Positions 1-64,000 of a DNA stretch of 64,000 nucleotides are shown piece by piece. The first letter of the stretch is position 1. Each line of letters begins with the position of its first letter. Origin of the DNA: Flammeovirga pectinis. Lineage in GTDB: Bacteria > Bacteroidota > Bacteroidia > Cytophagales > Flammeovirgaceae. Position numbers and translations under genes: made by a program. The stretch lies in the NCBI RefSeq assembly GCF_003970675.1, contig NZ_CP034562.1, positions 2,542,001 through 2,606,000 of the forward strand, read 5' to 3'. A model generated the notes under the pieces. That model was given only the letters and a program-made list of their open reading frames with translations, was not told the DNA's origin and did not search any database.

Positions 1-73
1 AGAAACTATCACTCTCGTTGAGGGATTCTCTACATCATCAATAATAGAAAAAATAAGGAAATTTGGCTTATAA
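1..73 (+). CDS. C-terminal end of an unidentified protein (partial)
   Basis: One forward frame (from base 2) is open from the window edge to a TAA at 71-73 and would encode about 23 residues ending in IIEKIRKFGL. The other two forward frames stop earlier. A large palindromic terminator follows directly, and the next gene is convergent, which fits the 3' end of a forward gene. The fragment is too short to assign a family. Confidence is limited because chance open frames of this length are common. Confidence 0.35.
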   Translation, partial: ETITLVEGFSTSSIIEKIRKFGL

Positions 74-90
74 TAATTGAGTTGATTTTC

Positions 91-136
91 AATAAAAAAG
101 GTTCATTTCAATTAATTGAAATGAACCTTTTTTATT
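91..136. terminator. Bidirectional terminator, perfect 46-bp palindrome
   Basis: Bases 91-113 and 114-136 are perfect reverse complements. The arms carry an A-run on one side and a T-run on the other, so either strand gives a GC-containing stem followed by U residues. It lies between a convergent forward gene end and the 3' end of the acyl-CoA-binding protein gene, where a shared terminator is expected. Confidence 0.85.
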
Positions 137-153
137 GAAAGAAACTGATCTGC

Positions 154-405
154 TTATCCTTCTAATTCGTTTACTAAAGATACATACTGTGCTTCTGCGT
201 CGGAAGCTGAAGTACCTTCTATTTTTTTCCATGCATCCCATTTTGCATTTCCTTTGAAGTCGAAACCTCCTGGACGCTCTGTAGTCACATCCCCTACTGA
301 TGCCTGCTTGAATAAAGCATACAATTGTAAAAGGTGATCATTTGATGGTTTTGCTGGTAATTGATTTACTCGTTCTTGTGCGTCTTTAAATGCTTCTGAA
401 GCCAT
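154..405 (-). CDS. Acyl-CoA-binding protein (ACBP)
   Basis: This 83-residue protein covers a complete ACBP domain. It shows the family signature from YALFKQASVGD through RPGGFDFKGNAKWDAW, which holds the conserved tyrosine, lysine and tryptophan positions that contact acyl-CoA. ACBPs are small soluble four-helix proteins that bind and buffer long-chain acyl-CoA in the cytoplasm. They are common in eukaryotes and patchy in bacteria, but present in many Bacteroidota. The gene lies 30 bases downstream of the DUF2147 gene on the same strand and probably shares its transcript, which would end at the palindrome at 91-136. The family call is firm; the physiological role here is inferred. Confidence 0.93.
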   Translation of the reverse strand: MASEAFKDAQERVNQLPAKPSNDHLLQLYALFKQASVGDVTTERPGGFDFKGNAKWDAWKKIEGTSASDAEAQYVSLVNELEG

Positions 406-434
406 AGGTGTATTTATTGATTTATCTAAAAAAA

Positions 435-824
435 TTAACTTACTCTAGTCCATAATTCTGTTCTTCCAAAGAGTTTAATACCAACGTATCCTCTCATCTT
501 TAGAACATTTGGACCACTGCTTTGAATACTTCCACTATATGTTTTACCAGAATCCGGATCATAAACAGATCCATCTTCCCATTGTCCTTTTCCTTTATAA
601 TCAAAATCCGAAAGCATTGTCATTCCATCAAGAAGACGTTCCTTTAAACTAGCGTCTGGATTTAGCTTATCAATACGAGGGCCGCCATCCTCTTCTTTAT
701 CTCTTTCCATCCACACAATAGATCCTTGTGCTTTTCCATTATCGTCAATCGATATCTCTACATGGGCGTCTTTTAAGCCAGTTAACCAGACTCCTTCTAT
801 TTGATGTATTTGATTATCGCTCAT
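435..824 (-). CDS. DUF2147 family protein
   Basis: This 129-residue protein has the DUF2147 pattern: an N-terminal GVWLTG strand, a charged central region, and a C-terminal half with YDPDSGKTYSG and LKMRGYVGIKLFGRTELW. Family members are small beta-rich proteins of unknown function, often exported. This copy has no signal peptide: it starts MSDNQIHQIEGVW, so it is predicted cytoplasmic, unlike most relatives. It lies upstream of the acyl-CoA-binding protein gene with a short gap, suggesting co-transcription. The link to lipid metabolism is only positional. Confidence 0.82.
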   Translation of the reverse strand: MSDNQIHQIEGVWLTGLKDAHVEISIDDNGKAQGSIVWMERDKEEDGGPRIDKLNPDASLKERLLDGMTMLSDFDYKGKGQWEDGSVYDPDSGKTYSGSIQSSGPNVLKMRGYVGIKLFGRTELWTRVS

Positions 825-882
825 TTATGTAATTAGATTATTGAATTAAGAAAATGATTATTCACTTTAAATTTAGCAATAA

Positions 883-914
883 AAAATAGGGTACATAATA
901 ATGCACCCTATTTT
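883..914 (-). terminator. Rho-independent terminator of the serB-serA gene
   Basis: Bases 883-892 (AAAATAGGGT) pair with 905-914 (ACCCTATTTT). Read on the minus strand, the stem is followed by a T-run from the A-rich sequence near 881. It lies just past the stop codon of the 942-2834 gene. Confidence 0.8.
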
Positions 915-941
915 CTTATAAAAAAACTAAATTTTTATCTA

Positions 942-2834
942 TTAATATAGAATTCTGAATTTAATTGTATCCTCAATTGCTCTCATATCTTCCAATAATT
1001 CTGGTTGGTATGATTGATCAATATCTGTAATAACATAACCGATTTCTTCGTTAGTTTTTAAATATTGACCTAAGATATTACAACCATGCTTGGCAAACAC
1101 ATTGTTCATTTGAGCTAAAATACCTGATTTATTTCTATGGATATGTAATAATCTATGTCCATTTTCCAATCTTGGTAATTGTACATTAGGGAAGTTTACA
1201 CTATTGAATGAACTACCAGTGTTTACGTATTCAATCATTTTACCCGGCACAAAATCTGCAATATTTTCTTGAGCTTCAAGAGTTGAACCTCCAATATGTG
1301 GCGTTAATATCAAGTTATCGATATTACTTAAAGGAGCATCAAAAGTATCATTATTGTTTTTCGGTTCTACTGGGAAAACATCAATTGCAGCTCCAGATAA
1401 ATGGCCCGTTTCTAGTGCTATTTGTAAAGCATCTAGTTCAACTACAGGTCCACGTGCTAAATTTACTAACACTGCACCTTTTTTCATTTTATTGATATGC
1501 TCACCTGTAAAGAACTTCTTATTACTAGGTCTTCCATCAACATGTAAAGAAACAACATCACAAGTTGCTAACAACTCATCTAAAGAAGACAGTTTTGTAG
1601 CGTTACCTAGTGCTAATTTCTCAACAACATCATAGTAATAAACATCCATACCTAACATTTCTGCAAGTACAGATAATTGAGACCCAATATTACCATAACC
1701 AATAATACCTAGTTTCTTACCTCTAACTTCAAAACTTCCATTTGCAGATTTACTCCACTCCTTTCTATCCATCTGACGCATTCTTTTTGGAATTTGACGC
1801 ATTAACAAGATAATCTCGCCAATTGCCATTTCTACTACAGAACGTGTGTTACTAAAAGGTGCATTAAATACAGAAACACCATGATCTGTACATGCCTTTA
1901 AATCAATTTGATTTGTACCTATACAGAAAGCTCCTACAAGCATTAAACGATCAGCTGCTTCAACAACCTTTCTTGTTAAGATCGTTTTTGAACGAATACC
2001 AAGAATGTGAACACCTTTAATTTTCTCACAAAGTTCGTCTTCGTCAAGTGCTCCTCCAAGTAATTCAACTTGATAACCTTCTTGCTCTAACTTTAACTTT
2101 GCATCTTGATGTACATTTTCTAAGAGCAATACCTTGATCTTACTTTTTGGAAATGAAGTTGCCATAGGATGTTTAATTGAATGTAGTATTTCTTCAAAGC
2201 TATTAGCCTCAACATCTGCTTTGGCTAACACCTTTTCTCTTTTTATATTTTCTGTAAAAGCAAAGAAAGTTTTTGCTAACCCTGCCTCTCTAATTTCGTA
2301 ATCTGTATACCCATCACCAATAACAAGAACCTCACCTTCTAGGGCTAATTCTTTCATCAGTTTTACCTTACCTTTATGTTCGGAAAGTGGGTTTGATGCA
2401 TCAAAGCCTGTAACTTCGTCTTTATCATTATAAGTGAATGTATTGGCGTAAATATTTTCTTCTTTAATACCAAAATCTTTTACTACTGGAGTAATAAAAT
2501 CTTTAAATCCACTAGAAACAATAAGAACATTATCTTTTTCATTAGTGAAAAAAGATCTATTTCTTTTCACTGATTCAGAAACTAGAAGCTTAAGCTCACC
2601 CGATAATTGTTCTACATCTTTTTTTGTTGCATCTAATAATGCCAAACGCTGTTCCAAAGCCTCTCTAAAAGACAGCTCACCAGCCATTGCTTGATCTGTT
2701 AGATCTTTGATTTTCTTGCCTACTTCTACCTTTTTATCTGTTCCTTCATATAAGATATCGCTTAAAATATCTAATGCTTCAACTTTAGTAAAAGTACTAT
2801 CAAAATCAATTACAAAAAATCTCTTGTCTGCCAT
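942..2834 (-). CDS. serA: Fused phosphoserine phosphatase / D-3-phosphoglycerate dehydrogenase (SerB-SerA)
   Basis: This 630-residue bifunctional enzyme would perform the first and last steps of serine synthesis. Residues 1 to about 215 are a HAD phosphatase: nucleophile motif DFDSTFTKVE at the N-terminus, VSSGFKDFI motif II, and GDGYTDYE motif III/IV. Residues about 230-540 are an NAD-dependent D-2-hydroxyacid dehydrogenase with the Rossmann motif GIIGYGNIGSQ, RGPVVE near the catalytic arginine, and the catalytic histidine in LTPHIGGST. The C-terminus, from about residue 555, is an ACT domain (LLHIHRNKSGILAQMN) for serine feedback. The transaminase SerC is not in the window. Similar fusions are, to my knowledge, seen in Cytophagales. 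The ATG at 2834 follows a plausible TACTTTTG promoter element. Confidence 0.93.
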   Translation of the reverse strand: MADKRFFVIDFDSTFTKVEALDILSDILYEGTDKKVEVGKKIKDLTDQAMAGELSFREALEQRLALLDATKKDVEQLSGELKLLVSESVKRNRSFFTNEKDNVLIVSSGFKDFITPVVKDFGIKEENIYANTFTYNDKDEVTGFDASNPLSEHKGKVKLMKELALEGEVLVIGDGYTDYEIREAGLAKTFFAFTENIKREKVLAKADVEANSFEEILHSIKHPMATSFPKSKIKVLLLENVHQDAKLKLEQEGYQVELLGGALDEDELCEKIKGVHILGIRSKTILTRKVVEAADRLMLVGAFCIGTNQIDLKACTDHGVSVFNAPFSNTRSVVEMAIGEIILLMRQIPKRMRQMDRKEWSKSANGSFEVRGKKLGIIGYGNIGSQLSVLAEMLGMDVYYYDVVEKLALGNATKLSSLDELLATCDVVSLHVDGRPSNKKFFTGEHINKMKKGAVLVNLARGPVVELDALQIALETGHLSGAAIDVFPVEPKNNNDTFDAPLSNIDNLILTPHIGGSTLEAQENIADFVPGKMIEYVNTGSSFNSVNFPNVQLPRLENGHRLLHIHRNKSGILAQMNNVFAKHGCNILGQYLKTNEEIGYVITDIDQSYQPELLEDMRAIEDTIKFRILY

Positions 2835-2864
2835 GTTTATCTGTCTTTAGTTACAATCGCAACT

Positions 2865-2872
2865 CAAAAGTA
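2865..2872 (-). promoter_or_regulatory. Candidate -7 element for serB-serA
   Basis: The minus strand reads TACTTTTG here, a match to the Bacteroidota -7 consensus TAnnTTTG, 30 bases upstream of the serB-serA start. The expected -33 TTG at 19-base spacing is TTC (2892-2894), so the match is partial. Confidence 0.45.
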
Positions 2873-2980
2873 TTATATAATCACGACTTTTGAATATTTT
2901 TTAATGATTTATTGTGATTTTCATAAAAAAAAGGTTGTTTATTCGCTTATTTTCATAAAACATTAGCTAAACAATATTAT

Positions 2981-3334
2981 CTAATCATCCGTTAATTCTT
3001 CTCTTACTTTTTTAGGTAATTTCGAAAAAACCAAATCATAGGAATGGTCTAAAGCTTCATACATTTGATCATCATTAAAATCACTATATACGGATATTGT
3101 ATTCCAATGCTTTTTGTTCATATGGAATCCAGGCTTTACTCCTGCGTATCTTTCTCTTAGATCAATTGCTTTTTCAGGATCACACTTCACATTAAAACTT
3201 TGAAAATCGTCAACATTAGTGAGGGCAAAAACTTTTCCTTTTACCTTAAAAACTAATGTAGATTCATCAAAAGGAAACTCTTCTGTTACTCCCTTCTTCT
3301 TTAAACAATGACTTCTATAATCTTCAATATTCAT
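2981..3334 (-). CDS. MmcQ/YjbR family protein
   Basis: This 117-residue protein matches the YjbR/MmcQ family, a small alpha/beta fold with a CyaY-like or double-wing DNA-binding topology. Family hallmarks are the N-terminal CLKKKGVTEEFPFDESTLVF, the central FALTNVDDFQSFNVKCDPEKA, and GVKPGFHMNKKHWNTISV, where the HMNKxHW motif is diagnostic. Length is normal for the family. Function is poorly established; DNA binding is the usual annotation. It stands alone, upstream of the serine gene on the same strand and divergent from the TonB receptor. Confidence 0.88.
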   Translation of the reverse strand: MNIEDYRSHCLKKKGVTEEFPFDESTLVFKVKGKVFALTNVDDFQSFNVKCDPEKAIDLRERYAGVKPGFHMNKKHWNTISVYSDFNDDQMYEALDHSYDLVFSKLPKKVREELTDD

Positions 3335-3520
3335 GATTTTAAATTATTTCTTTAGAATCCGTTTAAATATGCACAATGTTACTATCAAATTTTCAATTTA
3401 ATAGATGAAAAACTTTTTTAAGAAAATTTCACACACCAAATTCGTGAATAACATTACAATCAAATTTTTTAAACAATTCGCCTAAGTTGAAGTTTTATAG
3501 AAAACTCAACAAATATTACC

Positions 3521-5926
3521 ATGAAACAATTACTTTCATTTTTTAGTATTTTCATATTATCATTTACATGTGCTCATGCTCAAAATGGTATAATTAGAGG
3601 AAGTGTTACTGAACTTCCAAATAATAAACCCGTACCGTATGCTACTGTTGTTATACAAGGAACATCCATCGGTGCCACTACTGATGAGAATGGTAAATAC
3701 GAAATTAAAAACATACAACCTGGCCTTTATAATTTAGTAGTAAACTATATTGGATATCGTCCAGACTCAAGAGAAGTTGAAGTTTCAAACGCTAGGCCAG
3801 CAATGATTAACTTCACTTTAGTTCCATCTACAGAAGAATTAAATGAAGTTGAAGTAATTGCAAACGGTTTTTATAAGTCTGATGAAAGCCCCGTATCTGT
3901 GCAAAGAATAGGTGTAACAGAAGTAAAAAGAGCTCCTGGTGCAAATAGGGATATTTCAAGAGTCTTCAGATCATTACCTGGTGTTGCTTCTACAGCTTCT
4001 TTTAGAAATGATATACTAATTCGTGGTGGAGCACCAAATGAGAACCGCTTTTACCTTGATGGAATTGAGATTCCTAACATTAATCACTTCGCTACCCAAG
4101 GGGCATCAGGTGGTCCAGTAGGAATGCTTAATGTGGACTTTATTAAAGACGTTGAGTTTTTCTCAGGAGCATTTCCTGCAGGAAGAGGAAATGCTCTTAG
4201 TTCTGTTATGGAATTTACACAAAAAGATGGAAGAACAGACGAACACACTACAAACATCATTTTAGGCACTTCTGACGTAGGAATTACTTTTGAAGGCCCT
4301 GTTACTGAAAAATCATCATTAATTGTATCTGCAAGACAATCTTACTTAAAAGCATTATTTAGTGTTTTAGGACTTCCATTCCTACCAACATATAATGATT
4401 TCCAATTAAAGTATAAGTATAAATTCAATCAAAGAAATCAACTATCAATCATTGGTTTAGGAGCAATTGATCAGTTTGCACTAGCTGACTCGCCTGGTGA
4501 ACCAACAGATGAAGATTACGAACAAAATGTTTATATATTAAATAACACTCCCCAACAAGAACAATGGAATTATACTGTAGGAGCAAAATACGAACATTTT
4601 AGAGACAACTCTACTTTTACTTTTGTAGCATCAAGAAATATGCTAAACAACAAACAGTACAAGTACCCTGAAAATGATGCTACTCAGCCAAAAATATATG
4701 ACTACAATTCACAAGAAGCTGAAAATAAAATTAGACTTGAAGGTGTGTCTTTTACTAACTCAGGATTTACATTTTCTTATGGTGTAAATTATGAATATGC
4801 CATGTACACAAATAGAACTGATCAAACTTTATATGATTATTCTACAGGCCAATTAGAAACTATTAATTTCGCTTCTGATTTAGGTTTAAATAAATGGGGT
4901 GGTTTTGCTACTGTAAGTAAAAAAATTGCACAAGATAAAGTTACTCTTTCTGTTGGTGCTAGATTAGATGCTAACGATTATTCAGAATCAATGAAGAACT
5001 TACTAGATCAGTTTTCTCCAAGGTTTTCAGCATCTTACCAATTTGCACCTAGATGGAGTTTAAACTTTAATACAGGTATTTATTACCAATTACCTACTTA
5101 TACCACATTAGGTTATAAAGAAAATGATGAGTTTGTAAACAGAGAAAACGGATTACTTTACATAAGAAACAAACAATTAGTAGGTGGTTTGGAGTATAAA
5201 ATCCCTGAGAAAAATTTAAGATTTACAGTAGAAGGGTTCCAAAAAGTATATGATCAATATCCTTACTCAATCAATAATGAAATTTCACTTGCAAATTTAG
5301 GTGCTGATTTTGGTGTTATTGGTAGCGAAGAAGTTACAAGTACTTCTAAAGGTAAATCACAAGGTATTGAATTTATGGCTCAGCAGAAATTCTTTAATGG
5401 CTTCTATGGTATTCTTGCTTATACTTATGTCAGATCTGAGTTTACAAATGCAAACCCGAATGAATATGCTCCATCATCTTGGGACAGTAGAAATATTGTT
5501 AGTTTAACTGCGGGAAAAAAACTAGGGAAAAACTGGGAAATTGGAGGTCGTTGGTTATTTGCAGGAGGCACACCCTACACTCCATATGATGTGGATGCTT
5601 CTATGGATCGTCAAGTTTGGGATGCAGAAAGAAGAGGTATTAAAGATTACTCAGAAGTAAATACTTTGAGATTAGATGCTTCTCATCAACTTGATCTTAG
5701 AGTAGATAAATATTATTACTTTAATAAATGGAGTTTGAATGTTTATTTTGATATTCAAAATGCATACGGATATTCACCAAAAGGCGAACCTATTTTAACA
5801 ACTGAATTAAATGCAGATGGCAGCCCTATGGTAGATCCAAATGACAATACTAAATATGTTCCAAAGTATATAGAAACTACAAATGGCATTGTACAACCAT
5901 CAATTGGAATCATTGTAGAATTATAA
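3521..5926 (+). CDS. TonB-dependent receptor with CarboxypepD_reg-like N-terminal domain
   Basis: An 801-residue outer-membrane receptor. Residues 1-20 form a signal peptide (hydrophobic run ending CAHA before QNG). Residues about 23-110 are a carboxypeptidase-regulatory-like domain (GSVTELPNNKPVPYATV, TTDENGKYEI), common in Bacteroidota receptors. A plug domain follows (SLPGVASTASF, LIRGGAPNENRFYLDGIEIP), then a 22-strand-type barrel running to the C-terminus. No SusD partner follows, so it is not a typical polysaccharide-utilisation pair; the ligand is unknown. It is monocistronic, with a strong terminator 20 bases after the stop. TonB-dependent uptake of a siderophore, peptide or cofactor is the family expectation. 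Confidence 0.92.
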   Translation: MKQLLSFFSIFILSFTCAHAQNGIIRGSVTELPNNKPVPYATVVIQGTSIGATTDENGKYEIKNIQPGLYNLVVNYIGYRPDSREVEVSNARPAMINFTLVPSTEELNEVEVIANGFYKSDESPVSVQRIGVTEVKRAPGANRDISRVFRSLPGVASTASFRNDILIRGGAPNENRFYLDGIEIPNINHFATQGASGGPVGMLNVDFIKDVEFFSGAFPAGRGNALSSVMEFTQKDGRTDEHTTNIILGTSDVGITFEGPVTEKSSLIVSARQSYLKALFSVLGLPFLPTYNDFQLKYKYKFNQRNQLSIIGLGAIDQFALADSPGEPTDEDYEQNVYILNNTPQQEQWNYTVGAKYEHFRDNSTFTFVASRNMLNNKQYKYPENDATQPKIYDYNSQEAENKIRLEGVSFTNSGFTFSYGVNYEYAMYTNRTDQTLYDYSTGQLETINFASDLGLNKWGGFATVSKKIAQDKVTLSVGARLDANDYSESMKNLLDQFSPRFSASYQFAPRWSLNFNTGIYYQLPTYTTLGYKENDEFVNRENGLLYIRNKQLVGGLEYKIPEKNLRFTVEGFQKVYDQYPYSINNEISLANLGADFGVIGSEEVTSTSKGKSQGIEFMAQQKFFNGFYGILAYTYVRSEFTNANPNEYAPSSWDSRNIVSLTAGKKLGKNWEIGGRWLFAGGTPYTPYDVDASMDRQVWDAERRGIKDYSEVNTLRLDASHQLDLRVDKYYYFNKWSLNVYFDIQNAYGYSPKGEPILTTELNADGSPMVDPNDNTKYVPKYIETTNGIVQPSIGIIVEL

Positions 5927-5947
5927 TATTCATAAAAAATTGACAAT

Positions 5948-5992
5948 AAACCCTCGTTTCTTTTAAAATTAAGAGCGAGGGTTTGTTTTTTA
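5948..5992 (+). terminator. Rho-independent terminator of the TonB receptor gene
   Basis: AAACCCTCG at 5948-5956 pairs with CGAGGGTTT at 5976-5984, followed by GTTTTTTATT. It closes the receptor transcription unit. Confidence 0.85.
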
Positions 5993-6049
5993 TTAATTTC
6001 TACTATTAATTTGTGACAGCATACCATTTACCTCAATGAAGAAGTAAGT

Positions 6050-6153
6050 GTTTATAAAGAAGAGGCGAGAGACTAGGCTCATTGACCCTCTAGCAACCTT
6101 CAAGAAATTGAAAAGGTGCTACATCCTAGCCTAAGTTATTAGGAAATATAAAC
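6050..6153 (+). ncRNA. SAM riboswitch (S-box, SAM-I type) upstream of metX
   Basis: The region has the S-box core: an AGAGGCGAGAGACT-type P2 entry, CCCTCTAGCAACC, then GGTGCTACATCCTAGCC, close to the consensus GCAACC...GGTGCTAAxTCC. P1 can form between GTTTATA (6050-6056) and TATAAAC (6147-6153). S-box aptamers bind S-adenosylmethionine and turn off methionine genes. The next gene is metX, the expected target. The 150 bases between aptamer and ATG hold the expression platform; a U-run after CTAG near 6211 could be part of a terminator, but I cannot fold it with confidence. The rest of the 5927-6302 gap shows nothing else clear. Confidence 0.87.
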
Positions 6154-6302
6154 GATAGTGAGATAACAACTTCATAAGAGAGCATCTATCTACATATCAC
6201 TTTTATATAAACTAGTTTTTTAGGCTTTAAATAAGGTTATAAGGAAATACTAATTCTTTATTACTTAATTATTTTGAGTATAATTTAAAACGTCGAATAA
6301 GG

Positions 6303-7349
6303 ATGCAAGAGCATTTATTTAAATATAATAAAAAGTATAAGTTAGAATTAGGTGAACAACTTAATGGTTTCGAACTTTCTTACCGTACTCTTGGAAGTAT
6401 AAACGAAAATGCTTCTAATATTATTTGGGTTTGCCATGCATTAACAGGTAATGCAGATGTTGCAGATTGGTGGTCTGGTTTATTTGGTAAAAAAGCCATA
6501 TTCAACCCCAATGAGCATTTTATTATTTGCGTGAATGTTATTGGTTCTTGCTACGGATCAACTGGCCCATTATCTATTAACCCAGATACCAAACAACCTT
6601 ATTATAGTTCATTTCCAGCTATTACAATTCGTGATATAGTTGGCACTTTAGAGATTTTAAGGAAAGAGCTAAAAATAGAACACATAAATACATTAATAGG
6701 AGGTTCTTTGGGTGGGCAACAAGCATTAGAATGGGCAATTCAAAAACCTAACCTAATGGAAAACCTAATAATTTGTGCTACAAATGCAATTCATTCACCT
6801 TGGGGAGTAGCTTTTAATGAAACTCAAAGAATGGCAATAGAAGCAGATCCTACTTGGGGCGATGAAAATCCAAAGGCAGGAGACAGAGGTCTAAAAGCGG
6901 CAAGAGCTATTGCGATGTTGTCTTACAGAAACTACAGTACTTATGAAGCTACTCAATCTGAGGACGACAATAATACAACAGATAACTTTAAAGCATCTAC
7001 ATACCAACAATATCAAGGTCAAAAACTCTTGAATAGATTTAATGCTTATTCTTATTGGACACTTTCTAAGACTATGGATTCTCATAACCTTGGTAGAGGA
7101 CGTACTTCAATTGAGAATTCTCTTCAAAGAATAGAAGCGTATACTCAAGTTATTGGTGTGTCTAGTGATGTACTTTTCCCTGTTTCGGAACAAAGGTATA
7201 TTACTTCTCACATTAAGAATGTTACTTACGAAGAAATTTCTTCTTTATATGGACATGATGGCTTTCTAGTTGAAACTCACAAAATTGCAGCAGCAATAAG
7301 AGCATTCTTCAAACAAAAAAAGAAAAAGAAAATTTCCACCTCAATTTAG
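6303..7349 (+). CDS. metX: Homoserine O-acetyltransferase MetX
   Basis: This 348-residue alpha/beta-hydrolase-fold enzyme transfers the acetyl group of acetyl-CoA to homoserine, the entry step to methionine. It shows the family order YRTLGSINENASNIIWVCHA, ADWWSGLFG, the GSCYGSTGP motif, the nucleophile elbow GGSLGGQQALEWA (Ser), then SSDVLFP (Asp) and LYGHDGFLVE (His). Length is typical. Some proteins of this fold use succinyl-CoA, so acyl-donor specificity is not certain from sequence alone. An S-box riboswitch about 150 bases upstream supports control by SAM. A lysine-rich tail (KQKKKKKIS) is unusual but short. Confidence 0.93.
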   Translation: MQEHLFKYNKKYKLELGEQLNGFELSYRTLGSINENASNIIWVCHALTGNADVADWWSGLFGKKAIFNPNEHFIICVNVIGSCYGSTGPLSINPDTKQPYYSSFPAITIRDIVGTLEILRKELKIEHINTLIGGSLGGQQALEWAIQKPNLMENLIICATNAIHSPWGVAFNETQRMAIEADPTWGDENPKAGDRGLKAARAIAMLSYRNYSTYEATQSEDDNNTTDNFKASTYQQYQGQKLLNRFNAYSYWTLSKTMDSHNLGRGRTSIENSLQRIEAYTQVIGVSSDVLFPVSEQRYITSHIKNVTYEEISSLYGHDGFLVETHKIAAAIRAFFKQKKKKKISTSI

Positions 7350-7427
7350 GCATACAATTTGCGATTGTAATATTAATCACAATCACTTCGGGGATTGTTT
7401 TAAATTTTAAATTGGCAAATATCTACG

Positions 7428-7607
7428 ATGAAAAATATTAAACGAAGATTTTTATCTATTGCAGCGTTAGGAACGCTAAGTCTATTTGTTTTCTCTTGTG
7501 CAGGTGGAGATAGTGCCAGCCAGAGCTACTACAAAAAAGAAAGAAAGAAATATGAAATTATGGACATGCACTCTGACTGCCCTCAGTTAGTGAACTCTAG
7601 AAGATAA
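7428..7607 (+). CDS. Small putative lipoprotein (59 residues)
   Basis: An ATG at 7428 opens a 59-codon frame ending with TAA at 7605-7607. The product begins MKNIKRRF, continues with a hydrophobic stretch, and has a lipobox-like FVFSC followed by AGGDSA. The mature part is about 36 residues, rich in Lys, Arg and Tyr, and ends CPQLVNSRR. A perfect hairpin terminator lies 21 bases past the stop, supporting it as a real transcribed gene downstream of metX. Function is unknown; a small outer-membrane or periplasmic lipoprotein is likely. Confidence 0.6.
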   Translation: MKNIKRRFLSIAALGTLSLFVFSCAGGDSASQSYYKKERKKYEIMDMHSDCPQLVNSRR

Positions 7608-7628
7608 TTTCCTCTTATGATATAAGTA

Positions 7629-7666
7629 ATCCTTTTCTCGAATCTATAAGAGAAAAGGATTTTTTT
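7629..7666 (+). terminator. Rho-independent terminator after the small lipoprotein gene
   Basis: ATCCTTTTCTC at 7629-7639 pairs perfectly with GAGAAAAGGAT at 7650-7660 and is followed by TTTTTTAT. Confidence 0.88.
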
Positions 7667-7736
7667 ATATAAGTCCTTTCGTACTAATGAAATTTTTTAG
7701 GACTCATTTCATCAATACTAATCAGGTGCCATACGT

Positions 7737-8564
7737 ATGCAACGTGACATTGAAATTGCCGAATTAAGAAAACTCACAACATTTATTGACGATAACTTCG
7801 ATTATGACTTTAAGAATTATGCAATGTCATCTTTCACTAGAAGAGTCAAAAGAGTTATTGAATTATATAAGTTTTCTTCTGTTGATATTTTAATCAAAAA
7901 ATTCAAGAATAACCCTAGTTTCTTTCAAGAATTTGTTTCTGAAATAACCGTAAATGTTACTGAAATGTTTAGAGATCCAACTTTTTGGAAATCTCTTCAT
8001 GATGACATCATACCTGAAGTTATGAATGAACATAAAAAAATTAGCGTATGGCATGCTGGGTGTTCTTCTGGTGAAGAAGTTGTTTCGATGTGTATAATGC
8101 TTGAAGAGCTTGGGTGTTTATCACAAGCCACTATTGTAGCTACTGATATTGATAAATCTATCATTAGTAAAGCTAAAAAAGCTCGTTTCACAGAAAAAAA
8201 CATGACGCTTAATCAACAAAACTATGAGCGTTATGGTGGCACAAAGAGTATTTTTGATTACTTCATAAAAGAAGACAACTATTATTACATTAAACCTGAG
8301 TTAATTGATAGAGTTTCTTTTAGAGTTCAAGACTTAGTTAAAGGGAATCCTTTTTCTAAATTTGATCTTATTCTGTGTAGAAATGTGATGATTTACTTCA
8401 ATCAGACCTTACAAAATGAAGTACTAAAAAAATTACACAATAGTCTTTTCAAGTATGGCAACCTTGCAATTGGGTCTAAAGAATCATTGATTTGGTGTGA
8501 TATTGCAAATAAGTTCGTTGTAGTAAATAACGAAGAAAAGATTTATAAAAAAATTAAAGACTAA
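7737..8564 (+). CDS. cheR: CheR-type protein-glutamate methyltransferase
   Basis: This 275-residue protein has a CheR N-terminal helical domain (FKNYAMSSFTRRVKRVIE) and an SAM-binding methyltransferase domain with WHAGCSSGEEVVSM (motif I), ATDID, and the LCRNVMIYFNQ motif. In chemotaxis CheR methylates receptor glutamates. Here no CheA, CheW or classical receptor is adjacent. The gene is followed 10 bases later by a lone CheB domain, then by a GAF membrane protein and a PP2C phosphatase. It may therefore methylate a sensor of this block, such as the Cache-HAMP protein at 10294; that is inference. The family call is secure. Confidence 0.9.
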   Translation: MQRDIEIAELRKLTTFIDDNFDYDFKNYAMSSFTRRVKRVIELYKFSSVDILIKKFKNNPSFFQEFVSEITVNVTEMFRDPTFWKSLHDDIIPEVMNEHKKISVWHAGCSSGEEVVSMCIMLEELGCLSQATIVATDIDKSIISKAKKARFTEKNMTLNQQNYERYGGTKSIFDYFIKEDNYYYIKPELIDRVSFRVQDLVKGNPFSKFDLILCRNVMIYFNQTLQNEVLKKLHNSLFKYGNLAIGSKESLIWCDIANKFVVVNNEEKIYKKIKD

Positions 8565-8573
8565 CTACTGATT

Positions 8574-9170
8574 ATGCAAAGTAATTTGTTTGATACGAAA
8601 TATAAAGGCATAGTCATTGGTGGGTCAGCAGGTAGTTTTAAACCTATCACAGAATTATTAGCAGAGTTACCAGAAGACTTTCCTATTCCAATTTTTCTTT
8701 GTCTGCACAGACTTAAACATGTGCGCCATGGGTTTATTGAGGCTTTATCTATTAGAAGTAAGAAGCCCATTTACGAACCTCAAGACAAAGAATCTATAAG
8801 ACCAGGGATGGTTTACTTAGCTCCTTCAAATTACCATATGTGTATAGAGTTAGGTAATTCTATATCTTTATCTACAGAAGATCTTGTTAATAATTCAAGA
8901 CCAGCAATAGATCTCACTTTTATGAGTGCAGCATATACATATAAGGATAAATTAATTGGCATCCTCTATTCTGGAGCAAATAAAGATGGTGCAATTGGTA
9001 TGAAATCAATAAAAGACAAAGGTGGAATTACTATTATTCAAGATCCTGAAGAAAGTATGATGAACACTATGCCATTGTCTGCAAAAAACTGCACAGAGAT
9101 AGATTTATGCCTTGAATCGAAAAAAATTAAAAATTTTCTACTCGATTTATACAAGGCTTACCAAAAATGA
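8574..9170 (+). CDS. cheB: CheB-type methylesterase domain protein without receiver
   Basis: This 198-residue protein consists of the CheB C-terminal esterase/deamidase domain only. The catalytic triad is visible: Ser in GGSAGSFKP, His in LCLHR, and Asp in SGANKDGAIG. Genuine CheB has an N-terminal receiver that is phosphorylated by CheA; it is absent here, consistent with lack of CheA nearby. Stand-alone CheB domains occur in Bacteroidota beside CheR and hybrid kinases. Its activity would oppose the upstream CheR. The 9-base gap to cheR indicates one operon. Confidence 0.9.
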   Translation: MQSNLFDTKYKGIVIGGSAGSFKPITELLAELPEDFPIPIFLCLHRLKHVRHGFIEALSIRSKKPIYEPQDKESIRPGMVYLAPSNYHMCIELGNSISLSTEDLVNNSRPAIDLTFMSAAYTYKDKLIGILYSGANKDGAIGMKSIKDKGGITIIQDPEESMMNTMPLSAKNCTEIDLCLESKKIKNFLLDLYKAYQK

Positions 9171-9224
9171 ACGTTACTACATTGACTCTTGTGAGATTTT
9201 TTTCAAGCAAACTATTATAGTATT

Positions 9225-10262
9225 TTGAAAACAGCACAAAAAAGAACAAATATTAGAGATAAAGCGATACACACGGTGTATAGAAAACCTGCAATCATTT
9301 TTGCAGGTCTTGGCATCTTCGTATTTACATTAATCTTAATTTTAGAGAATCAATATCCAAACATTCTCTCTCTTGTAGGTATTCTTGATACCAAAGAATT
9401 TAATAGAGAAGCATATATTCAAACACTCCAGTACATAGACTTAATGTTTATAATTGGAATGATTTATCTATTTGCTAGGAACTCTAAAACATTCAACCTC
9501 ATTTTAGGAATTGTATTCCTACTTCTGTCTTTACACGCTATTTCTGAGATTTATGAATTGCCAATCAAAATTCTTAATCATTTAGAAATTTCCGATGATA
9601 AAATCATTGTTCAAGTTAAAGAAGTAAGTAGTACAACTTTCTATACTTTAGGTTTCACCTTTGCAGTACTTGTATTTTTACTTTTCAGACTAATATCTGA
9701 TTTAATGCAAGACCCAGAAGATCAAATTATTTATGTACCTAAATATTTTTCAAAAGATAATCAAAACCTCGAAAGTGAGTTGAGAGATTCCTTTGATGAA
9801 CGTGCATCTTTAATTAAAAAGAACATCCAATCTGCCATTATTAATTTAGGAGACGAAGATAAAGAACAGAAGCTTTTAAATGCTATTTGTAAAGAATTTC
9901 AAGTTTCTACTGGAATCTATTACAAATCTATTAATGTTGATGGTAAAGATATGATTCAGTATTCGAAAGGTTTTTCTTTCTATCTTCCAGATTCTAAAAT
10001 GCTGATGTTTGAATATGGCGAAGGACTTCCTGGACAGGTTGCTAAAACAAGATCTTCTATTATTTCTAATGCAATACCAGAAAATTACATTCGTGTTGTA
10101 TCTGGTTTAGGTGATAGTTCACCAAAGTCATTAATGATATCTCCTATCTTGGATACCGATCAAAACCTCCTTGGAGTAGTAGAACTTTCATCGTTTAAAA
10201 CATTCACTCCAGAAGACAGAGAAATTTTAGATAAAGTAACCGTTTGGTTTACTGAAAATTAA
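9225..10262 (+). CDS. Membrane protein with C-terminal GAF domain
   Basis: A 345-residue protein starting at a TTG codon (no ATG precedes the first membrane segment). Four hydrophobic segments are visible at about residues 22-42, 70-88, 92-110 and 137-158, followed by a linker and a GAF-like domain at about 195-345 (LLNAICKEFQVSTGIYYKS, GLPGQVAKTRSSIISNAIP, SLMISPILDTDQNLLGVVEL). There is no kinase, cyclase or phosphatase domain, so it is likely a sensory or accessory subunit. The GAF resembles that of the downstream phosphatase, and the 31-base gap suggests they act together. The ligand is unknown. Confidence 0.75.
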   Translation: MKTAQKRTNIRDKAIHTVYRKPAIIFAGLGIFVFTLILILENQYPNILSLVGILDTKEFNREAYIQTLQYIDLMFIIGMIYLFARNSKTFNLILGIVFLLLSLHAISEIYELPIKILNHLEISDDKIIVQVKEVSSTTFYTLGFTFAVLVFLLFRLISDLMQDPEDQIIYVPKYFSKDNQNLESELRDSFDERASLIKKNIQSAIINLGDEDKEQKLLNAICKEFQVSTGIYYKSINVDGKDMIQYSKGFSFYLPDSKMLMFEYGEGLPGQVAKTRSSIISNAIPENYIRVVSGLGDSSPKSLMISPILDTDQNLLGVVELSSFKTFTPEDREILDKVTVWFTEN

Positions 10263-10293
10263 TAAATTTATCTAGTGAAGTAAATATATATAT

Positions 10294-13200
10294 ATGCTTT
10301 TTCAAGATTTAAAGATACGTACTAAGATTACGATAATCATGCTACTTGTTGTTACAATAACAGTAGTTGCGATTAGTTCACTTTCTTATTTCCAAACAGA
10401 GGATTCTGTTGAGAGAAGATACTCTGAAACATTTGATGTAATTAGTACATTAAAGGCTGAACAGATAGATCAAAAGTTCAAATACATTGAACAGAACTTG
10501 AAATACATGGCAAAGTCTGCTTTAATTGTTAGTAACGCTACCAAATTAAAGTTACTTTTTCAGTCTAAATCAAGATCATATAAAGATTCTACCTATTATG
10601 CCATTAAGAGAACTCTTGATAACGAGTTATTCCCTAAACAGATTGTAAATGGGTACTCAAATATCATTTTAACAGATAATAAAGGTAATGTACTATATAC
10701 TAGTTATACATTTCCTGCTTCTGTTATTGTAGGTGATAGAAATAAGAAATTTGAGAAAATCATTAAAAAAGCAAAAACAAAAACATACTTCTCAGAACCA
10801 TTTAATACTGAAAAAGGAGCTCATGTTTATGTAGTTTCTCCTAGAATGAAATCTAGATATGGAGAAATTGGTCACGTGATCATATTATATAGTTTACAGA
10901 AAAATATTTATCCAATTGTTGAGAATAGAACAGGACTTGGTGATACTGGTGAAATTCTACTTTCAAGAATATCAGATAACCAATCAAACAATGTTACTAT
11001 CATTTCTCCACTAAAAGGAAGTCAAAATTTACTTACTGAAGTGATCAGTTTAGGTGACCCTTCTAATATTGCAATCCAAAAAGCTGCAAAAGGCGATTCT
11101 AAAGATTTTGGATATGATATTGATTGGCGTGGTAAGAAAACGATTTCATATTGGAACTACATCCCTACCACAAATTGGGGTCTAGTAGTAAAAATTGATT
11201 ATGACGAAATTAAAAGTGGATTAAATGGATTAATTTTAACATTTGTCTACACTGCAATTATCATTATTCTAATTTCAATGCTGATTGCTGTAATTTTCTC
11301 TAAGTTTTTGACTAGTCCGATTATTACACTGAAAAATCGATTAAATTTTATTGCAAAAGGTATTTTACCACATGAGGTAACTGCTGAAATCCATAAAGAT
11401 GAGATTGGCGAAATGTCATTTGCCGTTCAAGAAGTGGTAAATGGTATGAAAAGAACTGCAAACTTTTCAGAACAAATTGGTGAAGGAAATTATGACGCGA
11501 CCTACTCATCTCTTAGTGATGATGATACTTTAGGTAATGCGTTAATTTCAATGAGAGATAGTATTCAAAGAGCAGAAAAAAGAGATTATGAAAGAAATTG
11601 GATTATTACAGGTGAAGCTGAAATTGGCCAAATTCTTCGAAATAACAACGATATTAGTACTTTAGGTGATGAAGTTGTGGCTTTTACAACTGAAAAAATC
11701 AATGCTGTTCAAGGTGCATTTTATGTGGTTGAAGGTGTTACAGATGAATTACCTATAAACGAACAAGTAATTCATTTAGTAAGCACATACGCATACAATA
11801 AGAAACGTTTCTTACAGAATAAATTCAAATTTGCAGAAGGCCTTGTTGGGCAAGCTGCAATTGAAATGGAAATGATTCTAAGAACAGAAGTCCCAAATAG
11901 TTACTTATCAATAACATCAGGATTAATGGGAGAGAAAAAACCCGATTCAATCTTGATAATGCCTTTAATTGCTAACGATAAAGTCTACGGTATTCTTGAG
12001 TTCGCATCATTAGAAGCCTTCTCTCCTATGACACTTGATTTTGTAAAGGAAATCTCGCATATCATTGCAAGAACAATCTTTAACATCAAGATTAACGAAA
12101 GAACAATTAAGTTACTGAAAGAATCTCAACAAATGAGTTCTGAACTTTCAGTACAACAAGAGATTTTACGTCAGAATGCGGAAGAGATGGAATCTACTCA
12201 AGAAGAACTTCAACGTACAAATACACGTCTTGAAGAACAAGTTGAGGAAGTTAAACACTCACAAGATAGATTACAATCTTTACTTGAGAACGCATCCGAG
12301 GTTATTACCATATTTAATAGTGATGGAAAAATTAAATTTGTCAGTCCATCATCTAGACACATTTTAGGTTACAAACCAACTGACTTAATTGGATCTTCTT
12401 ACTTAGAACACTTACATAAAGATAGTGTTGATGTAGTAAAAGAATTTATCAATAATTTAGTCACTTCAGAAAATAAAGATACAATCAGTACTGAGTACCG
12501 CTACAAGCTACAAGATGGTAGATATATATGGCTAGAAGCAACTGGTATTAACCTTACCAATGAGCCATCTATAGAAGGTATTGTATTGAATGCTCAAGAT
12601 ATTACAGAAAGAAGAAGAGCAGAAACAGAAAGAAGAATGAGAACGCAAATGCAAGCGTTATCAGAAAACTCTCTTGATCTAATCCAACGACTTAATAACG
12701 AAGGGTTAATTTTCTATACTAACCCTATTATTACAGATTTAACAGGATTATCTTCTGATCTCTTCTTAAATCAAAAAATAGAAGATACTGCCTTACCACA
12801 ACATATTATTGATGAGTGGAAAAATATGTTGGTTGAAGTTTCTTCTACTTCAGAGAAAACAACAAAAGAAGTTGAATTCCCTACAAGCACTGGCAATAGG
12901 TTTATGACTGTTACTGCAATTCCGGAATTTAATGAATCTGATGAATTTGAAAGTGCTTTATTTGTATCTCATGATATTACTGAACGTAAGAAAGCTGAAT
13001 TAGAAATCTTATTGAAAAACAAGAAGATTACTGAAAGTATTAACTACGCTAAGAGAATTCAAGGTGCAATAATCCCTGATACAGACATTATTAAACGTGA
13101 TTTACCAGATAGCTTTATATTTTATAAACCAAAAGATGTAGTAAGTGGTGATTTCCCTTGGTACTTCAAAAAAGGCGATGATATATATATAGCTGCTGTA

Positions 13201-13779
13201 GATTGTACAGGTCATGGTGTACCAGGTGCGTTAATTTCGCTTATTGGTTACTTCATTCTTAATGATATCGTTCAAAACAATGATAATATTACACCTGGAG
13301 AAGTATTAGATTTATTACATCAAGGAGTTTCTAAAACTCTAAGACAAGATTCTAATAGCAGCACTAGAGATGGTATGGACATTGCTCTTGCAAAGATAAA
13401 TCTATCTACAAAAGAAATAGAATATGCAGGTGCTCATCGCCCTCTATATCTTTTCAAAACAAAAGAAAATGACTTTATTCAAGTAAAAGGAAGTAAATTC
13501 CCTGTGGGTGGAGAATATAAAACTAGAACTAATTTTGCTACTCACCACTTACAACTTGAAGAAGGAGACGAAATTTACATGTTCTCAGATGGATATCCAG
13601 ATCAGTTTGGAGGCGAAGAGAACCGTAAATTTGGTGCAAAAAGAATACGTGAATTAATTACAAATACGGAACATTCGTCTATGGAAGAAATTGCTAAAAC
13701 ATTTAATGATACATTTATGACATGGAAAGGCAATTCTAAGCAGACTGATGACGTTATTATGATAGGCATACGATTTTAA
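10294..13779 (+). CDS. Cache-HAMP-GAF-PAS-PAS-PP2C (SpoIIE-type) sensor phosphatase, SiaA-like
   Basis: A 1161-residue membrane phosphatase. Order: TM1 about 11-31, a periplasmic double-Cache-like region to about 310, TM2 about 315-336, HAMP about 337-395, GAF about 470-600 (GLVGQAAIEMEMILRTEVP), coiled coil about 610-665, two PAS domains about 660-905, and a SpoIIE/PP2C domain from about 920. The catalytic metal motifs are VVSGDF, AVDCTGHGVPGALIS and SDGYPDQFGG. In one motif Pro replaces the common Tyr (SGDFPW rather than SGDFYW). SiaA of Pseudomonas is also a HAMP-PP2C phosphatase acting on SiaC. The next two genes are SiaB- and SiaC-like, so dephosphorylation of the 14471 product is the natural prediction. 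Confidence 0.87.
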   Translation: MLFQDLKIRTKITIIMLLVVTITVVAISSLSYFQTEDSVERRYSETFDVISTLKAEQIDQKFKYIEQNLKYMAKSALIVSNATKLKLLFQSKSRSYKDSTYYAIKRTLDNELFPKQIVNGYSNIILTDNKGNVLYTSYTFPASVIVGDRNKKFEKIIKKAKTKTYFSEPFNTEKGAHVYVVSPRMKSRYGEIGHVIILYSLQKNIYPIVENRTGLGDTGEILLSRISDNQSNNVTIISPLKGSQNLLTEVISLGDPSNIAIQKAAKGDSKDFGYDIDWRGKKTISYWNYIPTTNWGLVVKIDYDEIKSGLNGLILTFVYTAIIIILISMLIAVIFSKFLTSPIITLKNRLNFIAKGILPHEVTAEIHKDEIGEMSFAVQEVVNGMKRTANFSEQIGEGNYDATYSSLSDDDTLGNALISMRDSIQRAEKRDYERNWIITGEAEIGQILRNNNDISTLGDEVVAFTTEKINAVQGAFYVVEGVTDELPINEQVIHLVSTYAYNKKRFLQNKFKFAEGLVGQAAIEMEMILRTEVPNSYLSITSGLMGEKKPDSILIMPLIANDKVYGILEFASLEAFSPMTLDFVKEISHIIARTIFNIKINERTIKLLKESQQMSSELSVQQEILRQNAEEMESTQEELQRTNTRLEEQVEEVKHSQDRLQSLLENASEVITIFNSDGKIKFVSPSSRHILGYKPTDLIGSSYLEHLHKDSVDVVKEFINNLVTSENKDTISTEYRYKLQDGRYIWLEATGINLTNEPSIEGIVLNAQDITERRRAETERRMRTQMQALSENSLDLIQRLNNEGLIFYTNPIITDLTGLSSDLFLNQKIEDTALPQHIIDEWKNMLVEVSSTSEKTTKEVEFPTSTGNRFMTVTAIPEFNESDEFESALFVSHDITERKKAELEILLKNKKITESINYAKRIQGAIIPDTDIIKRDLPDSFIFYKPKDVVSGDFPWYFKKGDDIYIAAVDCTGHGVPGALISLIGYFILNDIVQNNDNITPGEVLDLLHQGVSKTLRQDSNSSTRDGMDIALAKINLSTKEIEYAGAHRPLYLFKTKENDFIQVKGSKFPVGGEYKTRTNFATHHLQLEEGDEIYMFSDGYPDQFGGEENRKFGAKRIRELITNTEHSSMEEIAKTFNDTFMTWKGNSKQTDDVIMIGIRF

Positions 13780-13915
13780 GCTAATAAATACTTGTTAGTT
13801 TGATATGTTTATTTATATTTGATAATCTTTTTTTTACATCTTGCTATTTTAATAGAGTAAAGATATTAATACAGTGTCTTTGACTATACACTGATTAAAT
13901 TATTTGTTCGGACAT

Positions 13916-14464
13916 ATGAAATACATCTACGAACTTCACAGAACAATGCTTGATAAAGATCTTATCCTTATTTATGAAGGAGAGATCACGCAAGACATAA
14001 CCAAATCTGTCTTATCCATGGCCGAAAGGAATATGGATTCATATGGAGAACAATCAAAGATCAAGAGAAAGGTCTTTAATGTTATGGTTGAATGTTTGCA
14101 AAACATCAGTAAATATGCTGTCCCGATGGAACCAACTTCTGATAAAAAGAACAGTGCTGTCTTTATGATCGGCAAAGAAGATGATTCTTATTTTATCACA
14201 TCGGGAAACCCAATACTTTCTAAAAATGTAAAAGACATTGCTAACAGATTAGAAAGAATTAATGACCTTGATAAAGACGGTCTTAAAAATTTATATAAAG
14301 ACATTATCAAAAATGGCAAGATCTCTGCTAAAGGTGGTGCAGGTCTTGGTTTTATTGATATGGCACGAAAATCAGGCGAGAAACTTCGTTTTGATTTTGA
14401 ACCCATCAATGATGAGTTCACATTTTTTTCTCTTAAAACGACAATTCCAAGGAAACTAAAATAA
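13916..14464 (+). CDS. SiaB-like protein kinase (DUF6272)
   Basis: This 182-residue protein resembles the SiaB family of GHKL-type serine/threonine kinases. It has an N-box-like FNVMVECLQNISKYAVP, a central region with MIGKEDDSYFITSGN, and a glycine-rich ATP lid AKGGAGLGFIDMARKSG. SiaB phosphorylates SiaC, the regulator encoded immediately downstream (6-base gap). I prefer ATG 13916 over a TTG at 13904, because the added MFGH residues are not part of the fold. It follows the PP2C phosphatase after 136 bases, so kinase, phosphatase and target are together. Family assignment rests on motif order, not alignment. Confidence 0.82.
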   Translation: MKYIYELHRTMLDKDLILIYEGEITQDITKSVLSMAERNMDSYGEQSKIKRKVFNVMVECLQNISKYAVPMEPTSDKKNSAVFMIGKEDDSYFITSGNPILSKNVKDIANRLERINDLDKDGLKNLYKDIIKNGKISAKGGAGLGFIDMARKSGEKLRFDFEPINDEFTFFSLKTTIPRKLK

Positions 14465-14470
14465 CAATAC

Positions 14471-14833
14471 ATGAAAGTCCTTAATCTAGCCGGCACGGAG
14501 GATACACCAAAAGTCATCTTGGACAAAGACAACGAATTGTTTGAGATTTCAGGTAGATCACTTCCTGAAGATTCTGCAGAATTCTTTGCACCAATTTTAA
14601 ATTGGATCGACGGTTATTCTGAAGAAGCATTATCGAGTACTAAGTTTTTATTTAAACTTGAGTATTTCAATACAGCCTCATCAAAACTTATTTTAGATGT
14701 TTTATCTAAATTAGAAGAAATCGAAGGAGTAACTGTAGTATGGTATTATCATGAAGATGATGAAGACATGCAAGAAGCAGGTGAAGAATTCGAAGAATTA
14801 GTCGAATTAGAATTTGAATTCGAAACGTACTAA
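14471..14833 (+). CDS. SiaC-like regulatory phosphoprotein (DUF1987)
   Basis: This 120-residue protein is a DUF1987/SiaC homologue. The family phosphosite region is visible as FKLEYFNTASSKLILD, with Thr at residue 68, the same number as the reported phosphothreonine of Pseudomonas SiaC. In that system unphosphorylated SiaC activates the diguanylate cyclase SiaD, and SiaA and SiaB set the phosphorylation state. No GGDEF protein is in this window, so the partner here is unknown; the ABC transporter encoded next is a candidate. The C-terminus is very acidic (EEFEELVELEFEFE). A strong terminator follows. Confidence 0.88.
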   Translation: MKVLNLAGTEDTPKVILDKDNELFEISGRSLPEDSAEFFAPILNWIDGYSEEALSSTKFLFKLEYFNTASSKLILDVLSKLEEIEGVTVVWYYHEDDEDMQEAGEEFEELVELEFEFETY

Positions 14834-14850
14834 AATTAATTAGTACTCTA

Positions 14851-14889
14851 AAAAAACACTTGATTATTCGACTTAATCAAGTGTTTTTT
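14851..14889 (+). terminator. Terminator after the siaC-like gene
   Basis: Bases 14851-14866 and 14874-14889 form a 16-bp perfect stem with loop TTCGACT, ending in a T-run. It separates the phosphoprotein from the ABC transporter gene, though readthrough is possible. Confidence 0.88.
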
Positions 14890-15021
14890 TTATTTATCTC
14901 AAGAAAAATCTTCTTGAAATACAATATTTCCCCAAACTATAGCATTAAATAAATGTATACTTTTCAATAAGTATATACTATTTAATAAAGATTTGAATTT
15001 CCGTAGTAGACACGGTACTCT

Positions 15022-18000
15022 ATGAGTGAAGAAATACTAAAAGCACTGACGCAATTATTTGCAATTATATCTACTCAAGACGAAGGTTTAACTTCAGTAG
15101 AGAGAGATTTTGTTATCAAGTTCCTTAATCAGGAACTTGAAAAACGATCAGTCGAAGAATATATCCAATTGTATGATCAGCTTATTCAAGATGAAGAAGA
15201 TCGTATTGCTAAGAGAAAAGCAAAAGCTGCGAAGAAAAGAGCTGCTAAAGGAGAATCTGCGGATGCTGACAACGCATTAACAGATGCTGTTTCAGTACGT
15301 AATTCAGTGCGTACCTTATCACTTTGTAGAAAGATTAACAAAACACTAGATCAAAAGCAAAAAACCATTGTTATGGTTAAACTTTTGGAACTAGTCTCTT
15401 CTGACAAATCATTTACTCCTCAGCGTATGGATATTATCCATACAGTTGCAGATGTATTTAATATACCTTCTCCAGAATATAAATTATTAGAAAGATTTAT
15501 AATCGAGACACATTCATCAAAAATTGACAATGAGGATATCCTTATTTTCGATGATGAAATGCCACCAGAAGGAAGCAAAATTAAATTTATTGATTCTGGT
15601 TTACTTGATGGAGAAATCATCTTTATTCGCCTAAAAAGTGTTGCTTTATACTTCACTAAATATACAGGTAAAGATACCATTTACTTAAATGGACAACCTG
15701 TGGCAGCGAATACAATTCACCTCTTCTCTCCAGGTAGTATTTTTAAAACACCAAAAGGTGCACCTCTATACTATAGTGATCTTGTAAACAAGTATAATTC
15801 TGATGAAATTAATGGCAACATTTCTTTCATTGTAGAAAACTTAGAATATAAATTCCCGAATGGAGGTATAGGACTAAGAGATATTAATTTTGGTGAAAAT
15901 TCAGGTCAGCTAATTGGTATTATGGGCGCTTCTGGTGCTGGTAAAACTACACTTTTAAATGTACTAGCAGGCTTAGAGACACCTTCCGGAGGAGAAGTAA
16001 GAATTAATGGATATAATATCCATAAAGAAAAGCATAAAATTGAAGGTGTTATTGGGTATATAGCTCAAGACGATCTTTTAATTGAAGAACTCACAGTATT
16101 CCAAAACTTATTTTATAATGCTAAGCTCTGTTTTAAAGACATGAGCGAAGAAGAATTAACAAATAAGGTTACTGAGGTTCTAGAAAGTTTAGGACTTGAT
16201 AGAATTGCTCATTTAGTTGTGGGTAATGTTCTTAATAAAAAAATATCTGGCGGCCAAAGAAAACGTCTGAATATAGCATTAGAATTAATTCGTGAACCAG
16301 CAGTAATGTTTGTTGATGAACCAACTTCTGGTTTATCATCACGTGATTCTGAAAATGTAATTGACTTACTAAAAGAACTTTCTTTAAAAGGAAAATTAAT
16401 TTTCGTTGTTATTCATCAACCATCATCAGACATCTACAAAATGTTTGATAAGATGTGGTTGCTCGATACAGGTGGATATCCGGTATTTTATGGTAACCCA
16501 ATTGAAGCAATTACTCATTTTAAGAGTGCTGCTGGACAGGTTGATAGTGATCAAGGACAATGTAATACCTGTGGTAATGTAAACCCCGAACAGCTTTTCA
16601 ATATTATTGAAGCACAAGTGGTTGATGAATATGGTGAGTTTACAAATAAGAGGAAAGCAACTCCAGAAGATTGGTATAGAATATATACAGAAACTTTTGA
16701 GAAACCAGACGTTGAAGAAGTTCATGTAGACCCTCCTAAAACGTTAAGGATACCTTCTAAACTGAAACAAACTGCAATTTTTACAGTAAGAGATTTCTTA
16801 TCTAAATTCAGTAATAAACAGTATCTTCTAATTAACTTATTAGAAGCTCCATTCTTAGCTCTATTATTATCTTGGATTATATATTATATAAAAGATGGTG
16901 ATACTGAATACCTTTTCAGACACAATGAAAATGTTCCTGCTTATATATTAATAGCAATTTTAGTTGCATTATTTATGGGTATGACCGTAAGTGCTGAAGA
17001 GATAATTAAAGACAGGAAAATAAAGAAAAGGGAGTCATTCCTGAACTTAAGTAGGTCTAGTTATCTATTTTCAAAGTTATTTATCCTTTTTGGCTTTTCA
17101 GCTGTACAAACAGCAACATTTGTCTTAATTGGCAATACAATTCTTGAAATTCCAGACTTATCATTTGCCTATTGGCTAGTACTGTTTTCAGTTTCTTGCC
17201 ATGCGAACATGATTGGTCTAAATATATCTTCTGCATTTAACTCTGCTATTACTGTTTACATTTTAATCCCTATTCTTTTGATTCCTCAAATGATTTTAAG
17301 TGGATTAATATTTGATTTCTCGAAATTAAACAACACAATTAGTCAGCATGGTAAAACACCATTAATTGCAGATGTTATGACATCTAGGTGGGCATACGAA
17401 GCATTATCTGTTGAACAGTACAAGAACAACAGATATGAAAAACCATTCTTTGACATTGACATGAAACTAAGTCAAAGTAATTACAAGAGTGCCTATTGGG
17501 AGCCGAAGATGGAAGAGATTTTATATGATGTACAATTAAATAGTAAAAATACTAATGATAGTACTGCTAAAATATTAAAATCTGATATTCTTACTTTAAC
17601 CAATGAAATTAATTCTGATTTATTCTTTACTACTCATTCTGATAAAAAAGAATTGGCTTTAGATTATTTATCAGATGGTAAAGTATCTTCTAACGAAGGA
17701 AATAAACTTAGAAAGATTTTCTACGAGTCATCAATTTTCTATAACGATATTTTAATTAAAGCTGAGGAAGAGCGTGATACTAAGATATATAAGATGAAAA
17801 AAGAGTTAGGCGATAAGTTTGATCTTTCTAAATCTAAAAATCTTTATTACAATAATCAGCTAGAAACGTTCGTGAAAAACAAAAATGTTTTGAACAGAAC
17901 TGTAGTTGATCACAATAGAATTGTTCAATTAATTGATCCTATTTTCTTCATAAAAGAGAATACTTCTGGACCACTTGATTATAGAACTCATCTTTTTGCA

Positions 18001-18168
18001 CCTGTAAAGAAAGTATTTGGCACATATATTGACACATTTGCATTTAATGTGCTTATGATTTGGCTTATGTCACTTATACTATACCTCACATTATACTTTG
18101 AACTACTTAAAAAGTTCATTGAAGGTGTTGAAGTACTATTGTCAAGAATAATGTCAAAAGAAGCATAG
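15022..18168 (+). CDS. ABCG-type ABC transporter with N-terminal TerB-like domain
   Basis: A 1048-residue half-transporter. Residues 1 to about 150 are helical and TerB-like (LFAIISTQDEGLTSVERDFV), with a Lys/Ala-rich linker at about 58-80. Residues about 175-265 look like a degenerate FHA or cNMP-like beta domain (IYLNGQPVAANTIHLFSPGS). The ATPase follows: Walker A GASGAGKTT near residue 303, Q-loop IAQDD, signature ISGGQRKR near 408, Walker B VMFVDEPTSGL and VIHQP. A CNTCGN pair of cysteines follows. Membrane segments start near 610; the last is near 1015-1035, after a long soluble insertion. The substrate is unknown. Its position behind the Sia-like genes suggests it could be the regulated output. 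Confidence 0.85.
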   Translation: MSEEILKALTQLFAIISTQDEGLTSVERDFVIKFLNQELEKRSVEEYIQLYDQLIQDEEDRIAKRKAKAAKKRAAKGESADADNALTDAVSVRNSVRTLSLCRKINKTLDQKQKTIVMVKLLELVSSDKSFTPQRMDIIHTVADVFNIPSPEYKLLERFIIETHSSKIDNEDILIFDDEMPPEGSKIKFIDSGLLDGEIIFIRLKSVALYFTKYTGKDTIYLNGQPVAANTIHLFSPGSIFKTPKGAPLYYSDLVNKYNSDEINGNISFIVENLEYKFPNGGIGLRDINFGENSGQLIGIMGASGAGKTTLLNVLAGLETPSGGEVRINGYNIHKEKHKIEGVIGYIAQDDLLIEELTVFQNLFYNAKLCFKDMSEEELTNKVTEVLESLGLDRIAHLVVGNVLNKKISGGQRKRLNIALELIREPAVMFVDEPTSGLSSRDSENVIDLLKELSLKGKLIFVVIHQPSSDIYKMFDKMWLLDTGGYPVFYGNPIEAITHFKSAAGQVDSDQGQCNTCGNVNPEQLFNIIEAQVVDEYGEFTNKRKATPEDWYRIYTETFEKPDVEEVHVDPPKTLRIPSKLKQTAIFTVRDFLSKFSNKQYLLINLLEAPFLALLLSWIIYYIKDGDTEYLFRHNENVPAYILIAILVALFMGMTVSAEEIIKDRKIKKRESFLNLSRSSYLFSKLFILFGFSAVQTATFVLIGNTILEIPDLSFAYWLVLFSVSCHANMIGLNISSAFNSAITVYILIPILLIPQMILSGLIFDFSKLNNTISQHGKTPLIADVMTSRWAYEALSVEQYKNNRYEKPFFDIDMKLSQSNYKSAYWEPKMEEILYDVQLNSKNTNDSTAKILKSDILTLTNEINSDLFFTTHSDKKELALDYLSDGKVSSNEGNKLRKIFYESSIFYNDILIKAEEERDTKIYKMKKELGDKFDLSKSKNLYYNNQLETFVKNKNVLNRTVVDHNRIVQLIDPIFFIKENTSGPLDYRTHLFAPVKKVFGTYIDTFAFNVLMIWLMSLILYLTLYFELLKKFIEGVEVLLSRIMSKEA

Positions 18169-18234
18169 AACTTTAAATCTAATTGTAGTTATTAAGCAAC
18201 TATAGAAAAATAGATATTAGAAAACCAAAGAAAG

Positions 18235-19137
18235 ATGAAGACCAAATATCTAAATACATTGGCAGCATCAGTGCTACTTGCATCATCTGTATCAATGGCT
18301 AGTGAATTGCCTAAAGATAAAGTTAAGTTAAGTACTGAGGAAGCCCAACCTACAAAAGTAACACAAGAGGTGTTACCTGTTACTGAGGTGTTGGAATCTA
18401 TTCCATCCCCTTTAGAAATATCTGTATTAATTAAAGAAAACGGAACAATATACAATAAAGGTGATATGAATGCACCAGATGCTGTTTCGAGATACAATAC
18501 AACATTTCAAAAGGCAATTAACCTCGGTATATACGGAACCGATTTAGGGTTTGCAAACATCTACGGAAAAAATCAAGATGCAATTACTTATCTAAATTCA
18601 GTTAGAGATTTAGCTGATGGTTTAGGTATTGGAGCATTCTTTGATTACGAGACTATTAAAGAATTAGCTGAGAGTTCGAACAGGTTGGATGAATTAATTC
18701 AACAAACGACTCTTAACTTTGAAAAAATAAATAATAATTTAAGAGAGAGAAAGCGAGAAAACGTAAGTGTTCTAATTCTTGCTGGAGGATGGATTGAAGC
18801 TGTTTACTTAACAACAGTAGTAAATAGCAGAGAGCCTAATGACCTTCTTAAAGATAAAATTGGTGATCAGAAAATTGTATTAGATCAATTATTATTAGTT
18901 TTAGACATCTATAAGTCTAGTGCTGGTTTTGAAGATATAATAAATGATTTAACTGCACTTCAAGAAGTATATGACGAAATCGAAATTGAGGTTATCGTAG
19001 GAGAGCCTACAATGGAAGAGATCGACGGTGTACTTGTTGTAACAGACGGCACAAGAAGTGTTGTTCATGTAACTGACAGTGATATTCAAAAGATCACAAG
19101 TTTATTAAAATCTATTCGTAACAAGGTTATTAAATAA
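18235..19137 (+). CDS. Secreted protein of unknown function
   Basis: A 300-residue protein with a signal peptide (MKTKYLNTLAASVLLASSVS, cleavage near SMAS). The mature part is mostly helical: a conserved-looking motif around DAVSRYNTTFQKAINLGIYGTDLGFANIY, then heptad-like segments and the end LKSIRNKVIK. I do not recognise the family by name. Similar periplasmic helical proteins occur in Bacteroidota. It lies 66 bases after the ABC transporter and 39 bases before another secreted protein, so all three may be co-transcribed. A periplasmic partner of the transporter is possible but unproven. Confidence 0.65.
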   Translation: MKTKYLNTLAASVLLASSVSMASELPKDKVKLSTEEAQPTKVTQEVLPVTEVLESIPSPLEISVLIKENGTIYNKGDMNAPDAVSRYNTTFQKAINLGIYGTDLGFANIYGKNQDAITYLNSVRDLADGLGIGAFFDYETIKELAESSNRLDELIQQTTLNFEKINNNLRERKRENVSVLILAGGWIEAVYLTTVVNSREPNDLLKDKIGDQKIVLDQLLLVLDIYKSSAGFEDIINDLTALQEVYDEIEIEVIVGEPTMEEIDGVLVVTDGTRSVVHVTDSDIQKITSLLKSIRNKVIK

Positions 19138-19176
19138 TAGCTCATTCTTCTACAGAATAAAAAAATACTTAGAACG

Positions 19177-19605
19177 ATGAAAAAAATATTCTTAGCATTC
19201 TCACTAATGTTTGCTCTTTTCACTCTTAACGAAGCAAACGCTCAATGTAACGCAGAACTTTATGTTACAAAGAGTATGAAAGAGTTAAATCCAGGATTCC
19301 AATTCTCTAAGAGTTACAGAATCGATGGTCGTAACGGTACACGTCGTAAAATTGAATACACTTGTGTATTAGCAAAAGATACTAGTTACCAAATTACTAT
19401 TTCTGGTAAAGATGGTGGAGCCCAAGGCTTAATTAGTACTTTATATGACGCTAAAAGACGTAGAATTATCTCTAGTTTCTATAACAATAGATTCTTAGGC
19501 ACTTGGACTTACAAATGTACATCTACAGGTATTTATTACTTAAGTTTTACATTTAAAGATTCTAAGAGCTACTGTGGTGCAGCAGTTCTTGGCTTTAAGA
19601 GATAA
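19177..19605 (+). CDS. Small secreted protein of unknown function
   Basis: A 142-residue protein with a clear signal peptide (MKKIFLAFSLMFALFTLNEA, cleavage after ANA before QCNAEL). The mature domain is about 120 residues, beta-rich, with four cysteines (Cys in QCNAEL, EYTCVL, YKCTST and SYCGAA) that could form two disulfides. It includes a pattern typical of small beta-sandwiches (YQITISGKDGGAQGLISTLY, GIYYLSFTFKDS). No known family is recognised. It is the last gene before a strong terminator, closing the block that starts at cheR or at the ABC transporter. Confidence 0.65.
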   Translation: MKKIFLAFSLMFALFTLNEANAQCNAELYVTKSMKELNPGFQFSKSYRIDGRNGTRRKIEYTCVLAKDTSYQITISGKDGGAQGLISTLYDAKRRRIISSFYNNRFLGTWTYKCTSTGIYYLSFTFKDSKSYCGAAVLGFKR

Positions 19606-19622
19606 ACAGCAAAATATTACTT

Positions 19623-19659
19623 AAAAAGGGTCGGAGTTTTTAACTTCTACCCTTTTTTT
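19623..19659 (+). terminator. Rho-independent terminator
   Basis: AAAAAGGGT at 19623-19631 pairs with ACCCTTTTT at 19649-19657, followed by more T residues. It ends the secreted-protein transcript. Confidence 0.82.
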
Positions 19660-19663
19660 GTGT

Positions 19664-19690
19664 CAAAACTATAAAAAATCAATAGTTTTG
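19664..19690 (+). other. Hairpin upstream of pheA
   Basis: CAAAACTAT at 19664-19672 pairs with ATAGTTTTG at 19682-19690 around a 9-base loop. It lies 56 bases before the pheA ATG and has no T-run after it. It could be a second arm of the preceding terminator or a control element; I cannot tell which. Confidence 0.4.
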
Positions 19691-19746
19691 TGGAATAACT
19701 TTTAATAAAAGTATTGTTTCAAGAATTAACATTAAGGTGCGATTAT

Positions 19747-20820
19747 ATGGACTTATTGTCATTAAGAAATCAGATAGATGCTATAGATAACCAAGTACTT
19801 CGTCTTTTAAACGAAAGAATGAATATCGTAAAGCAAGTTGGAGAATTAAAAAAACACGAGAAATCTGTTATTTATAGACCTGAAAGAGAAAAAGCTATTA
19901 TTGATAGACTAACATCTATTTCTAATGACGATAACGGTACTTTAAACCACTCTGCAGTAGAAGCCATATTTCTTGAAATATTTGCAGTGAGTAGAAATAT
20001 CGAACTTCCTGAAAAAGTTGCCTTTTTAGGACCTGAAGGAAGCTATACTCATCAAGCTGCTGAAAACCGTTTTGGTGCAATGAGTGAATACATACCTCTT
20101 AAGACCATCAAATCTGTTTTTGATAATGTAGAAACTGGACGTGTTCGTTTTGGAGTTGTTCCTATTGAAAATAATCAAGAAGGTACTGTTGCTGAAACAA
20201 TTGATCAGTTATGCTATAGAAATGTCAAAATTGTGGCTGAATTACCATTATCGGTAAACTTCACATTTGCATCTAACATGGATGACCCATCAAAAATAAC
20301 AAAGATCTATTCTAAGGATATTGCTTTTAGACAATGTCGTAATTTTATAGAAGATTATTTTGGTGACGATATCAAGCTAATTCAAGTTGCGTCAACTTCA
20401 AAAGCTGCTAAGTTAGCTTTAGAAGAAGAAGGTGCAGCTGCAATTTGTTCTCAAATAGCCGCAAAACTTTACAAGTTACCTATTCTTTATAATAACATTG
20501 AAGATAGTCAGGACAACACAACTCGTTTCTTGATACTCGCAAAAGATGTTGTAAATCAGAAGTCTGGTAATGATAAAACTTCAGTATTAGCAAAAATTGG
20601 AGATAATCCTGGAGATTTGGCAAACTTCTTGGAAGAATTCAGACAACGAGATATCAACCTTACAAAAATTGAGAGTAGACCAGCCAAAGTAAAAGATAAT
20701 TTTAAGTACTGGTTCTTAGTTGATTTTGATGGTCACTTTGAAGAAAGTAAGGTACAAGAGGTAATTCGAGTATATCCTGACACTATTACTTTCTTAGGAA
20801 GTTATGTAAAAATGGTTTAG
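19747..20820 (+). CDS. pheA: Bifunctional chorismate mutase / prephenate dehydratase (P-protein)
   Basis: A 357-residue enzyme of phenylalanine synthesis. Residues 1 to about 90 are an AroQ-type chorismate mutase (LRNQIDAIDNQVLRLLNER). Residues about 100-275 are prephenate dehydratase, with FLGPEGSYTHQAA, VPIENNQEGTV and the active-site TRF in DNTTRFL. Residues about 285-357 are an ACT domain with the phenylalanine-binding ESRPAK motif. I use ATG 19747; an in-frame TTG at 19714 would add 11 residues lacking family similarity. The gene appears to be on its own, between a terminator and the Yfi-like operon. Confidence 0.94.
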   Translation: MDLLSLRNQIDAIDNQVLRLLNERMNIVKQVGELKKHEKSVIYRPEREKAIIDRLTSISNDDNGTLNHSAVEAIFLEIFAVSRNIELPEKVAFLGPEGSYTHQAAENRFGAMSEYIPLKTIKSVFDNVETGRVRFGVVPIENNQEGTVAETIDQLCYRNVKIVAELPLSVNFTFASNMDDPSKITKIYSKDIAFRQCRNFIEDYFGDDIKLIQVASTSKAAKLALEEEGAAAICSQIAAKLYKLPILYNNIEDSQDNTTRFLILAKDVVNQKSGNDKTSVLAKIGDNPGDLANFLEEFRQRDINLTKIESRPAKVKDNFKYWFLVDFDGHFEESKVQEVIRVYPDTITFLGSYVKMV

Positions 20821-20884
20821 ATAGAATAATTTACATTTTTATACGTTGTTTAGGTAGATGTCAATTTGACCTAATAAAATTAGA

Positions 20885-22111
20885 ATGAAACAACATTTTT
20901 TAATCATCACACTTCTGTGTACTATTTTTACTCTTTCAGCTAAAGCTGATAAGATGCCTTTACCTGTAAAAACTTATTCAAGTTTTATTAAAGTTCTTGG
21001 TGGAGGCAAATACGATATTGGTGTATCTATAGTAAAAGCTCATGATAACGGTTACGTTATTGCGGGTAGATCTGTTGGTACAAGCGGTAACATGGACATG
21101 AGTTTATGGAAAGTTGACGAGAATGGTAATGTAAAATGGAATTATAAATTTGGAGACTCTGAAACTGAAGAAGTTTACGACATTATCCAAACTAAAGATG
21201 GTGGTTACATTACTGTTGGTAGTTCTGACTCTTATGGTTTAAGTGTTGATCTAAAAGATACTTGGGTAGTTAAAATTTCTGCTCAAGGTAAATTAATTTG
21301 GAGACAAACATACGGTGATGAAAACTCTATAGAAGAAGGCACTTGTATTTCTGAAACAGAAGATGGAGGGTTTATTATAGGAGGCAAAATCATTTCTTTA
21401 ACTCAAGAAGATCCTAGTGGAGATGCTTTTGTATTAAAGATTGACAATAAAGGCATTCAAGAATGGAGAAAAACATATGGTGGTGCTAAAAATGATGAAG
21501 CCGTAGGTATTCTACCTGTTGATGGCGGTTACACTGTTATTGGCAATACTGAATCTTCAGGAAAAGGTAAATGGGATGTTTGGATGTTCAACATTGACCT
21601 TAAAGGCACTACAAAATGGGAAAGAACCTATGGAGGTGGTGACACAGAAAAAGCCAATGAATTTGTTCAAACAGAAGATGGAGGGTTTGTCTTTGTTGGC
21701 TACTCATACACTTTTGCTGAAGCAAGTCTAGACTGTTGGGTTGTTAAAACCGACAAAGATGGACAACAAATGTGGCATAAATCTTTTGGAGGTTTAAGTT
21801 ATGATGAAGGTAATGGTATTACAGCTACCAAAGATGGTGGCTTTGCAATAACAGGCTATACAGAGGTATGGGTTCCTGATGAATATGGAGACAATACTAG
21901 CTTAGAAGGTTTTAATACTTTACTTATAAAAATTGATAGTAAAGGCCAAAAACAATGGGAAAAATCTATTGGTGGTGTTAAAGAACAAAGAGGTAATAGT
22001 TTAGTAGAAGCCAAAAATGGTGATTTTATTATAGTTGGCTCAAAACAAACTAGTGATCAAAATAACTTTGGAGTTTTATTGATTCGCACCAATTCTAACG
22101 GCTCAATCTAA
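20885..22111 (+). CDS. Secreted beta-propeller-like repeat protein
   Basis: A 408-residue protein with a signal peptide (MKQHFLIITLLCTIFTLSAKA). The rest consists of about six to seven repeats of roughly 50-60 residues, each with a strand of the type DGGYITVGSS or DGGFVFVGYS followed by an LWKVDENGNVKW-type strand with Asp-Gly turns and a conserved Trp. This is the pattern of bacterial seven-bladed propeller repeats seen in many secreted Bacteroidota proteins. It ends without a type IX sorting domain. It is the first gene of a set continuing through the OmpA-like protein, YfiR and the hybrid kinase, so it could bind ligand for that pathway. Confidence 0.72.
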   Translation: MKQHFLIITLLCTIFTLSAKADKMPLPVKTYSSFIKVLGGGKYDIGVSIVKAHDNGYVIAGRSVGTSGNMDMSLWKVDENGNVKWNYKFGDSETEEVYDIIQTKDGGYITVGSSDSYGLSVDLKDTWVVKISAQGKLIWRQTYGDENSIEEGTCISETEDGGFIIGGKIISLTQEDPSGDAFVLKIDNKGIQEWRKTYGGAKNDEAVGILPVDGGYTVIGNTESSGKGKWDVWMFNIDLKGTTKWERTYGGGDTEKANEFVQTEDGGFVFVGYSYTFAEASLDCWVVKTDKDGQQMWHKSFGGLSYDEGNGITATKDGGFAITGYTEVWVPDEYGDNTSLEGFNTLLIKIDSKGQKQWEKSIGGVKEQRGNSLVEAKNGDFIIVGSKQTSDQNNFGVLLIRTNSNGSI

Positions 22112-22183
22112 AATTTTAAGACGCTGAACTTTAATAAACTTTATATTGGATTACTTTGCTGTTTTTTCTCAGTTTCTCTATCA

Positions 22184-24406
22184 ATGGCTCAAACTATTGA
22201 AGAAGCTGATAAATTATATGCAGAAGAAAAATTTTACGAGGCTTTTGAAATGTATCAAAAGATATCAACTCGTAACATTTCATCGTGCGTAATTCAATAT
22301 AAAATAGGTCTATGTTATTTAAATTCTCCTTTTAAGCAGAAAGAGGCCATACATTATTTTAATTCTGTAATTAAGAATAGTTGTAATGATATTCCTTCAG
22401 AAAAATATTACTACTTAGCTTCTTTACTACATCTAGAAGAAAAGTATATTGAAGCAATTAATACCTACAATTTATATCTAGAAGAAACCGAAAATCAAAT
22501 TAGGGACTTTAACGATATAGGGCTTAGAATAAAGCAATGTGAGAATGGAATAAAATTAAAAGCTGATTTGTCTCAAAAAATGACAACCGCAATTATGGAT
22601 ATTCCAATAAACACTTCTTACGATGAGTATGCCCCTATCATATCAAAATTAGATAACTTTATTGTTTTTAGTTCTCAAAGACAGCGTGATAGTTTTAATT
22701 ATGTGTATGGAGATAAATACACATTCTTACCACAAAATCTTCAGAGTACTGATAACGATATCTATTTATCGTATAGAAAAGGAATTCAATTTTCACACCC
22801 CTACCCTCAGTTTGAAGATAAATACAGACAAGCCTACCCACTTTTTATTCAAGATGGGAACTACATGTTATTGTACATCGAACTTTTTTCAGATCAAGAA
22901 GGAAAAGGTAATATTTACGAAACAAGAGTAAAAAAAGGACGTTGGCTAAAACCGAAGAAACTAAACAATAAAATCAATTCTAGTTTTGACGAAAAGGGTG
23001 CATTCATAGCAAATAATGGCACTACAATTTACTTTTCTAGTAATAGACCAAACGGTTTTGGAGGGTTCGATATCTACAAAGCGATTCGCGTAGGTAAAGA
23101 CGACTGGTCTAAACCAATTAATTTAGGACCTACAATTAATAGCGAATATGATGAGGTTTACCCTTTTGTTCATAATGATAACAAGACTCTTTATTACGCA
23201 ACAAACGGTGCCCTATCAATAGGTGGGTTTGATATTGTGTGCTCAATTAAAGAAGGGGCAACTTGGAATACTCCTTTTAATTTAGGAAAAGAAATAAATT
23301 CACCTTACAACGAATATCAATTCTCTCAAATTCCAAGTAAAAGATATTCCTATTTTGCTTCTGATAGACAGAATAAACAGTCTGTAGGAGGTTTTGATAT
23401 CTATAATGTGTTTAAGCCTGTTCATAAAATGAAAAGAGCAATTGTTACAGGCACAATTCAAGTTAATAAGAACGGTAAAAAACTTCCCCTTCAGCTAAAA
23501 GTTAAGGATAGCAATAATATTACATTCAGAAAATACGTATATGATCCTTCTATAGAATCTGATAAATTTTTCATGATTCTATTCCCTGGTAAAAATTACT
23601 CCATTACTATTGCTTCCGATGATATTGATCTTTATACGATCAATATTGACTTACCAAAAGACACTTACAGGTATCAACTTGATAAATCATTTACAATAAA
23701 CGACATCACTGTCCTAAATAAAGTTGTTGGGTTTGATGTACAACCTCAATCGACTCAGTTTGAAATAACGACTTTTGATGAAATTGATAATCAAACCAAA
23801 GAAGAAAGTACAGATGCTCGATATGATGCACTACTTATGCTTATGGAAATGATTGTTGATAGAACAGACAAGGATGGGCTAGCCTCTTTAAATGCATTAG
23901 ACGATCCATTTTTAGATACTTCCCTATCAAACGTTAGCAATAATGACCCCGATCCTTATTATACACCTTTATTAGACCTTATTGAGAAAGCATTTAATGA
24001 AGGGAATTCAAATTTACTTACTACATTAGATAGCGTAAGAGGAGACTCTGGAGATAAAATTGTTAAACTCCCAAACAATACCGCTAATCCTAAAAGTATT
24101 TTAGAACAACGTTATTATTTTGCAGATGATGATTTTGATATTACATCTGAAAATAAAAAAACATTGAAAGAAATTGCAGAATTCTTAAAATCAAGAGATG
24201 ATATAGAATTGCAAATAAACTGGTTTTCAAAAAAGAGCAACGATGAAATAAAAAATCAAGATACCATTACACAAATGAGAATGAATTCGATTCTTAATTA
24301 CCTTACCGTAAGTGGTGTACCTCAGTGGAAAATCAGAAAAAAAGAACTCCTTTACAAAACTTCGTCAGATGAGGCATGTATCCTTTTATCTGTAAGCATA
24401 AAATAA
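22184..24406 (+). CDS. TPR / PD40 / OmpA-like periplasmic or outer-membrane protein
   Basis: At least 740 residues. N-terminal TPR-like helices (EEADKLYAEEKFYEAFEMYQ) are followed by PD40/WD40-like repeats (TIYFSSNRPNGFGGFDIYKA, TLYYATNGALSIGGFDIV, SYFASDRQNKQSVGGFDIYN), then a C-terminal OmpA-like segment (RYYFADDDFDITSENKKTL). The layout resembles OmpA-family proteins of Bacteroidota and plays the part of YfiB in position. The reading frame stays open upstream to a stop at 22109-22111, and those codons encode a good signal peptide (NKLYIGLLCCFFSVSLSMAQ). That stretch has no ATG, GTG or TTG, so the true start is probably a rare codon near 22112-22124. The given start falls at the signal cleavage site. 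Confidence 0.78.
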   Translation: MAQTIEEADKLYAEEKFYEAFEMYQKISTRNISSCVIQYKIGLCYLNSPFKQKEAIHYFNSVIKNSCNDIPSEKYYYLASLLHLEEKYIEAINTYNLYLEETENQIRDFNDIGLRIKQCENGIKLKADLSQKMTTAIMDIPINTSYDEYAPIISKLDNFIVFSSQRQRDSFNYVYGDKYTFLPQNLQSTDNDIYLSYRKGIQFSHPYPQFEDKYRQAYPLFIQDGNYMLLYIELFSDQEGKGNIYETRVKKGRWLKPKKLNNKINSSFDEKGAFIANNGTTIYFSSNRPNGFGGFDIYKAIRVGKDDWSKPINLGPTINSEYDEVYPFVHNDNKTLYYATNGALSIGGFDIVCSIKEGATWNTPFNLGKEINSPYNEYQFSQIPSKRYSYFASDRQNKQSVGGFDIYNVFKPVHKMKRAIVTGTIQVNKNGKKLPLQLKVKDSNNITFRKYVYDPSIESDKFFMILFPGKNYSITIASDDIDLYTINIDLPKDTYRYQLDKSFTINDITVLNKVVGFDVQPQSTQFEITTFDEIDNQTKEESTDARYDALLMLMEMIVDRTDKDGLASLNALDDPFLDTSLSNVSNNDPDPYYTPLLDLIEKAFNEGNSNLLTTLDSVRGDSGDKIVKLPNNTANPKSILEQRYYFADDDFDITSENKKTLKEIAEFLKSRDDIELQINWFSKKSNDEIKNQDTITQMRMNSILNYLTVSGVPQWKIRKKELLYKTSSDEACILLSVSIK

Positions 24407-24410
24407 AAAT

Positions 24411-24983
24411 TTGAAAGTATTTGATATAAATATCACTCGCTATTTAAAGCCTTATATTCTTGTAATAATGTTCATCACTTTATTTCAAGTAGATACTTAT
24501 GCTCAATTTGACGAATATGAACGTAAGGCTGGAATGATTAATACTTTTGCCAAATTTGTAAATTGGCCCTCTCAAGCATTTAAAGAAGACAATAGCCTTG
24601 TATTAGGTATTCTTGGTGACGACCCTTTCGGTGATGTAATTGATAATATGTTCCGAAACAGGTATGTAAAAGGGAGAGTTTGGAAAATTAAGAGAGCACA
24701 AACAATTAAAGAATTAAAAGGTTCACATATTGTTTTTATATCAAAAGGGTTTACATCTTCTCAGGTAAAATCATTCTTAGATGAGATTTATGATAGGAAT
24801 AATTCATTTGTTTTGACGATAGGTGATAATATTCCTAACTTCTGTAAAAATGGTGGTATTATTAATTTAACGCCGAATTGTTTATATACTTTAAACCTCT
24901 ATTCAGCAAATACTGCACAACTTACAATTGATGTAAAGTTATTGAACCTAGCAAGTGATATAATTCCTTATGACCCAGATTAA
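24411..24983 (+). CDS. YfiR-family periplasmic protein (DUF4154)
   Basis: This 190-residue protein starts at TTG 24411, four bases after the previous stop. A hydrophobic N-terminus (YILVIMFITLFQVDTYA) is a signal peptide. The mature part matches YfiR/DUF4154: KAGMINTFAKFVNWP, LVLGILGDDPFGDVID, then VFISKGFTS, VLTIGDNIPNFCKNGGIINL. In Pseudomonas YfiR binds the periplasmic face of the diguanylate cyclase YfiN and represses it, and YfiB sequesters YfiR. Here the neighbours are an OmpA-like protein upstream and a CHASE8 kinase downstream (14-base overlap), so YfiR probably controls a kinase. Confidence 0.88.
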   Translation: MKVFDINITRYLKPYILVIMFITLFQVDTYAQFDEYERKAGMINTFAKFVNWPSQAFKEDNSLVLGILGDDPFGDVIDNMFRNRYVKGRVWKIKRAQTIKELKGSHIVFISKGFTSSQVKSFLDEIYDRNNSFVLTIGDNIPNFCKNGGIINLTPNCLYTLNLYSANTAQLTIDVKLLNLASDIIPYDPD

Positions 24984-26931
24984 AAGAATATTATCTCAAT
25001 CCTTAAGATATAAACTGATTGCAATAATCATGTTTGTAAGCCTTATTGCTTCCTCTTTTTCAACAATTCTATTTTGTGCTTATGATTTTGATCAATACAA
25101 ACAAAAGTACATTGATGATACAAAGCAATTAGCGAAGATTATTGGAGATAATAACGATGCATCTGTAGAATTACAACAATACATCCCTGCCCAAAGAAAC
25201 CTCTCTGAGTTATTAGCTGATAATACTCAAATTACAACAGGTGCTATTTTTGATAAGGAACAACGTCTTTTCGCCTTTTATAGCCTTAAAGCAATATCAT
25301 TGGCTAAAAAGGATTCTTTATTAAACCTTAAAAGTCTCACCTTAGATAAAGATTGGCAATTATCTCACGCTAATTCAATCCCTACTTATTCACAGAACGA
25401 CACCAATTTTTCATTAATAGAAAATATTTTACAAATTTATGTAAGTACTTTCGATGAGAATGGACGTATTAATACCGTCTATTTAGAAGCTGATTTAAAT
25501 ACTATTTGGAATCGGCTAACAACCTACCTAATCATGTTTACTATAATTGTTAGTAGCGTATTATTATTTGTTGCAATGTTATCTGTGCCCTTACAAAGTA
25601 GTATTTCTAAACCTATACTTGATTTAGAAAAAACAGCCCATATCATATCAAAAAAGAAAGATTATTCAATAAGAATTAATGATAAAAGAGAGGATGAAAT
25701 TGGTCTACTAATAGATGCTTTCAATGAAATGTTATCTAAAATAGAACTCCAAAATGAATCTTTAATTCATGCAAAAGAAGTTGCTGAATCTTCAGCAAAA
25801 GCCAAGCAAGATTTCTTAGCAAACATGTCTCATGAGATTAGAACACCTATTAATGGTGTTATGGGTATGGCTGAGCTATTAAACGATACATTACTTAATG
25901 ATGAGCAACATCATTTACTAAAAGTTTTAAGAGGGTCTGCAGACCATCTTTTAGTTGTAATAAACGATATACTTGATATTTCTAAAATTGAATCTGGTAA
26001 GTTAGAATTCGAGAAAAAAGAAATTCAAGTATACGATACGTTATCAAGTATAATCGAAGTACATAAAGTTGAAACTGATAAAAAAGGGTTAAATACTCTC
26101 TTAGATATCGCTAAAGATGTACCAAAATATGTAATTGGTGATCCTGTCCGTTTAAAACAAATACTTATAAATTTATACTCCAACGCAGTTAAATTTACGT
26201 TTAACGGTAGTATAATAATAGCCGTTGTAAAAGTAGAAAATGACCAAAATAAGCTTACACTTAGATTCTCGGTTAAAGACTCTGGAATTGGGATAGAAAA
26301 AGAAAAATTAGGTAGCATTTTTGACAGTTTTACACAAGCTAGTAACGAAACTACTAGAAAATTTGGAGGGACCGGACTTGGGTTAAGTATATCTAAACAA
26401 CTTGTTGAATTACAAGGAGGGAAATTACACTTAGAAAGCACTCCAAAACTTGGAAGTACATTTTACTTTGAAATTACATTTGATGAGTTTATTGAAAAGC
26501 AGAAAGCTCTGACTCAAGTAAACAAAATCAAAAAATCAATCCCAGTTAAACCAAGTGCTACAAGTAAAAGTATATTATTAGTAGAAGATAATGAAGTAAA
26601 TCAGATGTTGGTACTTCGACTTCTAAAGAAATGGGGTTATAAATCTGATGTTGCTGATAATGGACTTATTGCTTTAAGAAAATTAAAAGAACATACATAT
26701 GATCTTGTTTTAATGGATGTACATATGCCAGAAATGGATGGTTATACGGCAACTAAAAAAATACGTACTGAATTTGATGAACCCCTTAAATCAATACCTA
26801 TAATAGCAATGACAGCCTCTGCTTTAAAAGGTGAATTTGAAAGATGTAAAGAAGCAGGAATGAATGATTATATTTCAAAACCTTTCAAAAAAGATCACCT
26901 AGAAGAGAAAGTTAGATCTCATACAAGTTGA
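24970..26931 (+). CDS. CHASE8-HAMP hybrid sensor histidine kinase / response regulator
   Basis: A 653-residue protein. TM1 about 17-37; a periplasmic CHASE8-like domain to about 180 (QLAKIIGDNNDASVEL, LADNTQITTGAIFDKE) as in YfiN; TM2 about 183-202; HAMP about 205-255; HisKA with FLANMSHEIRTPINGVMG (His near 285); HATPase_c with NAVKFT, DSGIGI and GGTGLGLSI; and a C-terminal receiver (LLVEDNEVNQMLV, LVLMDVHMPEMDG) with the phospho-Asp. Its start lies inside the yfiR 3' end, implying translational coupling. No separate DNA-binding regulator lies beside it, so output passes from the receiver by an unseen phosphorelay or by protein contact. Confidence 0.9.
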   Translation: MTQIKRILSQSLRYKLIAIIMFVSLIASSFSTILFCAYDFDQYKQKYIDDTKQLAKIIGDNNDASVELQQYIPAQRNLSELLADNTQITTGAIFDKEQRLFAFYSLKAISLAKKDSLLNLKSLTLDKDWQLSHANSIPTYSQNDTNFSLIENILQIYVSTFDENGRINTVYLEADLNTIWNRLTTYLIMFTIIVSSVLLFVAMLSVPLQSSISKPILDLEKTAHIISKKKDYSIRINDKREDEIGLLIDAFNEMLSKIELQNESLIHAKEVAESSAKAKQDFLANMSHEIRTPINGVMGMAELLNDTLLNDEQHHLLKVLRGSADHLLVVINDILDISKIESGKLEFEKKEIQVYDTLSSIIEVHKVETDKKGLNTLLDIAKDVPKYVIGDPVRLKQILINLYSNAVKFTFNGSIIIAVVKVENDQNKLTLRFSVKDSGIGIEKEKLGSIFDSFTQASNETTRKFGGTGLGLSISKQLVELQGGKLHLESTPKLGSTFYFEITFDEFIEKQKALTQVNKIKKSIPVKPSATSKSILLVEDNEVNQMLVLRLLKKWGYKSDVADNGLIALRKLKEHTYDLVLMDVHMPEMDGYTATKKIRTEFDEPLKSIPIIAMTASALKGEFERCKEAGMNDYISKPFKKDHLEEKVRSHTS

Positions 26932-26989
26932 CTTTATTGAGCAATATTAAAATAATTGAATAATCATTCATCTATTCCTGCTCCAACTT

Positions 26990-27409
26990 TTATTGTTCTA
27001 AAAAAAATTGAACTGCTAATTCATAGCCTTTCAACCCTAATCCAGCAATTGTTCCTACACAATTTTTAGCCATATAACTCTTATGTCTAAATACTTCTCT
27101 AGCATGAACATTACTAATATGTACTTCTATTACACCAGTCTCTACCCCAGCAATAGCATCTGCTATAGCCACAGATGTATGTGTATAAGCTCCTGCATTT
27201 AAGACAATTCCGTCATATTCAAAGCCATATTCATGAATAATATCTACTAATGTCCCTTCATGATTACTTTGTTTGTAGATCATATCAACATTTGGGTATT
27301 TTGTAGTTAATTGTTCAAAATAATCCTCAAAGCTTTTATTACCATAAATTGTTGGCTCACGTTTACCCAAAAGATTTAAATTAGGTCCGTTCAAAATTAA
27401 TAGCTTCAT
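26990..27409 (-). CDS. aroQ: Type II 3-dehydroquinate dehydratase
   Basis: A 139-residue enzyme that dehydrates 3-dehydroquinate to 3-dehydroshikimate. It shows the type II hallmarks: LILNGPNLNLLGKREP at the N-terminus, QSNHEGTLVD, NAGAYTHTSVA, EVHISNVHAREVFR and the catalytic-base region with RHKSYMAK. It forms a dodecamer in the known family. The gene is convergent with the hybrid kinase gene (59 bases between stops) and divergent from the HMG-CoA reductase gene. It is not in a cluster with other aro genes; pheA is about 6 kb away. Confidence 0.95.
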   Translation of the reverse strand: MKLLILNGPNLNLLGKREPTIYGNKSFEDYFEQLTTKYPNVDMIYKQSNHEGTLVDIIHEYGFEYDGIVLNAGAYTHTSVAIADAIAGVETGVIEVHISNVHAREVFRHKSYMAKNCVGTIAGLGLKGYELAVQFFLEQ

Positions 27410-27503
27410 ATTCTATTATTATTATTAAATTAGTGTTGTTATAACAATTTAATCCGTTTGTTTTTTAACAATCGAAAATTCATTTTAATAATCTAACCAT
27501 ATT

Positions 27504-29048
27504 ATGTTTATCCCAAGTATGCTTCTTAAGCAGCTTTATACAAGAGGCAGCCTAAACAATACAGAAAGAGGTATTGAGTTTTCAATCAAAAATAGACTCA
27601 AAGATGCTGAAATAAAAGAACTTCTTCATATAAAAATTGATGGTAAAGAAGTTGATTTATCTAAGGTTATTTTTAATACTAGTGAAGAGAAAGAAATTTA
27701 TTCTTCTACAATCACAAAAGACAATAGATTATCTTTCCCCCTTAGACAAACTTTACATCTAGAAGTCCTTGATCACCCACAATTAGCTGTAGAAAAACAC
27801 GATGTTGAGGTATCTGTAAAGGCCTCTCCTTTTGGTACATTAAAATTCTCTGTTACAGACTCTATTGCAACAGAAAAAGATGATGAAATCAAAATCCCTA
27901 GAGATGACATGGATGACTATGGTGAGGAAATTATCAAAACAAGACAAAAATTTGTTGAAGATTTCTCTGGAGCTAAGGTTAATCATATTGGAAAATATTC
28001 TATCGATCCACATGAACTAAATGGTAATATTGAACACTTTACAGGTGTAGCTCAAATACCACTAGGTTTTGCAGGCCCAGTTAAGATTAATGGAGAACAT
28101 GCTATTGGAGACTTTATGGTACCTATGGCAACTACAGAAGGTACTCTTGTTGCATCTTACAATAGAGGTATGAAAATAGCCAACCTTTGTGGTGGAATAA
28201 AAGTATCTGTTGTTGACGATGCAATGCAAAGAGCTCCTGTTTTTGAATTCGAAGACGCAAGAGGTGCTCGTGACTTTGTTACATGGGTTAAATTAAACTT
28301 TAAGAAAATTAAAGAAGAAGCGGAAAGTACTTCATCTATTGCAGATTTAGTTTACATCGACCACTTCCTTTCTAATAAGTTTGCCTTCTTACGTTTTAAC
28401 TTTAAAACTGGAGATGCCGCTGGTCAGAACATGGTTGGTAGAGCCACATTTGCTGCTAGTAGTTGGATTTTAGATCAATATATGGGCATTAAAAACTTCT
28501 TCTTGGAGTCTAATTTTGCTACTGATAAAAAAGCTTCTCAAATTAATATTATGCGTACACGTGGTAAGCGTGTTACTGCAGAAATTACTTTAAAGAAAGA
28601 AGTCCTTCAACAATACATGCGTGTTGATCCAGAACAATTAGATCACCATGCTAGAATCTCTGCTATTGGTTCTTTCTTATCTGGAGTTAACAATACAGGT
28701 TTACATTCTCCAAATGGTATTACAGCAATGTTTATTGCCACAGGACAGGATGTTGCCAACGTATCAGAATCAAGTGCTGGAATTATTTACACAGAACTTA
28801 CTAAAAGTGGGGACTTGTACTTCTCTATCACTATACCATCTCTAATTATTGCAACGTATGGCGGTGGTACAGGTATTGGCACTCAGAAAGAGAGTTTAGA
28901 GTTAATGAATTGCTACGGTAAAGGGAAAGCATATAAATTTGCTGAAATTGTTGCGGGTGTTGTTTTAGCGGGTGAAATATCTTTAGCTTCTGCAATCTCT
29001 TCTTCAGATTGGGTTAGTTCTCACGAACAATACGGTAGAAATAGATAA
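27504..29048 (+). CDS. Hydroxymethylglutaryl-CoA reductase, class I-like
   Basis: A 514-residue mevalonate-pathway enzyme. Active-site regions are visible: TEGTLVASYNRG (catalytic Glu), the lysine-bearing FNFKTGDAAGQNMVGRAT segment, ATGQDVANVSESS (Asp), ATYGGGTGIGTQKE for the dinucleotide, and the C-terminal histidine in SSHEQYGRNR. The ENG-type TEG and GQD motifs fit class I enzymes better than the shorter class II type. Residues 1 to about 145 are an extra N-terminal domain without membrane segments. It indicates isoprenoid synthesis through mevalonate; no other pathway gene is nearby. Two hairpin terminators follow. Confidence 0.92.
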   Translation: MFIPSMLLKQLYTRGSLNNTERGIEFSIKNRLKDAEIKELLHIKIDGKEVDLSKVIFNTSEEKEIYSSTITKDNRLSFPLRQTLHLEVLDHPQLAVEKHDVEVSVKASPFGTLKFSVTDSIATEKDDEIKIPRDDMDDYGEEIIKTRQKFVEDFSGAKVNHIGKYSIDPHELNGNIEHFTGVAQIPLGFAGPVKINGEHAIGDFMVPMATTEGTLVASYNRGMKIANLCGGIKVSVVDDAMQRAPVFEFEDARGARDFVTWVKLNFKKIKEEAESTSSIADLVYIDHFLSNKFAFLRFNFKTGDAAGQNMVGRATFAASSWILDQYMGIKNFFLESNFATDKKASQINIMRTRGKRVTAEITLKKEVLQQYMRVDPEQLDHHARISAIGSFLSGVNNTGLHSPNGITAMFIATGQDVANVSESSAGIIYTELTKSGDLYFSITIPSLIIATYGGGTGIGTQKESLELMNCYGKGKAYKFAEIVAGVVLAGEISLASAISSSDWVSSHEQYGRNR

Positions 29049-29073
29049 TTAGACAGATATAATTTGTCTAAAT

Positions 29074-29113
29074 AAGAAGCAATTCAGAAATAATCTTTGG
29101 AGTGCTTCTTTTA
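29074..29113 (+). terminator. Terminator of the HMG-CoA reductase gene
   Basis: AAGAAGCA at 29074-29081 pairs with TGCTTCTT at 29103-29110, followed by TTA. Confidence 0.65.
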
Positions 29114-29117
29114 TATA

Positions 29118-29153
29118 AAAACAGCTGATTCAAATTCATGAATCAGCTGTTTT
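29118..29153. terminator. Bidirectional terminator between HMG-CoA reductase and parC
   Basis: A 15-bp perfect stem, 29118-29132 with 29139-29153, has A residues on one side and T residues on the other. It sits between two convergent genes. Confidence 0.85.
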
Positions 29154-29171
29154 AGTATTTTTAAAAAATAA

Positions 29172-31751
29172 TTAGAACATTCTTAACGAATCTCTTCCAT
29201 CATCCTTATTGTCATCTTTCTTTTCATCTCCTGATACTATCTGATCAACGGGATCATCTTCAGATGTAATTTTGGCATCTGTAACTTTATCATAAGGAAG
29301 TTTATTTCCTAAAGCTTTCCATCCTTTCACTTCAACAAACTCTTTAAGATTAACATGTTTCCTTACACGTTGTCTACCATCTGTATAGGTTAATTCAACC
29401 TCTGGAGACAATTGAGTTGTTACAAGTAATAGTCTTGATGCATTAGCTTCGTTGATAAACTTAAAACGCTTATTCATTGTAGAAGTTTCTACATGGAAAC
29501 GTTTTATGTAATACTGCCTATGGTTAGTATCGTAATGTACCGCAGAAATTGCTTTATAAGGTAAGAATTTCTCTATCAATACAACACGCTTAGCATCGTA
29601 TCTATGAATTACCTCATAATTGGTCAATTCATATTCCCCATCCTCATAGAACACAATGATACGATCTTCATCTTTAAATTTACCCAGATATTTACCATTG
29701 GAATCTTTATTTAATAATCCAACAGCTTCATCGTACCAAAGATCAATAGCAGGTAAAGTAGAAATTCCTTCTCTCTTAAGTGTCACTCTTCTCACAGGGT
29801 ATTTTGTAAGAATATTACCTTGCGAAGTACGTCCTTTTATTTCAAGGTCTGCAAAATCATATTCAAACGATTTTACTTTTGCAGAGCAATTCGGAGATAA
29901 AGATACTCCAACTACTTCTGCCTCTCCATTTGGATTAGATGTAAAGTAAAGCACCTTAGATTTTGGTGTCCCTTTCGTTACATTGTAAACCTTATCTCTA
30001 GTAAAGCTTGATACTTGGAAACGTTTTACTCTTGTTACTCCCGTAGCTCCATCAAGGTAGATAGCATTAAATACTTTTCTTTCATCTCCTTTAACGTATA
30101 CTTCTGCATGAAGAATTCCTTTTCCTACAAACTTCTTTTCTCCAATTTTAGTAATCTGATATTCACCTGTACTTCTATATACAATAATATCGTCTATGTC
30201 AGAACAATCCATTACTTCTTCAACACCTTCTTCTTTTTTAAGGTTATAACCAATAAAGCCCTCTTTTTTATTAACATATAGTTTGGCGTTATTAGCAGCT
30301 ACCTTAGAAGCTAAAATAGTATCGAAAGTACTTAATTCTGTACAACGTTCGTGGTCCTTTCCATACTTCTTAAGTAAATTAATAAAGTAATCAATAGTAT
30401 ATTCTATAATATTAGATAGATTATACCTTACTAATTCTAACTCCTCTAATAAACTACTTAATAATTCATCTGCTTTAAACGCATCAAATTTCGAGATACG
30501 CTTTATTTTTATCTCAGTTAAACGAGTAATATCATCTTCTGTAATTTCTCTATAAAAACTTGGCTTGTAAGGGTCTAATCCTCTATCGATCGTTTCAATA
30601 ACCGATTCCCATGTTTCACATTCTTCTATATCCCTATAGATTCTATTTTCAATAAAGATTTTTTCTAATGAACTGAATAAGATTTTCTCTTGTAACTCAC
30701 CTTCCCTAATCTTTAATTCTGTTTCTAATAAATTGACCGTATGTTCTGTATCATTTTTAAGAATTTCTTCAACTCCTAAAAAAACAGGTTTCTCGTCAAC
30801 AATAACACAAGAGTTAGGGGAGATTGATACTTCACAATCTGTAAATGCATATAAAGCTGCAATTGTTACATCTGGTGATTGGCCACTAGCCAATTGAATT
30901 TCAATCTCTACGTCTCTTGCTGTATTATCAACTACTTTTTTAATTTTAATTTTTCCTTGATCATTTGCTTTGATCACAGAGTCAATTAAACTAGAAGTAG
31001 TACATGTATAAGGTATTTCTTTTATTAGCAGCGTTTTATTGTCAGATGATTCAATTTTAGCTCTAAGACGTATTTTACCGCCTTTTAAACCATTATTATA
31101 ATTACTACAATCTGCTAAACCACCTGTTGGGAAATCTGGAACTAATTGTATTTTTTTATCCTTTAAAATATCAATTGATGCTTTTATCAATTCTTTGACA
31201 TTATGAGGCATAATCTTAGTGGCTAAACCTACTGCAATACCTTCAACTCCTTGTGCTAAAAGCAATGGGAATTTTACAGGTAAATTAATTGGCTCTCTCT
31301 TTCTACCATCATAAGATAATTGCCAATCCGTTGTTTTAGGATTGAATACAACTTCTAATGCAAATTTTGATAACCTAGCCTCTATATACCTTGCTGCTGC
31401 CGCACTATCTCCAGTTCTTATATCACCCCAGTTACCTTGTGTTTCTATCAGAAGTTCTTTCTGACCAAGGTTCACGATAGCATCTCCAATAGATGCGTCA
31501 CCGTGTGGATGAAACTGCATAGTAGAACCAATAATATTAGCTACCTTATTAAAACGTCCATCATCAAGCTCCTTCATTGCATGAAGAATCCTTCTTTGAA
31601 CAGGTTTTAAACCATCATAAATACTAGGTACCGCTCTTTCTAAGATTACATAAGATGCATAATCTAAGAACCAGTTCTGATACATACCATCTATGTGAAC
31701 TACATTACTATCTCTATGTTCTGAATTATTTGTTGATTGCTCGTTTTCCAC
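29172..31751 (-). CDS. parC: DNA topoisomerase IV subunit A (ParC/GyrA family)
   Basis: An 859-residue type IIA topoisomerase A subunit that breaks and rejoins DNA. The N-terminus has GLKPVQRRILHAM, FHPHGDASIGDA and the active-site tyrosine 122 in AAAARYIEARL. The toprim partner is ParE, not in this window. The C-terminal domain forms beta-pinwheel-like blades but I see no GyrA box (QRRGGKG), so topoisomerase IV is more likely than gyrase. The position equal to Ser83 of E. coli GyrA is Ala86 here, a natural feature of related Bacteroidota proteins as far as I recall. The last 50 residues are acidic and charged (DDNKDDGRDSLRMF). Confidence 0.9.
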   Translation of the reverse strand: MENEQSTNNSEHRDSNVVHIDGMYQNWFLDYASYVILERAVPSIYDGLKPVQRRILHAMKELDDGRFNKVANIIGSTMQFHPHGDASIGDAIVNLGQKELLIETQGNWGDIRTGDSAAAARYIEARLSKFALEVVFNPKTTDWQLSYDGRKREPINLPVKFPLLLAQGVEGIAVGLATKIMPHNVKELIKASIDILKDKKIQLVPDFPTGGLADCSNYNNGLKGGKIRLRAKIESSDNKTLLIKEIPYTCTTSSLIDSVIKANDQGKIKIKKVVDNTARDVEIEIQLASGQSPDVTIAALYAFTDCEVSISPNSCVIVDEKPVFLGVEEILKNDTEHTVNLLETELKIREGELQEKILFSSLEKIFIENRIYRDIEECETWESVIETIDRGLDPYKPSFYREITEDDITRLTEIKIKRISKFDAFKADELLSSLLEELELVRYNLSNIIEYTIDYFINLLKKYGKDHERCTELSTFDTILASKVAANNAKLYVNKKEGFIGYNLKKEEGVEEVMDCSDIDDIIVYRSTGEYQITKIGEKKFVGKGILHAEVYVKGDERKVFNAIYLDGATGVTRVKRFQVSSFTRDKVYNVTKGTPKSKVLYFTSNPNGEAEVVGVSLSPNCSAKVKSFEYDFADLEIKGRTSQGNILTKYPVRRVTLKREGISTLPAIDLWYDEAVGLLNKDSNGKYLGKFKDEDRIIVFYEDGEYELTNYEVIHRYDAKRVVLIEKFLPYKAISAVHYDTNHRQYYIKRFHVETSTMNKRFKFINEANASRLLLVTTQLSPEVELTYTDGRQRVRKHVNLKEFVEVKGWKALGNKLPYDKVTDAKITSEDDPVDQIVSGDEKKDDNKDDGRDSLRMF

Positions 31752-31790
31752 GTTACTCCTCTAATTGACGCTAAAAAAATGCGAATTACA

Positions 31791-31820
31791 CAAAAATATA
31801 GATTTGTAGGTACCATACAA
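31791..31820 (-). promoter_or_regulatory. Promoter of parC
   Basis: On the minus strand TTG (31820-31818) is separated by exactly 19 bases from TATTTTTG (31798-31791), matching the Bacteroidota TTG-N19-TAnnTTTG promoter. The -7 element lies 40 bases before the parC ATG. Confidence 0.7.
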
Positions 31821-31926
31821 ATGAATTTGATCATTCGTGTGAAATCTACGTGTTATTATTATGATTATTTACATAAATGTACAATTTCATAACAAAAACT
31901 TACTGAAGTCAAAATTAAAATTTGAA

Positions 31927-32025
31927 ATGTTTATAAAATCACTATCAATAGTAGCAATATTGATTAATATTTTCACATTCATCACTTTATCACAGTTTAA
32001 TATACAAATAAAAGACCATTATTAA
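31927..32025 (+). CDS. Possible 32-residue hydrophobic peptide
   Basis: An ATG at 31927 opens a 32-codon frame ending TAA at 32023-32025. The product starts MFIKSLSIVAILINIF and is a single hydrophobic helix with a short polar tail. A 13-bp hairpin follows 14 bases later. It could be a small membrane protein, but AT-rich DNA readily yields such frames, and no clear promoter is visible. Treat as tentative. Confidence 0.2.
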   Translation: MFIKSLSIVAILINIFTFITLSQFNIQIKDHY

Positions 32026-32038
32026 CACTATTGAAATT

Positions 32039-32082
32039 AAATATGAGTTCTACTAAAGTTTAGTTTTGAAGAACTCATATTT
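32039..32082. other. Large intergenic hairpin
   Basis: AAATATGAGTTCT (32039-32051) pairs with AGAACTCATATTT (32070-32082). The 18-base loop begins with a second small inverted repeat, ACTAAA-G-TTTAGT. No long T-run follows on either strand, so it is not a standard terminator. It may be a processing or regulatory site. Confidence 0.5.
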
Positions 32083-32164
32083 ATTCATCATAATAATAGA
32101 TAGTTCTACATAGAAAATATCAAGCTAATATTCTTGAAATTTAACTAACAATTCAAAATTAGGC

Positions 32165-32201
32165 ACAAAAAAAGGGAGAATACAAATAGTAAACTCCCTT
32201 T
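32165..32201 (-). terminator. Terminator of the cysCDN operon
   Basis: AAAGGGAG (32171-32178) pairs with CTCCCTTT (32194-32201). Read on the minus strand the stem is followed by a seven-T run. It is 20 bases past the cysN stop. Confidence 0.85.
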
Positions 32202-32220
32202 CTCCATACAGTTAAATTGA

Positions 32221-33531
32221 TTATGAAATCATTCCTGCAGCAACTGTTTCATTTGTCTCTTCATCAATTAAGATTAAGCTACCTGTTGCTCTGTTCTTTT
32301 TATATTTATCAACAAAAATTGGTGCTTTTGTAGTAATAACTACTTTACCAATTTCGTTCATTTTAAGTTCTGTTGTTTCGCTGATATTTTGCATCGTATT
32401 GATATCTAATTTTTCATCAATAGATTTAATTTCAGCTTTTACTTCATTAGAAGTATGACGTAATACATAAGTTGAACCTGCTTTTAAAGCATTTTGATTC
32501 ATCCAACATAACGTTGCAGTAATTTCAGTCGCTTTTTCAGGTTGGTTTTCAGCTCTTACCAACATATCACCTCTTTCTGCAGTAATTTCATCCTCTAGAG
32601 TAAGTACAACAGACATTGGAGGAAATGCTTCTTCCAATTTACCATCCATTGTTTCTATAGATTTGATTTTAGATTTTGTTCCAGAAGGTAATGCTTCAAT
32701 AGCATCTCCAACTTTAAGAATACCACCATCTACTCTACCTGCAAACCCTTTAAAATCACTTCCTTCAGGAGAAATAACACGTTGAATAGGGAAACGACCA
32801 TTTACAAGATCATGATCTTCGTCGATTTCAACAGCTTCAAGGTTACTTAATAAAGCACCACCTTTATACCAAGGAGTTCTTTCAGAATCATCAACAACAT
32901 TATCTCCTTTTAATGCAGAAATTGGTATAAAACGAATATCTTCGATACCAATTTTACTCGACATTTCTAAGAAATCTGCCTTAATTTTATTGAATTGTTC
33001 TTCAGAATAATCAACTAAATCCATTTTGTTTACTGCAACAACAATGTGTTTAATTTTAAGAAGAGATGCAATAAATGTATGACGTCTTGTTTGTTCGATT
33101 ACACCATTTCTAGCATCAACTAAAACAATAGCCAAGTTTGCGGTAGAAGCACCCGTAACCATATTTCTAGTATACTGAATATGACCAGGTGTATCTGCAA
33201 TAATAAATTTACGCTTTGGTGTAGCAAAATATCTGTAAGCAACATCAATTGTAATACCTTGCTCTCTTTCGGCTTTTAAACCGTCTGTAAGTAGGGCTAA
33301 GTTTACATTTTCATCACCACGTGATTTACTCGATTTTTCGATCGCTTCTAACTGATCTTCGAAGATAGATTTTGTGTCGTACATCAAACGACCAATCAAG
33401 GTACTTTTACCATCGTCTACACTACCTGCTGTAGTGAAACGTAGTAAATCCATATCCATATATGATTGATCAACTGCTGCTGCGTTATCCTCTCTCTTAA
33501 TACTTGGATTATTTAAAACTGTTTCGCTCAT
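32221..33531 (-). CDS. cysN: Sulfate adenylyltransferase subunit 1 (GTPase)
   Basis: A 436-residue translation-factor-type GTPase that couples GTP hydrolysis to ATP sulfurylase. It carries AGSVDDGKSTLIGRLMYD (P-loop), DTPGHIQYTRNM (G3), NKMDLVD (G4) and SALKGD (G5). It forms the active complex with CysD, encoded 13 bases upstream. The APS kinase domain found fused in some relatives is absent, which fits the separate cysC in this operon. The three-gene order is cysC, cysD, cysN. It produces APS, for reduction to sulfide or as a PAPS source for sulfation; no cysH or sulfite reductase is adjacent. Confidence 0.95.
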   Translation of the reverse strand: MSETVLNNPSIKREDNAAAVDQSYMDMDLLRFTTAGSVDDGKSTLIGRLMYDTKSIFEDQLEAIEKSSKSRGDENVNLALLTDGLKAEREQGITIDVAYRYFATPKRKFIIADTPGHIQYTRNMVTGASTANLAIVLVDARNGVIEQTRRHTFIASLLKIKHIVVAVNKMDLVDYSEEQFNKIKADFLEMSSKIGIEDIRFIPISALKGDNVVDDSERTPWYKGGALLSNLEAVEIDEDHDLVNGRFPIQRVISPEGSDFKGFAGRVDGGILKVGDAIEALPSGTKSKIKSIETMDGKLEEAFPPMSVVLTLEDEITAERGDMLVRAENQPEKATEITATLCWMNQNALKAGSTYVLRHTSNEVKAEIKSIDEKLDINTMQNISETTELKMNEIGKVVITTKAPIFVDKYKKNRATGSLILIDEETNETVAAGMIS

Positions 33532-33544
33532 AGTTGTAGATTTT

Positions 33545-34450
33545 TTAGAAGTAACCTTGTAATTTTCTTTCCTCCATTGCTGCTTCAGATCTTTTATCGT
33601 CAGATCTGTTTCCTCTTTCTGTAGTTCTAGAAGAAGCTACTTCTTGAATAATACCAGCTAAGTCGTCGGCATCTGAAAGTACTGCACCAGTACAAGTCAT
33701 ATCACCTAAAGTACGGTAACGAATTAAACGCTCTTCGTACTTTTCGTCTTTAAGTAAAGTATTCCAAGGAGATTCAGCCAACAAGATTCCATTACGTTCT
33801 ACAACTGGTCTCTTATGAGCAAAATAAATAGATGGTAAAGCAATTTTTTCTAAAGCGATATATTGCCATACATCCATTTCCGTCCAATTTGAAATTGGGA
33901 AAATACGGAAATGCTCATCTTCGTTATAATGTCCATTATATAACGTCCATAATTCAGGACGTTGATTTTTTGGATTCCACTGCCCAAATTCGTCACGGTG
34001 AGAGAAGAAACGTTCTTTAGCTCTTGCTTTTTCTTCGTCTCTACGTCCACCACCAAAGGCAGCATCTACTTTATATTCTTCTAAAGTTTCCAAAAGAGTA
34101 ATTGCTTGTAAACCATTTCTAGATGGGTTTACTCCTCTTTCTTCCACTGCAGTTCCTTTATCAATTGATCCTTGAACAGACCCAACAATTAAATCAAGAT
34201 CATATTCTTCTACCAACCAATCTCTATAATCAATTGCTTCTGGGAAGTTATGTCCAGTATCTACATGAATTAAAGGGAATGGTACTTTATCAGGCCAGAA
34301 AGCTTTTCTAGCTAAATGTAACATCACAATAGAGTCTTTTCCTCCTGAAAAGAGCATCGCTGGACGCTCAAATTGCGCCACAACTTCTCTGAAAACATAT
34401 ATTGCTTCAGATTCTAGTTGTTTTAGGTGTGTCAGTGTATGAGACTGCAT
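33545..34450 (-). CDS. cysD: Sulfate adenylyltransferase subunit 2
   Basis: A 301-residue PP-loop ATP pyrophosphatase-family enzyme, the catalytic subunit that adenylylates sulfate. Motifs: MLFSGGKDSIVMLHLA (PP-loop), HVDTGHNFPEAI, RRDEEKARAKERF and the conserved C-terminal RTTERGNRSDD. Its length equals that of E. coli CysD. It lies between cysC (15 bases) and cysN (13 bases) in one operon. Confidence 0.96.
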   Translation of the reverse strand: MQSHTLTHLKQLESEAIYVFREVVAQFERPAMLFSGGKDSIVMLHLARKAFWPDKVPFPLIHVDTGHNFPEAIDYRDWLVEEYDLDLIVGSVQGSIDKGTAVEERGVNPSRNGLQAITLLETLEEYKVDAAFGGGRRDEEKARAKERFFSHRDEFGQWNPKNQRPELWTLYNGHYNEDEHFRIFPISNWTEMDVWQYIALEKIALPSIYFAHKRPVVERNGILLAESPWNTLLKDEKYEERLIRYRTLGDMTCTGAVLSDADDLAGIIQEVASSRTTERGNRSDDKRSEAAMEERKLQGYF

Positions 34451-34465
34451 TCTTTTGTTAATTAA

Positions 34466-35074
34466 TTATTCTGATAATTTAATTACTGGCAAAACAGCTT
34501 CTACAAGTTGTTTTAAACTTTCTTCCAAACTCTGTTTGTGCGTTGGTATACGAACAAATGGATTTGCTGGAATATCGAATGGAGAATCTAAACCTGTAAA
34601 GTTTTTGATTTCCCCTGCCAATGCCTTTTTATATAAGCCTTTTACATCGCGTTCTGCACACACTTCAAAAGGACAATCTATATGTACTTGATAAAAATCT
34701 TCTTTACCGATAATATCTTGAGCTGCTTCTCTAATTTCTTCAGTTGGACTGATTAAAGAACAGATAGTTACTATACCTGCTGATGCAAATAATTTAGACA
34801 CTTCTGCAGAACGACGAACGTTTTCCATTCTATCTTCTTCTGAGAATCCTAAATTACTATTAACCCCAGTTCTAAGGTTATCTCCATCTAGTAGCATTGT
34901 AAAATACCCTAAGTCATTTAACGCAAACTCTAATGCTCTTGCTAATGTACTTTTTCCAGAACCAGATAAACCAGTCATCCACAAAACTATTCCGTTTTGT
35001 TTTAATAATTCTTCCTTTTTTTCTCTTGATAAAAGAGAGTTGAAAATAGGATGAATATTTGTAGCTTCGCTCAT
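34466..35074 (-). CDS. cysC: Adenylylsulfate kinase
   Basis: A 202-residue P-loop kinase that phosphorylates APS to PAPS. It has WMTGLSGSGKSTLARALE (Walker A), LLDGDNLRTGVNSNLGFSEEDR (substrate region), and CPFEVCAERDVKGLYKKALAGEI. I prefer the ATG at 35074 (MSEATNIHP), since relatives usually begin shortly before NIHP; an in-frame ATG at 35107 would add 11 residues and is still downstream of the promoter. It is the first gene of the cysCDN operon. Confidence 0.93.
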   Translation of the reverse strand: MSEATNIHPIFNSLLSREKKEELLKQNGIVLWMTGLSGSGKSTLARALEFALNDLGYFTMLLDGDNLRTGVNSNLGFSEEDRMENVRRSAEVSKLFASAGIVTICSLISPTEEIREAAQDIIGKEDFYQVHIDCPFEVCAERDVKGLYKKALAGEIKNFTGLDSPFDIPANPFVRIPTHKQSLEESLKQLVEAVLPVIKLSE

Positions 35075-35136
35075 ATCTTTATTATACTTAAGAGTAAGAA
35101 ATGTCATTAACTCTATTACCCTATATATTTAATAGG

Positions 35137-35166
35137 CAAATATAGAGTAAGTGATTTTGAATACAA
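35137..35166 (-). promoter_or_regulatory. Promoter of the cysCDN operon
   Basis: The minus strand has TTG (35166-35164), a 19-base spacer and TATATTTG (35144-35137), a full match to the Bacteroidota promoter pattern. A start of transcription near 35130 would give a leader of about 20-55 bases depending on the start codon. Confidence 0.7.
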
Positions 35167-35193
35167 AGATTTTCAAAAAAAATTGCTTATTAC

Positions 35194-35210
35194 ATTATCA
35201 AATTGATAAT
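35194..35210. promoter_or_regulatory. Palindrome in the cysC / 35280-gene intergenic region
   Basis: ATTATCAA-A-TTGATAAT is an inverted repeat with a single-base centre, 28 bases upstream of the cysC -33 element; ATTTGATAAA follows at 35221. It could be an operator for the divergent promoters. No regulator is identified. Confidence 0.35.
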
Positions 35211-35279
35211 TTTGAGTGCAATTTGATAAAACATTTCAATTTATTAACCAATTAAGAGTTTTAAAAACCATTATTTAAA

Positions 35280-36086
35280 ATGAAGGTTCAAGAAGAATTA
35301 GAATCACTCATTCTATTATTAAATCAAAAAAAAATAAACTATACTTTTGATTTTGATACACTGATATCCCCATACCCTTGGCTAAACATATCAGCTTATT
35401 CTATTGCGATACATTATATATGTCCTTCAGAAAAAACAAAGTATTGGCATACTCCTACTTCTTTAATTGATTTACCTTTAACGTTGAATGGAAATAAGAT
35501 TATACACTTATGGCAAGACACCTGGGTAAATCACAGAACGGCTTGTATATCTAGAATAATGGGTGTTTTAGGAATGTCAGAAGTTATTTATGCACGTAAG
35601 TTGACTACTAAAAGAATTGATATCCATACCTTAAATAACTTTTTAAAAAAAAACCACACTAACCTCCCTACAACTGCCAAAATTAAATTCGGCCTTTATT
35701 TAGAAAATGAGCTTTATGCTGTAGCCTCATTTAGTGGAAAACGAAAAATGAATGATAGAGACGGATTGGTACATCAATCTTATGAAATGATAAGATATTG
35801 CAACAAAAATGGTACTACAGTTATTGGTGGCTTAGGGAAATTACTTAAGCACTTTATTGTAGAATACTCCCCTGATGATATTATGACTTACACCGATTCT
35901 GACTGGTCTAATGGAATAAGCTTTGAAAAACTTGGATTTAAATTATTAGAACAAACAAGTGCTTTTACTTTCTATTGGAATTGTAACGAAAAATGTAAAT
36001 TTACTAAAGTGGAAATGGGTAATTTCCCTGTCTATAATAATGGAAGTAATAAGTTTATTTTAAACTTAAATACGATTAACGTTTAA
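35280..36086 (+). CDS. Phage-like conserved protein with GNAT-like C-terminal region
   Basis: A 268-residue soluble protein that I cannot name with certainty. Residues about 60-135 contain a region with IIHLWQDTWVNHRTACISRI, reminiscent of nuclease-linked domains. Residues about 140-240 (KFGLYLENELYAVASFSGKR, QSYEMIRYCNKNGTTVIGG, TYTDSDWSNGISFEKLGFK) match a pattern I know from phage proteins, some annotated as Hef-like homing endonucleases or Mom-like GNAT proteins, where the typical string is YADRRWSxGxxYxxLGF. The gene is divergent from cysC and stands alone. It may be a domesticated phage gene. Confidence 0.5.
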   Translation: MKVQEELESLILLLNQKKINYTFDFDTLISPYPWLNISAYSIAIHYICPSEKTKYWHTPTSLIDLPLTLNGNKIIHLWQDTWVNHRTACISRIMGVLGMSEVIYARKLTTKRIDIHTLNNFLKKNHTNLPTTAKIKFGLYLENELYAVASFSGKRKMNDRDGLVHQSYEMIRYCNKNGTTVIGGLGKLLKHFIVEYSPDDIMTYTDSDWSNGISFEKLGFKLLEQTSAFTFYWNCNEKCKFTKVEMGNFPVYNNGSNKFILNLNTINV

Positions 36087-36166
36087 AATTTAAAGGTTTC
36101 GTATTAGTTTCTTATATTTCCATCATTATTACTTACTTTCCCACTAGCTCTGGTATATCTATCCAA

Positions 36167-38359
36167 ATGAATAATTTTTATACACTTTTCTTCTTATTCT
36201 ATTTAAGCACTCTCTCCATTTGTGTTGGTCAGCAAGCTAATGTCGACGAATTGAAAATTCAGTTAGCCAATGCCCCCAAAGACCAAAAGGCAGATGTGCT
36301 GATGGAATTAATGTGGGAATCTAGAGATATCAATCCAGATGATGCAATTGGTTATGGAGAAGAGATATTAAAAATTACGGAGAATAGTAAGACATATTCT
36401 AAAAGACCAAAAGTACTTAACCTTATTGGTGTAGCCTGCAGAAATAAAGGAGATTATACACTAGCTCTTGATTATTATAAACAAGCATTACTACAAGCTG
36501 ACATTTCTAATGATACTGTTCAAAAAGGATATGCCTATATAAATATTGGTCAGTTGTATCATTTTCAAGGAAACCAATATAAGGCTCTAAAAAATATGAA
36601 AGAGGCCTTACTTGTTAGTAATAAAATTAATGATTTAGAAATGTCTGGTTATTGTTACATGAATCTGGGTGATATTCAACTTAGTAATGGACATTATGAA
36701 TTGGCATTAGAAAATTACAAAAAATCTCTTGTTGTAAGAGATAAAACCAATAATATTCAAGGTAGAGCTGCCACTTTAAAAAGTATTGGCGATGCGTACC
36801 TCTCTGCAGGAAACCCATTCTATGCTAGAAATGAATTTCAGAAGGCTCTCAAAATAAGTAACGAAATAGATTATAACAGTATTCAATATTCTTGCAAAGC
36901 TGCAATTGGAGATACTTATTTTTACAGTTCAGAAGATAGTTTAGATGATGCTCTTAGATATTACCAAGAAGCGTACAGAGGGTTTGTTAAAATTAAATCG
37001 CCTTTACAACAAGCAAAAGTATTAGAAAAAATTGCTAAAATTTACCTCGTACAAGGTCGTTTAAATAGAGCTATTCAATATTCTGAAAAAGGTTTAACAA
37101 TTGCAGAAAATTTACCAGCTCTCCACGAAGCCTTATTATTAACAACAATACTATCTAAGGCTTACGAGAAAAGAGGTGATATTCACAACCAAAATGAGTA
37201 CCTAAAAAAGCAACTTTACTATTTGTATTTGTATCAAGATGCAGAACAAGCTAGAAAAACTCAGATGTTAGAAAATTCTATTCAGATGGCATCAAAAGAG
37301 AAAGAGATTGATCAATTACATCAGAATAATTCTTTAGCTAAAAATAAAATTAAGAATCAAGAGTATTTTATTATTGCCTTTTTTATTCTTTTACTCCTTT
37401 TAGGTGCAGTGATATACCTTATAAATAATAAAAGAAAGCGTATTCATGAATTTAGTATCAAATTAAAAGAGAAAGCAAGAGAGATAAATCAACAAAAAAC
37501 AATTATTGATCAAAAGGCTGTTGAAGAGCATGAGCTAAATATGCAGCTTGTTGAGAAAAATAAGGAATTAGAGAATAGCCTTGAGCAAACTCAAATGATG
37601 CATAAGCAGTTAGAAAAATCAGAAAAACTTGCATTAGTTGGACAGATGATGGCTGTAGTTGCACATGAAATTAACAATCCCACCAACTTTATTTCTAATA
37701 ATATCACTCCAATTGGAGAAAATTTAAAAGAAGTTTTTGAGATAATTAAAGATCAAGATGTTGCCAATAAAGATGAAGTTTTAGAAGATATTGAAGAGTC
37801 TATTTTATTACTTGAAGGTATTGAAGATGGAGTAAAAAGAATTATTGAAATATCATCAGATTTAAAAAATGTTGTTAGAAATAACAATGGACATGCTTTA
37901 CCTTTTGATATAAATGAAAATCTTGAAAATGTATCTAACCTTATTTATAAGAAGTATAAGTATGATGAAATAGAGGTAATTAAAGAATATCAATCTGACC
38001 TTCCTGAAATAACCTGTTTGGGAGGGAAAATCTCTCAGGTATTTATTAATCTAATTGATAATGCTTTCCAAGCTGTAAAAGAAAATAGTACCGATGTAAA
38101 AATGATTACTATAAATACAGAGTTGAGAAAGAAAAACATTTGTATTAGTATTAGTGATACTGGTGGTGGAATTAAAGATGCTGATCATCTTTTTGAAGCT
38201 TTTTATACTACTAAAAAAGAAGGGTTAGGTATTGGTCTTATGATCTGTAAACGTATTGTACAAAAACACAACGGCTCTTTGGGTGCTTTTAATAACCAAA
38301 AAGGAGGAGCCACATTTACCATACAACTCCCCCTTGAATATATTGACAAAAACGACTAA
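36167..38359 (+). CDS. TPR-containing sensor histidine kinase
   Basis: A 730-residue protein. A signal peptide ([16 protein letters not shown]) precedes about seven periplasmic TPR units (residues about 30-360; for example [39 protein letters not shown]). One TM segment is near 398-417, then a coiled coil, a HisKA-like phosphoacceptor region with [19 protein letters not shown] (His near 500), and HATPase_c with [17 protein letters not shown] and [13 protein letters not shown]. This TPR-kinase layout is widespread in Bacteroidota. No response regulator is adjacent. Its last four bases overlap the convergent gmhA gene. Confidence 0.9.
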
Positions 38360-38940
38360 TATGCCATTTTCTTTTCTATCAATTGAATTAAAATGTGGAT
38401 GATTTTAATGTGTATTTCTTGAATTCTATCTGCAAACCCAAAATGAGGCACTCGAATTTCAACATCAGCTAAACCAGCCATTTTACCTCCATCTTTTCCG
38501 GTTAATGCAATTACTTTGATACCCTTATTCTGAGCAACTTCTATTGCATTGATAATATTCTGAGAATTACCACTTGTGCTAATAGCAAAAAGAACATCAC
38601 CCTTACGTCCAACACCTTCTAAATATCTTGAAAAGACATATTCAAATCCATAATCATTACTCACACAAGAAATATGACTAGGATCAGAAATGGCAATAGC
38701 ACCTAAAGAAGGTCTATCCTCTCTATATCTACCTGTTAACTCCTCTGCAAAATGCATGGCATCACAATGAGAACCTCCATTTCCACATGACATTACTTTT
38801 CCCTCATTTTTAAATGATGAGACTAGTAAATCCGAAGCTTTATCAATAGCCGCTATATTTTTTTCATCTGATAAAAAACGATTAAGAACTTCTGCAGCTT
38901 CTTTTAACTCCCCTACTATCAATAATTTATGTTCAGCCAT
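38356..38940 (-). CDS. gmhA: Sedoheptulose-7-phosphate isomerase
   Basis: A 194-residue SIS-domain enzyme making D-glycero-D-manno-heptose 7-phosphate for lipopolysaccharide core. Motifs: [52 protein letters not shown] and the C-terminal histidines in [16 protein letters not shown] that, in the family, bind zinc. I take the ATG at 38940 (MAEHKLL), giving a size near E. coli GmhA; an upstream ATG at 38979 adds residues not in the fold. Other heptose genes are not in the window. Confidence 0.93.
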
Positions 38941-39009
38941 TTTTTTCCTAATTTTAAAAGCAGAAAAGTACAATAACAATTTGTTTAACGCTATGCTAAA
39001 TTCTAAAAA

Positions 39010-39049
39010 AAAATATTAATTTTACATAAATTAACGGAATTAATATTTT
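39010..39049. promoter_or_regulatory. AT-rich inverted repeat between gmhA and mscS
   Basis: AAAATATTAATT (39010-39021) is the reverse complement of AATTAATATTTT (39038-39049). It lies in the divergent promoter region, 12 bases before the mscS ATG. It may be an operator or simply AT-rich sequence. Confidence 0.3.
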
Positions 39050-39061
39050 AATAACTCAATA

Positions 39062-39889
39062 ATGGAATTACAAGACTTATCAGAATTCCAGACAGAAGCA
39101 ATGCATATTCTTACTGTCTATGGTTTCAAAGTCGTACAAGCTTTAGCTTGTATTATCATCGGTTTCTATATCGCAAATAAAATTGGAGATGTAGTTGCTT
39201 CACAAGTAAAAAAGAAATCTAATAACAACCATGCTTTAATTGATTTTATCGTATCTCTAACAAAGATTACTTTAAAAGTAATTATTATAGTTACGGCAAT
39301 TGGAATGGCTGGTGTAGAAACCACTTCATTTATTGCGATGTTAGGTTCTGCAGGTTTAGCTATTGGTTTAGCTTTACAAGGATCTCTTGCAAATGTTGCT
39401 GGTGGTGCTTTAGTACTTACTCTTCGTCCTTTCAAAAAGGGTGAATTAATTGAAGCTCAAGGGCATTTAGGTACTGTAGAAGATATTGGTTTATTTGCTA
39501 CTACAATCAAGACTCCTCATAGAAGACATATTTTTATTCCTAACGGGGCTTTAGCTGGTGGTGTTATAAAAAACTATACTAGAGAAGGTTTTGTACGTTG
39601 CGATGTTCCTATTGGGATAGCTTATGATGCAGATATAAAAAAAACACGTGATGTTCTTTTAAGTATTGCTAACAATGATAAAAGAGTTTTAAGAGACCCT
39701 GAAGAACCTGTAGTTTGGGTTGTAAACTTAGGAGATAGTTCTGTAGATCTTCAATTAAGAGTTCATATTAGTGTTGATGACTATTGGAACTTCTTATTTG
39801 AAACAACAGAAGCTGCTAAACTTGCACTTGATGATAATGGTATCGAAATTCCATTCCCACAAAGAGTTGTGCATATGAAACAATCATAA
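39062..39889 (+). CDS. mscS: Small-conductance mechanosensitive channel MscS family
   Basis: A 275-residue inner-membrane channel of the short MscS type. Three N-terminal hydrophobic segments are at about residues 18-38, 60-82 and 90-115; the third carries the pore helix motif MLGSAGLAIGLALQGSLANV. A cytoplasmic beta domain follows (RRHIFIPNGALAGGVIKNYT), then an alpha/beta region to the C-terminus. It releases osmolytes on hypo-osmotic shock. It is monocistronic, with its own terminator. Confidence 0.93.
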   Translation: MELQDLSEFQTEAMHILTVYGFKVVQALACIIIGFYIANKIGDVVASQVKKKSNNNHALIDFIVSLTKITLKVIIIVTAIGMAGVETTSFIAMLGSAGLAIGLALQGSLANVAGGALVLTLRPFKKGELIEAQGHLGTVEDIGLFATTIKTPHRRHIFIPNGALAGGVIKNYTREGFVRCDVPIGIAYDADIKKTRDVLLSIANNDKRVLRDPEEPVVWVVNLGDSSVDLQLRVHISVDDYWNFLFETTEAAKLALDDNGIEIPFPQRVVHMKQS

Positions 39890-39912
39890 AGGCAGTAATA
39901 AAAAACTTTATT

Positions 39913-39947
39913 AAGAGCTATTTTCTTCGGAAAATAGCTCTTTTTTT
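39913..39947 (+). terminator. Terminator of mscS
   Basis: AAGAGCTATTTT (39913-39924) pairs with AAAATAGCTCTT (39931-39942) around CTTCGG, followed by T residues. Confidence 0.9.
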
Positions 39948-40041
39948 ATTGAATTTATTTTTTTTATCGTTCTTTATTTAGAATTAATCCAATTTAACCT
40001 ATATTGCATCATTAAGTAGAATTAATCTAAATAAAAACAAA

Positions 40042-40209
40042 ATGAACGCACAAGATCCAATATTCAGAAGCACAACGAGTAACCGTTTACTTGAAATGTT
40101 GAATATGAGCGATTCTAGTTTTTCTGATGACACTCCATGTAAAAAGAAAGACTGTTGTAAAAAATATAAGAGAAAAGGAAAGCATTGTAAAAAATGTCCA
40201 AAAATTTAA
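40042..40209 (+). CDS. Small Cys/Lys-rich protein (55 residues)
   Basis: An ATG at 40042 opens a 55-codon frame ending TAA at 40207-40209. The first 30 residues are acidic or neutral (MNAQDPIFRSTTSNRLLEML); the last 25 are strongly basic with five cysteines in the pattern CKKKDCCKKYKRKGKHCKKC. The cysteine spacing C-x4-CC-x8-C-x2-C could bind metal or contact nucleic acid. Similar short Cys/Lys tails occur in small Bacteroidota proteins as I recall. It precedes nadA by 93 bases but nadA has its own promoter. Function unknown. Confidence 0.6.
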   Translation: MNAQDPIFRSTTSNRLLEMLNMSDSSFSDDTPCKKKDCCKKYKRKGKHCKKCPKI

Positions 40210-40262
40210 TCTAATAATATACTTTACCACTCTATTAAGCAGTTCAATTGACAAAGATTGAT

Positions 40263-40270
40263 TATCTTTG
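40263..40270 (+). promoter_or_regulatory. -7 promoter element of nadA
   Basis: TATCTTTG followed by C is an exact match to TAnnTTTG, 32 bases before the nadA ATG. The -33 region is TTC (40243-40245) rather than TTG at suitable spacing. Confidence 0.55.
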
Positions 40271-40302
40271 CATCGATATACTAATCGAAGATTTATTGAA
40301 AA

Positions 40303-41295
40303 ATGCTTACAACAGAGCTTAAAGATAGAGCAGATCAATTGGGTTTCATTGATGTAATGGAGAATAATCCTGTTGATCTCAAAAAAGAGATAACTCGCTT
40401 AAAAGAAGAAAAAAATGCTGTCTTCTTAGCCCATTATTATCAAGATGCAGAAATTCAAGATCTTGCTGACTTTGTTGGTGATAGTTTGGCTTTAGCACAA
40501 AAAGCTGCAGATACCGATGCTGATATAATTTTATTCGCAGGAGTTCACTTTATGGCTGAAACAGCAAAAATTATTAATCCTCAAAAGAAGGTAATTCTAC
40601 CTGATTTTAAAGCAGGCTGCTCTTTAGCAGAAGCTGCTCCTCCAAAAGAATTTTCTGAGTTTGTAAAAGCTCATCCTGATTATACAGTAGTTACTTATAT
40701 TAATTCTTCTGCAGAAGTAAAAGCATATACAGATATAACTGTTACTTCTACAAATGCATTAAAAATTATAAATAGTTTACCTGCAGATGAGAAAATCATT
40801 TTTGCTCCAGATAGAAATCTGGGTAAGTATATTATGAAAGAAACAGGTAGAGATATGCTATTATGGGACGGGGCTTGTGTAGTGCATGAAGCATTTGCAC
40901 TTGAAAAAATCCTTGACCTCCATAAAGAATATCCTCACGCTAAGATTATAGCTCACCCAGAGTCTGAAATGCCTTTATTAAAAGTTGCTGCCTTTGTAGG
41001 ATCTACTGCTGCACTTTTAAAATTTGTTCAAGAAGATGATGCAGATGCTTACATTGTAGCCACTGAAGCTGGAATTCTACATAAAATGAGAGAGGCAGTT
41101 CCTCATAAGAATTTAATTCCTGCTCCATCAAAAGAAGATAACACATGTGCATGTTCTGAATGTCACTTCATGAAAATGAATACTTTAGAAAAAGTGTACA
41201 ATTGTTTAAAATATGAATATCCAGAAGTTGATGTTGACGAAGACATTCGATTAAAAGCAATCGGTTCGATTGAAAGAATGTTTGAATTATCATAA
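40303..41295 (+). CDS. nadA: Quinolinate synthase
   Basis: A 330-residue 4Fe-4S enzyme condensing iminoaspartate with dihydroxyacetone phosphate to quinolinate in NAD synthesis. Motifs: LAHYYQDAEIQDLADFVGDS, FAGVHFMAETAKI, and three cluster cysteines in KAGCSLAE, WDGACVVHEAF and NTCACSECHFMKMNTLEK. It is followed by nadB, which supplies the substrate, but a hairpin terminator lies between them. Confidence 0.96.
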   Translation: MLTTELKDRADQLGFIDVMENNPVDLKKEITRLKEEKNAVFLAHYYQDAEIQDLADFVGDSLALAQKAADTDADIILFAGVHFMAETAKIINPQKKVILPDFKAGCSLAEAAPPKEFSEFVKAHPDYTVVTYINSSAEVKAYTDITVTSTNALKIINSLPADEKIIFAPDRNLGKYIMKETGRDMLLWDGACVVHEAFALEKILDLHKEYPHAKIIAHPESEMPLLKVAAFVGSTAALLKFVQEDDADAYIVATEAGILHKMREAVPHKNLIPAPSKEDNTCACSECHFMKMNTLEKVYNCLKYEYPEVDVDEDIRLKAIGSIERMFELS

Positions 41296-41300
41296 TAAAT

Positions 41301-41341
41301 AAAAGCTGTTTCAAGCCAAAAAGGTCAGAAACAGCTTTTTT
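41301..41341 (+). terminator. Terminator between nadA and nadB
   Basis: AAAAGCTGTTTC (41301-41312) pairs with GAAACAGCTTTT (41328-41339), followed by T residues. It lies only six bases past the nadA stop, so nadB probably has its own promoter or relies on readthrough. Confidence 0.82.
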
Positions 41342-41371
41342 ATTCATCAGCTCACATCCCCTTATTTATCA

Positions 41372-42949
41372 ATGAATAAAGTTGATTTTCTAATTGTCGG
41401 ATCTGGTATAGCCGGACTTAGTTATGCCTTAAAGCTTTGTGAATTCTATCAAAAGAAAAATCATCATCCTAAAATCTGCTTGATTACTAAAGATGAACCT
41501 TTTGAAAGCAATACTAGGTATGCGCAAGGTGGGATAGCAGCGGTAATTGATGCTGATGATTCTTATGAAAAACATATTAACGACACTTTGGTTGCCGGTT
41601 CTCATATCAACAATGAAGAAGTTGTAAAACTTGTTGTTGAAAACGGGCCTGAACGAATTAGAGAGCTAATTAATTGGGGTGCTCAGTTCGATAAATCTGA
41701 TGATGGTGACTATAAACTTGCAAAAGAAGGAGGACATTCCGACCATAGAATTTTGCATTTTAAAGATGTTACAGGACAAGAAATCCAAAGAGCACTTTTA
41801 GATACAATAAAAAAATACGATAACGTAGAAATACTTCAAGATTATTATGCTGTAGATCTTATTACACAGCATCACCTTGGAGAAGATGTTACTCGCTACC
41901 GTAAAGATACCCAATGCTACGGTGTTTATGCCTTAAACAAACTCTCCGGAGAAGTTGAAACCATTTTATCTAAGGTGACCTTATTGGCTACTGGAGGTAT
42001 TGGCCAGGTATATAATACAACTACAAACCCAAGTGTTGCGACAGGAGATGGTATTGCCATGACCTATAGAGCAAAAGGTATTGTTGAACACATGGAATTT
42101 GTTCAGTTCCACCCTACAGCACTTTATGAAAGAGGAAACCACGGAAATGCATTCTTAATTACGGAAGCAATGCGTGGTGCAGGCGCAATCCTTAAAAACA
42201 GTAAAGGAGAAGACTTTGTCAAAAGATATGATAAAAGAGGCTCGCTAGCCCCTAGAGATATTGTAGCTAGAGCTATTGATTCTGAAATGAAAAAAGAAGG
42301 AAAAGACCATGTTTGGTTAGATGCTTCAGGAATCAATGAAAAAGAATTGAAATCTCACTTCCCTTCTATTTATAAAAAATGCTTTGATAAAGGGATCGAC
42401 ATTACAAAAGATTTAATCCCAGTTGCTCCTGCTTCTCATTATTTATGTGGAGGCATTGTAGTAAATACAAAAGCGGAAACATCTATAAATAATTTATTAG
42501 CGTGTGGAGAATGTACTTGTACAGGATTACATGGTGCAAATAGATTGGCTTCGAATTCGCTACTCGAAGCGGCTGTATATGCACACGAAGCTTTTGAAAC
42601 ATCTCTACAATTAATAGATAAAACAACCTGGGCAGAAGATATTCCGGAGTGGAATAAAGACGGAACATCTGTACCAGAAGAAATGGTTCTAATTTCTCAA
42701 TCAAGGAGTGACTTACAAAGAGTAATGTCTAATTATGTTGGAATTGTACGTTCTGACGAAAGGTTAGCAAGAGCTTTTAAACGTACTGGTTTGATTTACG
42801 AGGAAACAGAAGAACTCTATAAAAAGACGGTAATATCGCAACCTCTTTGTGAATTAAGAAATATGATTACCATAACCTACTTAATTATTGGTGGTGCCAA
42901 AAATAGGCATGAGAATATTGGTTTACACTATTCTATAGATTATGAGTAA
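41372..42949 (+). CDS. nadB: L-aspartate oxidase
   Basis: A 525-residue FAD flavoenzyme oxidising L-aspartate to iminoaspartate. Motifs: FLIVGSGIAGLSYALKL (FAD), NTRYAQGGIAAV, EGGHSDHRILHFKD, QFHPTAL, LITEAMRGAGAIL, the active-site arginine region GSLAPRDIVARAI, and CGECTCTGLHGANRLASNSL. Length is normal. It would hand unstable iminoaspartate to NadA. Confidence 0.95.
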   Translation: MNKVDFLIVGSGIAGLSYALKLCEFYQKKNHHPKICLITKDEPFESNTRYAQGGIAAVIDADDSYEKHINDTLVAGSHINNEEVVKLVVENGPERIRELINWGAQFDKSDDGDYKLAKEGGHSDHRILHFKDVTGQEIQRALLDTIKKYDNVEILQDYYAVDLITQHHLGEDVTRYRKDTQCYGVYALNKLSGEVETILSKVTLLATGGIGQVYNTTTNPSVATGDGIAMTYRAKGIVEHMEFVQFHPTALYERGNHGNAFLITEAMRGAGAILKNSKGEDFVKRYDKRGSLAPRDIVARAIDSEMKKEGKDHVWLDASGINEKELKSHFPSIYKKCFDKGIDITKDLIPVAPASHYLCGGIVVNTKAETSINNLLACGECTCTGLHGANRLASNSLLEAAVYAHEAFETSLQLIDKTTWAEDIPEWNKDGTSVPEEMVLISQSRSDLQRVMSNYVGIVRSDERLARAFKRTGLIYEETEELYKKTVISQPLCELRNMITITYLIIGGAKNRHENIGLHYSIDYE

Positions 42950-42952
42950 AAT

Positions 42953-42999
42953 AAAAGGATTATGATTTAAGTGTTCTACACTACAATCATAATCCTTTT
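42953..42999. terminator. Bidirectional terminator between nadB and the DUF7009 gene
   Basis: AAAAGGATTATGATT (42953-42967) pairs with AATCATAATCCTTTT (42985-42999), flanked by A and T runs. It serves nadB on the plus strand and the moeA/DUF7009 transcript on the minus strand. Confidence 0.85.
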
Positions 43000-43022
43000 T
43001 ACTTATTTGCTACTGGTACTTA

Positions 43023-43388
43023 TTAGCAAGTTTTATTGGGATTCTCAAAATTACTGCTTTCGTCTTCTTCTCTGTCTGTTAAACATTTGAAGTCTTTTTC
43101 TATCAATAATTTCAGTTCAGACCCATCCTCATTATTCTGTACTGATGAATAACCAACTCTACTTGTTTTCACCCAGTCTTCAATTTGATCAACAGTTAAG
43201 CAGAACTTTAAACGGTTATCTTCCATTTCAGCACTCATTTCACCCTTTTCTATAGATTTTACTCCATAAGTAAAAGTTGTTTTGCCTAATTGAGACACCT
43301 CCCAAACCTCTCCATCATTATTTAATGTATTAAGGTCGTTTACATTCAATCTTAATCGGATACTATTGTCTTTTAATCTTAATTTCAT
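43023..43388 (-). CDS. DUF7009 family protein
   Basis: A 121-residue protein starting MKLRLKDNSIRLRLNVNDLN, the typical start of the DUF7009 family as I recall, with a beta-rich body (TTFTYGVKSIEKGEMSAEME) and an acidic tail. No catalytic residues are evident. It follows moeA by three bases on the same strand, so the two are surely co-transcribed and probably translationally linked. This pairing suggests a role in molybdenum cofactor handling, which is inference. The cysteine at the C-terminus (NPNKTC) is notable but unproven. Confidence 0.7.
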   Translation of the reverse strand: MKLRLKDNSIRLRLNVNDLNTLNNDGEVWEVSQLGKTTFTYGVKSIEKGEMSAEMEDNRLKFCLTVDQIEDWVKTSRVGYSSVQNNEDGSELKLLIEKDFKCLTDREEDESSNFENPNKTC

Positions 43389-43391
43389 AAT

Positions 43392-44603
43392 CTATTTTTT
43401 ATAAAACCAAATTGGTAATTTATCTCCTTTTATAAACGTGTTTCTATCTGAAGGTAACTCCACAAAGGCATCTGCAATAGATAAATTTGCTAAATCTCCA
43501 GATCCTCCTCCTGTTGTTGGGGACACACATAATTCACCTGAACTATTGTAATAAGACTTTACTTGTAAAAAGTAAGTTAGTGGCTTATCAAAAGAGTAAT
43601 CGCTATCTAAAATAGCTTTAGGTTGTCTATTCTCTTTCTGTAACTCCCTATTTAACCAAGGAATAAGGTACCTATTAGCACATAAATAGGTAGAAACTGG
43701 ATTTCCTGGCAATGCAAATATTGGTTGATTATTTTTTGTAATACCAAACCAAAATGGTTTACCTGGTCTTTGTTTAACGCCATGAAACTGTTTCACAACC
43801 CCCAATTCTTCAAATACTTGCGGAAGGTAATCAAATTTACCTTTAGAAACACCTCCACTAAATACAAAAATATTATAAGATGAAAAGAGGCCTTTAATTT
43901 TTACTTTTAGAGCTTCTTTATCATCAACTATATGATAAATTTTTGAGGATATCCCCTCTTCTTGTAACCTAGATTGAATAGAATAGCAATTCGACATTCT
44001 AATTTGATAATCAGCAGGTATTTGGTCTATTCCTACTAGCTCATCTCCCGTTGCAATAACTGCTACTTTAGGTAAAGCTTTAACTACTACTTCTACCTTT
44101 CCTACTGTAGATAAAATACCAATTTCTGCAGATGTAATTATAGTTCCCGCTTTAATAAGAACCTCGCCTTTTTTAACATCAATACCTTTTCTATGTACAT
44201 TTGTAAAAGACTGTGCATGTTTAAAATCTGAAACAAACATTTGTTCTCCTCTTCTCTCAGTCCATTCGTAAGGAATAACAACATCTGTACCTTCGGGTAA
44301 GATAGCACCAGTCATTACCTCAATACAATTCTCACTCTCTTTTAATTTTAATTGCGAACTCCCTGCAGGTTGAACATCTTCTATAATAAATAAGTTTTTA
44401 GCATTATCTATTGACGAGTGATGAATACCTATACCATCCATAGCTACCCTATCAAAAGGAGGGAAATCTCTATCCGCATAAATATTTTCTGCTAAAGTAC
44501 GACCTAATGAATCTGAAAAATTTACCTTTTCTGATGGTAAATCTAAATGCACTTTCGAAATTATTTCATCTACTTTCGAAGGTTCTATCAAATGATTTTG
44601 CAT
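43392..44603 (-). CDS. moeA: Molybdopterin molybdotransferase MoeA
   Basis: A 403-residue enzyme inserting molybdate into molybdopterin. Motifs: GRTLAENIYADRDFPPFDRV, AMDGIG, VMTGAILPEGTDVVIP, IATGDELVGID, FSGGVSKGKFDY and FALPGNPVSTYLC. I start it at ATG 44603 (MQNHLIEPSKVDEI). The longest frame begins at 44720, inside the divergent moaC, and its extra 39 residues are unrelated to the family. The 56-base gap to moaC must contain both promoters. Confidence 0.93.
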   Translation of the reverse strand: MQNHLIEPSKVDEIISKVHLDLPSEKVNFSDSLGRTLAENIYADRDFPPFDRVAMDGIGIHHSSIDNAKNLFIIEDVQPAGSSQLKLKESENCIEVMTGAILPEGTDVVIPYEWTERRGEQMFVSDFKHAQSFTNVHRKGIDVKKGEVLIKAGTIITSAEIGILSTVGKVEVVVKALPKVAVIATGDELVGIDQIPADYQIRMSNCYSIQSRLQEEGISSKIYHIVDDKEALKVKIKGLFSSYNIFVFSGGVSKGKFDYLPQVFEELGVVKQFHGVKQRPGKPFWFGITKNNQPIFALPGNPVSTYLCANRYLIPWLNRELQKENRQPKAILDSDYSFDKPLTYFLQVKSYYNSSGELCVSPTTGGGSGDLANLSIADAFVELPSDRNTFIKGDKLPIWFYKK

Positions 44604-44659
44604 TGTAGTTTGTTTATTGAGAAATTGGACATTCGAATCTACCAATTGCATTTTTAAGA

Positions 44660-45154
44660 ATGAAAGATAAAACAGAAAAAAACACATCATTAACGCATCT
44701 TGATGCAAATGGAAACCCATCTATGGTTGATGTTGGAGAGAAAAATACAACAACACGAACTGCTATAGCACAATCTATTGTTCAATTCCCTATAGAAGTA
44801 GCCAATACTATTCGTAATCAAGATAACGCCACAAAAAAAGGGTCAATATTTCAGACTGCAATTATTGCTGGTATAATGGGTACTAAGAAGACTTCTGAGT
44901 TAATTCCTCTTTGTCATCCTTTGCCTCTAGATAAATGTAATATTGAAATTGATTGGATAAACGATACAGAAATAAGGATTATAAGTACTGCCAAAGTAAC
45001 ATCTAAAACTGGTGTTGAAATGGAAGCTTTAACTGGAGCTTCTGTTGCTGCACTTACCATTTATGATATGTGTAAGGCATTATCACAAGATATAAACATT
45101 AAGGAGACAAAATTATTCCATAAATCAGGAGGTAAAACAGACTTTAATAGATGA
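44660..45154 (+). CDS. moaC: Cyclic pyranopterin monophosphate synthase MoaC
   Basis: A 164-residue enzyme completing ring formation of the molybdenum cofactor precursor cPMP. Motifs: MVDVGEKNTTTRTAIAQ, GIMGTKKTSELIPLCHPLPL and KTGVEMEALTGASVAALTIY. Its partner MoaA is not in the window. It is divergent from moeA, and its stop overlaps the next start by four bases (ATGA), so translation of the MobA fusion is coupled to it. Confidence 0.95.
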   Translation: MKDKTEKNTSLTHLDANGNPSMVDVGEKNTTTRTAIAQSIVQFPIEVANTIRNQDNATKKGSIFQTAIIAGIMGTKKTSELIPLCHPLPLDKCNIEIDWINDTEIRIISTAKVTSKTGVEMEALTGASVAALTIYDMCKALSQDINIKETKLFHKSGGKTDFNR

Positions 45155-46269
45155 AACATCAAAAACACGCTAAATTAACTCGTAAAAATATAGGTACTAT
45201 TGCTACAAATGAGCTAGCAATTATGGGTACTACTTGTGGTGAAATTAAAAATCTAGTTGAAAAACTTTCAAACCAAATAGCTCCTTTAACATCTGCTTTT
45301 ATAGATATGGATCATAAAAGTGATGAAGAAGAATTGAATAAATCTTTTTTAGGGTCTGCTGAACAAGTTTATACTGATAAAATCAATTTCCATAGAATTA
45401 ATATCAAAAGAGAATTAAATGCATTTGAAAAACGTAAATATTTCAACTCCTTTGATTTCACATTTATAAATGGCAACCATTATATAGCAGAGAAACAACT
45501 TTTAGTAATTGATAGTAGAAAACCGTTATTAAAGAAGGTTGCTAAAATTACAAATCCTGTAGCTGTTGTTTTTAGTGCTACAGATAAAGAAATCCCTCCT
45601 GAGCTCTTAAAGGAATTACCTGAACTTAAAACACTTCCTCAATTTTCGATCGAAGAAATTGACAAAATCGGTGTATTCATAACTACTTCTGTACTAGACA
45701 AACCTAAATTAAAAGGGTTAGTTTTAGTTGGAGGAAAAAGCACTAGAATGGGATCTGATAAAGCTGTTTTAGATTACCATGGTAAACCTCAGTGGGAATA
45801 TGCAAAAGAATTACTAGCTCCATATTGTGATGAAGTATTTATTTCAGTTGCAGAAGAAGCTAAGTCTTACAAAGGCACGCCTCAGATTACAGATAAGTTT
45901 TTAGGGTTAGGCCCAATGGGTGGTATTCTATCTGCTTTCCAAGAAGACCCTAACTCTGGGTGGTTAGTAATAGCATGCGATTTACCTCTCTTATCTGAGA
46001 AATCTTTAGATCATTTAGTTACAAAAAGAAATACCCATAAAATGGCGACTTCTTTTAAAAGTCCTACGTTAGAATTCCCAGAACCATTAATTTGTATTTG
46101 GGAACCAAAAGCATACGGAACATTACTAGAATATTTAAGTTGGGGATATTCGTGCCCTAGAAAAGCATTAATTAATAGTGATATTGAATTACTCATTTCT
46201 GAACACGAAGAGGAAATGACAAATGCAAATACAAAAGAAGAATTTATCGAGATAAAAAATACTTTATAA
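45151..46269 (+). CDS. mobA: MobB-like domain fused to MobA-type NTP transferase
   Basis: A 372-residue protein. Residues about 185-372 are a MobA-like guanylyltransferase: LVLVGGKSTRMGSDKAVLDY for nucleotide binding, LGLGPMGGILSAF, and VIACDLPLLS. It would attach GMP to molybdopterin to form the dinucleotide cofactor of the nitrate reductase. Residues 1 to about 170 look like MobB in length and strand order, but the P-loop position reads MGTTCGEIKNL, lacking GK[ST], so GTP binding there is doubtful. The start overlaps the moaC stop. Confidence 0.82.
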   Translation: MKHQKHAKLTRKNIGTIATNELAIMGTTCGEIKNLVEKLSNQIAPLTSAFIDMDHKSDEEELNKSFLGSAEQVYTDKINFHRINIKRELNAFEKRKYFNSFDFTFINGNHYIAEKQLLVIDSRKPLLKKVAKITNPVAVVFSATDKEIPPELLKELPELKTLPQFSIEEIDKIGVFITTSVLDKPKLKGLVLVGGKSTRMGSDKAVLDYHGKPQWEYAKELLAPYCDEVFISVAEEAKSYKGTPQITDKFLGLGPMGGILSAFQEDPNSGWLVIACDLPLLSEKSLDHLVTKRNTHKMATSFKSPTLEFPEPLICIWEPKAYGTLLEYLSWGYSCPRKALINSDIELLISEHEEEMTNANTKEEFIEIKNTL

Positions 46270-46307
46270 GTACTAGAATTCTCGAAATTCAAGGCTTATC
46301 TAGTTAA

Positions 46308-46339
46308 AAGGGTAGTTAGTTTTTACACTAACTACCCTT
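46308..46339 (+). terminator. Terminator of the moaC-mobA operon
   Basis: AAGGGTAGTTAGT (46308-46320) pairs with ACTAACTACCCTT (46327-46339) around TTTTAC. Confidence 0.85.
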
Positions 46340-46365
46340 ATTCCTTTTATTTTTTTGCTATATAT

Positions 46366-46950
46366 TTAATCACATAGATGCTGTAAAACTCCATTTGTTT
46401 GCCAAATAGTAACATCTTCGACCGTAGAGCCTTGAATTAAATACTCTAAGAATTGTACATTAATATGGTATTTATCTTTCTCAGAGTCCCATTTTATCAA
46501 CTCAATCTCATTCACACGAACACCTATTGGATTAGAGCTATTCGCCATTTCAATACATTCACCATTTGTCATAATGTGTATTAATTCATTAAGATTTTCA
46601 GTTTCATCAATTATGAAAGAATAATCCTTAACAGAATTTAGCGTACTATTAGTAATATTTACTTCTATTTCGAAAGATATATCAGATGATTTTCCAATAG
46701 TTGAGTGAAACTCCGTTGGTAAATCAATTTCTGCTAATATGATCGTTTTAAACTTATTGATGTTAGGTTCAAACAAAATTTGCACCTCCATTGTAGTTGT
46801 ATCTACTCCTTCAATTCCGATTTTAATATTTTCTGTACTTTCAAAATAAATATTTGTAATTGAGGCAGGATCTATAGTAGGATTATCACATTTGATGGTT
46901 AACAATAAAAATAACAGTAACGCAAAGTATTTGGATATAATTTTCAACAT
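46366..46950 (-). CDS. Putative lipoprotein, paralogue of the next gene
   Basis: A 194-residue exported protein. The N-terminus has a hydrophobic run ending LLLTIKCDNP; the Cys could be lipidated, but Lys before Cys is atypical for a lipobox. The mature part parallels the 47043 product: an opening PASITNIYFESTENIKI, a middle with SFIIDETENLNELI, and an ending VTIWQTNGVLQHLCD. No domain is recognised. The cysteines in GECIEM and LCD may form a disulfide. It is 92 bases from its paralogue, with a terminator between. Confidence 0.65.
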   Translation of the reverse strand: MLKIISKYFALLLFLLLTIKCDNPTIDPASITNIYFESTENIKIGIEGVDTTTMEVQILFEPNINKFKTIILAEIDLPTEFHSTIGKSSDISFEIEVNITNSTLNSVKDYSFIIDETENLNELIHIMTNGECIEMANSSNPIGVRVNEIELIKWDSEKDKYHINVQFLEYLIQGSTVEDVTIWQTNGVLQHLCD

Positions 46951-46982
46951 TTTAATTGTAGTTAATAGTGTGGGTTAAATAA

Positions 46983-47026
46983 AATAAGGCGTTATACTCT
47001 TAATTACAAGAATATAACGCCTTATT
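46983..47026 (-). terminator. Terminator between the two paralogous lipoprotein genes
   Basis: AATAAGGCGTTATA (46983-46996) pairs with TATAACGCCTTATT (47013-47026). It lies 16 bases past the stop of the 47043-47654 gene on the minus strand. Confidence 0.82.
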
Positions 47027-47042
47027 ATATCATAAAATTATG

Positions 47043-47654
47043 TTAATCACAAGGATACACCAAAACTCCATCCTTTTGCCATATAGTTACATTAGGTACT
47101 GTAGCTCCAGGAAAGACCTCTGACAACACATCCAAATCGACTTTATATTTATTCTTACTAGAATCCCATACAAAAACTTCTGTAGCTGTCACCGCTCGAC
47201 CAAGCGGCCCACTTTCTGATTCCACTTCTTGACAAAACTCATTGCCTGTCAAAGGGTTTGTAATACGAATATTTACTAATTGTGTAATTTCTTCAGTTTC
47301 ATCAATAGTAAATGAATAAGACCCATTTGAATTATAAGTTACTGTAGTTAAATCTGCCGCTAACTCGATAACTGCAGGAGCTTTTAATCCTAAAATTGGC
47401 TGAAATTCTACAGGAACATCTACCTCTCCTTGCAATATCATTTTTATGATCTTAGCATCTGCATCAAATAAACTTTGAACATCTACTAATGTTGTATCTA
47501 ATAATCCAGGTACTGATATCTCTACAGAATCATCGGATGCAAAGTAAATCTGCTTAATAGTCTCGGGGTTAACATTTGAATCATCGTCTCCACAAGAAAT
47601 TAATGTAAATGCAGTGACTAAAAAAAGTAGTGAAAATTTAATGTAGGTTTTCAT
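47043..47654 (-). CDS. Lipoprotein, paralogue of the previous gene
   Basis: A 203-residue lipoprotein with a clean signal ending FTLISCGDDD, the acidic run after Cys being typical of surface lipoproteins in Bacteroidota. The body parallels the 46366 product: PETIKQIYFASDDSVEI, SFTIDETEEITQLV, VFVWDSSKNKYKVDLDVL and the ending VTIWQKDGVLVYPCD. The fold is probably beta-rich. Function unknown. Confidence 0.7.
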   Translation of the reverse strand: MKTYIKFSLLFLVTAFTLISCGDDDSNVNPETIKQIYFASDDSVEISVPGLLDTTLVDVQSLFDADAKIIKMILQGEVDVPVEFQPILGLKAPAVIELAADLTTVTYNSNGSYSFTIDETEEITQLVNIRITNPLTGNEFCQEVESESGPLGRAVTATEVFVWDSSKNKYKVDLDVLSEVFPGATVPNVTIWQKDGVLVYPCD

Positions 47655-47739
47655 AGTAATAGATTTTTTTTAATTATTCTCTTACAAACTACAAAAAACA
47701 CACCTATTTTAAAACTACTTTTTCTACCCTTTTATATTG

Positions 47740-48195
47740 TTACCTACTTAATAATTTCACTCCATTTAATAAAGAAGCTTTAAAGTAACTATCAGAAAAT
47801 TCGTTTAATTGAAAAAACCTTACTACTGTTTCTTCGGATAATTCTTTCCTCATTATTTTTAAGTATTTCTTTTTCAACTTCAACTCATCTTCCTGAAGGT
47901 CAATTAATAAATCAACATCTTTTGATTTTTCATCTATGGAATAACTACCTTCCATATTAACAGCATCTTTTATTATTGAGAACCTCTCGTCAACAAGAAG
48001 TGTTCTTTCGTATTCATATTTGTCATAAATAATCCAAAATTGAGAGATTTCGTCAGAAGGTAACTCTAAATTCTCTGTAAGAAATATCCTCTTCTCTGTT
48101 TTTACAGATGTTTTAGCATCTTGAAAAGATATATCTTGACTAAACACACTATTTGTTGCAAAAAGTAGCAATACTGCAATGAATCTCTTTTTCAT
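47740..48195 (-). CDS. Small secreted helical protein
   Basis: A 151-residue protein with a signal peptide (MKKRFIAVLLLFATNSVFSQ). The mature part is helical, with an N-terminal QDAKTSVKTEKRIFLTENLE, DEISQFWIIYDKYEYER and DVDLLIDLQEDELKLKKKYL. This looks like the Spy/CpxP-like or sensor-of-ECF helical proteins common in Bacteroidota, but I cannot assign it firmly. It lies 85 bases upstream of the paralogous lipoprotein gene, in the same direction. Confidence 0.6.
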   Translation of the reverse strand: MKKRFIAVLLLFATNSVFSQDISFQDAKTSVKTEKRIFLTENLELPSDEISQFWIIYDKYEYERTLLVDERFSIIKDAVNMEGSYSIDEKSKDVDLLIDLQEDELKLKKKYLKIMRKELSEETVVRFFQLNEFSDSYFKASLLNGVKLLSR

Positions 48196-48230
48196 AGAAT
48201 CGAATTTTTAATAAAGTTATAATACTAAAA

Positions 48231-48264
48231 AAGTAGTTATCCATAATTCTCAGAATAACTACTT
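48231..48264 (-). terminator. Terminator of the DUF4345 gene
   Basis: AAGTAGTTAT (48231-48240) pairs with ATAACTACTT (48255-48264); the minus-strand 3' side runs into T residues. Confidence 0.72.
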
Positions 48265-48349
48265 AAATTATTGTCTTGTTTTTATTCACTACAAAGGTCA
48301 TTCAATAACAAACAAAATAGTTGAATAAAAAGCGATAATAGTTGTCTAT

Positions 48350-48760
48350 TTAAGCAAGACTAACTTCATTATAATTTGAAGGTGATGTTTTCTTTAATAA
48401 AAGGTAAGCTAATGGTACAATACTATATTCCATAATTACATATAACAATAATAATGGAGATGGTACACCATCAAAAAGAATACTTACTGACCTCCCTGCC
48501 GCTAAACCAAAGCAAAAAACAGCAGTAACAATGATTGCTGCATCGGTATATTTCTCATTAAATATTCCATAAATAAAGAAACCAATAAGTGCAAGGTATA
48601 AGCCAGATACTGCTCTTAATATATGTGCTGCATCTGTTGATATAATCATATTTGCTTCTAAAAAAGTATCTGTAAACCATTGAGGTTTAATTCCATATAA
48701 TAATGCAATAACTGATAATGTAATAGCAAAGATTGAAAGGTATATTTTTTTTAAATTCAT
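48350..48760 (-). CDS. DUF4345 family membrane protein
   Basis: A 136-residue protein with four hydrophobic segments at about 8-27, 48-68, 76-96 and 105-125, as in DUF4345. The first loop has the expected PQWFTDTFLEA, then HILRAVSGLYLALIGFFIYG and AAGRSVSILFDGVPSPLLL. Function is unknown. It is flanked by a small secreted protein gene and by cobA in the same direction. Confidence 0.8.
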   Translation of the reverse strand: MNLKKIYLSIFAITLSVIALLYGIKPQWFTDTFLEANMIISTDAAHILRAVSGLYLALIGFFIYGIFNEKYTDAAIIVTAVFCFGLAAGRSVSILFDGVPSPLLLLYVIMEYSIVPLAYLLLKKTSPSNYNEVSLA

Positions 48761-48990
48761 AATTGTAATGTTTTATTTTTTGACTACACAAACTTACCAT
48801 GTTTAATTATAAACAAAATTGATCTATGGTAACTTATCAAAAACAGTCTAAATAATTAATATTTCTATTTGAATACTTTCAATCATTTAATAGCGTGAGT
48901 AGGTTTTTAAATTCGTAGAAGTAATACCAGAAAAAAAAAGAGAACCCACAATGTGAATCCCCTTTTTGAGTTTTACTATTTCTTTATAAT

Positions 48991-49752
48991 TTATACAGAC
49001 ATCTTACTATTGGAAGATGCTGCAACTATTTCACTTTCTTTACCTAATGCTACAACCTCACCAATTACTATCACAGCTGGGGGTCTAACATCTCTTTCAT
49101 TTGCTCTTTCAACAATATCTTTTAATGTACCAATAACAACTTTTTGAGTAGGCAACGACGCATCTTGCACCAAGGCAATAGGTTCATCTTCATTTCTGTA
49201 CATAGAAAATAATTGAGCAATCAATTCTAGTTTCCCTACTCCCATTAAGACAACAATTGTTGCAGAAGATGCTGCGGCATGCGTTAAATCTTTGGATAAC
49301 CCACCCGAACAAGTAGTTGCTGTTACTACCCAAAAACTCTCATTTACACCTCTTTTAGTAACAGGAATTCCTGCCAAAGTTGGTCCTGCTAATGAAGAAG
49401 AAATACCTGGTACTACATAAGAATCTATACCAAAAGATTCTGCATATTCAATTTCTTCCTGTCCTCTACCAAAAACAAATGAATCACCTCCTTTTAATCT
49501 TGTAACAGAACCATATTTAAAAGCCATTTCAACTATTAAAGCATTTGTTTCTTCTTGCTTTAAGTAGTGAGCTCCAGCTCTTTTCCCAACATATATTTTT
49601 TCTACACTCTCTGGAATGAAATCTAAAATATCTTGAGAAACTAACGCATCGTACAAAACTACTTTACTCTCTTTAAGTACTCTAAGAGCTTTTAAAGTAA
49701 GTAATTCTGCATCTCCAGGTCCAGCGCCAATTAAGTGAAAAGTAGGTGTCAT
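48991..49752 (-). CDS. cobA: Uroporphyrinogen-III C-methyltransferase
   Basis: A 253-residue SAM-dependent enzyme that makes precorrin-2, the first committed step of sirohaem synthesis. Motifs: HLIGAGPGDAELLTLKALR, YDALVSQ, VTRLKGGDSFVFGRGQEE, VVPGISSSLAGP and GIPVTKRG. Sirohaem is the prosthetic group of NirB, whose gene is divergent, so the two are functionally linked. The ferrochelatase/dehydrogenase step is not fused to this short form. Confidence 0.95.
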   Translation of the reverse strand: MTPTFHLIGAGPGDAELLTLKALRVLKESKVVLYDALVSQDILDFIPESVEKIYVGKRAGAHYLKQEETNALIVEMAFKYGSVTRLKGGDSFVFGRGQEEIEYAESFGIDSYVVPGISSSLAGPTLAGIPVTKRGVNESFWVVTATTCSGGLSKDLTHAAASSATIVVLMGVGKLELIAQLFSMYRNEDEPIALVQDASLPTQKVVIGTLKDIVERANERDVRPPAVIVIGEVVALGKESEIVAASSNSKMSV

Positions 49753-49782
49753 AGTATTATTTTTTATTGTTGATATTACAAT

Positions 49783-49821
49783 ATTACGTATAATTACGTA
49801 GAAATAAAAACAATACGTATT
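49783..49821. promoter_or_regulatory. TACGTA repeat cluster upstream of cobA
   Basis: ATTACGTA occurs at 49783-49790 and again at 49793-49800, exactly 10 bases apart, followed by the palindrome AATACGTATT at 49812-49821. The cluster is 31-69 bases upstream of the cobA ATG, in an activator position. The same core recurs upstream of nirB and of the nitrate reductase gene. Confidence 0.6.
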
Positions 49822-50016
49822 ATTTGACTAAAAACAGTTACACAAACAAATTACCATGCTTCCTATTTGTCAATCTATAATTTGATCAAATACGCTAAAA
49901 ACTATTGTCCAAAGAGTTGTATGAAATTTACTATATATAATAAACAGTAAAATTTAGAAAAGCACTTTGGTACTTAAAAGTAAAATCATTTTACAATTAG
50001 TAATACAACTACCTAG

Positions 50017-50028
50017 TATTACGTAATA
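50017..50028. promoter_or_regulatory. TACGTA palindrome in the cobA-nirB intergenic region
   Basis: TATTACGTAATA is a perfect 12-bp palindrome about 190 bases before nirB. The rest of the 49753-50219 gap is AT-rich, with several ACTTAAAAGTA-type half palindromes, and no other feature I can name. Confidence 0.5.
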
Positions 50029-50161
50029 ATAATAAGTATTCAATACAATTTTTGGAATTATTCTAGTTACCAAAAAGTAATATCTACTTATAATTACTTA
50101 ATTAAAATCATTCTAAAAAGTACTTTTTTCATCTAATTATTACTTTTTTAAGTATCTGCTA

Positions 50162-50191
50162 TTGACTTTTAAGTATTTATACGTAGTTTTA
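50162..50191 (+). promoter_or_regulatory. Candidate promoter of nirBD
   Basis: TTG (50162-50164), a 19-base spacer and TAGTTTTA (50184-50191) nearly fit the Bacteroidota promoter consensus; the last base is A rather than G. The leader would be about 20 bases. The -7 overlaps the 27-bp shared block at 50175-50201. Confidence 0.5.
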
Positions 50192-50201
50192 CTTAAAATT
50201 A
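50175..50201 (+). promoter_or_regulatory. 27-bp block shared with the nitrate reductase promoter
   Basis: This block and 57611-57637 agree at 25 of 27 positions; the differences are base 12 (G versus T) and base 19 (T versus G). It includes one TACGTA (50180-50185) and lies 18 bases before the nirB ATG. It is the strongest shared sequence between the two promoter regions. Confidence 0.6.
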
Positions 50202-50219
50202 TAACAAAAAGAATCAATT

Positions 50220-52709
50220 ATGACAAAAATAGTAATCGTAGGAAACGGAATGGTCAGCTATAAGTTATGTGAAAAACTTATAGATAAAAATACCACAGCT
50301 TCTATCACTGTCATAGGCGAAGAACCTCGTCCTGCATACGACAGAGTACATTTAAGTGCTTATTTTGAAGATGAAAATGCAGAAAAACTATCTATGGCTT
50401 CTCGTGATTGGTACAAAGGAAATGGTATCGATCTTATTACAAGTGAAAAAGTATCTCTTATAAACAGAGAACAACAAACTATAACTACACACACAAATTC
50501 TACGTATTCATACGACTACTTAGTCTTAGCTACTGGTAGTTCTGCTTTTGTTCCTCCTATTAAAGGTGTAGATAAAAAAGGTGTTTTTGTCTATAGAACA
50601 ATTGAAGATCTAGAGTTAATGATGGCTTTTGGGAAGAAAGCCAAAACTGCAGCTGTTTTAGGTGGAGGGCTATTAGGTCTTGAAGCCGCAAAAGCTGCAA
50701 TTGATATGAATTTAAAAACATCTGTAGTTGAATTTGCTCCTCGCTTAATGCCAAGACAAATTGATGAAGTAGGTGGTGATTTACTAAAAAGTAAAATGGA
50801 GGATATCGGTATAGAGATCCTTCTTGGTAAAGCTACCTCGGAAATTGCAGGTGATAATGATATAATGACTGGTTTGTCTTTTTCTGATGATACAACTTTA
50901 GATGTTGATATGCTTATTATATCAGCTGGTATTAGACCAAGAGACGAATTAGGAAAAGCTGCTAATATAAAAACAGCAGATAGAGGTGGTTTTATTGTCA
51001 ATTCTTTGATGCAAACAAACGATGAGAAGATATTTGCAATAGGTGAATGTGCTTCTTATGAAAATATGATCTACGGTCTTGTTGCTCCTGGTTATGACAT
51101 GGCAGAAGTTGTGGCAGAACAAATTGCCAACGAAAACATCGACTATACATTTACTGGCTGCGATATGTCTACCAAATTAAAATTAATTGGTGTAGACGTT
51201 GCAAGTTTTGGAGATCCATTCTGTGAAAATACCTTACATTTTCCGATCACTATTAATGATCAACAAAATGGCATCTACAAGAGAATTAATATTTCAGAAG
51301 ACGGAAGCAAACTTCTTGGTGGTATTTTAATTGGTGACGCAGAAGATTATAACATGCTCCATCAAATGTTTATCAACGAGATGGCGTTACCTCCTCATCC
51401 GCAAGATTTAATTATAAAAGCTACGGGAGATGGTGGAGCTGCAATTGGAGTGGATGCATTACCAGATACTGCACAAGTTTGTTCTTGTGAAAATGTAACT
51501 AAAGGAGATATCTGTTGTAGTATTAAAGACGATGGTGTTACGGATATCAATGGTCTAAAAAAAGCTACAAAAGCTGGTACAGGCTGTGGTGGCTGTATGC
51601 CAATGGTCAACAATATCTTAGAAGATACACTACAGAAAATGGGTACAGTAATCCGTAAGGAAATCTGTGAACACTTTACGTATACTCGTCAAGAGATGTT
51701 TGACATTATTAAAGTCAATGAAATCAAAACTTACGATGAGCTATTGGCTAAATATGGTCAAGGTGGTGGATGCGAAACTTGTAAACCATTAGTTGGTTCT
51801 TTATTAGCTTCTATTTGGAACGATTTAATTCTTAAAGAAGCAACAATTCAAGATACAAACGATCGTTTCTTAGCAAATATCCAAAAAGGTGGTTCTTATT
51901 CTGTAGTACCTCGTATTGCAGGTGGAGAAATCACACCAGATAAATTAATCGTTATTGGAGAAGTAGCAAAAGAGTTTGATCTATACACAAAAATAACTGG
52001 TGGTCAGCGTATTGACTTATTTGGTGCTAAACTAAATGATCTTCCATTAATATGGGAAAGGTTTATTGATGCAGGTTTTGAAAGTGGTCATGCCTATGGT
52101 AAATCACTTAGAACTGTAAAAAGTTGTGTTGGTAGTACTTGGTGTCGCTTCGGTCTACATGATTCCGTTGGTTTTGCTATCGAAATAGAGAATAGATACA
52201 AAGGACTTCGTTCTCCACATAAATTAAAAGGTGGTGTATCGGGTTGTATTAGAGAATGTGCAGAAGCAAGAGGAAAAGACTTTGGTGTAATTGCTACAGA
52301 AAAAGGATGGAATCTCTATGTAGGTGGTAATGGTGGTGCAAACCCTAAACATGCCGTTCTATTAGCTGGTGATATCGATAAAGAAACTGTTATCAAATAC
52401 ATTGATAGATATTTAATGTTCTACATCAAAACTGCAGAACCTTTACAAAGAACTGCACCTTGGTTAGATAAATTAGAAGGAGGAATAGAGTACTTAAAAC
52501 AAGTTGTTGTAGAAGATTCTTTAGGAATTGGAGAACAACTAGAATCTGACATGGAGGTTTTGAAAGCACATTACAGTTGTGAATGGAAAGAAGCTGTCAA
52601 AAATCCAGAAATACGTAAGCGTTTTGCGCATTTCAGTAATACAGATCAAGACGATCCTACGCTTAAATTTAAAAGAGATAGAGATCAAAAATTCCCAGTT
52701 GCTTGGTAA
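50220..52709 (+). CDS. nirB: Assimilatory NAD(P)H-nitrite reductase, large subunit
   Basis: An 829-residue enzyme reducing nitrite to ammonium. The N-terminal part (to about 310) is an FAD/NAD(P)H module (VIVGNGMVSYKLCEKL, PAYDRVHLSAYF, VLGGGLLGLEAAKAA). A BFD-like 2Fe-2S segment follows (CSCENVTKGDIC, TGCGGCMPMV), with a second CxxC (GCETCKP). The C-terminal half is the sirohaem and 4Fe-4S reductase with Cys636-x5-Cys642 and Cys676-x3-Cys680 (SGCIRECAEARGKDFGVIA). It is paired with nirD 17 bases downstream. Confidence 0.96.
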   Translation: MTKIVIVGNGMVSYKLCEKLIDKNTTASITVIGEEPRPAYDRVHLSAYFEDENAEKLSMASRDWYKGNGIDLITSEKVSLINREQQTITTHTNSTYSYDYLVLATGSSAFVPPIKGVDKKGVFVYRTIEDLELMMAFGKKAKTAAVLGGGLLGLEAAKAAIDMNLKTSVVEFAPRLMPRQIDEVGGDLLKSKMEDIGIEILLGKATSEIAGDNDIMTGLSFSDDTTLDVDMLIISAGIRPRDELGKAANIKTADRGGFIVNSLMQTNDEKIFAIGECASYENMIYGLVAPGYDMAEVVAEQIANENIDYTFTGCDMSTKLKLIGVDVASFGDPFCENTLHFPITINDQQNGIYKRINISEDGSKLLGGILIGDAEDYNMLHQMFINEMALPPHPQDLIIKATGDGGAAIGVDALPDTAQVCSCENVTKGDICCSIKDDGVTDINGLKKATKAGTGCGGCMPMVNNILEDTLQKMGTVIRKEICEHFTYTRQEMFDIIKVNEIKTYDELLAKYGQGGGCETCKPLVGSLLASIWNDLILKEATIQDTNDRFLANIQKGGSYSVVPRIAGGEITPDKLIVIGEVAKEFDLYTKITGGQRIDLFGAKLNDLPLIWERFIDAGFESGHAYGKSLRTVKSCVGSTWCRFGLHDSVGFAIEIENRYKGLRSPHKLKGGVSGCIRECAEARGKDFGVIATEKGWNLYVGGNGGANPKHAVLLAGDIDKETVIKYIDRYLMFYIKTAEPLQRTAPWLDKLEGGIEYLKQVVVEDSLGIGEQLESDMEVLKAHYSCEWKEAVKNPEIRKRFAHFSNTDQDDPTLKFKRDRDQKFPVAW

Positions 52710-52726
52710 AACTAAATTGAAAGAAA

Positions 52727-53095
52727 ATGACATTTGAACATAATACACTAGAACAAGTTACTACATGGGTTAATGCAGGTCATGTAAATGATTTCCCTGA
52801 AAATGGTGGATCAACAATCTCCCATGATGGCGATCAAATTGCTGTATTCAATTTTACTGTTTTAAATAAATGGTTTGCTACTCAAAACCTTTGTCCTCAT
52901 AAAAAACAAATGATTCTTTCTAGAGGAATCATTGGTACAGAAGGAGAAACACCTAAAGTAGCCTGCCCTTATCATAAAAAGACATTTTCACTCGAAACGG
53001 GTGAAAATTTAAACGGATGCGAGGATTCTATCGAAACATTTCCAATCAAGATAGAAGATGATACCGTATTCGTAGGACTTTACGAGAAAAAATAG
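52727..53095 (+). CDS. nirD: Nitrite reductase small subunit (Rieske-like)
   Basis: A 122-residue partner of NirB with a Rieske-type fold. It has NLCPHKKQMILSRG and VACPYHKKTFSLETGENL, retaining Cys-x1-His and Cys-x2-His, so it could bind a 2Fe-2S cluster; many NirD proteins have lost these ligands. It also keeps GCEDSIETFPIKIED. It is the last gene of the nirBD operon. Confidence 0.93.
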   Translation: MTFEHNTLEQVTTWVNAGHVNDFPENGGSTISHDGDQIAVFNFTVLNKWFATQNLCPHKKQMILSRGIIGTEGETPKVACPYHKKTFSLETGENLNGCEDSIETFPIKIEDDTVFVGLYEKK

Positions 53096-53112
53096 GTGAA
53101 AAGTAAATGATT

Positions 53113-53140
53113 GAAAGCACTCTCCCTTGAGGGTGCTTTC
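53113..53140 (+). terminator. Hairpin after nirD
   Basis: GAAAGCAC (53113-53120) pairs with GTGCTTTC (53133-53140). No long T-run follows; a stronger terminator is 28 bases downstream. Confidence 0.55.
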
Positions 53141-53167
53141 TCTAAGTTATATTATGATTACCTAATT

Positions 53168-53206
53168 AATAGGACTTCTGATTAAATCAGGAGTCCTATT
53201 TTTTTT
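53168..53206 (+). terminator. Main terminator of nirBD
   Basis: AATAGGACT (53168-53176) pairs with AGTCCTATT (53192-53200), with an inner CTGAT/ATCAG stem, then eight T residues in all. Confidence 0.88.
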
Positions 53207-53529
53207 AGCTATATAATAATTATGCTTTAAAAGTGATATTGATAAAGCATCTAAAATAAACCAATTTAGTTTTACAATTAAACAGAAGTACAAGGTTAGC
53301 CACAACAACTTGACATAAAAACTAATATGACATATTAAAAATCATGTATTTATGATTTTCAACAGAAAGATTACATAGTAAAGATTATCAATTATTTGGC
53401 CTTTTTTAAGGTATTTTAAAATAAAATATAACTATATAAAGTAAGATGTATAAATATTTTTATTTTTTGAAAACATTTACAAACAACTCCGTTAAGTCAA
53501 CCAACTCAAAAACCTAAAAAAGTAAACCT
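53207..53529. other. AT-rich gap before the lipoprotein gene
   Basis: This 323-base stretch contains an ATGCTTT/AAAGCAT inverted repeat near 53222-53250 and a T-rich segment near 53455. I see no full promoter match, RNA gene or small frame that I can support. Confidence 0.4.
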
Positions 53530-54810
53530 ATGAAAAATTTCAAACACTTAATTGTATTGTTGCTAATTACGTCTTTATTCGCAGCTTGTACACAAGAAGA
53601 TAACATTAATCCTGATACACCTACTCCTTACATATCTACTACAGAGCCTTTTGATGCTACTTGGGAAATTAGTTCTGCTAGTGAAATATCAAGTATTGCT
53701 TTTACAATTGAGGGCCTTGCTACCGTTCAAGGTGTAAATAGTTCTAACGCAAGAAACCTTGTAGAAGAAAAAGACTTATTATTTTATGGTAATTATGAAA
53801 TTGAATCTGATACAATTATCGATTTAGAAGGATACGGAACTATAAAAGTTTTGAACAACGATGGTAACATTGAAATCGAACTTATTAAAGAAGATAATCC
53901 TGAAGAAAAAATAAACATGACAGGTAGCCTTGTTACTGAAACGTTTTCTGATAAAACCCTTATTCTTACTAATATTTGGAAAGATGAAGACGATTTCTTT
54001 GCTTATTTCACAAAAGATGGAGCATTAATTACCTCTGAAGGAATTGGTATCTGGGAATGGTTAGATAATTCTGAAGAAAGATTAAAAGTAAAATTAGATG
54101 ATGATATTATAGAATTAAATGTAATTGATTTAACAGAAGAAGAATTTACATTTTCAATGGAGTTTACTGAAGATGGAGTAACAGAAACTGATACAATTAA
54201 CATGATAAGATCTGAATATGAAGATTTTATGCAAGTTATGGATGATGATACCACTGCACCTATAACAAACATGGCAGGAAAAGGGAGTATTAGTATAAAT
54301 GGTGAAGAAGTATTTACAATAAATGGTGCTGCTGGCCAACAACATGAAACTTATCTTACTGATTCTTCAGGTAGATTCTTTGATATCGCATTTTTAGACG
54401 ATGTATCTGCAATAGAAAAATTAGACGAATATGATGGAGAAGAATTCTTAACGAATATGTTACATATCAGTTTATCTACTTCTGCCACTTCTCCAAAAAG
54501 ATTAGAAGGAAATTATTCTAAGGGTAGTGATTGGAACGATGCTGATAATGGAAATACTGCTCCAGATTATGCCATCAATTTTGCTGGTATCTCTACTCAA
54601 GTAAATGATGTAACTACAATGTATGCTAAAACCCATGATGACACGGGATTGACTATCCAATCATTTACAATTACAGAAAAAAGTGATAAAACACTTATTA
54701 TAGATGCTTCTTTCGAAATGAATAAGATAGATTCAGAAAGTGATCAGCCTGGAGAAAAAGTAAATGTAGATTTCCATTACGAAGGAAAAATATTTTTCAT
54801 AACTGATTAA
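53530..54810 (+). CDS. Lipoprotein of unknown function
   Basis: A 426-residue lipoprotein: signal with lipobox SLFAACTQEDN. The body is acidic and beta-rich, with repeated short strands (TWEISSASEISSIAFTIEG, IWEWLDNSEERLKVKLDD) and no obvious catalytic motif; it could be a lipocalin-like or two-domain beta protein. It lies between nirD and the nitrate sensor genes but has its own terminator and a long upstream gap. A role in nitrate metabolism is not indicated by its sequence. Confidence 0.65.
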   Translation: MKNFKHLIVLLLITSLFAACTQEDNINPDTPTPYISTTEPFDATWEISSASEISSIAFTIEGLATVQGVNSSNARNLVEEKDLLFYGNYEIESDTIIDLEGYGTIKVLNNDGNIEIELIKEDNPEEKINMTGSLVTETFSDKTLILTNIWKDEDDFFAYFTKDGALITSEGIGIWEWLDNSEERLKVKLDDDIIELNVIDLTEEEFTFSMEFTEDGVTETDTINMIRSEYEDFMQVMDDDTTAPITNMAGKGSISINGEEVFTINGAAGQQHETYLTDSSGRFFDIAFLDDVSAIEKLDEYDGEEFLTNMLHISLSTSATSPKRLEGNYSKGSDWNDADNGNTAPDYAINFAGISTQVNDVTTMYAKTHDDTGLTIQSFTITEKSDKTLIIDASFEMNKIDSESDQPGEKVNVDFHYEGKIFFITD

Positions 54811-54827
54811 TTTTTATAATTACCCTT

Positions 54828-54867
54828 AAAGGTTACTTCAATAGTTTTGAAGTAACCTTTTCTTTTT
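54828..54867 (+). terminator. Terminator of the lipoprotein gene
   Basis: AAAGGTTACTTCA (54828-54840) pairs with TGAAGTAACCTTT (54848-54860), followed by TCTTTTTT. Confidence 0.88.
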
Positions 54868-54975
54868 TAAGGAAGAATTCTCAACTAAAAATACGCTGTA
54901 TTCTCTATTCATCTTAAAAAGTGATATCTTTCAAAAAAATCATATAGATATTATCTGTGCAGATTGAATTTAGTT

Positions 54976-56763
54976 ATGAACAAGCAAACAGTACCTCCTA
55001 CACTAGCGAATCGAATAGAAAATTTAAGTTTTAATAAACTATGGAACTTATATTTTACAGCAATCACAGTAATAATTTTATTGCTATCACTTTCTCAAGC
55101 AATATTTTATTCATTTTCACAAAGACAAAGTATAGATGCCGATATTATTAATAAGGCTGGTAAACAAAGAATGCTAAGTCAGAAAATTACCAAATGTGTT
55201 TTATTAGTAGAACAAGGTAAAACATCACCTTACTTAGAGGAGCTAAAAAGTTCCATAGATGAATGGGCTGCAGTACACGTAGAATTAGGTAAACACAACA
55301 AGGAAATAGACAATATTGTATATCAGCAAAAAGCAGATCAATTATACAATAAGATGACCATTTTTCACGAAGATATTCTACAAACAGTGACTGCATTCTA
55401 TCTGAATAGTGAATTAAAAACTAGTGATAAGATTTTAGTAAATGAAGGGTACTATTTAAGCAATATGGATAATTTAGTAGATATCTATTCAGAAGATGCA
55501 AATAAGAAATTAGCTGACCTTCAGAATACATCTCTCCTACTCTTTATTATTACATTAATTATTCTGTTCCTTGAATTAGCTTACGTTTTTAGACCTACAG
55601 CAAGAAGAACTAAAAAAACAATTGATGAATTAGAGAAAGCTAAGCTTCTTAATCAAGAAAAAATTAATGAAGTAGATCAATTGTATAGGTCTTTAGGGCA
55701 ATCTTATCAGTTCTTATCAGAAGCAAAAGATAATGAAGAATTATTAAATGTAACACTAGGAAAAACAGACACAAAAGGCAATTTTATTTCAATTTCAGAG
55801 CATTTCATAGATATATTAAAACTCGATAGAAAGCAGTTACCAAAGTCAATCTTCGAATGGCTCACTAGGGAAGATTATAAGGAAGAAATGATTCAAGAAA
55901 TTCTAGAATCTATTTTACAAGAAGATACTTGGATAGGTACACTTCAAGTTACTGATTCGGAAGGAGATTACATTTGGATTGAAACTACAATTAGCCTACT
56001 CCATACGTATGAACCTCAAATAATACTTTTAGGTAGAGATATTACGGAGCAGAAAGAAGCAGAAGAACGTTCTAAAGAAATTAACCAAGAAGAAATAGAC
56101 AAGCATATTGAATCTCAGAAATCGAGATCACTGTTAATATTAAAAGGACAAGAAGAAGAAAGAGGTCGTATTTCTAAAGATATTCATGATGGAATTGGGC
56201 AACTACTTACTGCATTAAAATTTAGTTTAGAGTCTATCGACTCCTCGCATGTAAAAAGTGCTACGGGGAAGCTTAAAGAATCTAATAAATTATTAAAGAA
56301 AATTATAAGAGAAGTACGTAGAGTTTCTTTCAACTTATCTCCTAATACATTGGGCGATTATGGTATAAATGCAGTACTAACAAGGTTTGCTAACGAAACT
56401 AGTAGACTTTCTGATGTACAGGTTAATTTTGATAATAAATCTGATTTTAATCAAAGATTTGAAAAACATATTGAGACAAATATTTATAGAATTGTTCAAG
56501 AAGCTGTAAATAATGCTATTAAATATTCTGAAGCGGAAGCTGTAAGTATATCCTTAAATCATGATTTTGAAATTATGGAAATCATTATAAATGACAATGG
56601 TAAAGGTTTTGATATGGAAAACTTACAAATTAGAGGTGGTGGAAATGGTCTATTAAACATGAAAGAAAGAGCCGGTTTTGTAGGGGGAACAATTGATGTA
56701 AACTCTAGTTTAGGAAATGGAACGACTATCTCAGTAGAAGTACCGATTAATAAGGAAAACTAA
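54976..56763 (+). CDS. NarX-like sensor histidine kinase with PilJ-type sensor and PAS
   Basis: A 595-residue kinase. TM1 is near residues 22-45. The periplasmic domain is PilJ/NarX-like, with IINKAGKQRMLSQKITK just after TM1, the region that in NarX forms the nitrate/nitrite-binding P-box. TM2 is near 181-199, followed by a coiled coil, a PAS domain (about 245-355), a HisKA_3 with GRISKDIHDGIGQLLTALKF (phospho-His), and HATPase_c with NNAIKYSEAE, NDNGKGFDM and GNGLLNMKERA. I chose ATG 54976 over TTG 54964. Its partner is the 56817 regulator. Its place in the nitrate cluster supports nitrate or nitrite sensing. Confidence 0.87.
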   Translation: MNKQTVPPTLANRIENLSFNKLWNLYFTAITVIILLLSLSQAIFYSFSQRQSIDADIINKAGKQRMLSQKITKCVLLVEQGKTSPYLEELKSSIDEWAAVHVELGKHNKEIDNIVYQQKADQLYNKMTIFHEDILQTVTAFYLNSELKTSDKILVNEGYYLSNMDNLVDIYSEDANKKLADLQNTSLLLFIITLIILFLELAYVFRPTARRTKKTIDELEKAKLLNQEKINEVDQLYRSLGQSYQFLSEAKDNEELLNVTLGKTDTKGNFISISEHFIDILKLDRKQLPKSIFEWLTREDYKEEMIQEILESILQEDTWIGTLQVTDSEGDYIWIETTISLLHTYEPQIILLGRDITEQKEAEERSKEINQEEIDKHIESQKSRSLLILKGQEEERGRISKDIHDGIGQLLTALKFSLESIDSSHVKSATGKLKESNKLLKKIIREVRRVSFNLSPNTLGDYGINAVLTRFANETSRLSDVQVNFDNKSDFNQRFEKHIETNIYRIVQEAVNNAIKYSEAEAVSISLNHDFEIMEIIINDNGKGFDMENLQIRGGGNGLLNMKERAGFVGGTIDVNSSLGNGTTISVEVPINKEN

Positions 56764-56816
56764 GTAATTTTTATATATTGCGATATAAATAACTCACATC
56801 AACAAAATATTAATTA

Positions 56817-57506
56817 ATGGATCAAATTTCAGTAGTACTAACAGACGATCATGTTGTAGTACGTAATGGCATTAAGCTACTCCTAGAGAATAGCCATGAA
56901 ATTAATGTCATTGGAGAAGGAGCTAACGGACAGGAAGCATTGGATTTATGTAAAGCATTAAAGCCAGATGTTTTAGTAATTGATATTCGAATGCCTATTA
57001 TGAATGGCATTGAAGCCACTTCAAAAATTAATGAGTACAGTACTACAACAAAAGTACTTATACTTTCTATGCACGATGATGCAGAATATATATTAGATGC
57101 CGCAGAAAAAGGTGCTAGCGGTTACTTATTAAAAGATTCTAGCAGTGATGAGTTTTTAAAAGCAATAAAAACTGTAAAAGAAGGGAAAAAATATTTCAGT
57201 GGTGATATCTCTAAAGTTCTTGTAGAAGGATATTTGAATATGAAACAGACAGGTGCTACTCCAGTAGCTCCAACTCTAAATCATAACGAAGAAAAAATAG
57301 ACCTTACAAAAAGAGAGAAAGAGATTTTACAATATGTAGCTCACGGTAAATCAAGCAAAGATATTGCTAGCATTTTAAACAAAAGTGTTCGTACTGTTGA
57401 AACACATCGATTTAACATAATGAAAAAAATGGGTGTAAAAAGTGCGGTTGAACTAATTTCAAAAATTAATGAGATGCCAACACTAAAGAATGAGTTAGGC
57501 TTATAA
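56817..57506 (+). CDS. NarL/LuxR-family response regulator
   Basis: A 229-residue regulator. The receiver has VVLTDDHVVVRNGIKLLL and the phosphoacceptor Asp56 in VIDIRMPIMNG. The C-terminal helix-turn-helix is LuxR/NarL type (LTKREKEILQYVAHGKSSKD, SVRTVETHRFNIMKKM). It is 53 bases after the sensor kinase gene, so the two form a two-component pair. The TACGTA palindromes upstream of cobA, nirB and the nitrate reductase gene are candidate targets; NarL-type proteins commonly bind TAC-containing inverted heptamers. Confidence 0.93.
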   Translation: MDQISVVLTDDHVVVRNGIKLLLENSHEINVIGEGANGQEALDLCKALKPDVLVIDIRMPIMNGIEATSKINEYSTTTKVLILSMHDDAEYILDAAEKGASGYLLKDSSSDEFLKAIKTVKEGKKYFSGDISKVLVEGYLNMKQTGATPVAPTLNHNEEKIDLTKREKEILQYVAHGKSSKDIASILNKSVRTVETHRFNIMKKMGVKSAVELISKINEMPTLKNELGL

Positions 57507-57525
57507 GCTTACCTCTATTCTCAGT

Positions 57526-57563
57526 AAACCTACTAAGTACTTAGTTACTTAGTAGGTTTTTTT
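57526..57563 (+). terminator. Terminator of the two-component operon
   Basis: AAACCTACTAAGTA (57526-57539) pairs with TACTTAGTAGGTTT (57546-57559), followed by T residues. Confidence 0.88.
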
Positions 57564-57610
57564 ATGCCTAAAAATGACTAAAATTGATAATTACTTAAAA
57601 ATTAATCTCT

Positions 57611-57637
57611 ATTTATACGTATTTTTACGTAAAATTA
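57611..57637 (+). promoter_or_regulatory. Shared 27-bp block with two TACGTA palindromes, nitrate reductase promoter
   Basis: This block matches 50175-50201 at 25 of 27 positions. It contains ATACGTAT (57615-57622) and TTTTACGTAAAA (57623-57634), cores exactly 10 bases apart. A further TACGTA lies at 57658-57663. It sits just upstream of the -7 element at 57640-57647, where an activator or repressor could act. Confidence 0.65.
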
Positions 57638-57639
57638 CT

Positions 57640-57647
57640 TACTTTTG
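57640..57647 (+). promoter_or_regulatory. -7 element of the nitrate reductase promoter
   Basis: TACTTTTG matches TAnnTTTG exactly. No TTG lies at 19-23 bases upstream; that space is filled by the TACGTA repeats, as expected of an activator-dependent promoter. Transcription from about 57654 would give a leader of about 150 bases. Confidence 0.55.
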
Positions 57648-57753
57648 AGACATGGATTACGTATTCAGCTAAAACAACTTACTATTCCAACTAGTACGCT
57701 ATTAGTTTTAGAAGTATATGTTTCTCTATATAAAACAAACACATGCTGTCGAT

Positions 57754-57775
57754 GGGAAATGTGAAAACATTTCCC
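57754..57775 (+). other. GAAA-capped hairpin in the nitrate reductase leader
   Basis: GGGAAATGT (57754-57762) pairs perfectly with ACATTTCCC (57767-57775), closing a GAAA tetraloop, followed by TCGTTTTAAAA. It is 27 bases before the ATG, inside the predicted leader. It may be a weak intrinsic terminator used for attenuation, or an mRNA-stabilising element. Confidence 0.6.
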
Positions 57776-57802
57776 TCGTTTTAAAATTAGCACTGAAAGA
57801 TT

Positions 57803-60800
57803 ATGAAAAATTGCTCTACATATAAATCTACTTGTTCTTACTGTGGTGTAGGATGTGGTATTAATGTCAACAAAGACGCTAAAGGTAAAATTACTGTTGA
57901 CGGAGACCCTACCTACCCTGTAAACAAAGGAAAGTTATGTTCCAAAGGAATGAACTTACATTATGTAGTACAAGAAACTTCAGATCGATTATTATATCCG
58001 CAAATGCGTTGGAGTAGTCAACATGAATTACAACGTGTTGATTGGGATACTGCACTTACTAGGGCATCTGCAGTATTTAAATCTATAATTAAAAAACACG
58101 GTCCAGATGCTGTAGGAATGTATGTTTCTGGCCAATGTTTAACAGAAGAATATTATTTAGCGAATAAACTTACCAAAGGTTTTTTCCAAACTAATAACAT
58201 AGATACCAACTCAAGGCTTTGTATGAGTTCTGCTGTTGTTGGTTATGTAAAAACAGTTGGCGAAGATACTGTTCCAATTGCTTATGATGATATAGAACAC
58301 GCTGACACTTTTATGATTGCTGGTGCAAACCCTGCATGGTGTCACCCTATTTTATTCAGAAGAATTGAAGCACATAAAGAAGAAAATCCATCAACAAAAA
58401 TTATTGTAGTAGATCCAAGAAAAACACAATCTTGTGCAATTGCAGATTTACATTTACAATTAAACCCAGGTACAGATGTGGTACTTTACCAAGCAATTGG
58501 TAGAGCTATTATTGAAGAGGGTGATTTAGATTGGGAATTTATTAAGAACCACACTGATGGTTTTGATACATATAGAAAAGAAGTTTTAGCAAGAACTTTA
58601 AAAGAAGCTTCTGCTATTACAGGGATCACAATTGATAAAATAAGACTTGCTGCTAGATATATTGGTAATGCGAAAGGCTTTATCAATATGTGGGCTATGG
58701 GTTTAAATCAAAGTGCTCAGGGTACCAATAAGAACCTTGCTTTACTTAACTTGAACTTGATTACTGGTCAGATTGGTAAAGTAGGTGCAGGACCTTTTTC
58801 ATTAACTGGTCAGCCTAACGCAATGGGCGGACGTGAAGTTGGTGGTATGGCATCTCTACTTGCTGCACATCATGATTTAAAAAACCCTGACCATAGACAA
58901 AAAATAGCAGATTATTGGGGCGTGGATCATATCCAAGAGAAACCCGGTAAAACAGCTACTGAAATGTTTGAGGCGCTTCATTCTGGAGAAATGAAAGCAA
59001 TTTGGATTGTATGTACAAACCCAATGGTAAGTTTACCAGATTCTAAATTTGTAGAAGAAGCACTCAAAAAAGCTAAATTTGTTGTTGTTCAAGACATCTC
59101 TAATAAAGCTGACTCTATTGAACATGCAGACCTTATCTTACCAGCTGCAGGTTGGTTAGAAAAAGAAGGTACAATGACTAATTCTGAAAGAAGAATAAGT
59201 CATTTAGAAAGTGTAATTCCAGCACCGGGAGAAGCGTTACCAGATACTGAAATATTCTGTAGATTTGCTCAAAAAATGGGTTACCATGGTTTTGATTACA
59301 ATTCAACTGAAGAAATATTTAAAGAACATGCATTACTAACAAAGGGAACAAACATTGATATTTCCGAATTAGATTATACAATTCTTAAAAAAGACCGTTC
59401 TGTACAATGGCCTTATAAAAATGGTAAAAGTACAGACCGTTTGTTTACAGATAATCAATTTTTCACACCAAATAAAAGGGCTCAAATTGTCTGTACTGGT
59501 GTAGAAAACACAAGTGACTCTGTAAACAGTGAACTACCTTTAATCTTAACCACAGGCCGAATTCGTGATCAATGGCACACCATGACACGTACGGGAAAAG
59601 TAAACAAACTTAATCAACACATTCCACTTCCTTTCTTAGAAATACACCCTAACGATGCATTAACAAGAGGTTTAAAAGATGGAGAAACAGCAGTAATTCA
59701 AACTGAACGAGGTGAGTGTAGAGTAAACGTAAACGTCTCACAAGATATTAAGCAAGGCGTGATTTTTATGCCAATGCACTGGGGTAAAATCAGTAATCAA
59801 ATATTTGCTAGAACTAACAATCTAACAGCAAACAAAATTGATCCTATCTCTAAAGAACCTGACTTTAAATTCTCTGCTGCACAAGTTGTCAAGTATCAAA
59901 AGTCAAAAGAAAAAATTCTGATTATTGGTGCAGGAGCAGCTGCCTATCGTTTTATACACACCTATAGAGGTATTAATAAGGAAGATGAAATTGAAGTGTT
60001 TTCAAAAGAAAGTACCCCATTCTATAACCGTGTACTTTTACCGGAATACGTAAATGAAACCTTATTATGGAAGGACCTTCAGAAATTTAATGCACTTGAT
60101 GAATTTGACGAACTTGGTGTGAAAGTACATTTAAGTAAATCAATTTTAAATATTAACAGAAAAAGAAAGGTTATAGTAGATCAATTTGGAAAAGAATTTA
60201 GCTACGACAAATTAATTATTGCTACTGGTAGTCGCCCTTTTGTTCCTGCAGATGTACCTATCCATATGGAAGGTGTATTTACTATGAGGAACAAAAAAAA
60301 TGCTGATGATTTAAAACAATACCTTAATAAAGATGGCTCTGTTATTATTATCGGTGGTGGTCTTTTAGGATTAGAACTTGCTGCATCTCTAAGAGAAATT
60401 AATATTAAGGTTACAATTGTTCAATTGGCTGGTAGATTAATGGATAGGCAGCTTGACCCTATTGCTAGTGAACTTCTTCTAAATAATGTAGAAGACAAAG
60501 GCATTGAGGTTTTACTAAACGAACAGGTACAGACTATCGAAAAAGCAGGTGATAAAACATATAAAGCAAAATTAAAAGGTGGTAGAACTTTAGAAAGTAA
60601 TGCTATTGTGTATGCTATCGGAACTAGACCAAATATAGAACTTGGTAAAGAAAGTGGCCTAAAAGCATCAAGAGGTTTAGTGGTTAATGAATACCTTCAA
60701 ACTTCTGACTCTTCAATTTTCTCTATTGGTGAAATAGCTGAATTTGAAGAGAAAATGAATGGTACTACTGCTGGTGCAGAAGAACAAGCTGACGTATGTG

Positions 60801-61303
60801 CAAGGTTTATTTCTGGTGATTTACTCAGTCGTTATTCAGGTACTCTTCCAATGAACATCCTAAAATTTTCTGACCTTAATCTCTGTTCATTGGGTATAAT
60901 TGATGTACCTCGTAAAGACAAAAGTTATGAAGAAGTTATTCTTTTAGATAAAGCCGAAGCTTTCTACAAAAAGTGCATCATTAAAGATGATAAACTTGTT
61001 GGTACTATTCTTTTAGGTGATAAATCTGAATTTGCAGATTATAAAAAACTTATTGAACTAAAGACAGAACTTGGTGACCGTAGAACGGAATTACTAAGAG
61101 GAAAAAGTGATGCAGAACCACTTATGGGTGAAGTTATTTGCTCTTGTGGAAATGTTGGAAGTGGAAATCTACAAAAAGCTATGGCTGAAGGTTGTACCAC
61201 ATTAAATACTTTATGCGAAAAAACCGGAGCAGGACTTGGTTGTGGAAGTTGTAAAACCGAAATTCAAGAAATGTTAAAGGTGAACGACACACTAACAGTC
61301 TAA
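57803..61303 (+). CDS. nasA: Assimilatory nitrate reductase fused to NirB-like FAD module and BFD 2Fe-2S domain
   Basis: A 1166-residue enzyme reducing nitrate to nitrite. Residues 1 to about 700 are the molybdopterin subunit: 4Fe-4S ligands Cys11, Cys14, Cys18 and Cys46, then NSRLCMSSAVVGY with the likely Mo ligand Cys140, GLNQSAQGTNKNLALLNLNL and TTGRIRDQWHTMTRTGKV. From about residue 703 comes an FAD/NAD(P)H-binding module (ILIIGAGAAAYRF, IIIGGGLLGLELAAS) like the front half of NirB. From about 1111 comes a BFD-type 2Fe-2S domain (ICSCGNVGSGN, GCGSCKTE). The diaphorase would supply electrons in one chain, making a separate NasB/NasC unnecessary. Confidence 0.93.
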   Translation: MKNCSTYKSTCSYCGVGCGINVNKDAKGKITVDGDPTYPVNKGKLCSKGMNLHYVVQETSDRLLYPQMRWSSQHELQRVDWDTALTRASAVFKSIIKKHGPDAVGMYVSGQCLTEEYYLANKLTKGFFQTNNIDTNSRLCMSSAVVGYVKTVGEDTVPIAYDDIEHADTFMIAGANPAWCHPILFRRIEAHKEENPSTKIIVVDPRKTQSCAIADLHLQLNPGTDVVLYQAIGRAIIEEGDLDWEFIKNHTDGFDTYRKEVLARTLKEASAITGITIDKIRLAARYIGNAKGFINMWAMGLNQSAQGTNKNLALLNLNLITGQIGKVGAGPFSLTGQPNAMGGREVGGMASLLAAHHDLKNPDHRQKIADYWGVDHIQEKPGKTATEMFEALHSGEMKAIWIVCTNPMVSLPDSKFVEEALKKAKFVVVQDISNKADSIEHADLILPAAGWLEKEGTMTNSERRISHLESVIPAPGEALPDTEIFCRFAQKMGYHGFDYNSTEEIFKEHALLTKGTNIDISELDYTILKKDRSVQWPYKNGKSTDRLFTDNQFFTPNKRAQIVCTGVENTSDSVNSELPLILTTGRIRDQWHTMTRTGKVNKLNQHIPLPFLEIHPNDALTRGLKDGETAVIQTERGECRVNVNVSQDIKQGVIFMPMHWGKISNQIFARTNNLTANKIDPISKEPDFKFSAAQVVKYQKSKEKILIIGAGAAAYRFIHTYRGINKEDEIEVFSKESTPFYNRVLLPEYVNETLLWKDLQKFNALDEFDELGVKVHLSKSILNINRKRKVIVDQFGKEFSYDKLIIATGSRPFVPADVPIHMEGVFTMRNKKNADDLKQYLNKDGSVIIIGGGLLGLELAASLREINIKVTIVQLAGRLMDRQLDPIASELLLNNVEDKGIEVLLNEQVQTIEKAGDKTYKAKLKGGRTLESNAIVYAIGTRPNIELGKESGLKASRGLVVNEYLQTSDSSIFSIGEIAEFEEKMNGTTAGAEEQADVCARFISGDLLSRYSGTLPMNILKFSDLNLCSLGIIDVPRKDKSYEEVILLDKAEAFYKKCIIKDDKLVGTILLGDKSEFADYKKLIELKTELGDRRTELLRGKSDAEPLMGEVICSCGNVGSGNLQKAMAEGCTTLNTLCEKTGAGLGCGSCKTEIQEMLKVNDTLTV

Positions 61304-61346
61304 TTAATGATCTCAAAAGGGTACTCCTCTTAAAAATATATATGTC

Positions 61347-62801
61347 ATGCTTGAACAAGTAGAATACGATACATTAGAAAAAGAAGATTTAGTAAGAGTT
61401 TTCATTAAGGGAGGCATTTCTTCTCCTGGTGATCTTTTAAAAATTATTCAAGTTGCTGAAGAATTAAATGTTGAGCATTTACATTTTGGATCTCGCCAAG
61501 ATATCCTTTTTGCCTCTCCAAATATTCCTAGAAATACTTTAAAAGAAACTTTTGAATCAATTAAAACCACTTTTGATTGTGATGGAGAATCTTATCAAAA
61601 TATAGTTACTTCTTATGTTGCTTTAGATGTTATCCCAAGTACTTCATGGGTAGCAGCGCATACATACCATTACATTTTAGATACTTTTGATTTCCAGCCT
61701 AAATTAAAGATAAATATTACAGACCCTGCGCAGACTATGGTCCCACTTTTTACTGGGCAATTAAACTTTATAGCAGCAGAGAAAGAAGGGTATTGGCATC
61801 TTTATATTAGAGAACAAGAACAGGGAGAAATATTATGGGAATGTCCTAACCTTATTTACAATTATGACATTGCGAAAGTTGTTAAGACATTTGAGAACGA
61901 ATACACAATAGGCATTCCTATTGAAAGCACTAAAGTGTGGAATACTATTATTTCAACTTTAGATATCAATACAATTAGTATCAATAAAAAATTAACGCTC
62001 CCTTCTGGTCCTTTTCCTTATTATGAAGGAATGCACCGTATGATTAGTGGAAAATATTGGTTGGGTCTCTATTGGAGAAATAATAAATTTGATATCCCCT
62101 TCCTTAAAGAATTATGTGAATTATGTCTAAAAACAAACATTGGCAAAATCACATTAACTCCATGGAAATCTTTTATAGTTAAAGGTATTGATAGTAAAAA
62201 TATTATTAATTGGGAAAAGCTTTTAGGTAAATTTGGAATCAATGTAAGGCATTCCTCTCTTGAGTTAAATTGGCATTTACCAGTTTTAGATCAAGAAGCC
62301 TTAGAATTAAAAAACTTCCTTGTACGTGCTTTAGACAAACAAGACATTAGTACTTATGGTTTAACTTTTACTATTAAAACAAAGCCTATCATACTATTTA
62401 CTTCAGTGGTTATAGAAAGTATTCCATCAAGTAATAATGATATGTATAACGTTCTTTACGCTAAAGATTTTAATTGTAATGAACCGAAGTATACCACCTT
62501 TGTTAAAAGAGTTCCTAAAGAGGCTATACCTCCTATTCTGATAGAATTGAGTCACCTTTATTATGAACAACTTGACAACAGCAATTATGGTGATGACAAA
62601 CCTAAAAAATTGAATGCAACTTCTGTAATAGAAAAGGTTTACCAATGCCAAAGTTGTTTAAGTATTTATGACGAAAGTATTGGAATGCCAGATGAGGGAA
62701 TACCTCAAAACACTAAATTTGAATCACTCCCTAGCTCATTTACGTGTCCATTATGTGATGCTAATAAAAATGAATTTACGGAAGTTGAAATGCCACGATA
62801 A
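61347..62801 (+). CDS. Sulfite/nitrite-reductase-like protein with C-terminal rubredoxin domain
   Basis: A 484-residue protein 43 bases after the nitrate reductase gene. Residues about 10-420 resemble nitrite/sulfite reductase half-domains (LVRVFIKGGISSPGDLLKI, HLHFGSRQDILFA, then KLKINITDPAQTMVPLFTG), but no Cys-x5-Cys or Cys-x3-Cys pair for the 4Fe-4S/sirohaem centre is present. Residues 431-484 are a rubredoxin: Cys434-x2-Cys437 and Cys467-x2-Cys470, with YDESIGMPDEGIPQNTKFES and the FTCPLCDANKNEF end. It is probably an electron carrier or assembly partner of the nitrate reductase, not a reductase itself. I recall similar annotated rubredoxin proteins near nitrate genes in Bacteroidota. 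Confidence 0.82.
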   Translation: MLEQVEYDTLEKEDLVRVFIKGGISSPGDLLKIIQVAEELNVEHLHFGSRQDILFASPNIPRNTLKETFESIKTTFDCDGESYQNIVTSYVALDVIPSTSWVAAHTYHYILDTFDFQPKLKINITDPAQTMVPLFTGQLNFIAAEKEGYWHLYIREQEQGEILWECPNLIYNYDIAKVVKTFENEYTIGIPIESTKVWNTIISTLDINTISINKKLTLPSGPFPYYEGMHRMISGKYWLGLYWRNNKFDIPFLKELCELCLKTNIGKITLTPWKSFIVKGIDSKNIINWEKLLGKFGINVRHSSLELNWHLPVLDQEALELKNFLVRALDKQDISTYGLTFTIKTKPIILFTSVVIESIPSSNNDMYNVLYAKDFNCNEPKYTTFVKRVPKEAIPPILIELSHLYYEQLDNSNYGDDKPKKLNATSVIEKVYQCQSCLSIYDESIGMPDEGIPQNTKFESLPSSFTCPLCDANKNEFTEVEMPR

Positions 62802-62865
62802 TATAGATAGGCAGACATAATGCTATATTTTTATGGTAGCCTATTTATTTTTAATGTTGATAAAG

Positions 62866-62903
62866 AAAGCCACTCCAATGAAAATTTGGCAGTGGCTTTT
62901 TTG
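62866..62903 (+). terminator. Terminator of the nitrate reductase operon
   Basis: AAAGCCACT (62866-62874) pairs with AGTGGCTTT (62891-62899), followed by TTT. A weaker inverted repeat lies just upstream near 62806-62845. Confidence 0.82.
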
Positions 62904-62948
62904 TTGAGTTTATACCCATAAAATACGATAAAAATATCGACGAATTTA

Positions 62949-63362
62949 TTAAGGATGTGAAAACACCCAATGTGACCCATCTTCAAAATATTCTCGTTTC
63001 CAAATTGGGACTGTATCTTTTAAGGTATCAATAGCATATTGACATCCCTCAAAACTAGCTTTCCTATGGGGTGTAGATACAGCAATTACTACAGCAGTTT
63101 CTCCAACAAGGCAATCTCCTACCGCATGAACGATACTAACTTTATCCGCCTTGTATCTTTCTTTTACAGTATCCGCAATTTTACTCAATTCACTAATTGC
63201 CATCGGAGTGTAAGCTTCAAAAAATAATTTAGTTACTTTTTTACCAACTAAATTATCTCTTACTGTGCCGATAAATATATCTACAGCACCACAATAATCA
63301 GATTTTACACTATCAATAATATCTGATATATTAATATCCTTTTGTTCTTTTAACTCAATCAT
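62949..63362 (-). CDS. moaE: Molybdopterin synthase catalytic subunit MoaE
   Basis: A 137-residue subunit that transfers sulfur to cPMP. Motifs: GAVDIFIGTVRDNLVGKKV, LFFEAYTPMAISEL, HAVGDCLVGETAVVIAVSTP and IWKREYFEDGSHWV with the catalytic lysine. It is 33 bases downstream of moaD in one operon, and is convergent with the nitrate reductase operon that depends on the cofactor. Confidence 0.94.
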   Translation of the reverse strand: MIELKEQKDINISDIIDSVKSDYCGAVDIFIGTVRDNLVGKKVTKLFFEAYTPMAISELSKIADTVKERYKADKVSIVHAVGDCLVGETAVVIAVSTPHRKASFEGCQYAIDTLKDTVPIWKREYFEDGSHWVFSHP

Positions 63363-63395
63363 GAATTAATTATTTAATCTTAATACATCAAAAAA

Positions 63396-63635
63396 TCATC
63401 CCCCACTCATAGGAGGAATTAAAGCAACTTCATCTTCCTCTCTTAAAATTTCTTCACCTAAAGAGTGTTCACCGTTAACAGCTAAAGCTATAGATCTTAA
63501 TTTAGATAACTCAGGATATTCTTCTTTTAAAGATGATAGTAAATCTGCTGATGTCACCCCATCTTTTGTAAGTTTTTGCTCTAATATTGAAGATCCAATT
63601 ATATCTTTCGCTATACCAAAAAGTAAAATTTTCAT
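63396..63635 (-). CDS. moaD: Molybdopterin synthase sulfur carrier MoaD
   Basis: A 79-residue ubiquitin-like carrier ending in the required Gly-Gly (IPPMSGG), which is thiocarboxylated to donate sulfur to MoaE. I take ATG 63635 (MKILLFGIAKDIIGSS), the usual family start; a longer frame to 63650 adds MQFQA. It is the first gene of moaD-moaE. Confidence 0.92.
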   Translation of the reverse strand: MKILLFGIAKDIIGSSILEQKLTKDGVTSADLLSSLKEEYPELSKLRSIALAVNGEHSLGEEILREEDEVALIPPMSGG

Positions 63636-63692
63636 AGCTTGAAATTGCACATTAGTTTTAAGAATAAAAAGAATAACTAATACATTATAAAC

Positions 63693-63725
63693 AAAAAAAG
63701 GTATCTCCCGAAGGAAATACCTTTT
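63693..63725 (-). terminator. Terminator after nqrE
   Basis: AAAAGGTAT (63696-63704) pairs with ATACCTTTT (63717-63725), with an inner TCC-CGAA-GGA. Read on the minus strand it ends in a T-run. It lies 22 bases past the nqrE stop. Confidence 0.85.
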
Positions 63726-63746
63726 CTGTATTATCTCTTAAAAAGA

Positions 63747-64000
63747 TTATAAAGAAATACCCATGAATGACATAAATGCCAAGCCCATCAAACCAGTGAT
63801 GATAAATGTGATACCTAAACCTTTTAATGGAGCAGGAACGTTAGAATACTTCATTTTCTCACGGATAGCCGCAAGTGCGATGATAGCAAGTAACCAACCT
63901 AAACCAGAAGAGAATCCATATACTGTAGATTCAACAATAGTGTAATCTCTTGGAACCATAAAGAATGCAGCACCCAAAATTGAGCAGTTTACCGCAATCA
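63747..64000 (-). CDS. nqrE: Na+-translocating NADH:quinone reductase subunit E (partial)
   Basis: The C-terminal 83 or so codons of NqrE; the N-terminus lies beyond the right edge. The visible part has [19 protein letters not shown], with the membrane-embedded cysteine of the NqrD/NqrE family, then [20 protein letters not shown] and a final membrane helix [17 protein letters not shown]. NqrE helps bind the intramembrane iron centre in the sodium pump. It would be the second last gene in the usual nqrABCDEF order, but a terminator follows here, so nqrF, if present, is not directly downstream. Confidence 0.93.

Follow-up and report, generated by a model that had tools for sequence, protein, structure and literature searches.

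The closest described relative of the locus analysed here is the SiaABCD system of Pseudomonas aeruginosa, in which a PP2C phosphatase (SiaA), a kinase (SiaB), and a DUF1987 phosphoprotein with the residues N67-T68 (SiaC) are encoded in the order that recurs in this locus. In structure, SiaC closely resembles anti-sigma factor antagonists (PMC7647112), and a modulation of "adjacent proteins" by DUF1987 proteins has already been suggested in a passage of PMC8457831. No experimentally named target of DUF1987/SiaC proteins besides SiaD was found in the literature. MlaB, which offers a likeness on the transport side, belongs permanently to an MCE-type lipid transporter as one of its subunits. The MlaB-MlaF pair of MlaFEDB provides a precedent for a STAS protein that regulates an ABC ATPase (PMC7367683), and Rv1747-type transporters join an FHA domain to an ABC transporter and are genetically linked to a Ser/Thr kinase (PMC5549992, PMC3908365). 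Lastly, the locus shares with chemoreceptor adaptation both CheR and CheB, with their catalytic motifs, and a putative target coil with heptad-spaced Glu pairs.

Gene content and conservation of the cluster

The window, i.e., the whole stretch of 64,000 nt of Flammeovirga pectinis that was analysed (NZ_CP034562.1), carries a gene row that lies entirely on the + strand. Specifically, a CheR-type protein-glutamate methyltransferase (7737..8564; PF01739, E 1.8e-42; PDB CheR 5ftw, 7e-28) is followed by a CheB-type methylesterase without a receiver domain (8574..9170; PF01339, E 1.2e-45; alignment to 3sft), a membrane protein of an unnamed family with a C-terminal GAF domain (9225..10262, TTG start as listed; PF13185, 1e-9), SiaA (10294..13779; PDB SiaA 6k4e, 8.9e-29), the SiaB-family kinase (DUF6272; 13919..14464; 3.7e-44; NCBIfam SiaB_fam_kinase, 183.5 bits, cut-off 85), the STAS-like phosphoprotein SiaC (14471..14833; PF09345, 6.3e-38), and a transporter with TerB, FHA-like, ABC ATPase, and ABCG-type permease parts (15022..18168; PF00005, PF01061). 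The consecutive order of cheR, cheB, siaABC, and the transporter gene, as read in the initial annotation, is thereby confirmed, and the conserved unit extends past the ABC gene to two + strand genes that had been missed, coding for a protein that is helical according to a model (18235..19137) and for a small protein (19177..19605). Both products have signal-peptide-like starts and belong to no known family, the smaller one giving no Pfam or NCBIfam match.

Profile and structure-sequence matches place SiaA, SiaB, and SiaC together in the window, with scores against the solved SiaABCD structures of 53 bits for SiaC, 60 bits for SiaB, and 104 bits for the SiaA PP2C domain, whereas the NCBIfam equivalog cut-offs are missed by SiaB (94 vs 225 bits) and SiaC (80 vs 150 bits). 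SiaC N67-T68 aligns with N67-T68 of the P. aeruginosa protein, Thr68 being conserved within an N-T-(A/S)-S pattern that recurs in 76/76 relatives with a called ORF; the Glu/Asn box of SiaB is kept (E58, N62), with the catalytic Glu found by pattern in 78/79 relatives, and the PP2C, CheB, and CheR motifs are all present in the window proteins. SiaA contains the Cache, GAF, and two PAS domains that had been assigned to it, in the order dCache-(HAMP)-GAF-coil-PAS-PAS-PP2C/SpoIIE, while its proposed HAMP domain is backed only by a weak match to a fragment (7.7e-4; 20.2 bits against a cut-off of 25). Unlike SiaABCD, the cluster lacks SiaD and adds CheR, CheB, the GAF membrane protein, the TerB-FHA-like ABC transporter, and two exported proteins. 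The absence of a GGDEF cyclase, noted initially for the locus, holds for the whole 6.68 Mb genome, and a search for a distant universal GGDEF partner gave no match over the cut-off in any of 50 genomes, of which 49 carry the cluster, the one match under the cut-off (21 bits) being in G418; SiaD is thus excluded. The structural closeness of SiaC to anti-sigma factor antagonists (PMC7647112) could also fit a classic partner switch, in which SiaC would bind or release a sigma or anti-sigma factor and transcription would be under the control of the cluster, but the conserved genes include none for a sigma or anti-sigma factor, and such a role is highly improbable.

Conservation was assessed in the best 80 of 402 loci ranked by SiaC similarity, which are thus orthologues by choice and include a near-identical pair (L134 and L135); a gene counted as present when tblastn matched it near SiaC, and ORFs were taken longest-first without a gene caller. 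In the eligible relatives, cheR and cheB are each found in 67/73, the GAF membrane protein gene in 68/74, siaA in 76/79, siaB in 80/80, the ABC gene in 75/77, the helical protein gene in 69/74, and the small protein gene in 66/73. The complete row, with all eight genes around siaC in order, is found in 61 of the 69 full-length relatives, the other 11 of the 80 loci being too short on one side. Conversely, 30 control loci with other SiaB/SiaC genes (stretches of 8 to 20 kb) lack the set, with CheR in 0/30, a partial CheB (32%) in 1/30, and a full-length TerB-ABC gene with the 300-aa gene in 1/30. The association of the CheR-CheB and ABC genes with the Sia genes is therefore borne out by the neighbourhood comparison. 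The flanking genes of the window itself, metX and pheA, recur in only 5/80 loci; many relatives share a wider synteny, including a cytidine deaminase gene (40/80) and a PorT-like gene (35/80), so that within that lineage some of the conservation is of a general kind. No gene stays with siaC more faithfully than siaA, siaB, and the ABC gene: siaBC occurs without the last of these in 2/77 eligible loci, and siaBC and the ABC gene are retained together in four loci without cheR-cheB. The six loci without cheR-cheB are also those without the GAF membrane protein gene.

The SiaA coil as a putative substrate of CheR and CheB

The coil between the GAF and PAS domains of SiaA (residues 596-656; 12079..12261, + strand) ranks first of 11 SiaA segments in mean conservation (0.83), ahead of the linker before PP2C (0.81), PP2C (0.77), and GAF (0.72), with Cache the least conserved part (0.36). 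It contains heptad-spaced Glu pairs, a feature that resembles the methylated helices of chemoreceptors. The Glu-pair motif is found in 66/77 cluster SiaA proteins, some of the 11 without the exact motif being cut by contig ends, and in 0/24 other SpoIIE proteins. Moreover, it occurs in 24/26 long ORFs directly upstream of cheR and in 4/338 other long ORFs, all four of which lie 0.5 to 1.2 kb upstream of a cheR. Since the coil is the most conserved segment of SiaA and its Glu pairs are otherwise found almost only in sensors upstream of cheR, it is a likely, putative methylation site. Counting against this reading, two loci without local cheR-cheB, L092 and L102, keep the motif, and it is altered in a third, L103.

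Both enzymes appear catalytically equipped in the relatives, with the CheR catalytic pattern in 68/69 and the CheB GGSAG motif in 67/67, DGA being found in only 49/67. In contrast to chemoreceptor adaptation, the CheB of the cluster (198 aa) consists of the esterase domain only, without a receiver for CheA to phosphorylate, the candidate target is a phosphatase sensor without an MCP hairpin, and many cluster genomes have no MCP or CheW match. The initial statement that neither CheA nor CheW is present holds locally and fails genome-wide, as the genome encodes a single MCP (with 13 PAS domains)/CheA/CheW array about 2.6 Mb from the cluster, the MCP, CheW, and CheA genes sitting towards both ends of the same contig. 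As the window holds the only CheB match of its genome, CheR and CheB could serve this array, their place in the Sia cluster being a matter of chance or dosage. This reading has little probability: the missing receiver speaks against it, and CheR-CheB are retained in the cluster of 20/20 tested genomes with neither an MCP nor a CheW match, several of which are drafts or MAGs that may miss genes. These genomes stem from an MCP search of 52 genomes (L107 not among them), in which 23 had no MCP match; two of the 23, L110 and L165, apparently repeat genomes G186 and G146 and were left out of the CheW and GGDEF searches, and G045, which also has no MCP match, was left out of the CheW test. The window CheB may also act on the distant MCP array in its own genome. 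The persistence of cheR-cheB without MCP and CheW, together with the conserved Glu-pair coil, thus lends support to the idea of a sensor adapted by methylation.

The transporter N-terminus as a candidate target of SiaC

The transporter chain starts with a TerB domain (residues ~1-160; 15022..15501, + strand; PF05099, 28.7 bits, cut-off 24.4), found in 50/51 members at E 1. Between TerB and the ATPase lies a domain, overlooked in the initial annotation, that was assigned to the FHA fold (residues ~165-265; 15514..15816, + strand). In A1, none of the expected places, which were located by eye at low identity, holds an invariant Arg or His, and the domain seems to lack the canonical phosphothreonine-binding residues. 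An ATPase and an ABC2 membrane domain follow, ABCG2 aligning over residues 297-771, and an insert of about 200 residues precedes the last hydrophobic segment. Compared with Rv1747-type transporters, which share the combination of an FHA or FHA-like domain, an ABC transporter, and a kinase link, TerB stands in front, the FHA-like domain has no obvious phosphothreonine-binding residues, and the kinase is of the SiaB type with a dedicated phosphatase, not PknF. Unlike MlaB, SiaC, for which a regulatory role is proposed here, would act on an ABCG-type fused transporter as a partner switched by phosphorylation.

The transporter N-terminus diverges far less between Sia-linked copies than between unlinked paralogues. 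Between G146 and G186, linked copies share 181/242 N-terminal residues and unlinked paralogues 96/235 (p 6e-14), while the figures for the ATPase and permease are 363/430 and 351/432 (p 0.24). The N-terminal difference recurs in 6/6 genome pairs (p 3.5e-5 or less), although these pairs are not independent, and in four of the six the linked copy shows a slight advantage in the conservation of the ATPase and permease as well (p 0.0019 to 0.035). Output through transport gains indirect support from this comparison. The N-terminal constraint could also reflect another partner. The transporter and a 300-aa relative also occur without Sia genes and with an identical N-terminal layout, so that the TerB and FHA-like domains are not specific Sia receptors.

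The SiaABC switch may also be real and act on another protein: candidates are the GAF membrane protein, a sister sensor, or an unlinked enzyme. The ABC genes would in that case be required only under the same condition. In the window, a strong terminator-like hairpin (14850..14890, + strand; 17 pairs and then a T run) lies downstream of siaC and ahead of the ABC gene, making their co-transcription doubtful there, and five SiaC copies are present in the genome, two without SiaB nearby; the Sia-free occurrences of the transporter genes point the same way. This alternative is doubtful, without being negligible, given that the ABC gene beside siaC stays when cheR-cheB are gone, that the linked N-terminus is under special constraint, and that in G045, whose locus lacks cheR-cheB, siaBC and a TerB-ABC gene with a 300-aa relative lie side by side on opposite strands.

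The helical protein gene adjoins the ABC gene in 4/4 unlinked paralogous loci too, and 52/72 of its relatives, not including the window's copy, show a lipobox pattern. Two signal-peptide-like proteins in the cluster, together with a Cache domain as variable as expected for a sensor, could be tentatively explained by the transporter being the input, with Cache sensing flux or exported partners, as in flux-sensing transporter/sensor pairs, and SiaC acting elsewhere. This arrangement is improbable, as the special conservation lies in the cytoplasmic N-terminus and not in the insert at 781-985.

A proposed circuit and its meaning

Taken as a whole, the initial interpretation is partly supported by the sequence comparisons. 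The preferred reading, whose chances fall a little short of even, is that a methylation-tuned SiaABC switch controls the transporter through its N-terminus, in a nine-gene cluster spread across Cytophagales-type bacteria. By homology, SiaA would be a membrane sensor phosphatase that takes the phosphate off SiaC Thr68, and SiaB would put it back. CheR and the receiver-less CheB would methylate and demethylate glutamates in the GAF-PAS coil of SiaA and in sister GAF-coil sensors, setting the gain of the phosphatase, as for chemoreceptors. Unphosphorylated SiaC would then dock on the TerB/FHA-like N-terminus, in place of SiaD, and switch the ABCG-type transporter on or off, the helical and the small exported protein being its putative partners outside the cytoplasm. 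Held more tentatively still is the broader idea that glutamate methylation gives a PP2C partner switch memory or adaptation without CheA, CheW, or chemoreceptors, and that SiaC directly gates an ABC exporter via a TerB/FHA-like input domain. No description of such an architecture, combining methylation, a partner switch, and an ABC exporter, was found in the literature.

What emerges from the cluster is a possible signalling circuit whose output would be of a new kind. For DUF1987/SiaC, it points to a concrete candidate target in environmental Bacteroidota, in a large group that has no GGDEF proteins, and two exported proteins of no known family are named, with the transporter, as one functional unit. 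Moreover, the cluster offers a natural case in which CheR-CheB are retained without a detectable chemosensory array and a candidate substrate helix is defined, so that the adaptation of other sensors by glutamate methylation becomes directly testable.

The Sia core and its conserved neighbours

Reading frames and family scans bear out the genes initially annotated at 7737-18168, and SiaA matches the solved Pseudomonas aeruginosa protein 6k4e, while SiaB and SiaC match chains A and C, respectively, of P. aeruginosa 6kko. In P. aeruginosa, as described in sections of PMC8457831 and PMC7647112, SiaB phosphorylates T68 of SiaC, SiaA is the phosphatase, and the phosphorylation blocks SiaC binding to the stalk helices of SiaD. 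Among the relatives, threonine 68 of SiaC is conserved in all 76 with a called ORF, the Glu/Asn box of SiaB is present in 78/79, and the CheR motifs are present in 68/69; the CheB and PP2C patterns, which are rough, are kept in about three quarters to all relatives (70 to 77 of 77 for the PP2C patterns of SiaA, 49/67 for the DGA of CheB). The reported lack of a GGDEF cyclase holds at the genome scale, as no GGDEF match was obtained in the F. pectinis genome (8 of 14 control genomes gave one) and none exceeded the cut-off across 50 genomes, of which 49 carry the cluster and the last is a further genome, G045 (one match fell below it); a distant GGDEF protein is therefore not the universal partner among them.

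The conserved unit extends beyond the genes initially recognized. Specifically, the best 80 of 402 SiaC relatives were taken with up to 10 kb on either side; by record title they are mostly of Cytophagales type (Flammeovirga, Fulvivirga, Marivirga, Cesiribacter, Flexithrix, Chryseolinea, and many MAGs), and all eight neighbours of SiaC are present in 61 of the 69 loci of sufficient length. Within these best 80, the proposed association of CheR-CheB and the transporter with the Sia genes is conserved, CheR and CheB each being found in 67/73 eligible loci and the ABC gene in 75/77, together with the GAF protein (68/74), SiaA (76/79), SiaB (80/80), and the genes for a 300-aa (18235-19137; 69/74) and a 142-aa protein (19177-19605; 66/73). 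The six loci devoid of CheR are the same six devoid of CheB and the GAF protein, and four of them retain the ABC gene. The flanking metX and pheA are common to only 5/80 loci, all Flammeovirga; many other loci share a wider neighbourhood, including cytidine deaminase (40/80) and a PorT-like gene (35/80), so that part of the conservation in that lineage is general synteny. The latter, an outer membrane protein gene (Pfam OMP_b-brl_2) that we take to be PorT-like, lies with a ubiE-like gene downstream of the cluster, at a distance of a few kb (16378-17792 in the fetched stretch L112), which may reflect synteny alone or a connection with type IX secretion. In the Cesiribacter and Nafulsella loci (L086, L087, L088, L098), a second Sia locus directly downstream of the cluster encodes SiaC and a SpoIIE protein together with a SiaB of double length (~367 aa, with two SiaB stretches).

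Thirty other SiaB or SiaC loci, in stretches of 8 to 20 kb, served as controls (four from F. pectinis, the rest from other sampled Bacteroidota genomes). None contains CheR, one contains CheB (338 aa, with a partial similarity of 32%), and one, L074 of G045, carries a full-length TerB-ABC gene with the 300-aa gene, on the opposite strand; the Sia core is therefore reused widely, with the CheR-CheB and transporter additions characteristic of a single orthologous line. Moreover, in a 296-genome sample of the phylum, 5 genomes have TerB-ABC relatives whose alignment spans most of the protein, and SiaB exceeds the cut-off in all five, versus 22/395 genomes of the SiaB search. Another F. pectinis SiaC gene, with no SiaB nearby, adjoins a small ion-channel gene (Ion_trans_2; L067, 7934-9012), a possible further SiaC target.

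CheR-CheB and the SiaA coil

The initial statement that CheA and CheW are missing is correct for the cluster but not for the genome, since contig 1 carries both at its two ends (G000:C1:5199523-5207776 and 1-2514), beside the sole MCP match (2090 aa, 13 PAS domains), a ParA-like ATPase, and a CheC-like protein; their absence is therefore only local. That locus has no CheB of its own and the cluster's CheB is the only match in the genome, hence CheR and CheB could possibly serve this MCP; however, they are retained in genomes where such a substrate is not detected. MCP matches are absent in 23 of 52 genomes searched, a set made up of 51 cluster genomes plus G045; the 23 include two repeats. CheW matches are absent in 20/20 distinct MCP-less cluster genomes tested, and all 20 keep both CheR and CheB in the cluster; in these genomes the two enzymes most likely act on a different substrate.

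A candidate is the SiaA coil (residues 596-656, between GAF and PAS), which has the highest mean conservation of the eleven segments compared across 76 aligned SiaA proteins (0.83, versus 0.81 in the linker preceding PP2C, 0.77 in PP2C, 0.72 in GAF, and 0.36 in Cache). It contains Glu pairs at seven-residue spacing (QN-x-EE-M-x-AT-QEE), like those of the methylated helices of chemoreceptors. The motif occurs in 66/77 cluster SiaA proteins versus 0/24 other SpoIIE proteins, and in 24/26 long ORFs up to 400 bases upstream of cheR versus 4/338 other long ORFs, all four of which precede cheR by 0.5 to 1.2 kb. The one such upstream sensor scanned, in L112, has HAMP, GAF, and PAS but no output domain. 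Five further F. pectinis GAF proteins (L193-L197) carry an EEEMxQNxEELQATQEE-like coil, and Pfam finds no output domain in their stretches, two of which are cut; they may form a class of methyl-accepting sensors. We infer that CheR and CheB would modify this GAF-coil class, SiaA included. In loci without local cheR-cheB, the motif is intact in two and altered in one.

The transporter and its proposed control

The ATPase and permease encoded by the ABC gene (15022-18168) are ABCG-like, and the modelled N-terminus (pLDDT 87, pTM 0.80) folds as TerB followed by an FHA-like domain; fold-match scores are modest, with nearly all matches shown being FHA or TerB proteins. In F. pectinis (G000:C1:2324435-2327260) and three relatives (L075-L077), a second TerB/FHA-like ABC copy lies with its own 300-aa relative, with no Sia genes nearby. 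The N-terminus is far better conserved in linked than in unlinked copies in 6/6 pairs within this genome set, which represent at most three independent lineages (in one pair, 181/242 versus 96/235 identities). For the ATPase and permease the difference is smaller (363/430 versus 351/432 in the same pair, p 0.24), with 4/6 pairs giving p values from 0.0019 to 0.035. The linked N-terminus therefore seems to hold a conserved task that the unlinked copy lacks, for which SiaC would be the obvious candidate partner, other partners being possible. The pairing of the ABC and 300-aa genes in 4/4 unlinked loci and in L074 marks the 300-aa protein, helical and often lipobox-bearing, as the likely partner of the transporter.

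The best reading of this conserved anatomy is a methylation-tuned SiaABC switch that would control the cluster's ABC transporter, with methylation, phosphorylation, binding, and transport all predicted. Two features count against such control: the transporter also occurs without Sia genes, and a very strong, AT-rich, terminator-like hairpin of 17 pairs (14850-14890) follows siaC in this organism, within a siaC-ABC gap whose median is 89.5 bases in 72 relatives. PMC8457831 already puts forward, in general terms, a modulation of adjacent proteins by DUF1987 proteins, and no paper describing CheR-CheB, SiaABC, and the transporter together was found in open-access full text. The Sia core is a fresh case of the SiaABC kind, and its combination with CheR-CheB and a transporter, without SiaD, is a novel variation on it.
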